From Bacteroidota bacterium (lineage in GTDB: Bacteria > Bacteroidota > Bacteroidia > UKL13-3), in assembly GCA_947460345.1 (NCBI GenBank), contig CANHGM010000020.1, positions 1 to 57,751 of the forward strand: DNA of 57,751 nucleotides, in the 5' to 3' direction. Under the pieces are notes generated by a model. The model worked only from the letters and a program-made list of their open reading frames with translations. It did no database searches and was not told where the DNA came from. Shown one piece after another: positions 1 through 57,751 of the stretch (its first letter is position 1; each line of letters starts with the position of its first letter). Both the position numbers and the translations under genes were made by a program.

Positions 1-122
1 ACAGCTCTTTCAACAAATATAATTTTGCCATCGTGCTTTCCAATGCTTTTACCTTCAGAGCCACTTCTTATAATTTCAATGTCTGAAAATATTTGCCCAT
101 TCTTTTTATTTTTTCTTCCCAT
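1..122 (-). CDS. rlmD: 23S rRNA (uracil-C5)-methyltransferase, N-terminal fragment
   Basis: The reverse strand opens with ATG at 122-120 and stays open to the window edge (about 40 codons). The peptide starts MGRKNKKNGQIFSDIEII and continues with a SGSEGKSIG...KIIFVERAV stretch. This matches the start of the RumA/RlmD family: a basic N-terminus, then a TRAM-type beta-barrel RNA-binding segment with the 'GSEGKAIA' signature. The family methylates a uridine of 23S rRNA using SAM. The catalytic domain lies outside the window, so the subgroup (RlmD versus RlmCD) is not resolved. The gene is divergent from dcd. Confidence 0.7.
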   Translation of the reverse strand, partial: MGRKNKKNGQIFSDIEIIRSGSEGKSIGKHDGKIIFVERA

Positions 123-217
123 GCTTACTAAAAATCTTTTGCAAAAAACGCTAATAATATGGTAATATAGTTTAAATCTTTCATTTTTGTACCTTTAAAA
201 AAAGAAATACATTTAAA

Positions 218-754
218 ATGATACTAACTGACGTACAAATTTTAGAAGAAATAGCCAAAGGTACAATTCTAATAGAACCATATAGAGCTGAGTGTTTGGG
301 AACAAATAGTTATGATGTGCATTTAGGGAGATATTTAGCTACATATACAAATAGAGTTTTGGATGCTAAGGTTCACAACAAAATAGAAGAATTTGTTATA
401 CCTGACGAAGGTTTTGTTCTTCAACCAGGAACCTTATATTTAGGAGTTACAGAAGAATATACAGAAACACACGCTCATGTCCCTTTTTTAGAAGGAAAGT
501 CTTCAACAGGCCGATTGGGAATAGATATTCATGCAACAGCAGGTAAGGGTGATGTGGGCTTTTGTAACACTTGGACTCTTGAAATTTCTGTCTCTCAACC
601 TGTAAGAATATATGCAGGCATGCCCATTGGTCAACTTATATATTTTGTTATAGCCGGAGAAGTAAAAAACATGTATAATACAAAGAAGGATGCTAAATAT
701 AACAAACGCACGGTAAAACCTGTAGAAAGTATGATGTGGAAAAATAAATTTTAA
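218..754 (+). CDS. dcd: dCTP deaminase
   Basis: 178 residues, normal length for Dcd. It deaminates dCTP to dUTP, feeding thymidylate synthesis. The core motif EGKSSTGRLG (residues 92-101) carries Arg99. The catalytic Glu is Glu122 in WTLEIS; the 23-residue spacing between them equals that of the E. coli enzyme (R115/E138). The conserved HATAGKGDVGF segment lies between. A near-consensus -7 element (CATTTTTG, 182-189, 7 of 8) precedes it. The stop codon overlaps the next gene's ATG (TAATG), suggesting coupled translation. Confidence 0.93.
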   Translation: MILTDVQILEEIAKGTILIEPYRAECLGTNSYDVHLGRYLATYTNRVLDAKVHNKIEEFVIPDEGFVLQPGTLYLGVTEEYTETHAHVPFLEGKSSTGRLGIDIHATAGKGDVGFCNTWTLEISVSQPVRIYAGMPIGQLIYFVIAGEVKNMYNTKKDAKYNKRTVKPVESMMWKNKF

Positions 755-1242
755 TGGGAATTAAACATATTTACACGCCTCTTAAAATACACCGACTAAA
801 GTTTTTTTATGTTGTATTGGTCCTTTCGACTTTATCATGCAATAAAAATAGACAACCAAGCGATGATATAATTCCTTTTACAACAGTAGATAAATATTAC
901 AATACAACTTTCCCTGGGTTGGTAATTCTAAATAACCCGGGAGGGTGGATAATTGATAGCTCTGCGGGAACCAAAGGGATTTTTATAATTAAAAACTATA
1001 GTAATGAGTATAAAGCTTTTGATTTAAATTGTTCATACCGCCCTTTAGACGCTTGCTCAAAACTAACAGTAGACAGTAGCGGTCTTTTTTTAAAATGTGG
1101 TAAATACCTTTCAAATACTTGGCAACCTTGTTGCGATAGTAGATTTGGAATAGATGGAATACCAACAAAAGCTCCCGCAACAAGAGTTTTAAGACAATAC
1201 CAAGTCACATTTGATGGAGTAATACTGCATGTTTTTAATTGA
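754..1242 (+). CDS. Rieske-like lipoprotein
   Basis: 162 residues. The N-terminal hydrophobic segment ends in a lipobox (LSTLSC, Cys29), so it is probably a lipoprotein. The remainder resembles small Bacteroidota proteins usually labelled Rieske [2Fe-2S]-like: an 'AFDLNCSY...C' loop (Cys93, Cys101), Cys115, then CCDSRFGIDG (Cys126/127) and a closing LRQYQVTFDGVILHV strand. The usual Cys-x-His pairs are not present: Cys93 is followed by Ser-Tyr, and no His lies near Cys126/127, so cluster binding is doubtful. The start codon overlaps the dcd stop, but a functional link to dcd is not obvious. Confidence 0.6.
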   Translation: MGIKHIYTPLKIHRLKFFYVVLVLSTLSCNKNRQPSDDIIPFTTVDKYYNTTFPGLVILNNPGGWIIDSSAGTKGIFIIKNYSNEYKAFDLNCSYRPLDACSKLTVDSSGLFLKCGKYLSNTWQPCCDSRFGIDGIPTKAPATRVLRQYQVTFDGVILHVFN

Positions 1243-1277
1243 CAAAAATCATGTACTAATCAATAATACTTTTTCAT

Positions 1278-1285
1278 TAAATTTG
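1278..1285 (+). promoter_or_regulatory. -7 promoter element of pckA
   Basis: TAAATTTG is an exact match to the Bacteroidota -7 consensus TAnnTTTG, followed by GC as is common. It lies 25 nt upstream of the pckA ATG. I see no TTG -33 box at the right distance. Confidence 0.6.
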
Positions 1286-1310
1286 CACACAAAATAGAAA
1301 ACATTTTATA

Positions 1311-2927
1311 ATGAATACTAAAACCTCTACTCCATATGGCAGTTTGTTGATTGAGCGTGTTATTAATGCTGTTTCGACATGCCATAACAATTTAACATCA
1401 GAGCAACTTGTTGCTCTAGCATTAGAAAGAAAAGAAGGCGTATTAGCAGATAGCGGTGCTTTGTGTGCCGATACTGGCGAGTTTACAGGCCGCTCTCCCA
1501 AAGATAAATTTTCTGTTTGTGACAGTACTACCGAAAATGTAGTTTGGTGGGGAGATGTTAATTTTAAATTTGAGCCATCAAAATTTGATGCTTTGTTAGA
1601 AAAAATGATCACGCATCTAAATGGAAAAACTGTATTTGCTAGAGATTGTTATGCTTGTGCTGATCCAAAATACAGATTAAATGTTAAGGTTATCACAGAA
1701 ACTGCATACTCAAATATATTTGCAAATAATTTGTTTTTAAGACCAACAGAAAGTGAACTTGATACTTTAACTAATGATTGGGTTATATTAAACTTGCCTT
1801 CTTTTAAAGCAGAAGCTTCTGCTGACGGAACCCGTCAACACAATTTTAGTATAATAAATTTTACCAAAAAAATATATATAATTGGCGGATCTGGTTATAC
1901 GGGTGAAATTAAAAAAGGGATATTTACTGTTTTAAACTACAGCTTACCGCATGAGCACAATGTGCTATCAATGCACTGTTCAGCTAATATTGGAAAAGCA
2001 GGAGATACTGCTATCTTTTTTGGCTTGTCAGGTACAGGAAAAACAACACTTTCTGCAGACCCAATCAGAGCGTTGATTGGAGACGACGAGCATGGATGGA
2101 GCGATGATTCAGTATTTAATTTTGAAGGGGGATGCTATGCTAAATGCGTTGACTTAACTCGTGAAAAAGAGCCTGAAATTTTTGATGCAATTAAAGAAGG
2201 AGCTTTATTAGAAAACACAAGATTTATTCCTGGAACAAACACACCAGACTACACCAATATTAGTGTTACTGAAAATACTCGTGCAGCATACCCAATTTTT
2301 AACCTTAAAAACTTTGCTACACCGTCAATTGGTAAGGCTCCTAAAAATATTTTCTTTTTAACTGCAGACGCTTTTGGTGTTTTGCCTCCAATAAGTAGGC
2401 TAGATGTTGGTCAAGCGATGTATCACTTTATTAGTGGATATACAGCTAAAGTTGCGGGCACAGAAGCAGGCGTTACAGAGCCTCAAGCAACATTCTCTGC
2501 TTGTTTTGGAAAAGCATTTTTGCCTTTACACCCTGGTAAGTATGCTAAACTATTAGGTGAAAAATTAAATCTAAATCCTGACATTAAAGTTTGGTTAATT
2601 AATACTGGCTGGACAGGAGGACCATATGGTATAGGTTCTCGTATGAAGTTAAGTTTTACCAGAAGAATGATTACTGCAGCTCTTAATGGAGAATTAGATA
2701 ACGTATCATACGATAAACACCCGATTTTTGGAGTTAAAATTCCAGCAACTTGTCCTGAAGTTCCAGTAGAAATATTGAACCCTAGAAACACTTGGGAAAA
2801 TAAAGAATCATATGATCAAAAAGCCAATCATTTAGCAGAATTGTTTAATAAAAACATGAAGCAATATGAAGACGGTTTAGACGCTTCTATTTTAGAAGCA
2901 GCTCCTAAAGTTAACGCAACTGTTTAA
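1311..2927 (+). CDS. pckA: Phosphoenolpyruvate carboxykinase (ATP)
   Basis: 538 residues, standard for the ATP-dependent family. It interconverts oxaloacetate + ATP with PEP + CO2 + ADP, the entry to gluconeogenesis. Visible signatures are the substrate-binding TGRSPKDK (Arg61), the P-loop FFGLSGTGKTTLS (Gly238-Thr245), the acidic metal-binding GDDEHGW (Asp259/260) and the CSANIGKAGDTA strand. It has its own -7 promoter element and is followed by a strong stem-loop terminator, so it is probably monocistronic. Confidence 0.97.
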   Translation: MNTKTSTPYGSLLIERVINAVSTCHNNLTSEQLVALALERKEGVLADSGALCADTGEFTGRSPKDKFSVCDSTTENVVWWGDVNFKFEPSKFDALLEKMITHLNGKTVFARDCYACADPKYRLNVKVITETAYSNIFANNLFLRPTESELDTLTNDWVILNLPSFKAEASADGTRQHNFSIINFTKKIYIIGGSGYTGEIKKGIFTVLNYSLPHEHNVLSMHCSANIGKAGDTAIFFGLSGTGKTTLSADPIRALIGDDEHGWSDDSVFNFEGGCYAKCVDLTREKEPEIFDAIKEGALLENTRFIPGTNTPDYTNISVTENTRAAYPIFNLKNFATPSIGKAPKNIFFLTADAFGVLPPISRLDVGQAMYHFISGYTAKVAGTEAGVTEPQATFSACFGKAFLPLHPGKYAKLLGEKLNLNPDIKVWLINTGWTGGPYGIGSRMKLSFTRRMITAALNGELDNVSYDKHPIFGVKIPATCPEVPVEILNPRNTWENKESYDQKANHLAELFNKNMKQYEDGLDASILEAAPKVNATV

Positions 2928-2949
2928 ACAAACTCAATAACACAAATAA

Positions 2950-2979
2950 AAAAACTCCTTCATAATAGAAGGAGTTTTT
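2950..2979. terminator. Bidirectional stem-loop terminator
   Basis: A perfect 12-bp stem (AAAAACTCCTTC / GAAGGAGTTTTT) with a 6-nt ATAATA loop. T-runs on both strands let it serve pckA (plus) and the convergent gene at 3003-3380 (minus). Confidence 0.9.
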
Positions 2980-3002
2980 TTATTTAATAAATTTTTACGT
3001 CG

Positions 3003-3380
3003 TTAAATTTTAGTAATTCTTTTAATTGATTTATTAGCCACGCCATTAGCATAGGTAACAACCTCTAATAGGTAAACTCCTGCTGGAATTTCAGACAGGT
3101 CTAATTCGTAATGATTGTTAAAAGTAGTTTTATCATCACTAACAAAATCAATTACATCTTTTCCAATCATACTTCTAAAATGAATTTCTATTTGAGAAGC
3201 ATTTTTTTCAAATGCAACATCAATATTTAATACTTTTGGACAAGGATTGGGATAATAACTAACTTTAACAGAAGGGTCGATTGCAACAGCATTAAAACCT
3301 ATTGGCGAAGCTGCAACAAACAAGCATGGGCTAAAAGCCCACATCAAAAGCAGTAAAAAAAGTGCTTTATACCTTCTCAT
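3003..3380 (-). CDS. Stand-alone T9SS sorting-domain protein
   Basis: 125 residues. A signal peptide covers about residues 1-26. Nearly all of the remaining chain is a type A T9SS C-terminal domain: VSYYPNPCPKVLNIDV, a central beta-strand region, then LDLSEIPAGVYLLEV and a basic KSIKRITKI tail. There is no room for a passenger domain. CTDs direct cargo across the outer membrane and are normally removed or attached to A-LPS. In Porphyromonas gingivalis a small CTD protein (PorA) feeds a T9SS-linked signalling pathway. A comparable role here is only an inference from the domain layout. Confidence 0.8.
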   Translation of the reverse strand: MRRYKALFLLLLMWAFSPCLFVAASPIGFNAVAIDPSVKVSYYPNPCPKVLNIDVAFEKNASQIEIHFRSMIGKDVIDFVSDDKTTFNNHYELDLSEIPAGVYLLEVVTYANGVANKSIKRITKI

Positions 3381-3430
3381 TTAAATACGAATAAAAGCTA
3401 TAAAAAATAATTATCCAAATTATTTTTGAA

Positions 3431-4408
3431 TTAATTATTTGAAGAGGCTCTTTTTAATCTATCATTTATAGCAAAACCCAACCCTTCATTTGGTAAATAA
3501 ATTGCAAATATTCTTTCTATATTTCTTAGATTATCAATATCCCTCATTATTGAAAAAAGGTTTGCAGCGGCTTCTTTTAGAATGCCATTTTTAGACAATA
3601 AAAAAACTGAAGCTCTAGTCTCTATATTACCAGTAAAAGAGATTAATGCAGTACTTTCGCTATTATAATTCGCAAAAAATTCTTCTTTTGTCCCTAAATA
3701 CAAAGGCTTGACTGTAGCATAATGATTTTTTAACATACCGGGAGCATGAGGCTTGAAGGCTAAATCATTGTTATATGTTTTGGTTTTGCCAATTACTTTT
3801 TCTATTTCCTCTAAAGTTACACCACCATATCTGAGAATTTCAGGCTCGTTGTTTATAAAAGAAATAATAGTCGATTCTACTCCAACAGAGCAATTTCCAC
3901 CATCTAATATATATGGAATTTTTCCACCTAAATTATCTAGAACATGTTTTGAGTTAGTTGGTGATACATAGCCAAACAAATTTGCACTTGGAGCAGCTAA
4001 TGGGAAGTCAATATTTTGTAAAAGTTCTAGGGTGAGTTTTTGTGCAGGAATTCTTATTGCAACAGAAGGCAATCCAGATGTTACAACATCTAAAACAGTT
4101 TGTTTTTTGGGCAATAAAAAAGTAATTGGACCAGGAGAAAATCTATCTGCTAAATCATATATAAATTGATTGTTTACATATGCATATTTATGAAAATCTT
4201 CAATTGAAGAAACATGAATAATTAACGGATTAAACGAAGGCCTTTTTTTGGTTTCAAAAATTTTTAAAACAGCACTCTCGTTAAGTGCATTAGCAGCTAA
4301 CCCATAAACTGTTTCGGTAGGAATAGCAACAACTTCTCCTTTTTTTAATAGTTCAGAAGCTAAAGCAAAGTCTTGACCAACTTTAGTAATATATTTTTCT
4401 TTATTCAA
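3431..4408 (-). CDS. Threonylcarbamoyl-AMP synthase, Sua5 type
   Basis: 325 residues. The N-terminal YrdC/TsaC fold (about 1-200) makes threonylcarbamoyl-AMP from threonine, bicarbonate and ATP for the t6A37 modification of ANN-decoding tRNAs. Motifs are PTETVYGLAANA, the KKRPSFNPLIIHV binding segment (Lys55, Arg56) and PSANLFGYVSPT. A linker (HAPGMLKNHYA) leads to a C-terminal Sua5 domain, which distinguishes it from short TsaC. Translation apparently starts at TTG (4408-4406), only 4 nt after the stop of the sigma-54 regulator gene; no in-frame ATG gives the conserved N-terminus. It is likely cotranscribed with that regulator. Confidence 0.92.
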   Translation of the reverse strand: MNKEKYITKVGQDFALASELLKKGEVVAIPTETVYGLAANALNESAVLKIFETKKRPSFNPLIIHVSSIEDFHKYAYVNNQFIYDLADRFSPGPITFLLPKKQTVLDVVTSGLPSVAIRIPAQKLTLELLQNIDFPLAAPSANLFGYVSPTNSKHVLDNLGGKIPYILDGGNCSVGVESTIISFINNEPEILRYGGVTLEEIEKVIGKTKTYNNDLAFKPHAPGMLKNHYATVKPLYLGTKEEFFANYNSESTALISFTGNIETRASVFLLSKNGILKEAAANLFSIMRDIDNLRNIERIFAIYLPNEGLGFAINDRLKRASSNN

Positions 4409-4412
4409 TCGA

Positions 4413-5786
4413 TTAATCTAAGTCGTTTCTTTTTAAATTATATCGTTCAAGCTTATTGTATAAATGGCTTCTTTGAATATCAATTTCAAGAGCCGTCTTA
4501 GCCACATTCCAATTGTATTTTTTTAATTTCTCTTCGATAAACACTTTTTCTATATAGTCTTTAAAGTCTTGAAACTTGTCAAATTTGTCAACTATAGTTG
4601 CAGGTTTTGTGGTTTGAGAGGGTTGTCTAGTAGGTGTAGCATAGGCAATTACATCATCTTCAGTAATTTTTTGTCCCCCTAGTATTACAAGTCTTTCTAC
4701 CACATTTCTTAATTCTCTTATATTTCCTGTCCAATTCACTTTTTTCAATTCTTGCAAGGCCCCGGGTGTAAACATTTTTTTTGAAATTCCATGGTCTTCA
4801 CAAATTTCTATAAGAAACTTTTCAGCAATCATTGGTACATCTTCACTCCTTTCATTAAGTGTGGGCACATGAATGATGATAACGCTAAGTCTATGATATA
4901 AATCCATTCTAAAATTACCGCGTTCAATTTCTTGAACCAAATCTTTGTTAGTTGCTGCAACGATTCTAACATCAACACTTATATCTTTATCGCCACCAAC
5001 ACGAGTAATTTTGTTTTCTTGAAGAGCCCTGAGAACTTTTGCTTGTGCAGACAAACTCATATCTCCAATTTCGTCTAAAAAAAGAGTTCCACCATGAGCT
5101 TGTTCAAACTTTCCAATTTTTTGTTTATATGCAGAAGTAAAAGATCCTTTTTCATGGCCGAAAAGCTCGCTTTCAATTAATTCAGAAGGAATAGCAGCAC
5201 AGTTTACTTCAATTAACGGGCATAAAGCTCTATTACTCAATTCGTGAAGCCATCTAGCAACTAGTTCTTTTCCTGTACCATTTTCGCCTGTTACCAAAAC
5301 TCTAGCATCAGTTGGGGCTACTTTAGCAATGGTATCTTTTATTTTTCCTATAGAAGGACTTTCGCCTATAATTTCTCTGTTTTTTGAAACTCTTCTTTTC
5401 AAGACTTTTGTTTCAACAACTAAATGGTTTTTTTCACAGGCATTTCTAACTGCTACAACCAAACGATTTAAGTCTGGTGGTTTTGGTATAAAATCAAATG
5501 CACCTTTTTTTGTTGCTTCAACAGCTGTTTCTATATTACCATGGCCAGAAATAACTATTACAGGTATATCTATTTCTAGTTCATTAAGTTTTGTTAAAAA
5601 CTCTAAACCGTCAATTTTAGGCATTTTTATATCACATAGAATTGCATCATAGGTGTTTTGTTTTACTAATTCTAATGCAGCAAGGCCATCAGCGGCCTCA
5701 TCTACTATATAACTTTCGTATTCTAGAATTTCTTTTAAAGTTTGTCTTATAGATTTTTCATCATCTACAATAAGCAGTTTTGACAT
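4413..5786 (-). CDS. Sigma-54-dependent NtrC-family response regulator
   Basis: 457 residues in three parts. The receiver domain (1-120) has the acidic pair Asp8/Asp9 and phospho-acceptor Asp52. The AAA+ domain (about 138-370) has Walker A GENGTGKE (167-174), Walker B TLFLDEIGD (234-242) and arginine-rich sensor motifs. The C-terminal Fis-type helix-turn-helix has WNVAKTALEI...RSHLYNKLERY. The sigma-54 contact loop reads GSFTSA (214-219) rather than classical GAFTGA. By family, phosphorylation drives assembly and ATP-dependent opening of sigma-54 promoters. No cognate histidine kinase lies beside it. An exact -7 element lies 19 nt upstream of the ATG. Confidence 0.93.
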   Translation of the reverse strand: MSKLLIVDDEKSIRQTLKEILEYESYIVDEAADGLAALELVKQNTYDAILCDIKMPKIDGLEFLTKLNELEIDIPVIVISGHGNIETAVEATKKGAFDFIPKPPDLNRLVVAVRNACEKNHLVVETKVLKRRVSKNREIIGESPSIGKIKDTIAKVAPTDARVLVTGENGTGKELVARWLHELSNRALCPLIEVNCAAIPSELIESELFGHEKGSFTSAYKQKIGKFEQAHGGTLFLDEIGDMSLSAQAKVLRALQENKITRVGGDKDISVDVRIVAATNKDLVQEIERGNFRMDLYHRLSVIIIHVPTLNERSEDVPMIAEKFLIEICEDHGISKKMFTPGALQELKKVNWTGNIRELRNVVERLVILGGQKITEDDVIAYATPTRQPSQTTKPATIVDKFDKFQDFKDYIEKVFIEEKLKKYNWNVAKTALEIDIQRSHLYNKLERYNLKRNDLD

Positions 5787-5805
5787 GAGAAGTATATTAG
5801 GGGTT

Positions 5806-5813
5806 CAAATATA
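5806..5813 (-). promoter_or_regulatory. -7 promoter element of the sigma-54 regulator gene
   Basis: On the minus strand this reads TATATTTG, an exact TAnnTTTG match, 19 nt before the ATG of the gene ending at 5786. It is divergent from the MbnP promoter about 80 bp away. Confidence 0.55.
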
Positions 5814-5893
5814 ATGGTTGTCTACTATTTATGACACTAAATAATAAAAATAATTATGAAACAACTGTTACACAAATTATCGTGTCCATTGTA

Positions 5894-5901
5894 TAAATTT
5901 G
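5894..5901 (+). promoter_or_regulatory. -7 promoter element of the MbnP-like gene
   Basis: TAAATTTG is an exact TAnnTTTG match. Only 7 nt separate it from the ATG at 5909, so transcription should start at or next to the start codon (near-leaderless mRNA). Confidence 0.6.
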
Positions 5902-5908
5902 TATCGAA

Positions 5909-6655
5909 ATGAAAACACCAATAAAAATATTATTTGCTCTACTTTTAATTTCATCCTTTTATAGTTGTAAGCCAAAAAAAGTTTCGATTGGCAAAGGAAT
6001 GATAAACTTTAATATAGAGCATAAGTTTGGGAACAACTTGTTAGAGGTTGATCCAAACAAATTTTATAAGAATGCAGCAGATAACACGTTTAATACCTCT
6101 CTTTTAAAATACTATTTAAGTAATTTTATATTAACTAATGATAAAGGAGAAGAAGTTAAATTAAACAATTATGAGTTAATAGACATGTCTAAAAGCTCTT
6201 CATTAAGTTTTAAATATGATAATATTTTAAATGGAAAATTTAACAAACTTAAGTTTTGTGTAGGCGTTGATTCTGTTGCAAATTCAACAGGAGACCACAC
6301 AGGTGCATTAGACCCTGCAAATGGAATGGACTGGGGTTGGAACTTTGGATACCGTTTTTTTATGTTTGAAGGACAGTATAAGAAAAATGATACAACTGCG
6401 GCAACTTCATATACCTATCATATAGGAACAAATGAAAATTTATTTACTGTTGAGCTTCCTATAGACTTTGAATTGGTTGATAATTCAAAATCAATTACAA
6501 TGGTATTAGATATAGAAAAAGTATTAAATACTCCTAATAGATGGGATTTTTCTAAAAATGACTATAACCACAGTAGCAATGCCCAAGAAGTAAAAGACAT
6601 AAAACCTTTTATTGAAAATTTAAAAAGCAGCTTTAGCATAAATTCAGTAAAATGA
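5909..6655 (+). CDS. MbnP-like copper-binding lipoprotein
   Basis: 248 residues with a lipoprotein signal (SFYSC, Cys20). The mature chain matches the MbnP family: IEHKFGNN early in the domain (His38), TSLLKYYLSNFIL, the FCVGVDSVANSTGDHTGALDPANGM segment region, the aromatic DWGWNFGY patch (Trp142, Trp144) and YTYHIG (His171). In methanotroph MbnP one tryptophan is oxidised to kynurenine by MbnH and the protein binds copper through His and kynurenine. The immediate neighbour is an MbnH/MauG-type diheme protein whose ATG overlaps this stop, which strongly supports the pairing. Which Trp would be modified here cannot be told by eye. Confidence 0.82.
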   Translation: MKTPIKILFALLLISSFYSCKPKKVSIGKGMINFNIEHKFGNNLLEVDPNKFYKNAADNTFNTSLLKYYLSNFILTNDKGEEVKLNNYELIDMSKSSSLSFKYDNILNGKFNKLKFCVGVDSVANSTGDHTGALDPANGMDWGWNFGYRFFMFEGQYKKNDTTAATSYTYHIGTNENLFTVELPIDFELVDNSKSITMVLDIEKVLNTPNRWDFSKNDYNHSSNAQEVKDIKPFIENLKSSFSINSVK

Positions 6656-7767
6656 GTAAATTGATATATATATATATGTTTATATTGTTAGTTTTTTTTG
6701 CTACATGTAAAAAAGACCCAGCAATATATGTTGAAAATATATATAACCCCACTCCATACAAACTTACTTATCCTACAGGGGTATTGCCACCAAATATCCC
6801 AGCAGAAAACCCTTTAACCGTTGAAGGCGTTGAACTAGGAAGAAGGTTGTTTTATGACAAAAAGCTATCAGGAGATAACACCATGAGTTGTGCTTCTTGC
6901 CACGGGCAAGCATTTGCATTTACTGACAATAATAATCAATTTAGCAAAGGAATAACAAATGAATTTGGCAAACGAAACGCCATGCCAATTTTTAACCTTG
7001 CTTGGGAAAAAACTTTTTTTTGGGATGGCGGAGCACCTAATTTAGAATCGCAAATTGTTGGTCCACTGACATCTCCTATTGAAATGCATAGCAGTTTTGC
7101 TGATGTTGTTGAGAAGCTAAAAGCTGACCCTATATATCCTAAAATGTTTAAAAAAGCGTTTGGAAAAGATACAATAACAAGTGCATATATAATGAGGGCC
7201 ATTGCCCAATTTGAAAGAAGTATTGTTTCGTTTAATTCGTTGTTTGATAGAACATATAAGACACAAAAGCAGCGTGAGTATGCATTACAAAATCCAATTA
7301 CAAGACTAGATAGTGGTTTTTTAGTGTTTGCATTAGATTCTAGCCCGTCTCGCCCTAATTTAAGACCAGGCCACTGTTGGCATTGCCATGGTTTATCTCC
7401 ATCTACCGCTTTATTTACCGACCTTAGTTTTCATAATAACGGCTTAGAAGATGTATATGTAGATTCAGGTAGAATGAGAATTACATATAATGAAATTGAC
7501 AGAGGTTTTTTTAAAACACCAACGTTAAGAAACTTGGCATATACAGCACCATACATGCATGATGGAAGATTTAAAAACATAGAAGAAGTAATAGAGCACT
7601 ATTCAAGCGGGGTTCATTATTTGAATAACAAAGACGGTATTACTAGAAACGACTTTTCAAGACCGTTAAAGCTTAATGCAAGAGACAAGGAGAATTTAAA
7701 GATTTTTTTATTGTCATTATCTGATAGCTCACTTCTATACGAAGAAAAATACAAGTCACCTTTTTAA
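6652..7767 (+). CDS. MbnH/MauG-family diheme cytochrome c peroxidase-like lipoprotein
   Basis: 371 residues with a lipoprotein signal (ATC, Cys19). Two c-heme motifs are present: CASCH (80-84) and CWHCH (242-246). Between them are the features of the CcpA/MauG fold: FFWDGGAPNLESQ with a conserved Trp (Trp124) between the hemes, and GPLTSPIEM with an acidic residue near the active site (Glu144). Later comes TLRNLAYTAPYMHDGRF, where Met302 occupies a position that in this superfamily can ligate the other heme; MauG itself uses a Tyr ligand. Given the four-base ATGA overlap with the MbnP-like gene, its likely job is oxidative maturation of that protein rather than peroxide detoxification. An (AT)7 tract (6664-6677) lies in the signal-peptide codons. 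Confidence 0.85.
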   Translation: MSKLIYIYMFILLVFFATCKKDPAIYVENIYNPTPYKLTYPTGVLPPNIPAENPLTVEGVELGRRLFYDKKLSGDNTMSCASCHGQAFAFTDNNNQFSKGITNEFGKRNAMPIFNLAWEKTFFWDGGAPNLESQIVGPLTSPIEMHSSFADVVEKLKADPIYPKMFKKAFGKDTITSAYIMRAIAQFERSIVSFNSLFDRTYKTQKQREYALQNPITRLDSGFLVFALDSSPSRPNLRPGHCWHCHGLSPSTALFTDLSFHNNGLEDVYVDSGRMRITYNEIDRGFFKTPTLRNLAYTAPYMHDGRFKNIEEVIEHYSSGVHYLNNKDGITRNDFSRPLKLNARDKENLKIFLLSLSDSSLLYEEKYKSPF

Positions 7768-7876
7768 TGTGTTAACAAACTATTAGTTAATGAGTTTTTG
7801 CAAATGCAACCTTTTGTAATAAAACAGGAGTCTCATTGGTGTTTCTGGTAATTAAATATTAACACAAAAATGATTT

Positions 7877-7907
7877 TTTGTTTTTTAAATATTTAAATAT
7901 AGATTTG
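7877..7907 (+). promoter_or_regulatory. Promoter of the 1850-residue surface protein gene
   Basis: A TTTG -33 box (7877-7880), a 19-nt spacer and TAGATTTG (7900-7907) match the Bacteroidota TTTG-N19-TAnnTTTG consensus exactly. It is among the best promoters in the window. It predicts a leader of about 85 nt. Confidence 0.75.
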
Positions 7908-7933
7908 TAGCAAATTAATCAACATGGAACTAC

Positions 7934-7959
7934 TAGAAAGAGCTGTAATAGCCTTTCTA
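7934..7959 (+). promoter_or_regulatory. Hairpin in the 5' leader of the surface protein gene
   Basis: TAGAAAG (7934-7940) pairs with CTTTCTA (7953-7959), with a further GC/GC pairing inside after a bulged A. It lies between the predicted transcription start and the ATG at 8000. It may stabilise the long mRNA or affect translation; function is inferred only from position. Confidence 0.35.
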
Positions 7960-7999
7960 TTAATTTATAAATTCAACTTAATTAATCAACAAATAAACA

Positions 8000-10900
8000 A
8001 TGTATCAAACATTTACAAAAACAGCTAAAAAAACAAAAAACCTATTTAGGTCTATTTTGTTTTTGGCCTTCATGGCTAGCACGGGTCTTTCGTTTGGTCA
8101 ATCTTATTGCACACCTACTATTGCAAATCACTGTTGCAATATGGGTTCAGCTAAGGTTGAAATTAACAGCGGTAGTGTACTATCAAAGTCTACTACTTGG
8201 GACCAAAACACAACGTATTGGGATTATTTCAACACGGTTTCTGGTTGTATAGCTCCAAGCACAAATTACACCATCAACATTACTGTTGGTCCATCTTACA
8301 ATTACGCAGTTTGCGTATGGGTAGATTGGGACAAAAATGGTACTTTTGATGCGAGTGAGAAAATTGACTCTATTAAAAATACACAACCCAATGCGGTTGT
8401 TAACTTTACTATGAGTGTTCCTTCTTCTTCAACTGGATCTTACCGTATGAGAGTTTTAACAGACTATTCTTACTATTATTCTAACGCTGGTGCTATTTTT
8501 AGCCCATGTACAAGTGGAAACAATGGAAATGGTTGGTATGCTTATGGAGATTATCAAGATTACCAATTATTTGTACCAGGCTCTTCTGTTGATGCTAAAA
8601 TGATTGCTATCACCCAACCAACAAATTTAATTATTGGAAACAACGACGTAACTGTATCTATTAAAAATTTATCATCAACCACTATTGATAGTGCTAGATT
8701 CTACTACCAAGTAGGAAATGGTTCTATTATTGAAGAGAAAGTAACAAGTATGAACTTAACCACTTGTGGAACTAAATCATATACTTTTAATACTAAGTTA
8801 AACATTTCAACAGGTGGTTTTTATAATATAAAATCTTGGGTTAAGTATCCTAATGGAGCAAGCCCTGATGCTGATGATAAAAACGATTCTGCATTTAAAT
8901 TAACTTGTACTAGCATTGGTGGTAATTTTACTATTGACCCATCTTTAGCTGCAAGTGCTACTAATTATCAATCATTTACAACAGCAGCATATGCATTAAA
9001 CACTTGTGGTATAAATGCACCGGTTAAATTTACAATTGCTGCAGGTACATATAATGAAGAAATTGAAATTGGAAATGTAAATGGATCTTCTTCTACTAAC
9101 ACTATAACCTTTGATGGTGTTGACAATACAACTACTAAAATTACTTCTGCCAATAAATATACAATTAAACTAAACAAAGCTTCTTATGTTACCATTAAAA
9201 ATTTAGCTGTATATAATACAGGTAATAGTGCAAATGTACTTTGGTTAACGAATGCTTCAAACGACAATAACTTTGATAGTTTAGATGTAAAATCAAGCAG
9301 TACTAGTACTAACGTTGTTGCTTACGGAATCATGGGTTCTACTTATTCTTCTTATGGAATTTGGGGAGATAACAACGTTATGGACCATTCTACTATTAGT
9401 GGAGGTTACTTTACCACTGTAAGTAATGGTAAAGACAATAACACAAAAGCTACTGGTAATATTATCAGAAACTGTACTATTAATAACCAAGGTTATGCTT
9501 GTTATAATTTTTACAATGATGGATATAAATTTGAGCACAATGTAGTTACTACATATTATAGTTATTTTTACTATTGCTCAAACACAGATATCATTCAAAA
9601 TGAATTTAAAGTAAATAGTGGATATCCATTATATACTTTCTTCTGTTCAAATATGAATATTATTAACAATTCATTCTCTGGAAGCAATATGTATTATGGT
9701 ATCTATGCTTATTCGTTAGCAGGTGCAAATATTTTCCATAACAGTTTCTATTCTCAATATTCAAATGCTTATGGCGTTTATTTCCAACAACAATGTTCAA
9801 ATATTGACTTTAGAAATAATAGCTTATGGATGGAGGGAACTTCTTCATATGCTATTTATTCTCAAAATGCAAGTTTCTTCTCTGCTTGTGAATACAATAA
9901 CTACTATTGCCCTAAAGCTGCCAACCTTTTATATATTGGTCAAGCTTATCCAAACTTAGCAGCAGTTGTAGGTCAAAACGGTATCAACAATATCGCTATG
10001 TCTTCTCAACCTAATTATGTAAACACATCATCAACCCCTTACGATTTACATGTTACAAGTACTGTTTTTTCATTATATGGCGACCCAACAGTAGGTGTTA
10101 CAGTAGATTTGGATAATGATACACGTTGTTCTGTAGCTCCAACATTAGGATGTGATGAGTCTCAATTCCAACAATCACTTCCTACTTCAGATTTTACTGT
10201 AAATGATACTGTTTATGTTAACAGTCCGGTGAATGCTTTAAACAAAGCTGCTTTAAATCAAGGAAAAGTATTTGATTGGGGTGTTGACGGTTCTTATGGA
10301 GTTGCAACCACTTTAAATTTAAAAACCACATTTGGTTCAGTTGGAACTCATACTATTGATTTAATTACAACAAATTGTGCTGGTTCTGATACTATAAGCA
10401 AAACGGTTGTAGTAGTAAATCCATCAACCAAACCTACTGCAGATTTCTTAGCGAATAGAAATTTAGTTGAGGTAAATGAAACAGTTCAATTTGCTAATTT
10501 AAGTTCAGGCGGAGATACAGCTTGGACTTGGACTGTAACACAAGGTACACAAGGTATTGATTGGGACTTTAATTCAGGAGATGCATACTCATATGATGCT
10601 GATATCATTTTTATGACACCAGGTAAATATGAAGTTTGTCTTGAATCATTTAACTCAGTTGGTTCTAACAAAGTTTGTAAAACAAATTATATAGAAGTTA
10701 TCACTGCTGAATTAATGTGTAACAATACATTAGTTACTTCTCCATCTGGTCGTTTTTATGATGACGGAGGAAAAACAGGTAGCTATAAAACAGGTAATTT
10801 CACATGTGATATGTTAATTGACCCATGTGCTTCATCTGTAACCATGACATTTACTAAGTTTGATGTTTATAACACTTACGGTTATTTAAGAGTTTGGGAT

Positions 10901-13552
10901 GGTAAAGATGCAGCAACAGGTAAACCTCTTCATACAGGTCAAGGTTGGACAGGTCAAAGTAACCCTGGCACATTGGTAGCTAAATCTGGTAAAATGTATA
11001 TTGAATTTAGATCTACATATAACTATCAAGCTCAAGGTTGGGCAGCTGAGTGGGTTTCAACACCTGGTCAATTCTCAACACCATCAGCTAATTTCACTTT
11101 CCCATCAACAATTTATGCTGGTGGTACTGCTAATATGGCTGTTAAAAATCAAGATCCAAACACAAATTACGAATGGTTTGTAGCAGGTAATTCTGAAGGT
11201 GTTTCTCCTTCTTTAAATTACTTATTCGCTGCAAGTGGTAGTTATGATGTGTGTGTAGTTGCAACAAGTTGTGGAGGAGTTGATACTGTATGTAAAAACA
11301 TAAATGTAATAAACCCAACAGCAGCTCCTACAGTAGACTTTAAAGTAGATTATGATAACAATATCAATGGTTGTTTCACAACCAGTACAAATAAAGTGAG
11401 AGTTAACTTAGGTGATACAGTATTATTAAGTGATTTGTCTACTCAAGGTCCAAACGCTTGGAGTTGGTCAAGTTCTTCTAGTCATGTTATATTCTTAGGA
11501 AACACAACAGACCCAACAGCTTATGTTACTTTTGATTCAGTTGGAACATTTGATATTTCTTTAGATGCAACTAACTCGATTGGAACAGGTTCATTAACAA
11601 AATCTAATTATATTGAAGTTGGAGCTGGATATTGCGTTCCTTCAGTTTCTAATTTAATCTCTGATATCGGAATTAATAGCGTTGAAATTGGTACAATCAA
11701 TAACCAATCAGCTTCAGGATTAAAAGCATACACTAATTATACCAATAGTGCTTCTGCATGTTTAGCTAGAGGAGGTAAATATCCATTTACTATTAGCAGA
11801 AATACTAATTTAAACCCTATTAATCGTAAGATTTGGATTGACTTAAACCAAGATGGTACTTTTGGTGCTAATGAAGCGATTGCAGTTCAATCTTCTAACA
11901 ATGGCAAAACATGGACTGACTCTGTAACTATTCCTACAAGCGCATTGTTAGGTAAAACTACTTTACGTATTGGAGCTAGCTTCAGTGGTCAATCAAATAC
12001 ACCTTGCGGAGCAAATCAATTTGGTGAATTTGAAGATTATACAGTTTATGTAATAGCGGACTTACAAGCACCAGTAATTACTTTAGTAGGTAGTAATCCT
12101 GCTTTTGTTGAAAGAGGAAAAGCTTATACTGATGCTGGAGCAACTGCTTGGGATGCTGTAGATGGCAATATTACTAGCAATATTGTTGTAACAGGAATTC
12201 CTGCAAGTACTACTAATATTGATACATTCTATGTTTCATATAATGTTTCTGATGCTGCAGGTAACACAGCTAACACAGTAAAACGTATGGTACTTGTAAC
12301 TAATGATGCAACAGGACCAGTTATTAACTTAAATGGAGGTGCAAACTTCTATGTAGAAGTTAACAATGCTTTTGTTGATCCAGGAGCTACTGCTTACGAT
12401 TCAGTTTATGGAGCAATTAATGCTGCTAATATTTCTACATCGGGTTCAGTTAACACATCTGTTCTAGGAGTTTATTATATAACTTATACAGCTTGTGATG
12501 CAGCAAACAACTGTTCAAACATTAAACGTACTGTAACAGTTGGTGATACAACAAAACCTACTGTTACACTAGCTGGAAATAATCCATTTAACTTAACAGT
12601 TGGAACAACATTTAACGACCCAGGAGTACAATCTATTTCTGATAACTATTGGAACAATTTAACTTCTACTACCTCTTCTAACTTAAACAAGAATGTAGTA
12701 GGAACATATCAAGTAACTTATTCATCAGTGGATGGTTCTGGAAATATTGGAACAGCTATTCGTACAGTAGTTGTAGTTGATGATATAGCACCTACAATTA
12801 AATTAATTGGTGGTGATACTTTGTATTTAGAAGCAGTTAAAAACATGACATTTGTTGACCCAGGTTTTTATGCAACAGACAACTACTACCCAACAGTTTC
12901 TTGGAACAATACAGGTACAGTAACTATTGATAAAACAACTTTAGATCAACCTCAAACATTGACTTATTCTGCAACAGACGCTTCTGGTAATACTTCTAAT
13001 AAAAACCGTGTAGTAATAGTTCGTAAAACAACTAAACCTTGGGTAACTTTAATTGGAAATACTTTAGATATCGTTTCATGGGGTCCTGCAGGTTCAACCT
13101 ACACAGATCCGGGAATCAACAAAAACGATTACTTCTTTGATGCAGCAGATTTAACACCAAGCACAACTGGTTCAGTTGATATGACAGTTCCAGGAGTTTA
13201 TGAGTTGAAATATTCATTAACTGATCCAAAATCAAACATATCACTTACTGTTTCTCGTATAGTGAATGTAGTAGTTCGCACAGGTATTGCAAATGCTTCT
13301 AACGACAACACTGTAAATGTTTATCCAAACCCTTCAACAGGTATTGTTAACATTGAAATAGCTGGTGATGTTAAATACAATAGCATTGAAATTACTAATA
13401 CACTTGGTCAACAAGTATACACTTCAAGTAGCAATTTAGTTTCTGGAGTTCACGCAGTTGATTTAAGTAACAAGGCTACAGGTATTTACTTTATTACTAT
13501 TCGTAACAATGATAACGTTGTTGTGAAAAAAGTTAAAATTGTAAATAACTAA
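8000..13552 (+). CDS. Giant T9SS-secreted multidomain surface protein (GEVED, beta-helix, PKD, CUB, Ig-like)
   Basis: 1850 residues. Signal peptide about 1-34, then a GEVED domain (about 37-197), a CARDB-like segment and a right-handed beta-helix region (about 310-720) rich in Asn/Tyr repeats. Then PKD-like domains, a CUB-like domain (about 906-1020, with GYLRVWDGKD and YIEFRST), further PKD domains and a second GEVED domain (about 1210-1350, ending GEFEDYTVYV). Five Ig-like DUF5011/HYR-type repeats (about 1353-1760) each carry a 'DPG/DAGATA...DAAGN' pattern. A T9SS type A sorting domain (about 1765-1850, NVYPNPSTGIVNIEI) ends the chain. It is probably an exported adhesin or matrix protein; no enzymatic motif is evident. 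Isoleucine codons look mostly ATT/ATC, unlike many neighbours, which fits high expression. Confidence 0.85.
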   Translation: MYQTFTKTAKKTKNLFRSILFLAFMASTGLSFGQSYCTPTIANHCCNMGSAKVEINSGSVLSKSTTWDQNTTYWDYFNTVSGCIAPSTNYTINITVGPSYNYAVCVWVDWDKNGTFDASEKIDSIKNTQPNAVVNFTMSVPSSSTGSYRMRVLTDYSYYYSNAGAIFSPCTSGNNGNGWYAYGDYQDYQLFVPGSSVDAKMIAITQPTNLIIGNNDVTVSIKNLSSTTIDSARFYYQVGNGSIIEEKVTSMNLTTCGTKSYTFNTKLNISTGGFYNIKSWVKYPNGASPDADDKNDSAFKLTCTSIGGNFTIDPSLAASATNYQSFTTAAYALNTCGINAPVKFTIAAGTYNEEIEIGNVNGSSSTNTITFDGVDNTTTKITSANKYTIKLNKASYVTIKNLAVYNTGNSANVLWLTNASNDNNFDSLDVKSSSTSTNVVAYGIMGSTYSSYGIWGDNNVMDHSTISGGYFTTVSNGKDNNTKATGNIIRNCTINNQGYACYNFYNDGYKFEHNVVTTYYSYFYYCSNTDIIQNEFKVNSGYPLYTFFCSNMNIINNSFSGSNMYYGIYAYSLAGANIFHNSFYSQYSNAYGVYFQQQCSNIDFRNNSLWMEGTSSYAIYSQNASFFSACEYNNYYCPKAANLLYIGQAYPNLAAVVGQNGINNIAMSSQPNYVNTSSTPYDLHVTSTVFSLYGDPTVGVTVDLDNDTRCSVAPTLGCDESQFQQSLPTSDFTVNDTVYVNSPVNALNKAALNQGKVFDWGVDGSYGVATTLNLKTTFGSVGTHTIDLITTNCAGSDTISKTVVVVNPSTKPTADFLANRNLVEVNETVQFANLSSGGDTAWTWTVTQGTQGIDWDFNSGDAYSYDADIIFMTPGKYEVCLESFNSVGSNKVCKTNYIEVITAELMCNNTLVTSPSGRFYDDGGKTGSYKTGNFTCDMLIDPCASSVTMTFTKFDVYNTYGYLRVWDGKDAATGKPLHTGQGWTGQSNPGTLVAKSGKMYIEFRSTYNYQAQGWAAEWVSTPGQFSTPSANFTFPSTIYAGGTANMAVKNQDPNTNYEWFVAGNSEGVSPSLNYLFAASGSYDVCVVATSCGGVDTVCKNINVINPTAAPTVDFKVDYDNNINGCFTTSTNKVRVNLGDTVLLSDLSTQGPNAWSWSSSSSHVIFLGNTTDPTAYVTFDSVGTFDISLDATNSIGTGSLTKSNYIEVGAGYCVPSVSNLISDIGINSVEIGTINNQSASGLKAYTNYTNSASACLARGGKYPFTISRNTNLNPINRKIWIDLNQDGTFGANEAIAVQSSNNGKTWTDSVTIPTSALLGKTTLRIGASFSGQSNTPCGANQFGEFEDYTVYVIADLQAPVITLVGSNPAFVERGKAYTDAGATAWDAVDGNITSNIVVTGIPASTTNIDTFYVSYNVSDAAGNTANTVKRMVLVTNDATGPVINLNGGANFYVEVNNAFVDPGATAYDSVYGAINAANISTSGSVNTSVLGVYYITYTACDAANNCSNIKRTVTVGDTTKPTVTLAGNNPFNLTVGTTFNDPGVQSISDNYWNNLTSTTSSNLNKNVVGTYQVTYSSVDGSGNIGTAIRTVVVVDDIAPTIKLIGGDTLYLEAVKNMTFVDPGFYATDNYYPTVSWNNTGTVTIDKTTLDQPQTLTYSATDASGNTSNKNRVVIVRKTTKPWVTLIGNTLDIVSWGPAGSTYTDPGINKNDYFFDAADLTPSTTGSVDMTVPGVYELKYSLTDPKSNISLTVSRIVNVVVRTGIANASNDNTVNVYPNPSTGIVNIEIAGDVKYNSIEITNTLGQQVYTSSSNLVSGVHAVDLSNKATGIYFITIRNNDNVVVKKVKIVNN

Positions 13553-13574
13553 TAAAATAGTTTTTAATTTATTA

Positions 13575-13604
13575 AACAGCTTCTGTAGAAATACAGAGGC
13601 TGTT
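13575..13604 (+). terminator. Rho-independent terminator
   Basis: A 13-bp stem (AACAGCTTCTGTA / TACAGAGGCTGTT, one T-G wobble) closes on a GAAA loop and is followed by a T-run to 13610. It ends the surface protein transcript. Confidence 0.9.
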
Positions 13605-13652
13605 TTTTTTAATAATATATCATTTAATTGTATTTAATTTGTAAACTATTAT

Positions 13653-15473
13653 TTGGGTTTAAAAAACTATATATTAATAATATTTTTTTGTTTTGTATTA
13701 GACTTTAAAGGTCAAACACAAAACAAAGACAGTTTGGTTGAATACGCATCAACAATTTCAAAAGAGCTAAGGTCAGATTTATTATATAAAAATGCTCTAA
13801 GTCTGTTTGCGAAAAATCCTAAAAAAGCAATTGAATTTGGAGAATTAGCATATAAATACGCCAAGTCATCTAAAGACAAAGAACAAGAAGCAAATGCCAT
13901 ATATGTTATTGGTAGATCTCTTTTATTATTAGATAGAGATCAAGATGCTTTTGATAAGTTAGTTCAAGCTAGGCAAATATATAAAACTCTTAAAAAAGTT
14001 GAAGGAGAATCTATGTGCCTATTATATATGGGTGATATATATACTGTAAACAATGATGTAACATCGGCATTACAAAAATATACTGAATCTTTTGGGCTTG
14101 TTACATCAGATTTTGTAATGCATGATTATTCAGAGCAGCTATGTAGGTTAGGGGCTACTTGTTTAAAATTAGGATCACTACAGAAAGCAGAAGATTACTA
14201 TTCAAATGGGTATGAAAGTGCAAAAAGATATAAGAATATCAATAATATAACAAATTGTATAAATGGGATAGGAGAAGTAGATATGCATAGAGGGTTTATA
14301 GACTCGGCATTATCAAAATTTAATGAAGCATTTAAATATGCAAAGCAAATGAATTTTATTCCAGGAGCAATCAAATCACTTATAAACATGAGTGAAGCAT
14401 ATAAGAAGAAAAACGACCCTGTAAATGCTTTAAAATATCTAAATGAAGCATTACAATATTCAAACAGGATAAAAGACAACCAAAATAAAAGTATTATTAA
14501 GTCTTCACAAGGAGGCATATATGTTTCTTTAAACGACCTAACAAATGCAGCAAAAGTATTAGAAGAGTCTAAAAGCTTAGCACAGTCGTTGAATAACCCT
14601 GAACTTATATTAGAAAACTATAAAAAAAATGCAGAAGCAGCAAGAAGAGTAGGAAACGACTCTTTAGCAAAAATATATGAAGATTTAGCTATGTTTATTG
14701 AAGACAGCATTAAACAGTTAGATAACCATCAAAGATTAAAACGAATACAATCGTTATACGAAAAAGAGAAAAGAATTAAACAACTAGAACTAATCAAATC
14801 AGAACAAGAGAAATCGGGTTCTTATATGTGGGTGGTTTTATTGTTATCTATATTCATTTCTACACTTGGAGTATTTGCTTATTATAAATATATAACTGTA
14901 AAGAAAAGCTATTTTCTTTCTAAGATTAGAATAAATGAACTAGAATCACTTCAAGAAATTAGTAAACGCGTGCACAACGAACTTTCTAAAAAACTTTATT
15001 TAAATAGTAAAAACAAGCAAGCTCAGTCAATAATACTTTCTTTTATAGATGAAGACTTAGAAAATGAAAATGTTATTTTTGAAAACATAAATTTATTTAA
15101 AATATTAAAACAACTTTCACACGAAGTTGCACCGTTTCTAAATGTAGAAATAAACAATCAAATTAAACCAGATAGCATTGTCTATTCAGACGTTAAAGTT
15201 GTAAATAAAATATTCAAATCATACCTGATTGAGTTATCTAAGAGTGAAAAATCTAGCATTGAGTTTAAATCAAGTAGCTATGAACCCACTATTGAAATTT
15301 CAGTAAAATATTTTTTGAGCAATGATTCAAATATAGACGTATATAATGATCTTAGAAAAGTATTAGTTGAAAAAATAGGATGTAAAACAATACTTGAAAA
15401 AAAAGAGAATATATATAACAGCACTATTGTTTTACATTTAGCTGACAGATTCGATTCTGAAATTTCAGAATAA
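13653..15473 (+). CDS. TPR membrane protein with degenerate histidine-kinase module
   Basis: 606 residues. A signal peptide (about 1-20) precedes a periplasmic array of tetratricopeptide repeats (about 40-350), a coiled coil and one membrane span (about 390-413). The cytoplasmic part starts with a HisKA_3-like H-box, ISKRVHNELSKKL (His441). The following region sits where a HATPase_c domain should be but shows no recognisable N-box and no DxGxG G-box, so ATP binding looks lost. TTG at 13653 is the only plausible start; a 7-of-8 match to TAnnTTTG lies at 13634-13641. The downstream neighbours are a T9SS beta-propeller protein, a lipoprotein and pnuC. It probably acts as a sensor or scaffold rather than a kinase. 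Confidence 0.72.
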   Translation: MGLKNYILIIFFCFVLDFKGQTQNKDSLVEYASTISKELRSDLLYKNALSLFAKNPKKAIEFGELAYKYAKSSKDKEQEANAIYVIGRSLLLLDRDQDAFDKLVQARQIYKTLKKVEGESMCLLYMGDIYTVNNDVTSALQKYTESFGLVTSDFVMHDYSEQLCRLGATCLKLGSLQKAEDYYSNGYESAKRYKNINNITNCINGIGEVDMHRGFIDSALSKFNEAFKYAKQMNFIPGAIKSLINMSEAYKKKNDPVNALKYLNEALQYSNRIKDNQNKSIIKSSQGGIYVSLNDLTNAAKVLEESKSLAQSLNNPELILENYKKNAEAARRVGNDSLAKIYEDLAMFIEDSIKQLDNHQRLKRIQSLYEKEKRIKQLELIKSEQEKSGSYMWVVLLLSIFISTLGVFAYYKYITVKKSYFLSKIRINELESLQEISKRVHNELSKKLYLNSKNKQAQSIILSFIDEDLENENVIFENINLFKILKQLSHEVAPFLNVEINNQIKPDSIVYSDVKVVNKIFKSYLIELSKSEKSSIEFKSSSYEPTIEISVKYFLSNDSNIDVYNDLRKVLVEKIGCKTILEKKENIYNSTIVLHLADRFDSEISE

Positions 15474-15488
15474 TATAGCTATAATCAG

Positions 15489-15496
15489 TATTTTTG
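15489..15496 (+). promoter_or_regulatory. -7 promoter element before the T9SS beta-propeller gene
   Basis: TATTTTTG is an exact TAnnTTTG match ending 12 nt before the ATG at 15509. It would give the secreted protein its own short-leader transcript in addition to any read-through. Confidence 0.5.
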
Positions 15497-15508
15497 TGCT
15501 AATTTAAA

Positions 15509-17362
15509 ATGAAACTAAAATTTATATTATCATATATTCTTGTCTTTGTTTGTTTAAATATAAAAGCAGGAACACCTTTAAAAACTCAAATTGTTGGAGA
15601 GCTTATTCATGTATTTGATCCTACAGTAAACGATCCTCGGTTGGGTGCAACCTTTCAAGTTAAAGACATGGAAGAGGGTGATGAAGACAATATTGTAAAA
15701 AGCCTTAAAAAAATCCAATATAAAAGGTCGCTTAACGAAAAAGAAATTGTAGAACAAAACACATCCAACAAAGCAGATGTTCAAGGTTTTAAAAGAGGAA
15801 AACTATTCGAAGCCAATGCCTATAATGGAGGAACACCAAGCGACAATGCATTAGCACTTTCAAACAAAGGTTTTTTTGTTTCTGCTATTAACTCAACTGT
15901 AGATTTTTATGACTCAACAGGAAAAAGACTTGTATCTAAAAGTTTAAGTTCTTTTGCAAACGATGCTTCGTTGTCATTTACGTTTGATCCTAAAGTTTTG
16001 TTTGATCCAGAAAACCAAAGATTTATATTGGTTTTTTTGAATGGTAATACACCTAATACTTCAAAAGTAATTGTAGCTTTTTCTACAACAGATGATCCAA
16101 GAAATAAATGGAATGTATATAAACTTACCGGCAACCCTTTAAAAGATAATTCTTGGACAGATTACCCTAATATTGGCGTATCAAAAGAAGATTTTTTTAT
16201 AACAACAAATCTCTTTACTGTAAACAATAGCTTTTCTCAAGCGATAATTCAACAGATTCCGAAAAAGGATGGATTTGATGGTGCACCGTCATTGAAAGTA
16301 TTGATTTGGAACGATCTAATAGATGATAACAATGAGTCTATTTTAGGTATATATCCATTGATGGGCGGGCAATCAAACTTATATAGTTCAGGAATGTATT
16401 TTGCTGCAACCCAAAGAGGCTCAGGAAATTATTTTACTATTGCTAAAATTACAGGGGACTATAGTGCCTCAAACAATCAAATTATATATAATTCATATAA
16501 CTGCGGAAACTACCAAGTAGGAAGAGATGCAGCAATGAAGTCTAATTCTGACCCATTATCAGTTGGAGATTGCAGAGTAAAAGGGGGATTTCAATTAAAC
16601 AATAATTTATACTTTGTATTTTCTGCAACATTTGGGCTAGACATTTGGTCTAATGTGGTTTACATAAAATTTAATATCGTTGATAAAACATTTAAATTAG
16701 CTAGAATTGCTAAGCAATTTGAAAGTTTTTGTTATCCTAATATAGCTTCATTTGCAACTGATGAGTATGACGAAACAGTTGCCATTTGTTATACTGCATC
16801 TTCTAATAAATATTTTCCAGAAGCTAGAACAATTGTTTGTGACTCTTGGATGCAGTTTAGTGAAGTTGACACATTTAAAAGAGGAGATACATATATAGAC
16901 GCATTAGGCACAGGAACAGATGAAAGATGGGGCGATTATTCAGGTATAGCTAGATGGCACAACAAACCATATCGTTCAGTTTGGGCATTTAATATGGTTG
17001 GTCAAATTTTGCCTAATAGCACAAGAAGAATCGGGAATTGGATATGTGAAGTTAGAAGCAATACTCCTTCATATCAAGGTTTAGAATCAGAAATTAGTCA
17101 TACAGATGGTTATAGTATATATCCAAACCCTGTCTCAAATGAGTATATAACGATAGATTTTAATGTTAAAAAAACCCAAGATTTATTAGTTCAGTTATAT
17201 GATATTCAAGGTAAATTAGTTAATACCTTGGCTGAACAAAAAATGATACCTGGAAGCTACAGCTTTAGAATGAACGTAGCAAATTTACCTTCAGGTAATT
17301 ATTTTGTAAATATATACTCAAGCAATAGAATTATAAAAACACAAAAAATAGTAAAGCAATAA
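15509..17362 (+). CDS. T9SS-secreted beta-propeller-like protein
   Basis: 617 residues. A signal peptide (about 1-20) precedes a charged segment, then a long region with repeated strand patterns such as NKGFFVSAINSTVDFYD, FFITTNLFTVNN, YFAATQRGSGNYF and AICYTASSNKYF, suggesting a sialidase-like or WD-type propeller. No catalytic motif is recognised. The last 80 or so residues are a T9SS sorting domain (YSIYPNPVSNEYITIDF ... LPSGNYFVNIYSSN). It lies between the TPR pseudo-kinase gene and a small lipoprotein gene that starts 1 nt after its stop. Confidence 0.75.
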   Translation: MKLKFILSYILVFVCLNIKAGTPLKTQIVGELIHVFDPTVNDPRLGATFQVKDMEEGDEDNIVKSLKKIQYKRSLNEKEIVEQNTSNKADVQGFKRGKLFEANAYNGGTPSDNALALSNKGFFVSAINSTVDFYDSTGKRLVSKSLSSFANDASLSFTFDPKVLFDPENQRFILVFLNGNTPNTSKVIVAFSTTDDPRNKWNVYKLTGNPLKDNSWTDYPNIGVSKEDFFITTNLFTVNNSFSQAIIQQIPKKDGFDGAPSLKVLIWNDLIDDNNESILGIYPLMGGQSNLYSSGMYFAATQRGSGNYFTIAKITGDYSASNNQIIYNSYNCGNYQVGRDAAMKSNSDPLSVGDCRVKGGFQLNNNLYFVFSATFGLDIWSNVVYIKFNIVDKTFKLARIAKQFESFCYPNIASFATDEYDETVAICYTASSNKYFPEARTIVCDSWMQFSEVDTFKRGDTYIDALGTGTDERWGDYSGIARWHNKPYRSVWAFNMVGQILPNSTRRIGNWICEVRSNTPSYQGLESEISHTDGYSIYPNPVSNEYITIDFNVKKTQDLLVQLYDIQGKLVNTLAEQKMIPGSYSFRMNVANLPSGNYFVNIYSSNRIIKTQKIVKQ

Positions 17363-17363
17363 A

Positions 17364-17696
17364 ATGAAATATTTTAGCATAATATTTACTCTATATATAA
17401 TATTTTTAGTTTTTAGTGCTTGCAATATCAAACAAGAAAGTGTGTACAATGAATTTGAACAAAAAGATACAATTGAAACAAAACCAACAATTCAAGCTAT
17501 AATAGATTCATCTAATATTCTAAAAAGCATTGATTCAACATCAGATTCAATTCAAAATAAAAAGCACACTAATAATAAAAAAGCAGCTTCTTCAACAGAT
17601 AAAAAAACAATAGAAATGCCTAAACCAGGTGTTTCTGATAGAGATAAGCACATTATCGATTCTATCAAATCTGCTCGACTAAAAATAAAAGAATAG
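17364..17696 (+). CDS. Small Lys/Ser/Thr-rich lipoprotein
   Basis: 110 residues. The signal peptide ends in a lipobox (VFSAC, Cys20), followed by a low-complexity hydrophilic region rich in Lys, Ser, Thr and Asp with no fold signature. It starts 1 nt after the stop of the T9SS propeller gene and is followed 4 nt later by pnuC, so it is almost certainly translated from the same mRNA. Function is unknown. Confidence 0.7.
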   Translation: MKYFSIIFTLYIIFLVFSACNIKQESVYNEFEQKDTIETKPTIQAIIDSSNILKSIDSTSDSIQNKKHTNNKKAASSTDKKTIEMPKPGVSDRDKHIIDSIKSARLKIKE

Positions 17697-17700
17697 CGTT

Positions 17701-18276
17701 TTGAATCTTATTGAAGCTGTTGCAGTTGTCTCTGGTGCTTTATATGTACTGTTGGCTGGAAGAAACATGTTTAGTTCTTGGTGGCTGGGTTTAATTAATA
17801 TTTTTTGTTATACATATATATTTTATTTGAATAGACTTTATGCAGATGTCTTGCTTCAGTTTTTTTATTTTTTAGCAACAATATATGGAATGTATATATG
17901 GAAAGGTAGATGCAAAAACATTTCTTATTTATCATTTAAAGAACTAATAATTTCAATACTCTTTAGTGTTCTTTTATCTATTGGTATATATATATTAAAT
18001 TCTAATATTCATATATGGTATCCTACAATTTTTAAATTTAAAGCTGACTTTCCTATTATAGATTCTTTTATAGCAGGCTTTAGTATTGTTGCCACAATAC
18101 TGATTGCAAACAAGAAAATTGATAGTTGGATATGGTTTGTAATAATAGATATTGTTGCTAGCATTGTATACAATAACAAAGAATTATACCTTACTTCTAC
18201 CTTGTTTATATTATATGCTTTTTTGGCTTTTTTATCTATCAAACAATGGAAAAAAACTCAAACTAACGCTTCCTAA
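17701..18276 (+). CDS. pnuC: PnuC-family nicotinamide riboside transporter
   Basis: 191 residues and about seven hydrophobic spans. The family pattern is clear: SWWLGLINIFCYTYIFY, LYADVLLQFFYFLATIYGMYIWKG and a C-terminal 'YLTSTLFILYAFLAFLSIKQWKK'. PnuC transporters import the NAD precursor nicotinamide riboside by facilitated diffusion. The start is TTG at 17701, 4 nt after the upstream stop; the resulting N-terminus (MNLIEAVAVVSGALYVLLA) aligns with the family. The last 14 nt overlap the convergent glycosyltransferase gene. Confidence 0.88.
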   Translation: MNLIEAVAVVSGALYVLLAGRNMFSSWWLGLINIFCYTYIFYLNRLYADVLLQFFYFLATIYGMYIWKGRCKNISYLSFKELIISILFSVLLSIGIYILNSNIHIWYPTIFKFKADFPIIDSFIAGFSIVATILIANKKIDSWIWFVIIDIVASIVYNNKELYLTSTLFILYAFLAFLSIKQWKKTQTNAS

Positions 18277-18988
18277 ACAAATTATATTTAAGAATACAAT
18301 ATATAGCTCTAAAGCCATCTTTAGGTCCAATTTTTTTACCTTCATCATATGTTCTGCCATAATATGAAATACCAACTTCGTATATACGAATGTTTTTAAT
18401 TCTGGCTACTTTAGCAGTTACTTCAGGCTCAAAACCAAATCTGTTTTCTTGTAATTGAATATTTTTAATAATATCACTTTTAAACATTTTGTAACATGTT
18501 TCCATGTCAGTAAGGTTTAAATTGGTAAGCATATTTGATAAAAAAGTCAAGAACTTGTTGCCTATGGTGTGCCAAAAAAACAAAATTCTGTGGGCGTTGC
18601 CTCCCATAAATCTTGACCCATATACAACGTCAGCGAAACCATCTAAAAATGGCTGAAGCAATATATTATATTCAGCAGGGTCATATTCTAAGTCAGCATC
18701 TTGAATTACTAATAGATCACCTATTGCTTCATTGATACCGCGATGAAGAGCAGCACCTTTGCCCATATTTACTGGTTGAGAGTAAAAAGATATTTTTAGG
18801 TCTGCATTTTCACTTATATATTTATTTACAACTTCAATTGTATCATCTTTAGAACAATCATTTACAATTACAATCTCTTTTTTAATATTTCCGTTGAGCT
18901 TGGTTTGTTTGATTTTATCAAGAATTAAGTGAATGGTTTTGCCCTCGTTGTAGGCTGGTATAATAATAGAGAGCGTGTTAAATGACAT
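18263..18988 (-). CDS. Family 2 glycosyltransferase, dolichol-phosphate mannosyltransferase-like
   Basis: 241 residues, a single GT-A domain. Motifs are LSIIIPAYNEGKTI (nucleotide binding), VIVNDCSKDDT, the metal-binding QDADLEYDP, and GSRFMGG...NKFLTFLSNMLTNLNLTDMETCYKMF, which is typical of DPM1/polyprenyl-phosphate sugar synthases. It has no membrane extension. It probably transfers a sugar from an NDP donor to a lipid carrier for envelope glycan assembly. It follows pyrE on the same strand with a 15-nt gap; its 3' end overlaps pnuC by 14 nt. Confidence 0.88.
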   Translation of the reverse strand: MSFNTLSIIIPAYNEGKTIHLILDKIKQTKLNGNIKKEIVIVNDCSKDDTIEVVNKYISENADLKISFYSQPVNMGKGAALHRGINEAIGDLLVIQDADLEYDPAEYNILLQPFLDGFADVVYGSRFMGGNAHRILFFWHTIGNKFLTFLSNMLTNLNLTDMETCYKMFKSDIIKNIQLQENRFGFEPEVTAKVARIKNIRIYEVGISYYGRTYDEGKKIGPKDGFRAIYCILKYNLFRKR

Positions 18989-19003
18989 ATTTATATACTT
19001 TAA

Positions 19004-19639
19004 TTAAATGTTCCAAGATTCAGGATTTGATTTCCAATTTTGAAGGTTCTGTATTTGTGTAGCGTTTATATAACCCATTTCAATTGCTTTTTCTATTAGA
19101 ACATCATAGTTAGACAAAGTAAAATATGGGCAATTGTTCTCTTTAAATTTAGTTTGAGCAATTTCAAAACCATAAGTAAAAATAGCCGTCATACCAAGCA
19201 CTTCCATACCTTCGTTTCTTAATGCTGCAATTGCAGCCAAGCTTGATTTGCCAGTAGATAGCAAATCTTCTATTACAACTACTTTAGTGCCTTTAGATAG
19301 CTCCCCTTCAAGTTGTTTTCCCATACCGTGTTTTTTGGGTTCAGGCCTAACATAAGCATAAGGAAGATTAAGCTCTTCGGCTATTAAGGCACCATGGGCA
19401 ATACCAGCTGTTGCAACACCAACAATAGCTTCAACAGCAGAAAACTCAGCTTGAATTAGTTCAACAAATTGTTTTTTAACATAGTTTCTCACTTCTGGGT
19501 AAGACAATAAAACTCTGTTATCACAGTAAATAGGAGACTTCCAACCAGAAGCCCAAGTGTAAGGGTTTTCAGGATTTAATTTTACTGCCTTTATATTTAA
19601 CAGATATTCCGCTATTTTTGCTGCAACTAGTTTACTCAT
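19004..19639 (-). CDS. pyrE: Orotate phosphoribosyltransferase
   Basis: 211 residues, full length. It converts orotate and PRPP to OMP in pyrimidine synthesis. The PRPP-binding loop is VVIEDLLSTGKSS (121-133); the SGWKSPIYCDNR substrate segment (31-42) and the KKHGMGKQLEG flexible loop (about 102-112) are intact. An exact -7 element lies 10 nt upstream. The glycosyltransferase follows 15 nt downstream. Confidence 0.95.
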   Translation of the reverse strand: MSKLVAAKIAEYLLNIKAVKLNPENPYTWASGWKSPIYCDNRVLLSYPEVRNYVKKQFVELIQAEFSAVEAIVGVATAGIAHGALIAEELNLPYAYVRPEPKKHGMGKQLEGELSKGTKVVVIEDLLSTGKSSLAAIAALRNEGMEVLGMTAIFTYGFEIAQTKFKENNCPYFTLSNYDVLIEKAIEMGYINATQIQNLQNWKSNPESWNI

Positions 19640-19649
19640 ATTCTTGCAG

Positions 19650-19657
19650 CAAAGCTA
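19650..19657 (-). promoter_or_regulatory. -7 promoter element of pyrE
   Basis: On the minus strand this reads TAGCTTTG, an exact TAnnTTTG match, 10 nt before the pyrE ATG. It sits inside the 43-bp gap to the divergent Nudix gene. Confidence 0.55.
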
Positions 19658-19682
19658 ATCACCATCTTACTTTAAAAAAAGG

Positions 19683-20288
19683 ATGTTAAAAATTTTCGTA
19701 AACGAATGCCCTATTATTCTTGCTACACCAGCAGAGTATCAAACAATGCAAACCAACGATTTGGTTAGGATTGATGACAAGCAGGAGACTTTTTCAGAGG
19801 TGATTTCATGGATGCTTATAGCACCTTCTAAAGGGTATATTTGTGTTACCGCAGATGTTAATAAAACCTTTGAGGTATTAAAAAGCACAACCAAACCAAT
19901 TGATGCAGCAGGGGGTGTTATTTTCAACAAAAGCGGCCATTTGTTGCTTATTAAACGGCTAGGTTATTGGGACTTGCCTAAAGGCAAAGTTGACCCAGGA
20001 GAAACAGTAGATTTCACAGCTATAAGAGAAGTTAAAGAGGAGTGTGGAATTACAAGTTGTAAAATTGTGAAACCAATAGGACATACATATCATATATATC
20101 AACAGTATCCTGAAAAGATGCTTAAAACATGTCATTGGTTTTTAATGGAGTGTGAAGATGGCATTGCTCTTACTCCTCAAAAAGAAGAGCATATTGAAGA
20201 AGCTGTTTGGTATGACGTTAAGAATATAGACCTTAAAACATTCAATACCTATAACACTATTAGAGATTTACTCTATCAAATTTTATAA
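19683..20288 (+). CDS. Nudix hydrolase
   Basis: 201 residues. A complete Nudix box occupies residues 101-123: Gly101, Glu107, Arg115-Glu116, Glu119-Glu120 and Gly122 follow GX5EX7REUXEEXGU exactly. The enzyme class hydrolyses nucleoside diphosphate derivatives with Mg2+. An N-terminal extension of about 70 residues precedes the Nudix fold. The substrate cannot be predicted. It is divergent from pyrE and separated by only 43 bp. Confidence 0.88.
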   Translation: MLKIFVNECPIILATPAEYQTMQTNDLVRIDDKQETFSEVISWMLIAPSKGYICVTADVNKTFEVLKSTTKPIDAAGGVIFNKSGHLLLIKRLGYWDLPKGKVDPGETVDFTAIREVKEECGITSCKIVKPIGHTYHIYQQYPEKMLKTCHWFLMECEDGIALTPQKEEHIEEAVWYDVKNIDLKTFNTYNTIRDLLYQIL

Positions 20289-20308
20289 TTAAAAATAAGA
20301 AAAGCGTT

Positions 20309-21283
20309 CTAAAACAATTCAATATTTTTAGTCTTATTTTCTTCAATTATTATTTTACTTATGTGAAGTAATGAATAACTAGGATTTAAAGCTTTATAAC
20401 GAGCGTTTGCTTTTTTAATGCTTTTATATTGTTTTAGAAATATAATAAATGAATGGTAAAACCAAAATTTACCAACCCATGCTGTTATTAATTTAAAAAA
20501 CAAAAGGCATATATATGTGATTTTTCTGATACCAAAAAGAAATCTAAAATTTAAAATAAGTTTGTTTTTGTTTGCTATTATTTTTATATATTCACTTTTG
20601 TTATGTTTGTTTATAGTTAAAGAGTTTGGATGTTTACAAATAGATTTGTTTTCGTAGTAACAACACCAACCCAGACACCAAGATCTAAAACACAAATCGG
20701 CATCTTCAAAGTAAAAAGGGCTGTATATCTCATCAAAACCACCCAGTATTTTGAGTTTTTGAGCATCATATAAACAACAAGCAGCACTACAAAACCAAGT
20801 TTTTATCCATTCATTTGAATTTATATTATCTGAAGTAAAATCGATGGTAGATCTAATTCCATTAAATCCATAAACAGGCCATTTTCCACCATCTTGCCAT
20901 TCTCCATTATACCCTTCAAGTCTACAACCAACTACAAAAGTATCAGCCTTGTTGAAATAGGGGAGCATTGGCAGGATAAAGCCTTTTGTTACGGTTATAT
21001 CAGTGTTTATTGCAAGAATTAAATTTTTAGAAGCAGCCTCAATTCCTCTATTCATGTTTTTAGAAAAACCGCCATTTGTTTGATTTTGGATAACTATAAT
21101 TTCAGGAAAATTTGCTTTAATCCAAGAGACAGAATCATCGGTTGATGAATCATCAGATATAATAACTTCATAATTGGCAATAAAACTTTTAAGTTCATCA
21201 ATTAACAAAGGCAGGTTTTGTTGCAGTAGCTTAATACCATTATAATTTGGAATAACAACCGAAATCGATTTTTGAATAGACAT
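20309..21283 (-). CDS. Family 2 glycosyltransferase, rhamnosyltransferase-like
   Basis: 324 residues. A GT-A fold with ISVVIPNYNG at the start, VIISDDSSTDDS, the Asp motif LAINTDITV and the acceptor-side FYFEDADLCFRSWCLGW (ED motif). A C-terminal hydrophobic segment (about 240-275) may sit at the membrane. I place the start at ATG 21283 (MSIQKSISVV) rather than the in-frame ATG at 21301. The conserved fold begins there, and a near-consensus -7 element (21297-21290) would otherwise lie inside the gene. It is probably involved in cell-surface polysaccharide synthesis. Confidence 0.85.
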   Translation of the reverse strand: MSIQKSISVVIPNYNGIKLLQQNLPLLIDELKSFIANYEVIISDDSSTDDSVSWIKANFPEIIVIQNQTNGGFSKNMNRGIEAASKNLILAINTDITVTKGFILPMLPYFNKADTFVVGCRLEGYNGEWQDGGKWPVYGFNGIRSTIDFTSDNINSNEWIKTWFCSAACCLYDAQKLKILGGFDEIYSPFYFEDADLCFRSWCLGWCCYYENKSICKHPNSLTINKHNKSEYIKIIANKNKLILNFRFLFGIRKITYICLLFFKLITAWVGKFWFYHSFIIFLKQYKSIKKANARYKALNPSYSLLHISKIIIEENKTKNIELF

Positions 21284-21289
21284 TAAATG

Positions 21290-21297
21290 CAATATTA
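21290..21297 (-). promoter_or_regulatory. Probable -7 element of the glycosyltransferase gene
   Basis: On the minus strand this reads TAATATTG, 7 of 8 to TAnnTTTG, 6 nt before ATG 21283. It supports the shorter start codon. Confidence 0.35.
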
Positions 21298-21362
21298 TCA
21301 CTAAATATAATACTTAAAAATAAATCAATAAAAAATATCAAATTTATATGCTAAAATAATTG

Positions 21363-21370
21363 TACATTTG
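21363..21370 (+). promoter_or_regulatory. -7 promoter element of infB
   Basis: TACATTTG is an exact TAnnTTTG match about 200 nt upstream of infB. It predicts a long leader that contains the inverted repeats listed next. Confidence 0.5.
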
Positions 21371-21380
21371 TGGGCTAATA

Positions 21381-21525
21381 GTTACAGCTGTAACCATGCT
21401 AAAAAAAGTCGCTACTTGTATTTATCTATCTGCCATAAGCAAATGATGTAATCATTCGGGTTAACATATCGATTGGGTGCGGGCTTATGTCAATAATAAA
21501 GTAATATATACATTTTGACTGACAT
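21381..21525 (+). promoter_or_regulatory. Structured 5' leader of infB (candidate regulatory RNA)
   Basis: Four self-complementary elements lie between the -7 box and infB. They are a 14-nt perfect palindrome GTTACAGCTGTAAC (21381-21394); a 7-bp stem CATAAGC (21434-21440) / GCTTATG (21483-21489); a small hairpin AATGAT-GTA-ATCATT (21442-21456) enclosed by that stem; and ATGTCA (21487-21492) / TGACAT (21520-21525). The last pairing shares bases with the 7-bp stem, so the two exclude each other. I recognise no known riboswitch class. Confidence 0.4.
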
Positions 21526-21574
21526 TAGTTAAATAAATAGCCTGTAATAAACAAAGACCCAATAAAAGATATAA

Positions 21575-24500
21575 ATGAGCGGCTTAACCCAATTAATTAA
21601 AGTTGTAAGAGAACTAAACGTAGGTGCTGAAACACTAGCTGAGGCTTTGAAGCATAAAGGCCATATAATAGATGCTAAGCCCACTACAAAAATCACCCAA
21701 GAACAGTATGACATTCTTATGGAGTCATTCAAAGGTGAAAAGAAAATAAAAGACGAAGCACAGCAATTAAAGACTGACAAACCAAAGAATATTCAAATTA
21801 TTGCTGATGAAGTCCCTCGTCAGCGTGCAAATAAGTTTGAAGATGAAGAAGAGCAAATTTTAATAAAAAACGCCTCAAACATTAAGGAAAAACCTGCTGA
21901 AAAAACAAAGGCACCTGAAATAGAAACCAACTCAGAAGAACCGGTTAAAAAAGTTTCAAAAACTAAAAAAGAGACTTTAGAAAAAGTTGAACAACCAATT
22001 GTTGAAGAAAAGAAAGAATCTGTTGTTTTAGAAGCAGATGGCAATCAAGATTCTCAAGTTAAGGTACAACTTAAAATAGCTGGAAAAATAAATTTAAGTG
22101 AAGTACCTATAGATAGTAATAGACCTGATAGAAAATCAAAAGACAAGAAAAAGGAACCGTCAAAAGTTGAACCTGAAAAGCCTAAGCAAAAAGCAACCAA
22201 AGAAGAGATAAAAACAGAAGTAAAAGAACATAAGAAAAAAGCAACGGAAAAACCAGCAGAACCTATTGCTGAAGAGCCAAAACCTAAATCAAAAGAACTT
22301 TTAAAAGAAGAGAAACAAGACAAACAACCCTTAAAGGTTGAAACACCACCAACACCTATTCCTACCGATGAGATTAATAAAGAGGTAATAACTCCTAATT
22401 ACCAAACGCTTGGTGGATTTAAAGTGATGGGAAAAATAGAACTTCCTACCAACCCTGTTCCTGACAAAAAAGATTCAGCTGAAAAGCGTAAACGTAAACG
22501 CAAAGCCATTGGAGAAAAAGTTTCTATACCACAAGTAGACAGAGGAGCCAGTAGAAGTACAGACAACAGAGTAAAGCCTCAAGGAGGAGGAGCACCAGGT
22601 GCTCCTAGGGGTCCATATCAAGGAGGTGGACAAAGAAATGATAGATACAAACCAGCTCCCAAAGCTGAAATTAGCGATAAAGAAATTCAAGATAAATTAA
22701 AAGAAACATTGGCACGTATTGCACCTGGTAGTAGAAAGCCAAGTTTGGGAGATGTACGTTCTAAGTTCAGAAAACAAAAAAGAGGGCTGATGTCTGATAG
22801 AAGAGAAGACGCCTTAGCTGAAGAAGAATTACAAAGCAAAGTTTTAAAAGTTACTGAATTTGTGAGTGCAAGTGAGCTAGCCAAGATGATGAATGTTCAA
22901 GTTACACAAATTATTCAGGCTTGTTTTACATTAGGAATGATGGTGAGTATAAATCAGAGATTAGATGCAGAAACCATCAGTATTGTGGCAGATAGTTTTG
23001 GATATTCAGTAGATTTTGTAAGTGCTGATGCACAAGAAGAGTTAGAGCAAGAGGAAGACCTTGAAGAAGACTTGATTCCTCGTCCACCGATTGTAACCAT
23101 TATGGGTCACGTAGACCATGGTAAAACATCGTTATTGGACTATATAAGAAACGCAAATGTGGTAGCAGGCGAAGCAGGAGGCATAACCCAACACATTGGA
23201 GCGTATGAAGTAACATTGAAGAATGGAAAACAAATTACATTTTTAGATACACCAGGTCACGAAGCTTTTACAGCCATGCGTGCTAGGGGAGCTAAAATAA
23301 CAGACGTTGTAATTATAGTGGTAGCAGCTGATGATAGTGTAATGCCTCAAACCAAGGAGGCTATCAGTCACTCACAAGCAGCGGGTGTTCCAATTATTTT
23401 TGCAATAAATAAAATGGATAAAGATGGTGCTAATTCTGAAAGAATTAGAGAGCAATTGTCACAGATGAATATATTGGTTGAAGATTGGGGAGGCAAGTTT
23501 CAATCACAAGAAATTTCAGCAAAAAAAGGTCTTAACATAGATTTATTGTTAGAAAAAGTATTGTTAGAAGCCGAGTTGTTAGATCTTAAAGCAAATCCAA
23601 ATAAAAGAGCAGTAGGAAGTGTAATTGAAGCAACCTTAGATAAAGGTAGAGGGATAGTTACAACAGTAATGATACAATCAGGTACACTTAAAACGGGAGA
23701 CCCGATATTAGCCGGAATCTATTCAGGTAGAGTTAAAGCTATGTTTAATGAGCGTGGACAAAGAATTGAAAAAGCAGGTCCATCAACACCAGTATCTTTA
23801 CTAGGATTTGCAGGAGCACCACAAGCAGGGGATAAATTTGTGGTAGCAGAGTCTGAACATCAAGCTAAAGAAGTTTCGAATAAGAGAAGCCAATTGATGC
23901 GTGAGCAAGGACTTAGAACTCATAAACACATTACTTTAGATGAGATAGGAAGACGTTTAGCTATTGGTAACTTTAAAGAGCTTAACTTAATTGTAAAAGG
24001 AGATGTGGATGGTTCTATAGAAGCTTTAAGTGACTCATTATTAAAACTTTCAACAGACGAAATACAAATAAACGTAGTACACAAAGCGGTTGGTCAAATA
24101 TCTGAAACAGACGTAATGTTAGCATCTGCTTCAGATGCGATTATTATTGGATTTAATGTAAGACCATCAGCATCTGCTAGAAAGGTTGCCGAAAATGAAG
24201 ATATTGATATAAGATTGTATTCAATTATTTACAATGCAATTGAAGAAGTTAAATCTGCTATGGAAGGAATGTTGTCACCTAAAGTTGAAGAAAAAATTGT
24301 ATGTAATGTGGCTATTAGGGATGTATTCAAAGTAGACAAAGTTGGAACGGTAGCTGGATGTTATGTGATGGATGGTAAAATAAACAGAAATACTAAAATC
24401 CGAATAATTAGAGATGGAGTTGTTATACATACAGGAGAGCTTTCTTCTCTTAAACGCTTTAAAGATGATGTAAAAGAAGTTGCTTCAAATTATGAGTGTG

Positions 24501-24586
24501 GACTAAGTATCAATAAATTTAACGATATAATTATTGGTGACTTTATTGAAGGATATGAAATGGTTGAGACAAAGCGTAAGCTATAA
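21575..24586 (+). CDS. infB: Translation initiation factor IF-2
   Basis: 1003 residues. A long, charged Lys/Glu/Pro-rich N-terminal half (about 1-420) includes [12 protein letters not shown] and a Gly-rich patch. The IF2 core follows, with GTPase motif G1 GHVDHGKT at about residue 510, DTPGHEAF and NKMDKDG, then domains II, III and C2, which binds fMet-tRNA. IF2 joins the ribosomal subunits at initiation. It stands alone here; the rimP-nusA partners often found upstream are absent, and a glycosyltransferase gene on the other strand occupies that position. A separate promoter and a 200-nt leader precede it. Confidence 0.97.
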
Positions 24587-24591
24587 AAAAG

Positions 24592-26301
24592 TTATTCTTT
24601 AAATTTGATATCTTTTACATTTAGTTGAAGAAAAACTTTTCCATCCCAATGGTTTTCTTCTATGCTATAACATATATCAAAAGAATGACCTTCGCTTATT
24701 TTATTGAAGTGTTGACCCATATTAAAAGCAATTGCTTTAATACCTTTTCTGCCATCCTCTTGGGTTAGCCACATTTGAAGGTGGTTGTTGCCTACAATTT
24801 TTATATGTCCTGAGTCCCAAACCTGATTACTTCTAAATACGGGGTTAAGATTTGCAGGCCCAAAAGGTGCCATTTGTTTAATAATTCCCATAAACTTTGG
24901 AGAAATCCTACTAAAAGCTATTTCAGTTTCAAATTTTATTGATTCAATTTGTTGTTCAGGGGTGATTCTTTTATTTACCTCTACTTCAAATTTTTCTCTA
25001 AATAGGGCTACATTTTCAATTGGTAGAGTCATTCCTGCTGCATGGGTATGTCCTCCAAATTGCTCTAATAAATCGCTACAAGCCTCGATGGCTGTGTATA
25101 AATCAAATCCATCAACACTTCTAGCAGAACCAGTAGCTTTACCATTAGAAGCACATAAAACGATTGTAGGTTTATAATATTTTTCTATTAACCTAGATGC
25201 AACAATTCCAACCACACCTTTGTGCCAGTTTTCATTATATACCAACGTGCTTTTTTTGTTTTGATGCTCAGGCAAGGTATCAAGCATTTCTAAAGCTTCT
25301 TTGGTTATATTTTGATCGACATCTCTTCTTTCGGTGTTTCTTTGATTTATACTAGAAGCAATTTCTTTAGCTTCTTCATCTGTTTTAGCTGTCATTAAAG
25401 CAACAGATTCTTTTCCATGAGCCATTCTTCCTGCTGCATTTATTCTTGGGCCTATAGAGAATACCAAATCACTCACTTCGTAAAAAGGTTTATCAAAATA
25501 GAATTCTAATAATGCTTTTAATCCTTTGTTTGGATTTGATTTTAATTTTTTCAAACCAAAACAAGTTAAGACTCTGTTTTCGTCATGAATGGGAACTATA
25601 TCAGCAGAAATAGCAACGGCTACCAAATCTAAATATTCTTCAATATCAGAAAAAGGTAAATTTAGTTTTTGAGAGATAGCTTGGCATAGTTTAAAACCAA
25701 TACCACAACCAGGAAGCTCTTTAAAAGGATAGTTACAGTCTATTTGTTTAGGGTTTAAAATGCTATATGCCTTAGGCAGTATTTCATCGGGCAAGTGGTG
25801 GTCACAAATAATAAAATCTATGTTTTTTTCATTTGCATAAGCAACTTTATCTATAGATTTTATGCCACAATCTAGTGCAATTATAAGTTTAAAATTGTTT
25901 TCAAAAGCATGGTCAATTCCTTTAAAAGAGATGCCATATCCTTCTATATATCTATCAGGAATGTAATATTCAATGTTTGGATGAAGCTTTGAAAGAAACA
26001 TATATACAAGCGAAACTGCAGTTGTTCCATCTACATCATAATCACCATATATAAGTATTTTTTCGTTTTTCTCGATAGCGGCCAAAATTCTATTTACTGC
26101 ACTTTCCATTCCTTTCATTAAAAAAGGGTTATGAAGTAAATCTATTTGAGGCCTAAAAAAGTTTTTAGCTTCATCAAAAGAATGAATTCCGCGATTTAAA
26201 AGTACAGTAGCTAAATCGCTTCCAATATTAAGTTCTTTGCTTAATTTGTCTTGTAAATCTTTGTTGGGGTTAGCAACACATATCCATCTTTTTTCGGCCA
26301 T
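24592..26301 (-). CDS. recJ: Single-stranded-DNA-specific exonuclease RecJ
   Basis: 569 residues. DHH-superfamily motifs are DYDVDGTTA (Asp87, Asp89, Asp91), the metal-binding CDHHLP (Asp167-His169), GIGFKLCQA and the DHHA1 region with GSARSVDGFDLYTAI and FGGHTHAAGMT. RecJ degrades ssDNA 5' to 3' in recombination and repair. It starts 2 nt after the upstream aminopeptidase stop, so the two are cotranscribed. It is convergent with infB with a 5-nt gap. Confidence 0.95.
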   Translation of the reverse strand: MAEKRWICVANPNKDLQDKLSKELNIGSDLATVLLNRGIHSFDEAKNFFRPQIDLLHNPFLMKGMESAVNRILAAIEKNEKILIYGDYDVDGTTAVSLVYMFLSKLHPNIEYYIPDRYIEGYGISFKGIDHAFENNFKLIIALDCGIKSIDKVAYANEKNIDFIICDHHLPDEILPKAYSILNPKQIDCNYPFKELPGCGIGFKLCQAISQKLNLPFSDIEEYLDLVAVAISADIVPIHDENRVLTCFGLKKLKSNPNKGLKALLEFYFDKPFYEVSDLVFSIGPRINAAGRMAHGKESVALMTAKTDEEAKEIASSINQRNTERRDVDQNITKEALEMLDTLPEHQNKKSTLVYNENWHKGVVGIVASRLIEKYYKPTIVLCASNGKATGSARSVDGFDLYTAIEACSDLLEQFGGHTHAAGMTLPIENVALFREKFEVEVNKRITPEQQIESIKFETEIAFSRISPKFMGIIKQMAPFGPANLNPVFRSNQVWDSGHIKIVGNNHLQMWLTQEDGRKGIKAIAFNMGQHFNKISEGHSFDICYSIEENHWDGKVFLQLNVKDIKFKE

Positions 26302-26303
26302 GT

Positions 26304-27596
26304 TTAGCTATTCATTATTGCTTCAATTTCATCGGTTTCAATAGGGAAGTTAGCCATTAAATCTATGCAGCCGTTTTCTGTTATGAGAACATCGGTTTCT
26401 ATTCTTATACCAATGCCTTCATCATTTATATATATACCCGGCTCACAAGTAAGAACCATGCCTGGCTCAAGTTTTTCCCAACGCAAGCCACTGTCATGAA
26501 CATCTAGTCCGAGGTGATGGCTAATACCATGCACACAATATTTTTTATATAATGGTTTGGCAGGGTCTTGTTTTGCTACATCTTCAGCTTTTAACAATCC
26601 TAGTTTTATACATTCTTCGCTAATATGTTTTCCAAAATCTAAATGATACTGTTGTAAAATTACTCCTGGTTTTAGGTATTCTTTTATAGCTAATCTGTGA
26701 AGTCTAAGAACTGCATCATATACTTCTTTTTGTCTAGCTGAGAATTTTCCATTTACAGGTATACATCTTGTGATATCACTATTATAGTTAGCGTAATCAC
26801 AACCAGTGTCAACTAAAAGCAAATCACCTTCTTTCAAAGGTTTATTATTTTCGACATAATGAAGGGTGCAAGCTGATGATCCAGAGGCAATAATTGGTTG
26901 AAATGCATGCCCATTTCCACTATTACTAATATATTCATGTATTAGCTCTGCTTCTACATGATACTCCATTAATCCAGGTTTGATAAATTTTAAAATTCGA
27001 TGATATGCCTTTTCAGAAATAGCGATTGCTTTTTTTAAGGTTTCAATTTCTATAGGTTGCTTAATTGATCTTAAGCGATGAAGAATAGGTGCTGCACGAA
27101 AAAAAGTATGTATTGGAAATTTTTCTTTAATATCTATAACAAGTCTATATTGCTTAGTAGGGACAATAGTATCAGCCCTGTCATGTTCGTTTAGGTTTAA
27201 ATATATATTTTCTGCTAATAAAACAGCTGTTTTACTAAAGGATTCAAAGTTGTTATTCCATACAATATTTTTAATTCCGGAAGTTTCGTTTGCTTCTTTT
27301 ATTGAATATTTGTGCCCATACCAAGTAGCAATTGTTTCATTAGTTTCTTTTATAAAAAGTACTTCTCTTAAATCGGGATTGGGGCTATCAGGGAATAATA
27401 TCAAAAAAGTTTCTTCTTGATCTATGCCCGTAAGCCAAAGTAAATCGCTGTTCTGTTTCCAATCAAAAAAAGCATCTGCATTTCTTGGCATTTCGTCGTT
27501 GCTAGTAAAAATTGCAATACTGCCCGGTTTCATTTTGCTGCAAAATTTTTTACGATTTTCAATATAAAAATCTTGGGGTAATGCTGTGTATTTCAT
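26304..27596 (-). CDS. pepP: Xaa-Pro aminopeptidase (M24B)
   Basis: 430 residues. An N-terminal AMP_N domain (DFYIENRKKFCSKM ... FFDWKQNSDLLWLTG) precedes the pita-bread M24 domain. The metal ligands are in LVDTGCDYANYNSDITR (two Asp), HGISHHLGLDVHD (His), TCEPGIYI (Glu) and RIETDVLIT (Glu). It releases N-terminal residues before proline and needs divalent metal. It is first in an apparent two-gene unit with recJ. A 7-of-8 match to the -7 consensus (TTAATTTG on the minus strand) lies close upstream. Confidence 0.92.
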   Translation of the reverse strand: MKYTALPQDFYIENRKKFCSKMKPGSIAIFTSNDEMPRNADAFFDWKQNSDLLWLTGIDQEETFLILFPDSPNPDLREVLFIKETNETIATWYGHKYSIKEANETSGIKNIVWNNNFESFSKTAVLLAENIYLNLNEHDRADTIVPTKQYRLVIDIKEKFPIHTFFRAAPILHRLRSIKQPIEIETLKKAIAISEKAYHRILKFIKPGLMEYHVEAELIHEYISNSGNGHAFQPIIASGSSACTLHYVENNKPLKEGDLLLVDTGCDYANYNSDITRCIPVNGKFSARQKEVYDAVLRLHRLAIKEYLKPGVILQQYHLDFGKHISEECIKLGLLKAEDVAKQDPAKPLYKKYCVHGISHHLGLDVHDSGLRWEKLEPGMVLTCEPGIYINDEGIGIRIETDVLITENGCIDLMANFPIETDEIEAIMNS

Positions 27597-27670
27597 AATT
27601 AATTATATATGCAAATTAAAGCATTTTAATTTGAAATTAAAAACACCAAAAATACAAAGTAAATTTTAAT

Positions 27671-28237
27671 TTAAGTTATAAAATATATAAAATAACTTAT
27701 AATGAAAAGTATTATCGACAAGACTGAAAATTTAAATTCAATATCTTCTTCCTGTTTTAAAAGTTTAGAAGAAAAGTAACCGATACTAGACGAAGCCAAG
27801 CCTAAGAAAGGAAAAAACAAAAAAGGAAAAAATATATTTATAATGGTACCTAACTCTATATTCTGTCCATTATGGGCGTACTCTATTTTTACTACTATAT
27901 CATTAATAATAGTTTTAGTTATGTAAACCATATCATTCTCTTTAATGTTTACAATTTCTCTTTCATCTACTCTGGCCTTGCCCGCAGTGGTATATATATA
28001 AACACTGTTTTTTATTTGATATATACTAGGTTTATGTGTTAACTCATATATATCTTCACTTATAACAAAGGCTGAAACTCTTTCTTTGGGTAGTATCCAA
28101 TCTGAAACAAAAAATATGTTCCCTATAAAACAACTTATTAATATTAATTTAGTTGTTGATGTAAATATTGAACTAGTATGCTTTTTTTCAATTTTATGGG
28201 TTGAATTTTTATTTTCAATTTTATTTAATTCAGACAT
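27671..28237 (-). CDS. Unrecognised membrane protein downstream of murI
   Basis: 188 residues. A polar N-terminus (about 1-28) is followed by a membrane span (about 30-48), a soluble beta-rich segment (about 55-125, predicted periplasmic) and two C-terminal spans (about 130-150 and 168-187). No family is recognised. A clear Shine-Dalgarno AAGGAG (28240-28245 on the plus map) lies just before the ATG, unusual for Bacteroidota. It follows the propeller-like gene by 15 nt and completes a murI transcription unit. Confidence 0.65.
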   Translation of the reverse strand: MSELNKIENKNSTHKIEKKHTSSIFTSTTKLILISCFIGNIFFVSDWILPKERVSAFVISEDIYELTHKPSIYQIKNSVYIYTTAGKARVDEREIVNIKENDMVYITKTIINDIVVKIEYAHNGQNIELGTIINIFFPFLFFPFLGLASSSIGYFSSKLLKQEEDIEFKFSVLSIILFIISYFIYFIT

Positions 28238-28252
28238 TTCTCCTTAAATTAA

Positions 28253-29035
28253 TTAAAAAGGAACCAATGTATATATAGAGTCTACAGAAGGCAATAAGAG
28301 GGTGTGGTCGTTTACAAAAGAATTATAAGAAGCAGGCAAACTAGTTTCTTTTAATACTTTTTTACTCAAAGTTTTAAGATCTATTTCATATATATATTTT
28401 TCAAGAGCATAGTAAATTTTTTTGTTGTAAATATATATTTGTTTGATACCTTTAATGGGAATTGTGGATTTATAAATAGCATTAATATCAGTAATAATTA
28501 TACCATTGATGGTGTCGGCTATATATAAATTGTTTCCATCTTCAACCATATATGTTGGATTTAATTGTTTGTTTGATATGAAAATTGGATTTCCACTTGT
28601 TTGAATTATATCACCTGATTTGTTTATTTTTTTGACTTGTAAATCGGTTTGGTCAAACAACCATATTCCATTGTCGTAGCTTCTACACATAGCTGTTGCC
28701 ATACCTACCTGTGTTTTGCTTAGGTCTAGTATACCTCTAAAAGACAATGTGTTGTCAAGAAATACAATGTTGTTGGCATCTTTATAAAAAATATATCCTT
28801 CAAGAGGGTTGCTAAAATCTACAGAAGACACATTGCCATATATTTTATAGTTTTGAGCATATTTTAGTTGGTTGTTTTGATATTTTTTTATTGTGTTGTC
28901 TTGACTTATCAAATATACATTATGTAATACATCTATATATGATATTTTAAAATTACCCAACCCTTGTTCTTTTATTTTTGTAAAACAAAAACAAAAAACA
29001 CCAATAGTTATATATATATATAATACTTTTTTCAA
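28253..29035 (-). CDS. Exported beta-propeller-like protein coupled to murI
   Basis: 260 residues. A hydrophobic N-terminus (about 1-20) suggests export. The rest consists of repeated short strands (HNVYLISQDNTIKKY, GIWLFDQTDLQVKKI, NNLYIADTINGIIITD, KIYYALEKYIYEID) like a small propeller. The start is TTG at 29035, whose last two bases form the murI stop (TTGA overlap), indicating translational coupling. The signal-peptide codons include a (TA)7 tract (29009-29022). Function is unknown; context suggests a cell-envelope role. Confidence 0.65.
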   Translation of the reverse strand: MKKVLYIYITIGVFCFCFTKIKEQGLGNFKISYIDVLHNVYLISQDNTIKKYQNNQLKYAQNYKIYGNVSSVDFSNPLEGYIFYKDANNIVFLDNTLSFRGILDLSKTQVGMATAMCRSYDNGIWLFDQTDLQVKKINKSGDIIQTSGNPIFISNKQLNPTYMVEDGNNLYIADTINGIIITDINAIYKSTIPIKGIKQIYIYNKKIYYALEKYIYEIDLKTLSKKVLKETSLPASYNSFVNDHTLLLPSVDSIYTLVPF

Positions 29036-29856
29036 CTGATTTTAATATTTAGTTTGTCCCACTTTGCTTGTTGAACATTTGATAAACTTAGATTTAACTT
29101 ACTTGTCACAAATACAAATTCGTTTGTATTACCAGTAGTTATATATGTTTTGTTGCCAATAGATGATTGGTTATTTAACCAGTGATTTTTTTCAACAACA
29201 CTTTTTAGGTGTCTAGCAACAGAAGGTGCTGGATCAATAACTTCAACTTTGTTTTGTGTTATTTTATTTATTGTTTTTATTACAAAAGGATAATGAGTAC
29301 ATCCTAAAACCAGCCTATCAATTCCAGCATCTATCATAGGTAAAATCCACTTTTTAAGCATTTCTTCAGTTTTGTATGTTTCAAGTTCTCCCAATTCTAT
29401 TTGTTGAACCAATCCTGGACATGGTTGTGAAATTACTTCTACTTGTTGTGCATATCTCTCAACAACCGATTTAAATAATTCACCTTGAAATGTAGCTGCG
29501 GTTGCTATAACCCCTATTTTTCCGGTATTGGTTTTTTCAACTGCTGGCTTTACAGCTGGTTCCATTCCTATAAAATTAAACGTTGGATGTAGTTTTCTAA
29601 GTTTATATAATGCAGCTGCAGATGCTGTATTACATGCAATTACAATTATTTTGCAACCATATTCCTTCAAAAAGGTTGTAATAGATTCTGTGAATTGATA
29701 TATTTCATCTATGGCTCTGTCTCCATAAGGCAAGTGTATGCTGTCGGCAAAGTAAATAAGATTTTCATGAGGTAATATTTTTTTTATTTCCTCAAATACT
29801 GTAAGCCCTCCTATTCCTGAATCAAATACACCAATTGGTGCTGTTTTATCAAACAT
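29032..29856 (-). CDS. murI: Glutamate racemase
   Basis: 274 residues. It makes D-glutamate for peptidoglycan. The motifs are GVFDSGIGGLTV (Asp12), the first catalytic Cys in IACNTASA (Cys75) and the second in LGCTHYPF (Cys186). An exact -7 element ends 4 nt before the ATG, predicting a leaderless transcript. It is the first gene of a three-gene unit with two unrecognised envelope proteins. Confidence 0.96.
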   Translation of the reverse strand: MFDKTAPIGVFDSGIGGLTVFEEIKKILPHENLIYFADSIHLPYGDRAIDEIYQFTESITTFLKEYGCKIIVIACNTASAAALYKLRKLHPTFNFIGMEPAVKPAVEKTNTGKIGVIATAATFQGELFKSVVERYAQQVEVISQPCPGLVQQIELGELETYKTEEMLKKWILPMIDAGIDRLVLGCTHYPFVIKTINKITQNKVEVIDPAPSVARHLKSVVEKNHWLNNQSSIGNKTYITTGNTNEFVFVTSKLNLSLSNVQQAKWDKLNIKIS

Positions 29857-29860
29857 ATTA

Positions 29861-29868
29861 CAAATCTA
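29861..29868 (-). promoter_or_regulatory. -7 promoter element of murI
   Basis: On the minus strand this reads TAGATTTG, an exact TAnnTTTG match, only 4 nt before the murI ATG. A transcription start at the usual distance would fall on or inside the start codon. Confidence 0.6.
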
Positions 29869-29887
29869 AGTTAGATATTTATGATTT

Positions 29888-31240
29888 TTAGTTTTTAATA
29901 AATTTTTCAGAATACTCTTTGTCTTCTATAATTATTTTTAATATATATATTCCTGGCAGCAAACTATGTGTATCAATAATATTAGTGTTTTCAAATGTTT
30001 CTTCAAGTTGACCCATTGTATTGTAGATATATACTACCTTTATTATCTTGTTATCTGTGTTTATTGCTAATTGGTTATATGCTGGATTAGGATATAAATG
30101 GATTTTTGAAAAATTAATGTTTTTTTCTACACCTAAATTACTATCTGTTTTTAAAACAAACAGCCCATTGTGTGTGTCTGATGCTAAAATAATTCCTGAG
30201 GGCAACCAAGGATAAACGGACCAACAGCCTTTAAAACCTTGATAATTATTATTTTGATTTTGAGGGTATGTGTCAAACCATCCAATTTCTATTGGGTTTT
30301 TTGGCACTTCAATATTATATATTTTTAATCCCTCATGGTAGCAACTAACATAAAGTTTGTTGTCTTTAATATATGTATTGTGAGGAATAGCATTAATAGC
30401 TGGTTGGGTTATAGACAACAAATTTGGCTGTTTTATGTTATTGAAATCTATATTTTTAATACCACTTCCGTTGTTTTCATCAGTAAAATACAAAGTGTTA
30501 TTTTTTGTGTTTAAATAACTGCTATGGTTGAAGCCTGATAAAGGATATTGGGTAAAAGATGATATATATTTTGGGTTTGAAGGGTTGTTAAAATTGTATA
30601 TATATAAGCCATTGTTTCCACAAGAACAATAACCCGTATCGTTGTTTACAAATATATCGTGTACATATTCAAACCACTTGGTATTGTTAACAATGGGCGA
30701 TTTTAATGTTCCAATTCTTGTAGGAATTTCGGGGTTAGTTATATCTAATATTTCTAAAGGGTATATTGTGTTTTGCCTTCTGTTTTTGCACAGATATAAT
30801 TTGTTGTTTTCTCTAAATATGTTATGTGTATTTCCTGACAGTGAATCGTTGTCATAAACAGTATGCACAGAATCAGGTAAGTATTGTAAATCGAAAATTT
30901 GAAGAGAAGCACTACCTTCATCAGCTATGGCATAACAATAGTGTTTATATATTTCAAAATCTCTATTTATGCAAGGCTTTGACCTACCTGCCTTTGCTTG
31001 TATATATTCTATTTTATTTGGGTTTGTTATATTCAAAAAAAAGATACTATCAATACCACCAATGATAGCATATTCTTTGTTGTTTAAACTGTCATACCAA
31101 CCAACCACATCATTGTATAGCTGTTTATTTTCTTTATTTTCTTCAGTCCATTGACTGGCAAGTTTTATATGTTGAGATGTAAACTGAGCAGAAATATTTA
31201 AAGGTATATATATAATGAATAAATATATATATTTATTCAT
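29888..31240 (-). CDS. T9SS 'choice-of-anchor B' LVIVD-propeller protein
   Basis: 450 residues. A signal peptide (about 1-18) precedes the characteristic choice-of-anchor B layout: YNDVVGWYDSLNNKEYAIIGG, FFLNITNP, NRDFEIYKHYCYAIADEGSASLQIFDL, GNTHNIF, YVHDIFV, HNTYIKDNKLYVSCYHEGLKIY and WSVYPWLPSGIILASDTHNGLFVL. A T9SS sorting domain (IHLYPNPAYNQLAI ... LLPGIYILKI) follows from about residue 372. The family is surface exported and of unknown function. The first nine codons, including the start, lie in a 26-bp perfect palindrome. It starts 1 nt after apaG. Confidence 0.85.
   Translation of the reverse strand: MNKYIYLFIIYIPLNISAQFTSQHIKLASQWTEENKENKQLYNDVVGWYDSLNNKEYAIIGGIDSIFFLNITNPNKIEYIQAKAGRSKPCINRDFEIYKHYCYAIADEGSASLQIFDLQYLPDSVHTVYDNDSLSGNTHNIFRENNKLYLCKNRRQNTIYPLEILDITNPEIPTRIGTLKSPIVNNTKWFEYVHDIFVNNDTGYCSCGNNGLYIYNFNNPSNPKYISSFTQYPLSGFNHSSYLNTKNNTLYFTDENNGSGIKNIDFNNIKQPNLLSITQPAINAIPHNTYIKDNKLYVSCYHEGLKIYNIEVPKNPIEIGWFDTYPQNQNNNYQGFKGCWSVYPWLPSGIILASDTHNGLFVLKTDSNLGVEKNINFSKIHLYPNPAYNQLAINTDNKIIKVVYIYNTMGQLEETFENTNIIDTHSLLPGIYILKIIIEDKEYSEKFIKN
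31215..31240. repeat. 26-bp perfect palindrome over a start codon
   Basis: ATGAATAAATATA and its exact reverse complement abut with no spacer. The minus-strand start codon of the gene ending at 31240 is the outermost triplet of one arm. In mRNA it could fold into a long A/U hairpin that hides the start codon, or form a cruciform in DNA. Confidence 0.85.
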
Positions 31241-31241
31241 G

Positions 31242-31634
31242 TTAATTACTTAATTGAGGTGCAATTAACATAAATCTAGGTATGGCTACAAAAAACCTAT
31301 TTCCATTTCTTAGATTTTCAAACTCATAATTACCTTCCATGCTTCCTATTTCGCTTACAAGCGGGCAGTTAGAACTATATCTGAAATTTTGTTTGGGATT
31401 TAAAACCGGTTGTTGTCCTATTACTCCTGCTCCATCAACCATTCTTTTTTGACCAAATCCATCTGTGATTTTCCAATGTCTGTTAATAAGTTGAACAGTT
31501 TCATCTCCCATATTTTCTATAGTAATTCTGTAAGCAAATAAATAACTACTCTGAAAACCAGTAGCATTGTGTCCTTGATAAGCAACTTCGACACTTATTT
31601 TTATTTCATTGGTTATTAAATAGATTGTTTCCAT
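31242..31634 (-). CDS. apaG: ApaG-domain protein
   Basis: 130 residues, all one ApaG (FBA-like immunoglobulin) domain: ISVEVAYQ, FAYRITIENMGDETVQLINRHWKITDG and the signature DGAGVIGQQPVLNPKQNFRYSSNCP. The family is linked to Co2+/Mg2+ tolerance and diadenosine tetraphosphate levels in enterobacteria; the molecular function in Bacteroidota is not established. It lies between a conserved hypothetical gene and the T9SS propeller gene on the same strand. Confidence 0.92.
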   Translation of the reverse strand: METIYLITNEIKISVEVAYQGHNATGFQSSYLFAYRITIENMGDETVQLINRHWKITDGFGQKRMVDGAGVIGQQPVLNPKQNFRYSSNCPLVSEIGSMEGNYEFENLRNGNRFFVAIPRFMLIAPQLSN

Positions 31635-31656
31635 TTGTGGCGAAATATATTAATAA

Positions 31657-32169
31657 TTATCCAATTGCTTCAGATTTTAAATATTTTTTTAGAAAACTTT
31701 TATTTAAAGGTATTACCCAATCTGTTCTGAGCTTTTCTATTGTATCAATGGCATTGTTATATACCATTGTGTTTTCATTTATTTCTTGATTTGCTATTTT
31801 TATTTTTATTTCTTGCAAACCACAAATTTTAATATTTGAATCCAATCTATATGCTATGTTTAATCTGTTGAAAAAGTCAATAGAGATTTCTGTTTCAACT
31901 GATTTAACAAATTGAATAAGTTTGTCTATACTACAACCACCCACTGCGTTAAAAGTTTCATCTGAAACGAAAACATAGAATATTTGATTAATTAAGGTAC
32001 AACCCGCTTTTAAGTCTGCTCCATGTGCTTTCCATTGGTTGGTAAATAGGTCTCCCTTTTCTTTTAATAATGTTGTTTCATCTATATTTAATAAGCGATT
32101 GGCTTGAAATATCCAAACTTTAGATTTTGGATTAAATGAATTAAAAAATGTCGATTGAGTTTCTAACAT
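31657..32169 (-). CDS. Conserved Bacteroidota protein of unknown function
   Basis: 170 residues. The pattern KVWIFQANRLLN, FTNQWKAHGADLKA, FYVFVSD and GGCSIDKLIQFVKSVE...IDFFNRL recurs in a small Bacteroidota family often mislabelled 'ABC transporter ATPase'. It has no Walker motifs. The start is placed at ATG 32169 (MLETQS) because an exact -7 promoter element overlaps the in-frame ATG at 32190, which would then lie upstream of the transcript start. It is probably cotranscribed with apaG (22-nt gap). Confidence 0.75.
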   Translation of the reverse strand: MLETQSTFFNSFNPKSKVWIFQANRLLNIDETTLLKEKGDLFTNQWKAHGADLKAGCTLINQIFYVFVSDETFNAVGGCSIDKLIQFVKSVETEISIDFFNRLNIAYRLDSNIKICGLQEIKIKIANQEINENTMVYNNAIDTIEKLRTDWVIPLNKSFLKKYLKSEAIG

Positions 32170-32187
32170 AAATTTATTATATTGATG

Positions 32188-32195
32188 CAAATCTA
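32188..32195 (-). promoter_or_regulatory. -7 promoter element that decides a start codon
   Basis: On the minus strand this reads TAGATTTG, exact TAnnTTTG, 18 nt before ATG 32169. It overlaps the alternative ATG at 32190 and so argues against it. Confidence 0.6.
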
Positions 32196-32322
32196 AACTT
32201 TATTTTAATGGTATTTTTATTAAAATAAGGAAATAATTTAAGTTGATTTTTTAGTTTTCAAACAATTGCTATACTTCATAAAAAAATATTATAACTGTAA
32301 ATTAATAAATTATAAATATTTA

Positions 32323-32343
32323 GTACTTTGTATAACATAGTAC
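32323..32343. promoter_or_regulatory. Candidate PadR operator
   Basis: A 21-bp imperfect palindrome of form GTACTnTGTnnnACAnAGTAC (16 of the 20 non-central positions are symmetric). It lies 51 nt upstream of the padR ATG. PadR-family sites typically contain TGT...ACA half-sites, and padR-pspC units are usually autoregulated, so this is the likely operator. Confidence 0.55.
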
Positions 32344-32394
32344 CAAAATTATTACAGTTCTTTGTAGTGTAATTTAATAATCAAAAAAATTCAT

Positions 32395-32748
32395 ATGACA
32401 AAAGAAACACAAACTATAGCCGAAACGGCTAAAGCTCAAATGCGAAAAGGTGTTCTTGAATATTGTATCATGCTAATCATTGGTAATAACGAAGCATATG
32501 CGTCTGATATCATAGAAGAAATGAAAACGTCACATTTGCTTGTAGTTGAAGGCACTTTATATCCATTATTGACCCGTTTAAAAAACGAAGGATTATTACA
32601 ATACCAATGGATAGAATCTCAACAAGGACCACCAAGAAAATATTTTAAGCTTACAGATAAAGGAATAGATTACCTGCAAGCGTTAGAAAATGGTTGGAAT
32701 GATTTAGTACAATCAGTAGAAAAAGTAAAAAAAACAAAAAACAAATAA
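32395..32748 (+). CDS. PadR-family transcriptional regulator
   Basis: 117 residues. The winged helix-turn-helix core reads LEYCIMLIIGNNEAYASDIIEEM and VVEGTLYPLLTRLKNEGLL, followed by the wing GPPRKYFKLTDKGIDYL and a short C-terminal helix (PadR-s1 type). These repressors dimerise on TGT/ACA palindromes. It is followed 15 nt later by a PspC-domain gene, a pairing common in Bacteroidota, and probably controls that gene and itself. Confidence 0.92.
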   Translation: MTKETQTIAETAKAQMRKGVLEYCIMLIIGNNEAYASDIIEEMKTSHLLVVEGTLYPLLTRLKNEGLLQYQWIESQQGPPRKYFKLTDKGIDYLQALENGWNDLVQSVEKVKKTKNK

Positions 32749-32763
32749 ACTATATATATTCAA

Positions 32764-34329
32764 ATGGAAAAGATTATAAATATAAACATTGGAAAATACA
32801 CCTTCATTATAGAAGAACCAGCTTTTAATAAACTAAAACAATACCTCTATTCTCTGAATAATCACTTTAACGAAACAGAGGGTAAAGAAGAAATTGTAGG
32901 TGATATAGAAATTAGAATTGGTGAATTGCTTCATGCAAAAATCACAGCATTTAAAAAAGCAGTTAATTTAGCTGATATAGAAGAAGTGTTAAGCCAGATG
33001 GGAAACCCCGCTGATATTGGCGAAGGAAACACAACAAACCAAACAAACGACAAAACAGATTATAAAAATTATTATAGCAACAGAAGAAGGGTTTTTAGAG
33101 ATCCGGATAATAAAAAAATGGGAGGTGTTTGTGGTGGTGTGGCAGCATATTTTGATATTGACCCTATATGGCTTAGGCTTGGTTTTATTGTTTCATTTTT
33201 TGTTTTTGGTACAGGCTTGTTGCTGTATATTATATTATGGGCAATCTTACCAGTAGCCAATACAGCTGCAGAGAAGCTTGAAATGAAAGGAGAACCTATT
33301 GATGTTAATAACATAGAAAAAACGATTAAAGAAAATTTGAATAGAGTAAAAAACGATTTTAAAAATTATTATAAAACAGAAGGAGAACCTAATTTAAAAA
33401 AACGTGCATATGTGGCATCAAGTTTTGTTGCTGATATGTTTCATCAAGTTGGGTTTGTTTTACTAAGAATTATTGGAGGGTCTCTATTATTTGCCGGATT
33501 GTTGCTTTTGGTTATATGGTTTAAGGCAGTACTATTTAGCAATAGCAATGGTTTTAGTGGGTTTATTACAGGACTTTTTTCTAGCACTTTGGAACAACAA
33601 TTAACCACTCTTTCCATATTGGTTTTAATTGCCATTCCTCTTTTTGGGATTTGTATAGGTGGATTTCAAATGTTGTTTGGTGTGAGATATAAAAACAAAC
33701 CATTAAAATATACTTTTAATATTTTAGTTTTTGGTTCAATTGTCACACTTATATACTTAGGTTATGTTACTATAGAAAATTTTTCAACAACGGGAAGCTA
33801 TCAGCAAACACAACCATTACCAATAGATTCAACCAATCAAGTAAAAATTGTTTTTGATGTAGATGAACATTTTGATAATTATAATAAAATTACTTTTAAT
33901 AAAAACTCACTTTTTTATATGTATAACGAGCAAACACGTATAGGTGATATAAAAATAAAAATTAAAAAAAGTGAAACCGACAGTAATTATATTCTTCAAA
34001 AGTTTGTATCAAGAGGAGTTAATGATATTGAAGCTAGAGCTAGTGCTAAGAAAATTAATTATATATATACTTTTGATCAAAACAAATTGGTTTTAAATAA
34101 TTATGCAACATATAAAAAGAATGACGTGTGGCGAAACCAACATTTAGAATTTACTATATACCTAATAGAAGGCACAGAAATTAATTGGAATGACTTACCT
34201 CCCAATGTAGATTTTATTCCTGATTTTAATGATGACAATGCCCAGGATGCTTATTATGACGATGAATGCCAACATTGGAAAATGACCGAAAAAGGCTTAC
34301 AGTGTTTAAATAAAAGTAAAGTGTTATAA
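32764..34329 (+). CDS. PspC-domain membrane protein
   Basis: 521 residues. A soluble N-terminal part (about 1-100), which looks helical, precedes a PspC domain (about 111-170: FRDPDNKKMGGVCGGVAAYFDIDPIWLRLGF region plus a membrane span). Further hydrophobic spans follow near residues 220-250, 278-300 and 318-335, then a C-terminal soluble region of about 180 residues of unknown fold. PspC proteins respond to membrane stress. It is partnered with the upstream PadR repressor. Confidence 0.88.
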   Translation: MEKIININIGKYTFIIEEPAFNKLKQYLYSLNNHFNETEGKEEIVGDIEIRIGELLHAKITAFKKAVNLADIEEVLSQMGNPADIGEGNTTNQTNDKTDYKNYYSNRRRVFRDPDNKKMGGVCGGVAAYFDIDPIWLRLGFIVSFFVFGTGLLLYIILWAILPVANTAAEKLEMKGEPIDVNNIEKTIKENLNRVKNDFKNYYKTEGEPNLKKRAYVASSFVADMFHQVGFVLLRIIGGSLLFAGLLLLVIWFKAVLFSNSNGFSGFITGLFSSTLEQQLTTLSILVLIAIPLFGICIGGFQMLFGVRYKNKPLKYTFNILVFGSIVTLIYLGYVTIENFSTTGSYQQTQPLPIDSTNQVKIVFDVDEHFDNYNKITFNKNSLFYMYNEQTRIGDIKIKIKKSETDSNYILQKFVSRGVNDIEARASAKKINYIYTFDQNKLVLNNYATYKKNDVWRNQHLEFTIYLIEGTEINWNDLPPNVDFIPDFNDDNAQDAYYDDECQHWKMTEKGLQCLNKSKVL

Positions 34330-34397
34330 CATATATATATAGTATTTTAATCAAAGATTGACATCCTTTAATACCACGTATTTTGGTTCAAAACAAT

Positions 34398-34405
34398 TAG
34401 ATTTG
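34398..34405 (+). promoter_or_regulatory. -7 promoter element of pbpC
   Basis: TAGATTTG is an exact TAnnTTTG match ending 10 nt before the ATG. The predicted leader is only a few nucleotides. Confidence 0.6.
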
Positions 34406-34415
34406 CAAAATCAAA

Positions 34416-36737
34416 ATGCGAAAGTATATAACAACAATTTGGAATAAAAAGTGGGTTAAAAAGACATTTATATTCAGTATTTTATGTAGCTTGTTATTTC
34501 TATTATTAGATTGGGCTTTTCCTTTTATACCTACTATTCAATACTCACAAACTATTGAAGACAGAAACGGAAAACTAATTCATGCTTTTTTAGCCAAAGA
34601 CCAACAATGGCGAATGAAATGCAACAGTAAAGATATAAGCCCTATTATTTCTAAAGCATTATTAGCCAAAGAAGATAAGTGGTTTTATTACCACCCAGGG
34701 GTTAATTTGTTTGCTATTTTCAGAGCTGCTATATTTAATATATTTTCACAAAAACGTATATCAGGAGCGTCAACTATAACTATGCAACTGGCTCGCATGC
34801 TTCATCCTTCTCCTAGAAACTATATAAATAAATGTATTGAGATTTTTAGAGCTTTTCAGTTAGAATTACATTATTCTAAAGACGAGATTTTTGAGATGTA
34901 TTTGAATAAAGCACCTTATGGTGGCAATATTGAAGGAGTAAAAGCAGCTTCGTTATTGTATTTTAATAGACAGCCTATTCACCTAAGCATTGCTCAAATT
35001 GCTTTATTAGCTATTGTTCCAAACAGACCAGTAACCATGAGGCCTGGTAAAAATGACGACCTACTTTTATTATATAGAAACAAATGGCTATATAAATTAA
35101 ATGATGCAGGTGTGTTTACTTCACCAGAGATTAAAGACGCACTTAAAGAACCTTTAGGAGCTAAACGAATAAATGCACCTCAAGGTATGCCACATTTTTC
35201 GCAGTTTGTTTTGAAAAAAATGGGTGATTTACCTACAATTAAAACAACCATTCGTAGCGATTTTCAAGCTAAATCTGAGCTATTAGTTAAAAATTATATG
35301 AATAGGTTAAAACAACAATTTATATATAATGCTTCAGTTATAATTATAGATAATAAAAACAACCAAATCATCACATATATAGGCTCACCTGATTATAATG
35401 ACGATGCCCACCAAGGCAAAGTAGATGCAGTGCAATCTATGCGATCGCCCGGGAGTACACTCAAACCACTTATATATGCTTGCTGCTTTGATAAAGGTCT
35501 ATTAACTCCTCAAACCATTATGATAGATGTGCCCGAAAATTATGATGGTTATGAACCCGAAAATTATGATGCCCATTTTAATGGTAGGGTAACCGTAGAA
35601 GATGCCTTGTGCAAATCTTTAAATATGCCAGCAGTTAAAGCTTTACAAATACTTGGAAAAAACACAATGATAGACAAACTAGGGAAGGCAGGGTGTACTG
35701 AGATTTTTAAACAAGGAAACAAACTTGGGTTGTCTTTAGCCCTTGGTGGATGTGAGCTTAGCCTTATGCAGTTAACCAATATATATTCTATTTTTACTCA
35801 TCAAGGTATATATACACCTTTTAAGTATATCTTATCAGATACTTTTCAAACAAAGATTCCCACCATAAGTGCCGAAGCAGCATATATGATAGCTGATATT
35901 TTAGCTAAACTATCCAGACCAGACATGCCTGATATATATAAAAGCAATAGACATTTGCCTCAAATAGCTTGGAAAACAGGAACCAGCTACGGGCGAAGAG
36001 ACGCATGGAGTATTGGGTTTAACAAAAATTTCACCATAGGTGTGTGGATTGGAAACTGCACAGGCAAAGGAGTCTCTGGCTTATCTGGTGCAGAGGTAGC
36101 AACTCCGCTACTTTTTGATTTGTTTAATACCCTTGACTATAATGCAGATGGAAGCTGGATAAAACCACCTACTTCACTTGGATTTAGACTGGTGTGCAGT
36201 GCCACAGGCAAAACACCTTCTAATAATTGTGAACACCAAGTAGCAGATTTTTATATACCGACAGTGTCAAGTATGGAAATATGCAACCATATGGTTTTGC
36301 TAAATATAAGTGCAAATGAAAAATTTAGTTATTGCCAAAGTTGTTGCCCTGAAAGTGGCTATAAAAGCAAATGGTATGAAAGAATAGAACCATCTTTGGC
36401 TGCCTATTTTAACCAAGAAAAAATACAATATACGCACCTACCTCCGCATAACCCTTTATGCAACAGGGTGTTTGATGGTAAACCACCTAAAATTTCTTTA
36501 CCTATCCATCATCAGCAATATATGATTGAAAAACAAAGCGGTCAATTGTTAGAACTTCAAGCACAAACAGACCCTGAAGTGCAGCAAGTTTATTGGTATA
36601 TAAATGACAGGTTTTTACGACAAGCCCAACCCAACGAAAAAGTATTTTTTGAACCCGAAGCAGGCAAGGTTAAAATTTCTTGTGCTGACGACAAAGGTCG
36701 CTCGGCTGATATTGAGATAGAAGTGAAATGGTTTTAG
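34416..36737 (+). CDS. pbpC: Penicillin-binding protein 1C
   Basis: 773 residues. An N-terminal anchor (about 17-37) precedes the GT51 transglycosylase domain with catalytic Glu86 in LLAKEDKWFYYHPGV and GASTITMQLARML. The transpeptidase domain has the acyl-serine motif Ser347-TLK, and Lys520-TGT in AWKTGTSYGRRDAW. A BiPBP_C domain ends the chain (about 690-773), as expected for PBP1C. It polymerises and crosslinks glycan. The alpha-2-macroglobulin gene that often neighbours pbpC is not here. Confidence 0.93.
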   Translation: MRKYITTIWNKKWVKKTFIFSILCSLLFLLLDWAFPFIPTIQYSQTIEDRNGKLIHAFLAKDQQWRMKCNSKDISPIISKALLAKEDKWFYYHPGVNLFAIFRAAIFNIFSQKRISGASTITMQLARMLHPSPRNYINKCIEIFRAFQLELHYSKDEIFEMYLNKAPYGGNIEGVKAASLLYFNRQPIHLSIAQIALLAIVPNRPVTMRPGKNDDLLLLYRNKWLYKLNDAGVFTSPEIKDALKEPLGAKRINAPQGMPHFSQFVLKKMGDLPTIKTTIRSDFQAKSELLVKNYMNRLKQQFIYNASVIIIDNKNNQIITYIGSPDYNDDAHQGKVDAVQSMRSPGSTLKPLIYACCFDKGLLTPQTIMIDVPENYDGYEPENYDAHFNGRVTVEDALCKSLNMPAVKALQILGKNTMIDKLGKAGCTEIFKQGNKLGLSLALGGCELSLMQLTNIYSIFTHQGIYTPFKYILSDTFQTKIPTISAEAAYMIADILAKLSRPDMPDIYKSNRHLPQIAWKTGTSYGRRDAWSIGFNKNFTIGVWIGNCTGKGVSGLSGAEVATPLLFDLFNTLDYNADGSWIKPPTSLGFRLVCSATGKTPSNNCEHQVADFYIPTVSSMEICNHMVLLNISANEKFSYCQSCCPESGYKSKWYERIEPSLAAYFNQEKIQYTHLPPHNPLCNRVFDGKPPKISLPIHHQQYMIEKQSGQLLELQAQTDPEVQQVYWYINDRFLRQAQPNEKVFFEPEAGKVKISCADDKGRSADIEIEVKWF

Positions 36738-36773
36738 AGAGAGTATTTTTTATATGATCAATGTGAAAGTATT

Positions 36774-37172
36774 TTATTTAATCTCTTGACACAACTCTAT
36801 CAGCACTCCATTGGTAGATTTAGGGTGTAAAAAAGCAATCAACTTATTGTCAGCACCGTGTTTGGGTTGTTGGTTCACCATTTCAAACCCTTCTCTTTTC
36901 ATTCGTTCTATTTCAGCATATATATCATCTACCTCAAAAGCTAAATGATGAATACCCTCCCCCTTTTTATCTATATATTTTGCTATGGCACTTTCAGCAC
37001 TTTGGCTTTGTAGCAATTCTACTTTTGATTGCCCTGTTTGGTAAAAAACAGTTGAAACATGTTCGCTTGCCACTTCTTCTGTTTTATATGATTGCCTGCC
37101 AAATAACGCATCAAATATTTTTTTAGATTGTTCAATATCTTTAACGGCTATTCCTATATGTTCTAGTTTCAT
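36774..37172 (-). CDS. mce: Methylmalonyl-CoA epimerase
   Basis: 132 residues of glyoxalase/VOC fold. MKLEHIGIAVKDIEQS (metal His5), KVELLQ, GIHHLAFEVDDI and GVLIELCQ carry the expected metal ligands (His, Glu, His, Glu). It interconverts R- and S-methylmalonyl-CoA in the propionate pathway. The start is ATG 37172; the in-frame upstream ATG at 37208 would overlap sixA by 29 nt and add residues absent from the family. It is last in the M28 peptidase-sixA-mce unit. Confidence 0.92.
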   Translation of the reverse strand: MKLEHIGIAVKDIEQSKKIFDALFGRQSYKTEEVASEHVSTVFYQTGQSKVELLQSQSAESAIAKYIDKKGEGIHHLAFEVDDIYAEIERMKREGFEMVNQQPKHGADNKLIAFLHPKSTNGVLIELCQEIK

Positions 37173-37179
37173 ATATATA

Positions 37180-37677
37180 TTATTTAATCTGTTTCGTTGG
37201 ATAGTCAAATGATTTTAAGGTGCCACTTTGCGGGGTTATACTTTGCCAATTATCGTTTTTAAAAGATATATGTAACATACCTGCAGTGGGCAAATGGTCT
37301 ATTTCACTTAAGCTTAGGAGTATAGCAGCATCTGAGACTGATGGATTATGACCTACAAGCAAAATAGAAGAAAATTGATTGTCAATTTGGTTTATCACTT
37401 GCATAAAATCAGAAGCCATTGCTTGATATAAATTTTCTACATATATAATTTTTGAAAAGGGCATTGAGCAATTGTTTGCTACTATTTCAGCGGTTTGCTT
37501 AGTTCTTATAGCCGGGCTTGATATTAAAGCATCAAAGGTTATGTTGTTTTTCAAAATTTTATTCGCCATTAAAGCTGCTTCTTGTTTACCCGTATCTGAC
37601 AATTCTCTTTCAAAATCTTGATCATAGCTATGAGCAAAAATGGCTTTTGCATGCCTTAGTATATATATGTTTTTCAT
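37180..37677 (-). CDS. sixA: Phosphohistidine phosphatase, SixA-like
   Basis: 165 residues of the histidine phosphatase superfamily. The catalytic RHA motif is at Arg8-His9 (YILRHAKA), Arg58-class contacts are in SSPAIRTKQTAEI, and the second His is in LLVGHNPSVSD. SixA removes phosphate from phosphohistidine in phosphotransfer proteins; the substrate here is unknown. It lies 12 nt after the M28 peptidase gene and 7 nt before mce. Confidence 0.88.
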   Translation of the reverse strand: MKNIYILRHAKAIFAHSYDQDFERELSDTGKQEAALMANKILKNNITFDALISSPAIRTKQTAEIVANNCSMPFSKIIYVENLYQAMASDFMQVINQIDNQFSSILLVGHNPSVSDAAILLSLSEIDHLPTAGMLHISFKNDNWQSITPQSGTLKSFDYPTKQIK

Positions 37678-37689
37678 TGAAAACTTAAG

Positions 37690-39381
37690 TTAAAAAACAA
37701 CCGAAATTTTAAGTTCTTTTCCTGCTCTAATAATAATGATATCTGTTTTATCGCCTTTGTTAAAATTAGATAATGCTTTTGTATATCCTCCCATATCAGC
37801 GGTAGTAAAATCGCCAAGTTTTATAATGATATCTCCTTTTTTTATCCCAGCTGCAAAAGCAGGTTTTCCTTCTGTTACTCCATCTGCTCTCACACCTTGA
37901 CCTTCATATATATAATCAGGCATAATACCTAACGACACTTTATATTTAGGGGCATTGGTTGATTCAGAATCTTTAGTTTTTGAAAAATATAATTTTTCTC
38001 TTTGGTTAAGTTTTGAAAGCACATTTTGTATATAATTTTTAACCATATATATACCATCATAATTTATATATTTTTCATCATCAGAAGGTTTGTGGTAATC
38101 TTGATGCATACCTGTGAAAAAGTGTAAAACAGGGATATTTTCTTTGTAAAAAGAAGCATGGTCGCTTGGGCCTATTCCCGATTCACTTTTCTTTATTTGT
38201 AATCCATTTATATATATGCTATCTAAAAAAGTAAATTGTGGCGAAGTGCCTGTACCGCTAATTGCTAAAGTTTTCTTTACAGTATCTAACCTGCCAACCA
38301 TATCCATGTTTATCATGCAATTGATACGTGAAACATTGATTGGTAAATTTTTTAACAAATTAGCTGACCCATATAAACCTAATTCTTCTCCTGAAAATGC
38401 CACAAACATATAATTATATAAATGCAACGAAGAGTCGCTTGCTATAGTTTTGATTAAGTCGAGCATTAGGGCTACTCCGCTGGCGTTATCATCAGCACCA
38501 TTGTGTATTTCTTTGCTGTGGGCAACATGAAGCGAGCCGCCTTGCTCACCTTTACCTAAATGGTCGTAATGTGCACCAATAACTATTGTATATAAGTTGC
38601 CATAATCAAGTGTACCTATAACATTATGCCCAGTTTGTTCTAGCTTTACAATGTTGTTTTCTATAAAAAAAGCAGCATTTTTTTGAATTCTATTTAAACA
38701 AATGTTTTTATCGTTGGTATATATTACAGGTATTCCTAAACCTGTAACTTTAACAGAAAGTGTAGTATCAGGGTCTTCAACTTTGGCATCGGTTTTATAA
38801 AACACAACAGCAGAGGCACCATGTTTTGAAGCTTCTTGAGCCCTATAAGCTAAATCATATTTTGAGAAATAAGAATGAGGGTTAATACCATCAGGGTTTT
38901 GGATATTAATGATAAATACTTTACCACTGTCTAAAGCTGTAAAATTTTCATAATCGTTTTGTTTTAATTCGGGAGCTATTATTCCAAAGCCAGGTCTATA
39001 CCACCCACTAAATGCTCTGCCTGATGAAGAAAGTGATATTGGCCAATATTCTACATTAGGTCTATATATTTTTTCTTCATTTTGAAACACCATTTTAAAC
39101 TTAGAGTTTTCTGAATACTTAGCAGACGTGTAGTTAAATGGATGAATAAAATTGCTATATTGGGTATAGGATTTCAGCCCATTTTGCTTCATTATATTGA
39201 TAATATATTCAGCAGATTTTTTTTCGGCAACAGTTGCAGTGCCTCTACCTTCAAGAGAATCGTGAGATAGAACTTGTATATATTTTTTAATTGGGTTAAT
39301 GTCTTTTTTCATAAGTTTTTGACTATGACTTGTCAATACCCAAAAAAGTTGAAAAAGTAAAAATAAGGATATTTTTTTCAT
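37690..39381 (-). CDS. Exported M28 zinc aminopeptidase with PA and PDZ domains
   Basis: 563 residues with a signal peptide (about 1-20). The HDSLEGRGTATVAEKKSAEYI leader motif is typical of Bacteroidota M28 peptidases. A PA insert follows (about 110-240). The zinc centre is in GAHYDHLG, NGADDNASGVALML, FSGEELGLYGS, NMDMVGR and HQDYHKPSDDEKYINY. The C-terminal PDZ domain (about 470-563) has AAGIKKGDIIIKLGD. It probably trims peptides in the periplasm or at the cell surface. Two exact -7 elements precede it, the nearer 11 nt upstream. Confidence 0.92.
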   Translation of the reverse strand: MKKISLFLLFQLFWVLTSHSQKLMKKDINPIKKYIQVLSHDSLEGRGTATVAEKKSAEYIINIMKQNGLKSYTQYSNFIHPFNYTSAKYSENSKFKMVFQNEEKIYRPNVEYWPISLSSSGRAFSGWYRPGFGIIAPELKQNDYENFTALDSGKVFIINIQNPDGINPHSYFSKYDLAYRAQEASKHGASAVVFYKTDAKVEDPDTTLSVKVTGLGIPVIYTNDKNICLNRIQKNAAFFIENNIVKLEQTGHNVIGTLDYGNLYTIVIGAHYDHLGKGEQGGSLHVAHSKEIHNGADDNASGVALMLDLIKTIASDSSLHLYNYMFVAFSGEELGLYGSANLLKNLPINVSRINCMINMDMVGRLDTVKKTLAISGTGTSPQFTFLDSIYINGLQIKKSESGIGPSDHASFYKENIPVLHFFTGMHQDYHKPSDDEKYINYDGIYMVKNYIQNVLSKLNQREKLYFSKTKDSESTNAPKYKVSLGIMPDYIYEGQGVRADGVTEGKPAFAAGIKKGDIIIKLGDFTTADMGGYTKALSNFNKGDKTDIIIIRAGKELKISVVF

Positions 39382-39392
39382 TGTTTATGGCA

Positions 39393-39400
39393 CAAAATTA
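39393..39400 (-). promoter_or_regulatory. -7 promoter element of the M28 peptidase unit
   Basis: On the minus strand this reads TAATTTTG, exact TAnnTTTG, 11 nt before the ATG. A second exact copy lies at 39431-39438, so two start sites are possible. Confidence 0.5.
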
Positions 39401-39525
39401 CATGATAGATGCATAATAAACTTAAAGTTGCAAAATTAAAATTACAGAAAAACAAATAGTTACATTGAATTTAATTTACATGTAAGAAAAAATATTTGAA
39501 AAGTTAATTTTGTTTTTGAAAAGTT

Positions 39526-39533
39526 TATATTTG
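39526..39533 (+). promoter_or_regulatory. -7 promoter element of the small exported protein and giant surface protein unit
   Basis: TATATTTG, exact TAnnTTTG and followed by C, lies 26 nt before the ATG at 39560. No TTG box lies at the standard spacing. Confidence 0.55.
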
Positions 39534-39559
39534 CGTACTTATTCCAAATTTTAATTCAT

Positions 39560-39841
39560 ATGACTAAAAAACTACTTTTACCTATTACCTTTTGGTTTTT
39601 ATTTTGTTCTTTTGCTCAAGCTTTTTTGCTCAAGCAAGAACCTGTTAAACCTAAAACAGAGAAAAATAAAAAGAATAATGTTTCTAAAAAAACACCTATT
39701 GCTGTTTCGCTATCTGATGAAAAAGAAAAAATACATCAAGTGAAAGGAACAACAGAGGTTAATGAAGATGGCACCATAAAAGTTGCACCGGTAGAAGCCC
39801 CTAAAAGAGTCTCTAAAACAAAAACAAATAATACAAAATAA
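39560..39841 (+). CDS. Small exported Lys-rich protein
   Basis: 93 residues. The signal peptide ends about AQA (residues 1-21), leaving a mature chain of some 70 residues that is strongly basic (KPKTEKNKKNNVSKK at its start, KRVSKTKTNNTK at its end) with no fold signature and no cysteine. It lies 20 nt upstream of the giant surface protein gene and shares its promoter. A secretion helper or matrix peptide is conceivable, but no family is recognised. Confidence 0.7.
   Translation: MTKKLLLPITFWFLFCSFAQAFLLKQEPVKPKTEKNKKNNVSKKTPIAVSLSDEKEKIHQVKGTTEVNEDGTIKVAPVEAPKRVSKTKTNNTK
39610..39635 (+). repeat. 12-bp direct repeat in signal-peptide codons
   Basis: TTTTGCTCAAGC occurs at 39610-39621 and 39624-39635. 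The 14-bp period is not a multiple of three, so recombination between copies would shift the reading frame of the small exported protein. Confidence 0.7.
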
Positions 39842-39861
39842 CTTAATTAACACACACACAA

Positions 39862-42800
39862 ATGAAAAAACTCTTTCTATTATTTTTCATGCTTTTGATG
39901 ATGCGAATATCATCTCAAGCTCAAATTTATGTAGCTTCAAGTGGCGGTTCGTCTTCCACTGCAACCTACAGTACTCTTGACGCTGCATTTATAGCCATTA
40001 ATGGTGGGTCATTGCACACAGGTGCTATTAACATTCGTATCAATAGTGATGTTACGCAAACGGTAACTGCTAGACTTACCAATGCTGGTAGCTATAGTAG
40101 CATTACCATTAGACCTGCCGACACTGCAACTGTAGAGAAGGTGATTACAGGTTCTATTAATGGATTTCCTATTATCAAATTTACTGGTAGTTCTGCCAAT
40201 GTAACTATTGACGGAAGAGCTGGGGGAACAGGATCTTCACGTTTATTAAAAATAAGCAATACTAATGTGAATTCAAATTCACATACTATTCAGCTTGACT
40301 CTGGGGCCAATAACCACATAGTAAGATGGTCAACACTTACAAACGCAACATCTGTTAATGCAGGTAATGTTGTGTTTTTTAGTGCTGGACCAGCGGTGTC
40401 GAACGTAACATTTTCAAACAATATTCAAATTGGTGGTAACAGATCGTTGGATTTTACTGCTACAAGCAGCACACCAGCCACCAATATCACGTTCTCTAAA
40501 AGCCAGTTTCAAGACGCATTCAGCAGGGGTATTAGCTTTGGTACTGGAGTTTCAAATATCACAATTGATTCTAACCAACTTTTTCATAACAACACTTTCA
40601 CACTTTCAACTTCATTCACTGGTGTGTTGTTTACACAAGACGTTTCTAACAGTACCATTAACTTCACTCGCAACCATGTTTACAATATGAGGAGTACCAG
40701 TTCCCAAGTGATTGCTTTATTTGTGAACGTTTCAAGCACAAATTCGGGTATTGCCATAAATATCATTAATAACTTTGTTTCGCATGCTTCACCAGTAGAT
40801 ACACAAGCAACTTTTTTTGAGTGCTTAAGATGGCAAGGAACAGGCAGATGTTCACTAAATGTGTATCACAATACCTTCAAAATTGGGGGTACTTTGAGAA
40901 GTACCTTAAGTACAGCTTTTGGCTTGTCTTCTACTTGTGTTATAAAAAGCAACTCAAATACAAATAGTATATTCAACTTCAAAAATAATATTTGTCAAAA
41001 CGAAAGAACTGGAGGTGTTGCAAATACGCTGCAATTAGCTGCGTTTTTTAGCACACCTACAACAGGTACTAATAACATTGATTTTAATTACTATAAAGCA
41101 ACCAATAATGCTTTTGTAAATGTATGGATTGGTAGTATATATACAACATTTACAGGTTCGTATGCTACTGCTGCAAACCCACGAGAGCAAAACTCATTGT
41201 TCGGCTCTGGTATAAGCTATACTGGCGGCAATGACCTTCATTTAACTGGTGCTTCTATCCAATCTCCAGACATGATTGGAACTTCTGTAAGTATTAGTAA
41301 TGACATAGATAACGACACAAGAAGTGGAACAGTACCATACAAAGGTGCAGATGAAAGTACTGCTTTCTTGACTAACGATGCCACTATTGTAACTGTGTAT
41401 ACCATGGGTAGATTGCCAGTGGGCCAAGGAAACCCTCATATTATTTCAGCATCAGTGAAAAATGTAAGTGTTGCAACGATGACCAACTTTAAAGTATATT
41501 TAACCGTTTCGGGTGCAAATTCATATACCGATTCAGCAACCATCAGTTCATTGGCCGCTGGTGCTTCTATTAATGTAGATTTCAATCAACATGAATATTC
41601 GAATATTGGAACGAATACAGTTTCAGTTTCAGTGGCTGCAGATCAAAACACTTCAAATGACACAAAAACAGCCAACTTAACAACTACAGCCAATTCATAT
41701 AACTATGGAGACTTTTCTTTGGCTCCAACTGGAGGTGTAGGATTTAATGGTGGTACAGGCGATTTTATTGCCAAATTTAAAGTAGCCGATTCTACCTATA
41801 TCAATCAAATAAGTGTTTATTTTAACACAGGTAATGATACAGTGCAAATTGGTATTTGGAGTATGGATCCTTCAACTAAAAAACCAAGTACTAACCTTTG
41901 GACATCAGCTAAATTCAAAGCCCCTGTTGGACCAGCTTTAAAAGTATTGGATGTTCCAAATATTCTAGTAAAAGATGGAGCATTTTTCTGTGGTGTTCGT
42001 CAAGTATTAACTACTAATATCGGTTTTGCTTATCAAACTGAAACTCCAATACGTGATAGTACATTCTATTTTGCTTCTCCTACAGGAAGCACTACTTGGA
42101 ATGATTTCGCTCCAAGTAATCCTTTCAAATTTATGATTGAGCCTAGATATCAATTGAAAGACGATGTTGGTGGTACAGATATGTTGAGCCCTTCTGCTTG
42201 TACTCATGGTCCTAATCAGTCAGTGACTTTCAGAATCAAAAATTTAGGATATGATACCGTAGATTTTGCAACTAATAATGTAACTGTAAAATCGAAATGT
42301 GTATTGCCAAACAATTCAACGACTAACTTTACTGACTTTGTTATTAGTTCAGGTACATTATTGCCAGGTGCTTCTCAAGATGTAACTGTTTCTAACACTT
42401 TTGATATGAGTACCGATGGTGCTTATAAATTCAGAGCATGGACTTCTTACGGTTTAGACATCAACGATATCAATGATTCTGTTCCTGAAGTAACTATTAA
42501 TGTTGTTTCTCCTCAAGCGGTTCCTTATAATCAAGATTTCAACGCTGGTGTGAGCACTCCTAGCGGCTGGACTTATACTGGAGGTTTTGCAACTACAGCC
42601 TCTATTGGAAGTGGTGGAACAAATGGTGTGAGAGTTAATACTTGGACAGGAAATTTATCTGCCATTGCTACTTTGCCAAAAGTGGGTACAACAACAGCGA
42701 CAACAGCTATACAATTTGAATATAAAATAACTGACTTTACTACTGGAGGATCTGTTACTTTAACATCTCAAGACTCTGTGAAGATTCAAGTATCTGCAGA

Positions 42801-45800
42801 TTGCGGTACTTCGTTCACAACGGTAGCTTCTATAAATAGTTCAAACCACTCAGCTTCTACTTCTTTTGCAACTAAGCTAGTAGATTTAAGTGCATATAGT
42901 GGTCAAAAAATTATCATCAGATTGGTAAGTCAAACTACCGGCAGTACCTCCAACAATTTTAATTTTGATTTTGATAATATCAATGTATTCAATCAAGTTG
43001 CTATGAGTTATGTTTCTAGTAACGTTATTCAAACCAATTTCAATAGCGTTGCTGTAAATAGTACAGATAATGAATTGTTAGCTTTAAGAGTGGTAACTAG
43101 TGGTAACTTAAGTCCTTTGACTGTTACCTCTTTAACTTTCAAAACGTCAGGTTTAACTAATGTTGCTGACATTACAAACATAAAAGTTTATTATACAGGT
43201 AACAACAGTACATTTAGCACTAGCAACTTGATAGGAACTATTACTGGCCCTGTTTCAGGTTTAAATACCTTTACTTTTGCACCTGTGTCTTTAACTACAG
43301 GAAATAACTATTTTTGGTTTGGGTTTACAACGACTGCATCAGCAACTATGGGTAACAAAGTTGATGGAAGTATTGAAAACATAGTAATAAACGGTGTGAG
43401 CAAAGTTCCTGGAATTAAAACAGTAGCTGGAGATAGAATGTTATTCTATTGTACTCCTGTTCATTCAACTACTTGCGGAACCAGTTTTATCAATAGCATT
43501 AAAATGGGAACAATCAACAATTTAAATACTGGTTGTTCTAACACGAATGGAAATTCTTGGTCAAACTACTTTACATCAAACTCACCAAGTGTTACAACTA
43601 ATTTAAGAGCAAATAATACTTATCGTTTTGTGTTTACTAACGACCAAGTAGCACAAATTGTTGCTATGTGGATTGACTACAACAGAAACGGAGTATATGA
43701 CACTTCTGAATATACTTTATTAGGAAATAATGTACAAGGAAATGATTCAGTAGTTTTAAATATCACAATCCCTTCGAACGTAACACCAGGTGTTGCAGGC
43801 ATGCGAATCAGAAGCAGATTGACTGGAAGTGCCAATGCTTCTACTGATGCTTGCACTACATTTGGTTCTGGTGAAACAGAAGATTACAAAGTGATATTAC
43901 AAGCACCATGTGATTGGACAGGAACTGTTTCAACAGATTGGTCAAATCCTTCAAATTGGGCTTCAAATTCAGTTCCAAAAGCTATAGACAATGTGAAAAT
44001 ACCAAGTGGTACGACCTTTAGTCCAACTGTTAATACTGCTGCTAATGCATATAATATTGATATTAATTCTGGTGCTACTTTAAACTTTGCAAGCAGTACT
44101 TCATTAACTATAAATAATCTATTAACTTTAGGCGGAACATTAAACCATAATGCAGGTAGACTTATATTTAATACACCACAACCTATTCCTAGTCAAGCAT
44201 ACTTCTATTTAAGTTTAAATGGTACAGGAAATTATTCTTTGTTAGGTGATATCTCAACTAGCAATTATTTAATTGTTGGCACAGGCACAAACTTAAATCT
44301 TAATGGATTTACTTGTGAAAATACCCGTGACATAACAAACAGTGGATCAATCACAGGTAATGGTAAAGTTTCTTTAGTTTCTACAGGAACTTACCAAACT
44401 ATTAATGGAGGTGGTTCTTTCTCTAGCGTCATGTTAAATACTTCAGCTGCCTCAGGTGTTAGATTAACTCAATCTTGTACAATTACTGACACTTTATGGT
44501 TAACGCAAGGCTTATTTGTATTAAATCCATCTGTTACACTTACTTCTGGATCAGTATCAAATAATATTGGTAATATAATCACTACCAATGGTAGCTTGTT
44601 AGGTGGAAGTAGTGCTAGCACAAGTTTGGTAGCAATCAATGGTAATGGTTCAGCAGCACAAATCACAAATTTCAAAATGAGTTCACCTGGTAGCTTAACA
44701 GTAAACAGACCAAACGGATTAAGCTTAGGAACAAATTTGTCTATTGGAAATACAACAACTCTTTCGAATGGTAATATTGAAATGAATGGCTTTAATTACT
44801 CAATTGGAGCTACAAGTACTTCAACTGGAAATATAACAGGAGCAGGCAATGTTAAAAACTCTGGAGCAACAGGTACTTTAAGTATCTTAGGTAATGTTTC
44901 TGCTACTGCTATTGCTGCATTAAAACTAGATACCATGCAAAACGTTACTTTAAATAGACCAGCAGGTTTGTATTTAGCTAATGGTTTTGTTGTTAAAGGA
45001 AATATGTTCTTATCTAGTGGAGATATTGACTTAAATGGCCAAGTGGTAACACTTGAATCATCTGCTATGTTGTCTGAAAATGCTGGAAACACATTTAAAG
45101 GCACATCTGGAAGTGTTACAACTACTCGTACATTTGGAAGTGCATTATCAAACAACAATGTTGCTGGTTTAGGTTTAAAACTATCTACAAATGCTGCTCC
45201 AGGTGTTACAACTATCTCTAGAGCACATAATTCATATACTAGCTTCTCAGGAACTAGCATTAACCGTAACTATGATGTAACAGTGGCGAGCAATGTAACA
45301 GCTACAGTATTTGAAATGAATTATGACTCAACAGAACTAGCAGGTGCAGATAGAGGTAAACTTCGAATTAATAAATCTAATAATGGAGGAACATCATGGA
45401 CTGATATCGTAGGTTGTTCTCCTTCTACAGCAAATGCTTCAACAGGAAGAGTGACCAAAACAGGAGTAAGTCTTTCTGGAACTATTTTGTTTACTGCATC
45501 AGATTCAGCGAATACACCATTGTCTCCTGTGTTTACAAACCAAACTCAAAACAATGCAATGGTTTCAAACCCAGTTAACCAATTAATGGTATATCCAAAT
45601 CCATTTAATAATGAATTTACATTAGACATGACAGTTGAAGCTGGAACATACTCAATAGTATTAACAGATATCAATGGTAAAGTAATCATCAATCAAAATG
45701 TAGAGGCGATAGAAGGTAATTCTAAAATGGTATTGTCAACTTCAGATTTATCACAAGGAGTTTATTTATTAAACTTAGTTGGTAACAATGGAAGACAAAC

Positions 45801-45822
45801 ACTAAAAATTGTTAAACAATAA
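39862..45822 (+). CDS. Giant T9SS-secreted surface protein (beta-helix, MAM-like, GEVED)
   Basis: 1986 residues. Signal peptide about 1-20, then a right-handed beta-helix region (about 20-500) with Asn/Ser/Thr-rich repeats. Then CARDB-like segments and a choice-of-anchor J/MAM-like domain (about 888-1044, starting PYNQDFNAGVSTPSGW). A BNR-associated-type domain follows (about 1048-1195), then GEVED (about 1195-1348, with MWIDYNRNGVYD and GETEDYKVIL). A 'DWSNPSNWASNSVP' segment leads into a long Ser/Thr/Asn-rich beta-solenoid, and a T9SS sorting domain (about 1905-1986, MVYPNPFNNEFTLDM) ends the chain. No catalytic motif is seen; it is probably an adhesin or surface-layer component. Confidence 0.85.
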   Translation: MKKLFLLFFMLLMMRISSQAQIYVASSGGSSSTATYSTLDAAFIAINGGSLHTGAINIRINSDVTQTVTARLTNAGSYSSITIRPADTATVEKVITGSINGFPIIKFTGSSANVTIDGRAGGTGSSRLLKISNTNVNSNSHTIQLDSGANNHIVRWSTLTNATSVNAGNVVFFSAGPAVSNVTFSNNIQIGGNRSLDFTATSSTPATNITFSKSQFQDAFSRGISFGTGVSNITIDSNQLFHNNTFTLSTSFTGVLFTQDVSNSTINFTRNHVYNMRSTSSQVIALFVNVSSTNSGIAINIINNFVSHASPVDTQATFFECLRWQGTGRCSLNVYHNTFKIGGTLRSTLSTAFGLSSTCVIKSNSNTNSIFNFKNNICQNERTGGVANTLQLAAFFSTPTTGTNNIDFNYYKATNNAFVNVWIGSIYTTFTGSYATAANPREQNSLFGSGISYTGGNDLHLTGASIQSPDMIGTSVSISNDIDNDTRSGTVPYKGADESTAFLTNDATIVTVYTMGRLPVGQGNPHIISASVKNVSVATMTNFKVYLTVSGANSYTDSATISSLAAGASINVDFNQHEYSNIGTNTVSVSVAADQNTSNDTKTANLTTTANSYNYGDFSLAPTGGVGFNGGTGDFIAKFKVADSTYINQISVYFNTGNDTVQIGIWSMDPSTKKPSTNLWTSAKFKAPVGPALKVLDVPNILVKDGAFFCGVRQVLTTNIGFAYQTETPIRDSTFYFASPTGSTTWNDFAPSNPFKFMIEPRYQLKDDVGGTDMLSPSACTHGPNQSVTFRIKNLGYDTVDFATNNVTVKSKCVLPNNSTTNFTDFVISSGTLLPGASQDVTVSNTFDMSTDGAYKFRAWTSYGLDINDINDSVPEVTINVVSPQAVPYNQDFNAGVSTPSGWTYTGGFATTASIGSGGTNGVRVNTWTGNLSAIATLPKVGTTTATTAIQFEYKITDFTTGGSVTLTSQDSVKIQVSADCGTSFTTVASINSSNHSASTSFATKLVDLSAYSGQKIIIRLVSQTTGSTSNNFNFDFDNINVFNQVAMSYVSSNVIQTNFNSVAVNSTDNELLALRVVTSGNLSPLTVTSLTFKTSGLTNVADITNIKVYYTGNNSTFSTSNLIGTITGPVSGLNTFTFAPVSLTTGNNYFWFGFTTTASATMGNKVDGSIENIVINGVSKVPGIKTVAGDRMLFYCTPVHSTTCGTSFINSIKMGTINNLNTGCSNTNGNSWSNYFTSNSPSVTTNLRANNTYRFVFTNDQVAQIVAMWIDYNRNGVYDTSEYTLLGNNVQGNDSVVLNITIPSNVTPGVAGMRIRSRLTGSANASTDACTTFGSGETEDYKVILQAPCDWTGTVSTDWSNPSNWASNSVPKAIDNVKIPSGTTFSPTVNTAANAYNIDINSGATLNFASSTSLTINNLLTLGGTLNHNAGRLIFNTPQPIPSQAYFYLSLNGTGNYSLLGDISTSNYLIVGTGTNLNLNGFTCENTRDITNSGSITGNGKVSLVSTGTYQTINGGGSFSSVMLNTSAASGVRLTQSCTITDTLWLTQGLFVLNPSVTLTSGSVSNNIGNIITTNGSLLGGSSASTSLVAINGNGSAAQITNFKMSSPGSLTVNRPNGLSLGTNLSIGNTTTLSNGNIEMNGFNYSIGATSTSTGNITGAGNVKNSGATGTLSILGNVSATAIAALKLDTMQNVTLNRPAGLYLANGFVVKGNMFLSSGDIDLNGQVVTLESSAMLSENAGNTFKGTSGSVTTTRTFGSALSNNNVAGLGLKLSTNAAPGVTTISRAHNSYTSFSGTSINRNYDVTVASNVTATVFEMNYDSTELAGADRGKLRINKSNNGGTSWTDIVGCSPSTANASTGRVTKTGVSLSGTILFTASDSANTPLSPVFTNQTQNNAMVSNPVNQLMVYPNPFNNEFTLDMTVEAGTYSIVLTDINGKVIINQNVEAIEGNSKMVLSTSDLSQGVYLLNLVGNNGRQTLKIVKQ

Positions 45823-45860
45823 TCAATTAGATTTTTGTTTAATTAAATAAGTTACTCTAA

Positions 45861-45895
45861 AAACACCCGTTGAACAACCTGTTCAACGGGTGTTT
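45861..45895 (+). terminator. Rho-independent terminator
   Basis: A perfect 15-bp stem (AAACACCCGTTGAAC / GTTCAACGGGTGTTT) with a 5-nt AACCT loop and a T-run to 45900. It ends the giant surface protein transcript. Confidence 0.95.
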
Positions 45896-45988
45896 TTTTT
45901 ATGTAAATAATTGTCTGTAATTTAGAAGGATTTAAATTAAAAAATTAAAAATCTATTAAAAAAACTTTTTCTTTTTAAGGTTTTCCAC

Positions 45989-45996
45989 TACTTTTG
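45989..45996 (+). promoter_or_regulatory. -7 promoter element of rpsO
   Basis: TACTTTTG is an exact TAnnTTTG match followed by C, 22 nt before the rpsO ATG. Confidence 0.6.
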
Positions 45997-46018
45997 CACT
46001 CCGAAAAAAATATTAAAA

Positions 46019-46288
46019 ATGCATTTATCAAGCGAAGACAAAAAGAAAATATTTGAACAATATGGTAAAACAGCTACAAATACTGGTAGTCCTGAGAGCC
46101 AAATAGCTCTTTTTACTGCACGTATCAACCATATTACACAACATTTAAAAATCAATAAAAAAGATAAATCTGCTGAGTTAAATCTTATCAAGATGGTAGG
46201 AAAACGCAGAGCTTTATTAGATTATCTAACTAAAAATGACGTATATCGCTATAGAGCTATCATTAAAGAGCTCGAATTACGTAAATAA
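46019..46288 (+). CDS. rpsO: Ribosomal protein S15
   Basis: 89 residues, standard length. The sequence shows the expected HLSSEDKKKIFEQYG start, TGSPESQIALFTARINHITQHLK with the conserved RNA-binding helix, and KRRALLDYLTKNDVYRY near the C-terminus. S15 binds the central domain of 16S rRNA early in 30S assembly. rpsO directly precedes pnp, the same order as in enterobacteria, but a strong stem-loop separates them. Confidence 0.97.
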   Translation: MHLSSEDKKKIFEQYGKTATNTGSPESQIALFTARINHITQHLKINKKDKSAELNLIKMVGKRRALLDYLTKNDVYRYRAIIKELELRK

Positions 46289-46322
46289 TGCTTAGGTTCT
46301 ATATTGAATTATAAAATTTTTT

Positions 46323-46360
46323 AAAAAGTCAGTCATCTTTTTGAGGTGGCTGACTTTTTT
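46323..46360 (+). terminator. Stem-loop terminator or attenuator between rpsO and pnp
   Basis: A 15-bp stem (46323-46337 with 46345-46359; two T-G wobbles) closes on a TTTTTGA loop and is followed by T residues. It lies 35 nt after the rpsO stop. It could end rpsO transcription or act as a processing site. Confidence 0.85.
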
Positions 46361-46395
46361 ACTTAAAAATCAATATCTGGGGTTATATAACAGTA

Positions 46396-46432
46396 GGATA
46401 AGGGCTAAGCCTCAGAGGCCCTCAAATTATCC
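46396..46432 (+). promoter_or_regulatory. Structured pnp leader (candidate autoregulatory hairpin)
   Basis: GGATAA (46396-46401) can pair with TTATCC (46427-46432). Inside, AGGGC (46401-46405) pairs with GCCCT (46418-46422). An alternative small hairpin GCCT-CAG-AGGC (46409-46419) competes for the same bases. It is GC-rich compared with its surroundings and lies 22 nt before the pnp ATG. By analogy with the E. coli pnp leader it may be a target for autoregulation; that is inference. Confidence 0.45.
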
Positions 46433-46454
46433 GGTAAATAAGAAAAAATAAAAA

Positions 46455-48581
46455 ATGAATCCGATTGTAAAAACATTCGACATTGGTGATGGAAGAACTA
46501 TCAGCATTGAAACAGGCAAACTTGCCAAACAAGCCAACGGCTCAATAGTATTACGTTTTGGCGACACCATGTTATTGGCAACTATTGTATCAAATAAAGA
46601 TGCAAAAGAGAACGTAGATTTTTTACCTTTAACAGTAGATTATCAAGAAAAATTTGCTTCAGTAGGTCGTATACCAGGAAGCTTTATGAGAAGAGAAAGC
46701 AGATTAAGTGATTATGAAATATTGATTAGTAGATTAGTAGATAGAGCTTTAAGGCCATTATTTCCTGAAGATTATCATGCTGATACCCAAGTAGCTATCA
46801 CATTAATTTCATCTGATCCAGAAATTATGCCTGATGCATTAGCCGCACTAGCTGCCTCTGCAGCCATAGCAGTAAGTGATATTCCTTTTAATGGACCTAT
46901 TTCAGAAGTTCGTGTTGCAAAAATTGACGGAAAACTTTGCATCAATCCTAACAAAACAGATTTAGAAAGAGCAGATTTAGACTTAATAGTTGCTGGAACT
47001 AAACATGATTTGAATATGGTAGAAGGGGAGATGAACGAAGTAAGCGAAGATGAAATGTTAGAAGCATTAAAGTTTGCACATGAGCATATAAAAATTCAAG
47101 TAAAAGCACAAGAAGAACTTGCTGAGCAATTAGGAATTGTTAAACGTGAATACAATCATGAGAAAAACGATTTAGAGTTAAAAGATGCTATCAGAGATTT
47201 TTGTTATGATAGAATTGCAGAAATTGCATCAAAAGCTTCAGGTAAAAGTGAACGTGGCACTGCTGCCAAAGCGATAAAAGAAGATTTTATAGCTTCGTTG
47301 CCAGAAGACCACAGCAAAGACTCTTTTTTAATTGGCAAATATTTTCATGATATAGAAAAAGAAGCTGTAAGAAATGTTGTGTTAGATTCTCGTAAACGTT
47401 TAGATGGCAGAGGTCTTACAGATGTTCGACCGATTTGGTCTGAAGTAAACTATTTACCAAGAACTCATGGATCAGCTGTATTTACTAGAGGTGAAACGCA
47501 GGCACTTACATCTGTAACTTTAGGCTCTAAATTAGATGAGCAGTTACTTGACTCGCCAATGAATGCAGGCCATAGTAAATTCATGTTACATTATAATTTT
47601 CCAGGATTTAGTACAGGAGAAGTAAAACCAAACAGAGGTCCAGCTAGAAGAGAAATAGGGCATGGGAATTTAGCCTCACGTGCTATTAGAAAGGTTATGC
47701 CTGACAAAGACAAAAACCCATATACCGTAAGAATAGTAAGTGATGTTTTAGAATCCAATGGTTCTTCATCTATGGCAACTGTTTGTGCAAGTTCATTAGC
47801 ATTATTTGATGCTGGTATGCCTATGAAAAGTGCAGTTTCAGGCATTGCTATGGGTATGATAAGTGATGAAAAAACAGGTAAATATGCGATATTAAGTGAT
47901 ATACTTGGAGACGAAGATCACTTAGGTGACATGGACTTTAAAGTATGTGGAACAGAAAAAGGAATAGTTGCATGTCAAATGGATATAAAAGTAAACGGAT
48001 TGAGTTATGAAGTTTTAGGTGAAGCATTAAACCAAGCCAAACAGGGCAGGTTACATATACTTTCTAAAATGAATGAAACAATTCAAAAACCTAATAACGA
48101 CTATAAACCACATACTCCAAGAATTGAAACAATTTATGTTGATACTGAATATATTGGAGCCATCATTGGTCCGGGTGGAAAAGTGATTCAACAGTTACAA
48201 AAAGATACTGGAACAACAGTAAGTATTACCGAAGAAGGAAATAAAGGTATAGTTGAAGTAATGGCTATAGATGGTGTTGGTATGGCAAAAGTTAGAGATT
48301 TTATTAAAGGCCTAACCACAAAACCAGAAGTTGGAGAAGTTTATGAGGGAAAAGTTAAAACTATTCAGCCATTTGGTGCTTTTGTAGAGTTTTTACCTGG
48401 TAAAGATGGTTTGCTTCATATCAGTGAGATTTCGTGGAAGCGTATTGAAAGTATGGATGGTGTTTTAAATGTAGGAGAAACCATACAAGTAAAATTAGTT
48501 GAGGTAGATCAAAAAACTGGCAAATACAGATTGAGCCATAAGGTTTTACTTCCAAGAGAACCGAAACCTCAAGAAAACTAA
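46455..48581 (+). CDS. pnp: Polyribonucleotide nucleotidyltransferase
   Basis: 708 residues. Two RNase PH-like domains (about 1-215 and 310-540) flank a helical domain. The [29 protein letters not shown] region and [20 protein letters not shown] mark the catalytic core. A KH domain ([15 protein letters not shown]) and an S1 domain ([24 protein letters not shown] region) end the protein. PNPase degrades RNA 3' to 5' phosphorolytically. It follows rpsO after a spacer with two structured elements. Confidence 0.97.
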
Positions 48582-48601
48582 TCTAAAAATTAAAAATAAG
48601 C

Positions 48602-48634
48602 AATCCTTCGTAGGTAAACTATGGAGGATTTTTT
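48602..48634 (+). terminator. Rho-independent terminator of pnp
   Basis: A 12-bp stem (AATCCTTCGTAG / CTATGGAGGATT, two wobbles) with a GTAAA loop, followed by a T-run. It starts 21 nt after the pnp stop. Confidence 0.88.
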
Positions 48635-48635
48635 A

Positions 48636-48667
48636 TTTGCATATAACCTATATTTAACTTAGGTTTG
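48636..48667 (+). promoter_or_regulatory. Promoter of the RDD gene
   Basis: TTTG (48636-48639), a 20-nt spacer and TAGGTTTG (48660-48667) form a complete -33/-7 pair 21 nt before the ATG at 48689. Confidence 0.68.
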
Positions 48668-48688
48668 AAGTATTAAAAACAAATATAT

Positions 48689-49183
48689 ATGGAAATTAAT
48701 AATATTTTAGATGCTGAAAATTATGAGGATAAGAAACTACCAAATGCAGGATTTTGGTGGCGTTTTTTAGCTTTAGTCATAGATACCATAATTTTAAGAT
48801 TTGTTACTTTTATTATAACCTTTTTATCTATTGTTGATTTAAGTACCAATACCTATAATTGGTCTTCAGACGGCTTTAATATAGCCAAAGTATCAGCTGC
48901 ATTTTCTTTTAGTTTATTGTTTCAATGGTTATATTATGCATTTATGGAAAGCTCTTCATATCAAGGAACTATTGGCAAGAAGATATTGGGAATTAAAGTT
49001 ATAGATATGAATGGAAATAGAATTTCTTTTGTTAAAGCAACAGTTAGGTATTTTAGTAAATTACTATCAGCATTAATTATTGGTATTGGTTTTTTAATGG
49101 CAGGATTTACTAATAAAAAACAAGCACTTCACGATTTAATTGCAGAAACATTAGTAGTTAAAAAACCTGAAGATTCATTTTAA
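48689..49183 (+). CDS. RDD-family membrane protein
   Basis: 164 residues. The RDD signature is near the start (AGFWWRFLALVIDTIILRF, with the conserved Arg and Asp). Three or four membrane spans follow, with YQGTIGKKILGIKVIDMNGNRISF between spans and a C-terminal KKQALHDLIAETLVVKK that is typical of the family. RDD proteins are small membrane proteins; some have been linked to ion transport. It has its own promoter after the pnp terminator. Confidence 0.9.
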   Translation: MEINNILDAENYEDKKLPNAGFWWRFLALVIDTIILRFVTFIITFLSIVDLSTNTYNWSSDGFNIAKVSAAFSFSLLFQWLYYAFMESSSYQGTIGKKILGIKVIDMNGNRISFVKATVRYFSKLLSALIIGIGFLMAGFTNKKQALHDLIAETLVVKKPEDSF

Positions 49184-49223
49184 TTTAATAAAAAATTAGA
49201 AACTAATAGTAACAGGTTTAAAT

Positions 49224-50738
49224 ATGAGCAGCATACTAAAATCAATAACTGACAGCCCGCTTTTAAAGTTAAGCTTAAGTTCGAGTAGGGCTTATAGTAG
49301 ACAACAAAAAGTTTTAAAAAAGCTTTTATTAAGAGCCGGAAATTCGGCATTTGGGAAAGAATATCACTATGCAGATATTTTGTTTTCAGACAATGTAATT
49401 CACGATTTTCAAAAGCTTGTACCATATCACACATATAAAGAAATGAACTCATGGTGGAGTAGGGCATATAAAGGTGAGAAAGATGTGTGTTGGCCAGGTA
49501 AAGTAAAGTATTTTGCTTTGAGTTCTGGTACCTCTGAGGGTGCTAGCAAATACATACCTGTAACCAAGCAAATGATCAGAGCTATCACAAGGGGAAGCAT
49601 GAGACAATATGTGAGCATTGGTAGAAACAAAGATGTACCTGGCGAGTTTTTAACCAAGCAAATGTTATTGATTGGAGGCAGTACTGATTTGTATTTTAAT
49701 GGAACTAATTATAGTGGAGATTTAAGTGGTATCACAACCAGTAATGTTCCTTTGCTATTTCAGTCACTGACTAAACCCGAAATGCATATAAGAGCTTTAA
49801 AAAACTGGGAAGAAAAAATAGAACATATAGTAGCAGAAGCTAAAAATTGGGATGTGAGTTTCGTGGCAGGAGTACCTGCTTGGGTTCAAATTATATTTGA
49901 AAAAATAATTGAGCATTACAAGGTTCAAACAATTCATGATATTTGGCCAAATTTAAAAGTATATACTTGGGGTGGTGTTTCTATAGAACCCTATAGAAAA
50001 AGTATTGATAAACTTTGTAGCAAACCACTGCAATACTGGGAAACCTATCTAGCCTCTGAAGGGTTTTTTAGTTATCAAAGTAAATTAGATAGCAAAGGCA
50101 TGAAATTGCTTTTAAACAATGGGGTTTTCTTTGAATTTATTCCATTTGATGAAAAGAATTTTGATAGTGATGGTAATGTTTTAAAAACTGCACAAGCCAT
50201 TACAATTAAAGATGTGAAAAAAGGCGTAAACTATGCCCTAGTTATTTCTACCTGTAGCGGTGCTTGGCGTTATTTAATAGGCGACACTATTGAGTTTGTC
50301 AATATTAAGAACAACGAAATAAAAATTACGGGTAGAACAAAACATTATCTAAGTATGTGTGGCGAACATTTGTCGGTAGAGAATATGACACAGGCTGTTC
50401 AAGAAACTGCAGAAGCTTTTGGCGTGTTGTCTAATGAGTTTACCGTTGCTGGTATAGCTTATGAAGGCAGACATGCTCACGACTGGTATATAGGCACAGA
50501 TAAAGCTGTAGATATACCCAAGTTTAAAGAGATGCTTGATAAAAAACTATGTGAGCTTAATGACGATTATTGTGTAGAAAGAAAGCATGCTCTTAAAGAT
50601 ATATTTATCACATGCATACCTAATGAAAAATTCAACGCCTTTTTAAATACCAAAGGCAAACAAGGTAGTCAAACCAAATTCCCAAGAGTACTAAAAGGTA
50701 ATATATATGAAGAATGGAAAAGTTTTTTAAAGCAATAA
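49224..50738 (+). CDS. GH3-superfamily acyl-adenylate enzyme
   Basis: 504 residues. It resembles bacterial GH3 (plant auxin-conjugating enzyme-like) proteins: FGKEYHYADI and VPYHTYKEMNSWWSRAYKGEKDVCWPGKVKYFALSSGTSEGASKYIPVT (ATP-binding Ser/Thr-Gly motif), YTWGGVSIEPYRKSI, the YLASEGFFSYQ motif, then a C-terminal domain with GDTIEFVNIKNNEIKITGRTKHYLSMCGEHLSVENM. In plants GH3 enzymes join amino acids to carboxylates through an acyl-adenylate. Bacterial substrates are unknown. The following outer-membrane barrel gene overlaps its last 25 nt. Confidence 0.88.
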   Translation: MSSILKSITDSPLLKLSLSSSRAYSRQQKVLKKLLLRAGNSAFGKEYHYADILFSDNVIHDFQKLVPYHTYKEMNSWWSRAYKGEKDVCWPGKVKYFALSSGTSEGASKYIPVTKQMIRAITRGSMRQYVSIGRNKDVPGEFLTKQMLLIGGSTDLYFNGTNYSGDLSGITTSNVPLLFQSLTKPEMHIRALKNWEEKIEHIVAEAKNWDVSFVAGVPAWVQIIFEKIIEHYKVQTIHDIWPNLKVYTWGGVSIEPYRKSIDKLCSKPLQYWETYLASEGFFSYQSKLDSKGMKLLLNNGVFFEFIPFDEKNFDSDGNVLKTAQAITIKDVKKGVNYALVISTCSGAWRYLIGDTIEFVNIKNNEIKITGRTKHYLSMCGEHLSVENMTQAVQETAEAFGVLSNEFTVAGIAYEGRHAHDWYIGTDKAVDIPKFKEMLDKKLCELNDDYCVERKHALKDIFITCIPNEKFNAFLNTKGKQGSQTKFPRVLKGNIYEEWKSFLKQ

Positions 50739-51505
50739 TATTATACGGTACTTTCTTATTTTTTTTGCATTATAATAGTGTTGCACAGCAGACTAGTATA
50801 AATAAAAAAGCTAGGCCTAATAGAATTTTAGGATTTGATTTTCAATATGCTGCTCAATTACCTTTTGCCGATTTGGCAAATAAGTTTGGTTTTAATAATG
50901 CAGTTGGGGGAGGAGTTAGATATAAAACACAAGAAAATTATATATATGGTATAAGCGGTAATTTTATATTTGGGAACACGCTAAAAAATGATGCCATAAA
51001 CTTTAATGGAATAGTGTCAAATGATGGTTTTTTTGTGAATGATAATGGTCAGTTAGTACAAGCAAGGTTATATGAAAGAGGGATGTCTTATATAGTCACA
51101 GCAGGAAAAATATTTTCACCTAAGTTCACCAACAAAAACTCTGGGTTGATGTTACAAGTTGGGGTTGGGTATATACAGCATAAAATTAGAATTGAGCTGC
51201 CTGGAGAAAATGTCCCACAGTTAAGATCAGCGTATAAACCAGGGTATGATAAGCTTCACAGCGGAATTGCTTTACAACAATATATAGGCTGGCATTTTAT
51301 GCAATACCAACAACATTATGCTAATTTTAATGTGGGTATAGAAGTGATAGAAGGAATTACACAAAACAGAAGAGGCTATAATTACGATATGCAAGCCTAT
51401 GACACCAAAAAGAAATTAGACATTTTTGCTGGTATAAAATTCACTTGGTTTATACCTAGATATTTGGCCTATTTAGATGGCAAAGACGAGTATTATTTTA
51501 AATAA
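50714..51505 (+). CDS. Outer-membrane beta-barrel-like protein
   Basis: 263 residues. The signal peptide ends about SVAQQ (residues 1-25), followed by alternating strand patterns (GGGVRYKTQENYIYGISGNFIFGN, GLMLQVGVGYIQHKIRI, YANFNVGIEVIEGITQ, LDIFAGIKFTWFIPRYL) consistent with a small barrel and no periplasmic domain. The ATG at 50714 lies inside the GH3 gene, 25 nt before its end, so the two are translationally linked. The family is not recognised. Confidence 0.7.
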   Translation: MEKFFKAIILYGTFLFFLHYNSVAQQTSINKKARPNRILGFDFQYAAQLPFADLANKFGFNNAVGGGVRYKTQENYIYGISGNFIFGNTLKNDAINFNGIVSNDGFFVNDNGQLVQARLYERGMSYIVTAGKIFSPKFTNKNSGLMLQVGVGYIQHKIRIELPGENVPQLRSAYKPGYDKLHSGIALQQYIGWHFMQYQQHYANFNVGIEVIEGITQNRRGYNYDMQAYDTKKKLDIFAGIKFTWFIPRYLAYLDGKDEYYFK

Positions 51506-51513
51506 TATATATA

Positions 51514-52290
51514 CTATTTTCCAGTAAAGTTAGCTTTCCTTTTTTCAACAAAAGCAGTAGTTCCTTCTTTAAAGTCATCAGTAGCAAACGATCGTCCAAA
51601 TAAGTCAATTTCTCTGTCAAAACCAGGTTTGTCTTTTTGAAAATGTGTGTTCACACAATCTATAACAGCAGCAATGGCTACAGGTGATTTAGATTTTATT
51701 TTATTTAGTATTTCAATTGATTTATTCATCAACTCATCAGCAGCCACTATATGGTTTACTAATCCTAATTCTTTAGCTTCGGCAGCACCAATCACATCGG
51801 CTGTCATCAGCAGTTCAAGTGCTTTACCTTTTCCTATCAATTGTATAAGTCTTTGCGTCCCAGCATAGCCCGGAATGATTCCTAAATTAACCTCAGGTTG
51901 GCCAAATTTAGCATTTTCAGCAGCCACTCTGATATGGCATGCCATGGCTAGCTCACAACCACCGCCCAAAGCAAAACCATTAATAGCAGCCACTACAGGT
52001 TTGGTGCTGTGTTCTATGGCATTAAAAACGGCATGTCCATGAGCAGACATTTCAGTACCTTGGTTTACATCAAAATGTGCAAACTCACTGATATCAGCCC
52101 CTGCAACAAATGCTTTAGAACCAGCTCCGGTTAATATAATTCCTGATACTTCAGCGTCAGTTTGCGCAGCAGCAATTGCTTGTTTAATTTCTTTAATAGT
52201 TTCAATTGTTAAAGCATTTAGCTTGCTTTCGCGGTTTATAGTAATGGTGAGTATACCATCAGTTTTTTGAAGAAGAAGGTTATTATACAT
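51514..52290 (-). CDS. Enoyl-CoA hydratase (crotonase)
   Basis: 258 residues. Crotonase fold with both catalytic glutamates: NGFALGGGCELAMACHIRVA (first Glu) and FGQPEVNLGIIPGYAGTQRL (second Glu). The oxyanion-hole segment is KAFVAGADISEF. It hydrates 2-enoyl-CoA in beta-oxidation or butyrate-type pathways. The start is ATG 52290 (MYNNLLLQKTDG); an in-frame opening to 52497 would overlap the divergent ABC gene and adds residues unlike the family. An exact -7 element lies 15 nt upstream. Confidence 0.93.
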   Translation of the reverse strand: MYNNLLLQKTDGILTITINRESKLNALTIETIKEIKQAIAAAQTDAEVSGIILTGAGSKAFVAGADISEFAHFDVNQGTEMSAHGHAVFNAIEHSTKPVVAAINGFALGGGCELAMACHIRVAAENAKFGQPEVNLGIIPGYAGTQRLIQLIGKGKALELLMTADVIGAAEAKELGLVNHIVAADELMNKSIEILNKIKSKSPVAIAAVIDCVNTHFQKDKPGFDREIDLFGRSFATDDFKEGTTAFVEKRKANFTGK

Positions 52291-52305
52291 ATGAATTTTT
52301 TTTTG

Positions 52306-52313
52306 CAAAAGTA
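52306..52313 (-). promoter_or_regulatory. -7 promoter element of the crotonase gene
   Basis: On the minus strand this reads TACTTTTG, exact TAnnTTTG and followed by C, 15 nt before ATG 52290. It supports the short start. Confidence 0.58.
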
Positions 52314-52417
52314 AGGTTTTGTAATTGATAATTTGTAAAGACAAAGTATATAAATAATATATATATATACCATTTGAAAATGATGGTTTCAATAAATATA
52401 GGTAGTATATTCGCCAA

Positions 52418-53068
52418 ATGATTGAAGTAGCAGGAGTCAATAAAAAATTTGGTACAGTGGATGTATTAAAAGACATCCATATATCTATTGCAACCAAAGA
52501 AATAGTGGCTATAACAGGGGCCTCAGGTGCTGGTAAATCTACTTTGCTTCATATTATGGGAACACTAATGAAACCTGATAGCGGCAAGGTGTCAGTTCAA
52601 GGTGTAGATATACTAAAACTAAAAGGAAACAAGCTTTCAGATTTTAGGAATACATATATAGGTTTTATATTTCAATTTCACCAATTATTGCCTGAGTTTT
52701 CGGCAATAGAGAATGCCTCGCTGCCAGCTCTAATTGCAGGTAAAACAAAAAAAGAAGCATTGGCTCAAGCAGATGAATTGTTTAACTACTTGGGACTAGG
52801 GCATAGAAAAGATAACAAGCCCTCACAGCTCTCAGGCGGTGAGCAGCAAAGGGTGGCGGTGGCTAGGGCATTAATAAACAAGCCACAAGTAATTTTTGCT
52901 GACGAACCATCAGGAAACTTGGATAGTAAAAACGCAACTGAACTGCATCAATTGTTTTTTGATTTGAGAAAAGATTTTGGGCAAACCTTTGTGATTGTGA
53001 CTCATAACGAAGTATTGGCACAACAAAGTGACAGGGTGATACATATGAAAGACGGAGTGGTGGTATAA
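52418..53068 (+). CDS. LolD-like ABC transporter ATP-binding protein
   Basis: 216 residues. Walker A is GASGAGKST, the signature is LSGGEQQRVAVARAL, Walker B is VIFADEPSGNLD, and the switch His is in VTHNEVL. The length and the FRNTYIGFIFQFHQLLPEFSAIENASLPALIAG segment fit the LolD/MacB group that drives lipoprotein release or MacB-type export. No permease gene adjoins it. A near-consensus -7 (TATATTCG, 52406-52413) lies just before the ATG. Confidence 0.88.
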   Translation: MIEVAGVNKKFGTVDVLKDIHISIATKEIVAITGASGAGKSTLLHIMGTLMKPDSGKVSVQGVDILKLKGNKLSDFRNTYIGFIFQFHQLLPEFSAIENASLPALIAGKTKKEALAQADELFNYLGLGHRKDNKPSQLSGGEQQRVAVARALINKPQVIFADEPSGNLDSKNATELHQLFFDLRKDFGQTFVIVTHNEVLAQQSDRVIHMKDGVVV

Positions 53069-53095
53069 GCTAAATAAGAAATTTATAACGACAAT

Positions 53096-53374
53096 TCAAT
53101 TTCCCGCCCAATCTTCTCTATCCAAACTTCTATAATGTATAGCTTCTGCTAAGTGTTCAATTTGTATATCAGCACTTCCTGATAAATCGGCAATGGTTCG
53201 ACTTGCTTTTAATATTCTGTCATAGGCTCGGGCAGAGAGATTCAACCACTCCATGGCGTTCTTTAACAGGTTTTGTCCGGCTGTAGATATCTGGCAAATT
53301 TCTCTCACCAATGACTGCACTCGCGGTTGGCTCTCTGCACAGTAACTGCAAACCATTTCATTTTTTGCAATCAC
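53096..53374 (-). pseudogene. C-terminal remnant of ComM/YifB Mg-chelatase-like ATPase
   Basis: Only 92 codons are open (GTG at 53374). Residues from about 27 on ([64 protein letters not shown]) match the C-terminal domain of the ComM/YifB family, whose members are about 500 residues long with N-terminal Lon-like and AAA+ domains. Those domains are absent; upstream lies unrelated sequence. Its GC content looks higher than the surrounding spacer. It is probably a decayed or truncated copy left by rearrangement; expression is doubtful. Confidence 0.82.
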
Positions 53375-53426
53375 TCTATTGTGCTAGCTGATGGCTCCTT
53401 TACCTTTAGTTAATATAGTAACCTCA

Positions 53427-53468
53427 TTACTCTAATATTACCTGCTCATTCATTCCATTTATATCTGT
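53427..53468 (-). pseudogene. Relic resembling the 3' end of the propeller lipoprotein gene (copy 2)
   Basis: Minus-strand codons read TDINGMNEQVILE followed by TAA. They resemble the end of the gene at 54405-55373 (DINGENERNVFE then TAA): 26 of 39 nt are identical by hand alignment without gaps, including 12 consecutive bases. No start or upstream body remains. Confidence 0.45.
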
Positions 53469-53483
53469 AGTTACTATTTTGCT

Positions 53484-53552
53484 TTACTCAAACACATCTT
53501 TTTCGTTTTTACTCATTTCAAGTATATAAACTCCTATTTGTAGGTTTTCTAG
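53484..53552 (-). pseudogene. Relic resembling the 3' end of the propeller lipoprotein gene (copy 1)
   Basis: Minus-strand codons read LENLQIGVYILEMSKNEKDVFE then TAA. The last 30 nt match the 3' end of the gene at 54405-55373 at 24 positions, with the final 14 identical. The LENLQIGVYILEM part also resembles a T9SS sorting-domain tail, so it may be chimeric. It directly follows the stop of the barrel gene at 53554-54249. Confidence 0.45.
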
Positions 53553-53553
53553 G

Positions 53554-54249
53554 TTATTTTGAAGTACACTTGTTATGACTATCAATTGAAAAAAATTTGT
53601 ATCGCAAACCTAACGTTACTTGTTGAACCCTCCAAGTCCAATTTTTTGTAAGACTTCTATCTTTCAAGAGGTTTGTTAGTCCATAGTAATAATTGGTTTC
53701 TATCGATATTTGGTCTGATAGTTTATAAAGCAGCCCAATACTTACAACGTAATCTCTATTATTGATACCAAGCTTGTCGGCTCTATTGTTCCAAGTATAT
53801 AATTGGCCATTATAAAATGTTTTTCCAATTTCTCTGCCACCACTTGCTAGCACAAAATGTGTCCGTAAGCCGAGATTTATATTGAACTTTTTATAGCTGC
53901 TACCAAAGTAAATTGGAATACCTAAATTATATATATATCTGTATATTATATCTTCTACATATTTGCCTGTATAATTACCATTATTGTCAGTGTATTTGAC
54001 TATAAAATATTCTTTACCATAAATTGGAACAAAGAGTACTTCTGCCCCAATATAAAATCTGTTCTTGAAATGAAAACTATAAAATAGCCCGCTTTGTCCT
54101 GAAGGTCTAAAATAAAATTTTTGATTTTGACCTGACATAACTGTAGTAATGTAACTCAACCCACCGTTTGCTTTTACACCAAAACCATGCTGTGCAGATG
54201 CTGTTAGGCAAATTATCTGAATAGTTAAAACTATAATAAATTGTCTCAT
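53554..54249 (-). CDS. PorT-like outer-membrane beta-barrel protein
   Basis: 231 residues. The signal peptide (about 1-19, ending SAQ) precedes the Bacteroidota OMP_b-brl_2 pattern: GFGVKANGGLSYITT, QSGLFYSFHFKNRFYIGAEVLFVP, IYNLGIPIYFGSSYKKFNINLGLRTHFVLA, DYVVSIGLLYKLSDQISIETNYYYGLTNLL and a closing strand VTLGLRYKFF. It is probably an eight-strand barrel of unknown function. Small barrels of this type often occur beside T9SS genes; here the neighbours are a propeller lipoprotein and a T9SS protease. Confidence 0.8.
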   Translation of the reverse strand: MRQFIIVLTIQIICLTASAQHGFGVKANGGLSYITTVMSGQNQKFYFRPSGQSGLFYSFHFKNRFYIGAEVLFVPIYGKEYFIVKYTDNNGNYTGKYVEDIIYRYIYNLGIPIYFGSSYKKFNINLGLRTHFVLASGGREIGKTFYNGQLYTWNNRADKLGINNRDYVVSIGLLYKLSDQISIETNYYYGLTNLLKDRSLTKNWTWRVQQVTLGLRYKFFSIDSHNKCTSK

Positions 54250-54404
54250 TTTATGTTCATGTCTTATGGATTTATTTAGTCTATCTTAACTTGCTCTGAA
54301 ATTTCTTAAAATATTCTGCAAAAGCTATCATTTCTGAATTAAATTGGTATTTATCTCGGCTTTATTTTTCATTTATAAAAAGATACAGTTATTGTAATTT
54401 CAAA

Positions 54405-55373
54405 TTACTCAAACACATTTCTCTCGTTTTCTCCATTTATATCCATTATATATATTTTAGACTCATGTGTAATAACGTCCGAAGGTTTTGTTATATCATC
54501 TCTCTCAACTAATATCTTTTTTCCATCAGCAGAAATACTTAAATAAAGATAAGAACGTGTATCACAACCATTTCTCACCTTTATTACTTTTTTAGTATTT
54601 CTATTAATTTGGAACAATCCCTCACAATTAGTTGAGAAATATATGTCTTGGTTATTGGAATGCCATGCCATTCCTGATATCGAGTTTACTCCATTAGCTT
54701 CGAAACTAGTTACTTGTGTTGTTAAATTACTATTAGTGCGGAGATTGATATTTGAAGCATCTAAAGCTACATTCACACTTTCATGTAATCTATTTACTAC
54801 ACCATATCTAAATCCTATACCTTTAATTGTATCATGAATTGCACCATGTATGTCTATCTCACAATAATATAGACCTTTACTAAATGAAAACTCGCAAGCA
54901 ATTGTAGAATCATTTAACCAATCGGGATATTTATAGGCATAAGAATAAGGTGATGTTGTTACTGTTTTTATTATACTGCCATCGTCTTTCATCATTTTAA
55001 TTTGAAAATGAGAATCATTATATACAATCCATCCATTACTACCCCAATGCGGTTGATTTATTATGTCTGTATTCTCTAACAATATTGTCTCAGATTTAGT
55101 TTGTAGATTATATTTTATCAATTTAAGCTTTTGACCTTCTTCTTTTACATAAACAAACTCATCACCATTATTTGGGTTGAAACAAGGTTTACGCTTTTGT
55201 GATTCTGCTGTATAAAAAATATTGAGTTGGAGTTCGTTCTTTTTTGGTTTTGGAAAATTTTCACACTTGTCACAATGTAAACATTCAATTTTATCTTTTT
55301 TGCATGTTTGGAAAACAAGTGACAAGAATATAAAAATACCAACAGTGTATATATAATTATTTATTGTTTTCAT
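54405..55373 (-). CDS. TolB/PD40-like propeller lipoprotein with an N-terminal Cys cluster
   Basis: 322 residues. The lipobox ends at Cys24 (FQTCKK). Just after it comes a CLHCDKC cluster (CxxCxxC). The rest shows PD40/TolB-like repeats (FNPNNGDEFVYVKEEGQKLKLI, QPHWGSNGWIVYNDSHFQIKMM, YPDWLNDSTIACEFS, MAWHSNNQDIYFSTN, SISADGKKILVER) of a beta-propeller. I choose ATG 55373 (MKTINNY); its ATG overlaps the protease stop (ATGA), so it is translationally coupled to that gene. The in-frame ATG at 55427 lies inside the protease gene. Two short relics of its 3' end lie downstream. Confidence 0.78.
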   Translation of the reverse strand: MKTINNYIYTVGIFIFLSLVFQTCKKDKIECLHCDKCENFPKPKKNELQLNIFYTAESQKRKPCFNPNNGDEFVYVKEEGQKLKLIKYNLQTKSETILLENTDIINQPHWGSNGWIVYNDSHFQIKMMKDDGSIIKTVTTSPYSYAYKYPDWLNDSTIACEFSFSKGLYYCEIDIHGAIHDTIKGIGFRYGVVNRLHESVNVALDASNINLRTNSNLTTQVTSFEANGVNSISGMAWHSNNQDIYFSTNCEGLFQINRNTKKVIKVRNGCDTRSYLYLSISADGKKILVERDDITKPSDVITHESKIYIMDINGENERNVFE

Positions 55374-57751
55374 TTTATTATAGAGATTTTTTGACTGAAT
55401 AATCCTTGTGATGTTTTTACATTGCATATATACACGCCAGCATTCAAGTTTTCGAGGTTTAATTCTATTTCCTTGTGCCCGTCAACCATGGGTACAGAAG
55501 CTTGAGTATATACAATTTTCCCTAACATATCGGTTACTTCTATACCTAAACTAGAAGGTTGAAAAAGAGTGAACATCAGTGTAAATTTGCCATTTGATGG
55601 ATTAGGCACTATTCTTACCAACTTATTATTAATAGGCAAATTTTGAATACTGTTAGCAAGCGGGTCTTCTGAATAGACTGTTAATGCCATGGTTCCTTGG
55701 CCAGTTAACCCATGATTTGGTATCCATTTATTAATTGTCTTCCCTAAATAGTCTGTCTTTATAAGATAAATAAAACCTTTCATTGTTGCAGAAGTGCTGT
55801 TCCAACTTGAAACAATACAATTAGCTTCAGTGTTAAGTGCATTTCCATTATCTATAGCTATCAAAGTAGAATTAGAATTCCTTTTCCAAACATCTAAAAC
55901 CGTTCTACCTGAGGGTTGGGTTATATCAAAATTTTGAACTACTTCGTAAATATCTGCAATATAATCACCTGCTGCAATCCCATTATAACCTTCTGCTAAT
56001 TTTATAGCTGTACCAGATGCTATAGGAGCAGCTGTACTATTATCAAATGTCTTGCTATAATGCTTTACTTCAAATCTTGGCCATCTTATATTTTGAAGTG
56101 TATTTCCTGCGTCAATTTTTCCAAACCCAGATTCTTCATCTTGTCCATTTTGATTAACATCAATTGCATTTATTTCTAGTAATCTTTCTACATCTTTTGG
56201 TGCTAATTTATTAGGTGCATTTGGAGTAGCCTTAATATAACCTAACATTAAAGCAGCTACACCTGACACATGAGGAGCGGCAACTGATGTCCCATAACCC
56301 AAAGATTTATAAGAAATATTGTCATTTCCGACAATAGATGTGTAGTTAACAGGTACTCCTGGGGCAATAAAATCTACATTGTTTCTGTAACATGAAAAAC
56401 CTGAAGCCCAATTCCCATTCTCATCACTCGCTCCAACTCTTAATACCCAATCATCATTATAACATGATGGATAGTTCAAGGCTGTAAAAGGAAAAGTGGG
56501 ATAATTTCCTGAAGCACATGAAAGAACAACATTATTTTGGACTGCAAACCAAATACTCTCCTTTAAAGATTTAGAATTATTAAGACCACCCCAACTATTG
56601 TTCATTATATCTAATGAATAACCATAAATACCATTATATTGAGTAGCTCCTTGATTAATTGCATTTGCAATTACATCCATTGACGAAAAAAAAGTTGCTG
56701 TAGAACCACTAGAAGAACTAGTTACCTTATCAAGAATTTTCATCGCATATAATTCTACACCTCTTGTTTCATTTGAAGGACTAGAAGCAAATAAAGCAGC
56801 ATCTCCACCTGCAATTCCCGCAATTCCTTCACTATTATTTCTTATAGCACCGATTATTCCAGCACACATAGAACCATGTCCAGTTTTGTCAAGTTCAGTT
56901 TTATCATGTATATAATCCTTATTATAAAAATCCCACCCTCCTTTTACTCTAGATTTATTAAAATTTCCAGAACCATCTTCACTTAAATCTACATGATCCC
57001 AGTTTATTCCACTATCATAAATTCCCACTTTTACATCACTGCTTCCAACAGATAAATCCCAAGCAGGAACAATATTTATATTAGCATTAGAGTACTGTGA
57101 ACTTGCATATAAACTTGATTGCTTTTCTGCTGCAAAATCAGGGTCATCTGGCAATGAACATAGTACTGCAACATAATTAGGTTCAGCATATTCTATCCAA
57201 GGTGAAAAAGTATTTAATGAGTCAACGGCCTCTAGCAAAGGCAATGCTTCTGTTTCAGGCCAAGTAATAAGCAAAGCACTCCAAAACTTGGGCATAGGTA
57301 TGGTATCGCCTAGTCTACTTATAGAATAGGTTACGTTTGAAGTAAGGCTTGTATAAATTTTACATGCATCTAAGTTTGCAATATTGGTATTAAAATATTC
57401 GTGCTCTATAATAGTGGCTAATGTGAGCGAATCTACAAACTCATATAACTTGCCGCTTTGAAATGCTGTGTCGTCTACAGCCTTTATAGACATCAATTCG
57501 GGCATAAATTTAACAATCATCTGATTTTTTCTATATATGGGGGTGCCAATGCTATCATAAAATACGGTAGAGTCTTCCACTAAAATATAAGCTGATTTTG
57601 TATGGCTATCAGACGTATAAGCATCATTTACTTCTAATTTAACAGTATAAAGCCCTGGTTCTGTATAAGTATGAGATGGGTTTTGAGATGAAGATGAATC
57701 ACCATCTCCAAAATACCATTTCCAATTGTAGATGCTTCCAAATTCTACAGT
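55370..57751 (-). CDS. PKD-subtilase-T9SS surface protease, 5' end beyond the window
   Basis: The frame is open to the right edge (at least 793 residues). In order: a PKD domain (YNWKWYFGDGDSSSS and SHTYTEPGLYTVKLEV) at the edge, a propeptide-like segment, then peptidase S8 with Asp in VGIYDSGINWDHVDL, His in TGHGSMCAGIIG, the oxyanion Asn in MNNSWGG and Ser in GTSVAAPHVSGVAAL. A beta-rich domain follows, and a T9SS sorting domain (VRIVPNPSNGKFTLMF ... LENLNAGVYICNV) ends it. GTG 57580 is an internal Val of the PKD domain, not a start. It is probably an exported serine protease cotranscribed with the propeller lipoprotein. Confidence 0.92.
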   Translation of the reverse strand, partial: TVEFGSIYNWKWYFGDGDSSSSQNPSHTYTEPGLYTVKLEVNDAYTSDSHTKSAYILVEDSTVFYDSIGTPIYRKNQMIVKFMPELMSIKAVDDTAFQSGKLYEFVDSLTLATIIEHEYFNTNIANLDACKIYTSLTSNVTYSISRLGDTIPMPKFWSALLITWPETEALPLLEAVDSLNTFSPWIEYAEPNYVAVLCSLPDDPDFAAEKQSSLYASSQYSNANINIVPAWDLSVGSSDVKVGIYDSGINWDHVDLSEDGSGNFNKSRVKGGWDFYNKDYIHDKTELDKTGHGSMCAGIIGAIRNNSEGIAGIAGGDAALFASSPSNETRGVELYAMKILDKVTSSSSGSTATFFSSMDVIANAINQGATQYNGIYGYSLDIMNNSWGGLNNSKSLKESIWFAVQNNVVLSCASGNYPTFPFTALNYPSCYNDDWVLRVGASDENGNWASGFSCYRNNVDFIAPGVPVNYTSIVGNDNISYKSLGYGTSVAAPHVSGVAALMLGYIKATPNAPNKLAPKDVERLLEINAIDVNQNGQDEESGFGKIDAGNTLQNIRWPRFEVKHYSKTFDNSTAAPIASGTAIKLAEGYNGIAAGDYIADIYEVVQNFDITQPSGRTVLDVWKRNSNSTLIAIDNGNALNTEANCIVSSWNSTSATMKGFIYLIKTDYLGKTINKWIPNHGLTGQGTMALTVYSEDPLANSIQNLPINNKLVRIVPNPSNGKFTLMFTLFQPSSLGIEVTDMLGKIVYTQASVPMVDGHKEIELNLENLNAGVYICNVKTSQGLFSQKISIIK

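Follow-up and report, generated by a model that had tools for sequence, protein, structure and literature searches.

MauG, an enzyme of methylamine dehydrogenase biosynthesis, is a diheme protein that oxidizes tryptophan in a partner protein; its substrate is preMADH and its product TTQ. For MbnP, a 2021 PNAS study is said to have located kynurenine formation at the first tryptophan of a WxW motif, and protein-derived kynurenine copper sites have, to our knowledge, been characterized in methanotrophs only. The MbnP/MbnH pair is conserved far beyond methanobactin producers, as was described in 2013 (PMC3621798); pairs outside methanobactin operons, and therefore the system itself, were already known at that time. 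In the CorA/CorB and MopE/SACCP systems of methanotrophs a copper protein is likewise encoded with a diheme MauG-like protein (PMC3912023, PMC3423442). The copper of CorA is bound by His64, His114 and Kyn62 (PMC3912023), and neither CorA nor MopE has marked sequence similarity to MbnP (PMC3621798).

A divergent MbnP/MbnH pair in a Bacteroidota genome

The window analysed here, a stretch of 57,751 nt from a Bacteroidota genome (3.0 Mb, 99.3% complete), carries two overlapping genes on its forward strand, to which the coordinates of all features of the window refer. The upstream gene, mbnP (5909–6655), encodes a 248-residue MbnP-family lipoprotein with a lipobox Cys20, an assignment based on PF20243, an AlphaFold2 model and the 7l6g fold; the downstream gene, mbnH (6652–7767), encodes a 371-residue diheme lipoprotein of the MauG/CcP superfamily, identified by PF03150, by TIGR04039 and by its resemblance to 6e1c in both sequence and fold. 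An earlier note on this DNA had placed the two reading frames at these positions with a 4-nt overlap, and both were recovered there, with the mbnP stop and the mbnH start sharing ATGA, so that the two genes are adjacent in the sense of GenProp0940. The lipobox cysteines, located by eye in FYSC20 (MbnP) and FATC (MbnH), each lie at the end of a signal peptide.

The assignment of the upstream protein to MbnP held when it was compared with the family HMM: it matched PF20243 with an E-value of 2.4e-40 in Pfam (138.9 bits; gathering score 27). The MbnP model TIGR04052 (MbnP_like_WxW equivalog) ranked first in NCBIfam, at 41.5 bits, below its cut-off of 140. The best PDB fold for the AlphaFold2 model (mean pLDDT 88.5) was MbnP of M. 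trichosporium, 7l6g (Z 18.1 over 205 residues, rmsd 3.1), and the second-best entry reached a Z of only 6.1.

MbnH contains CxxCH motifs at residues 80 and 242 and matched CCP_MauG (PF03150) in Pfam with an E-value of 7.5e-58, as expected of the two-CxxCH MauG-family protein that had been proposed. Its best NCBIfam model was TIGR04039 (244.7 bits, below the cut-off of 362.85), and it scored 163 against the MauG model TIGR03791, for which the cut-off is 444. Both proteins of the window fall far below the equivalog cut-offs, and these scores therefore place them in the wider family, outside the curated core. The closest solved structure by sequence was 6e1c (phmmer E 8.7e-48), a MauG-like protein associated with microbial copper homeostasis, and the same entry was the best fold for the MbnH model (pLDDT 81.0; Z 33.9, 39% identity), followed by the nearest cytochrome c peroxidase (Z 29.6) and by MauG, which is likewise diheme (Z 26.6).

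The two heme-binding motifs, CASCH (residues 80–84; 6889–6903) and CWHCH (residues 242–246; 7375–7389), are invariant in 150 aligned MbnH sequences. Trp124 (7021–7023), the candidate inter-heme tryptophan, is kept in 138 of 151 sequences and in 6e1c, and Tyr317 (7600–7602) is tyrosine in 138 of the 139 ungapped sequences and again in 6e1c. Tyr317 occupies the axial Met position of classical CcP (1iqc, 4aal), so that all the features of an MbnH-like diheme protein, namely two CxxCH, a tyrosine for the axial Met and an inter-heme tryptophan, are found here. Because tyrosine in place of Met also occurs in the unpaired MauG-like proteins of the host genome, this residue separates the group from classical peroxidases and is not, alone, a mark of MbnH.

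The pair of M. trichosporium OB3b (7l6g, 6e1c; TIGR04052/TIGR04039; GenProp0940) has the same families, gene order and folds, and shares with the window pair the WxW tryptophan, the histidine of HVG, the two CxxCH motifs and the tyrosine, although in structural alignments identity is ~18% for MbnP and the above 39% for MbnH. The window MbnP lacks the four-Cys pattern of the M. trichosporium protein, and His221 replaces the Met of its CMS motif. Unlike M. trichosporium OB3b, the host genome yielded no match to the MbnB family (PF05114) in a search that detected its controls, which agrees with the suggestion in the earlier note that the pair lies away from methanobactin genes, and both proteins fall below the equivalog cut-offs. 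Judged by its sequence, the window pair is a divergent branch of a known system.

Pairing, co-evolution and distribution

MbnP genes were gathered by similarity to MbnP alone, with neighbours ignored, giving 194 genes: 189 from Bacteroidota and 5 from plasmid records of other phyla. An MbnH gene lies directly downstream in 189 of the 194; 188 of these were found by script, and the remaining one, L044, was among the six script negatives but has an MbnH ORF in an earlier scan. The pairing of MbnP with MbnH is not due to chance, and together with the 4-nt overlap it upholds the view that the genes form a tight two-gene unit. The MbnP genes without an adjoining MbnH are L103, L091, L130, L162 and L208.

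Tree distances for MbnP and MbnH were correlated, with r 0.768 over 150 pairs; when partners were reshuffled within genomes in 1000 trials, the mean r was 0.513 and the maximum 0.650. The agreement between the trees shows that every MbnH is carried along with the MbnP it is paired with, an outcome expected both under operon inheritance and under partner specificity.

Three MbnP genes occur in the host genome, and an MbnH follows every one of them. Three unpaired MauG-like genes were seen in the same genome (G000 C5:46409-47479, C29:17100-18053 and C10:39670-40539), as was a MauG-like fragment with two stop codons (C19:24151-24360). Every one of the 64 genomes sampled from the host's taxonomic family within the Bacteroidota had MbnP, as did 78 of 296 genomes across the phylum; a scan of genome contigs gave one weak relative.

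The tryptophan substrate

The motif DWGWNFGY, to which the earlier note had drawn attention, is present at residues 141–148 of MbnP and includes the WxW of this protein, W142-G-W144, which aligns with WNW in the proteins of M. trichosporium and Methylocystis. Within the longer M-x-W-x-W, Met140 (6326–6328) is Met in 177 of 195 relatives. Trp142 (6332–6334), the predicted kynurenine site, is the best conserved position of MbnP, being kept in 193 of 195 sequences (99%), and Trp144 (6338–6340) is kept in 169 (87%). The region around both tryptophans had been proposed as the site of modification; Trp142 withstands this comparison, but Trp144 does not, since the second tryptophan is absent from, and hence dispensable in, a subgroup of MbnP that is paired with MbnH, and the candidate substrate can thus be narrowed to Trp142. 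Paired MbnP without the second tryptophan are of the type MxWP..MGGGYHF or SMDWSGMGFRF (L087, L089, L127, L170, L187; L096, L107, L118).

Conservation of Trp142 with variation at Trp144 fits kynurenine formation at the first tryptophan of WxW. Because the first tryptophan and the pairing with MbnH are both near-absolute, they lend indirect support to conversion of tryptophan to kynurenine, and by analogy with the characterized pair MbnH most likely converts Trp142 of its partner MbnP.

Candidate metal ligands

With the start Met set aside, columns 140, 171 and 221 are the only ones in the 195 MbnP sequences in which His and Met together exceed 75%. His171 (6419–6421), a predicted copper ligand already picked out from the sequence in the earlier reading, aligns in the profile alignment with the histidine of HVG/HLG in characterized methanotroph MbnP, and 160 of the 195 sequences have His at this position, 33 having Asp. 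The Asp171 proteins are found in one taxonomic family, f1 (e.g. L016, L021, L026), and 32 of the 33 carry His at 221. Since these same-family relatives have Asp171, the site would not be identical in all members of the family. His38, which had also been listed as an MbnP motif, is indeed in the sequence, yet histidine occurs at this position in just 60 of 195 relatives, and we rejected it as a defining ligand motif.

Residue 221 (6569–6571), overlooked in the first reading, is likely to be the second ligand position. Of the 195 sequences, 90 have His and 71 have Met here, with ~10 switches between the two by parsimony, about five each way, and both other MbnP of the host genome have Met. The mapping of 221 comes from the MAFFT alignment, the profile alignment having ended before this residue; there, His of the window protein stands opposite the CMS Met of MbnP from M. 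trichosporium. Neither His nor Met is present at 221 in 4 of 5 unpaired MbnP as against 30 of 189 paired ones (Fisher p 0.0035, an approximate value because two of the five unpaired proteins look orthologous to one another).

Since the window MbnP has His221 where the characterized protein has Met, a copper site of two histidines and kynurenine is possible. The Kyn plus two His site of CorA and MopE could, by prediction, be reproduced with His171 and His221, although the CorA site is arranged as Kyn62-x-His64 with His114 and the window MbnP has WxW instead. We offer as a tentative suggestion that the site of the window protein is His171/His221/Kyn142, which would combine the MbnP fold with CorA/MopE-like chemistry. 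Alternatively, a Met ligand might be supplied by Met140, which is present together with His171 in the window protein, instead of by position 221.

Promoter and gene neighbourhood

The sequence TAAATTTG (5894–5901), which ends 7 nt before the MbnP start, resembles the Bacteroidetes -7 element (TAnnTTTG) and is a putative short-leader promoter. The earlier note had envisaged a near-leaderless promoter, and for this the evidence divides: in 7 of 10 relatives a TAnnTTTG is found no more than 90 nt before the start, which makes a short leader for mbnP plausible, but no clear -33 element was found for TAAATTTG, and in the whole window the motif occurs at chance level (106 seen, 106.3 expected). The window-wide count, showing no enrichment, was rejected as evidence for a promoter.

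The idea that the window pair lies in a copper gene cluster was likewise rejected: no copper gene adjoins it, the neighbours being a gene for a sigma-54 response regulator and one for a T9SS surface protein. The downstream T9SS gene is common to the window and its nearest relative, G052, which also retains the pair. Co-transcription of this gene with the pair is doubtful, because it starts 233 nt past the MbnH stop and has a TAnnTTTG of its own at 7900–7907. In same-family relatives (L082, L083, L084, L085, L086, L090, L093, L094, L095) the pair is divergent from a 163-residue gene, which we take to resemble yajQ; in the window the sigma-54 response regulator stands in its place.

Elsewhere, the pair of D. 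radiodurans is adjoined by CopC and CopD, that of Paracoccus has PCuAC and two SCO genes nearby, and that of G037 has an HMA protein, an HYC_CC_PP protein and a TonB receptor; these copper neighbours are individual examples. Another pair of the host genome (L077:6162-9004) is preceded by a sigma-factor-like gene and one for a Spy/CpxP-like Metal_resist protein. In other Bacteroidota, a Cys-rich protein of ~120 residues is encoded beside the pair at 10 of 20 loci, mostly upstream (e.g. L225:4465-4803, forward strand), and a CDxCGC-type protein of ~320 residues at 12 of 20, mostly downstream (L225:6900-7877, forward strand); neither has a match in Pfam or NCBIfam. A gene of the CDxCGC type also stands beside the host-genome pair on contig C2 (L076:5412-6326, reverse strand).

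Discussion

From the M. trichosporium pair we infer the conversion of tryptophan to kynurenine, the binding of copper and a role in copper homeostasis. Both proteins would be exported and lipid-anchored in the envelope, where MbnH, with its two c-type hemes, would become oxidized at the diheme centre. Oxidized MbnH would then turn Trp142 of its own partner MbnP into kynurenine, and Kyn142, with His171 and His221 (or Met140), would form a high-affinity Cu(I) site, the modified MbnP serving to acquire or store copper in the envelope. Taken as a whole, from kynurenine at Trp142 through the Cu(I) site to an envelope copper role, this reading is in our judgement probable.

MbnH may instead modify MbnP in another way, the product being, for example, an oxygenated tryptophan or a tryptophan cross-link, or the metal one other than copper, as might be expected of a diversified branch. 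Members of the superfamily do make other products, such as the TTQ of MauG, and here the branch lies below the equivalog cut-offs and both the second tryptophan and residue 171 vary. We nevertheless think such a departure unlikely, given the 99% conservation of Trp142 and an alternation of Met and His at 221 that suits a soft metal such as Cu(I).

If MbnH were simply a periplasmic cytochrome c peroxidase acting to remove H2O2, with MbnP a mere accessory lipoprotein, one would have to explain why tyrosine replaces the axial Met of CcP, why the best match in sequence and in fold is 6e1c and no CcP, and why co-evolution is partner-specific; we regard this as very improbable, even though the Pfam family of MbnH is CCP_MauG, classical CcPs come next in fold similarity (Z 28–30) and unpaired MauG-like genes also occur in the host genome. 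The two further complete pairs in that genome might suggest that the window pair, as one paralogue among three, has decayed or lost its function, but both frames are open, the heme and site residues are all retained, and G052 has kept the pair with the same downstream gene, and decay therefore hardly deserves credence. We prefer the reading in which MbnH makes kynurenine at Trp142 of MbnP.

Three points are new here: the system is universal across the sampled genomes of one Bacteroidota family, Trp142 can be told apart from Trp144, and position 221 alternates between Met and His. If the His171/His221/Kyn142 site is correct, the Bacteroidota family as a whole would form a natural series: its second ligand would have changed repeatedly between Met and His, with Gln or Thr in this position in side branches and Asp for His171, the modified tryptophan remaining fixed. 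Residues 144, 171 and 221 vary in nature, which provides a ready series for testing copper ligands and the substrate tryptophan. The occurrence of MbnP in all 64 genomes of the family, nearly always with MbnH, suggests that the modification serves general copper handling.
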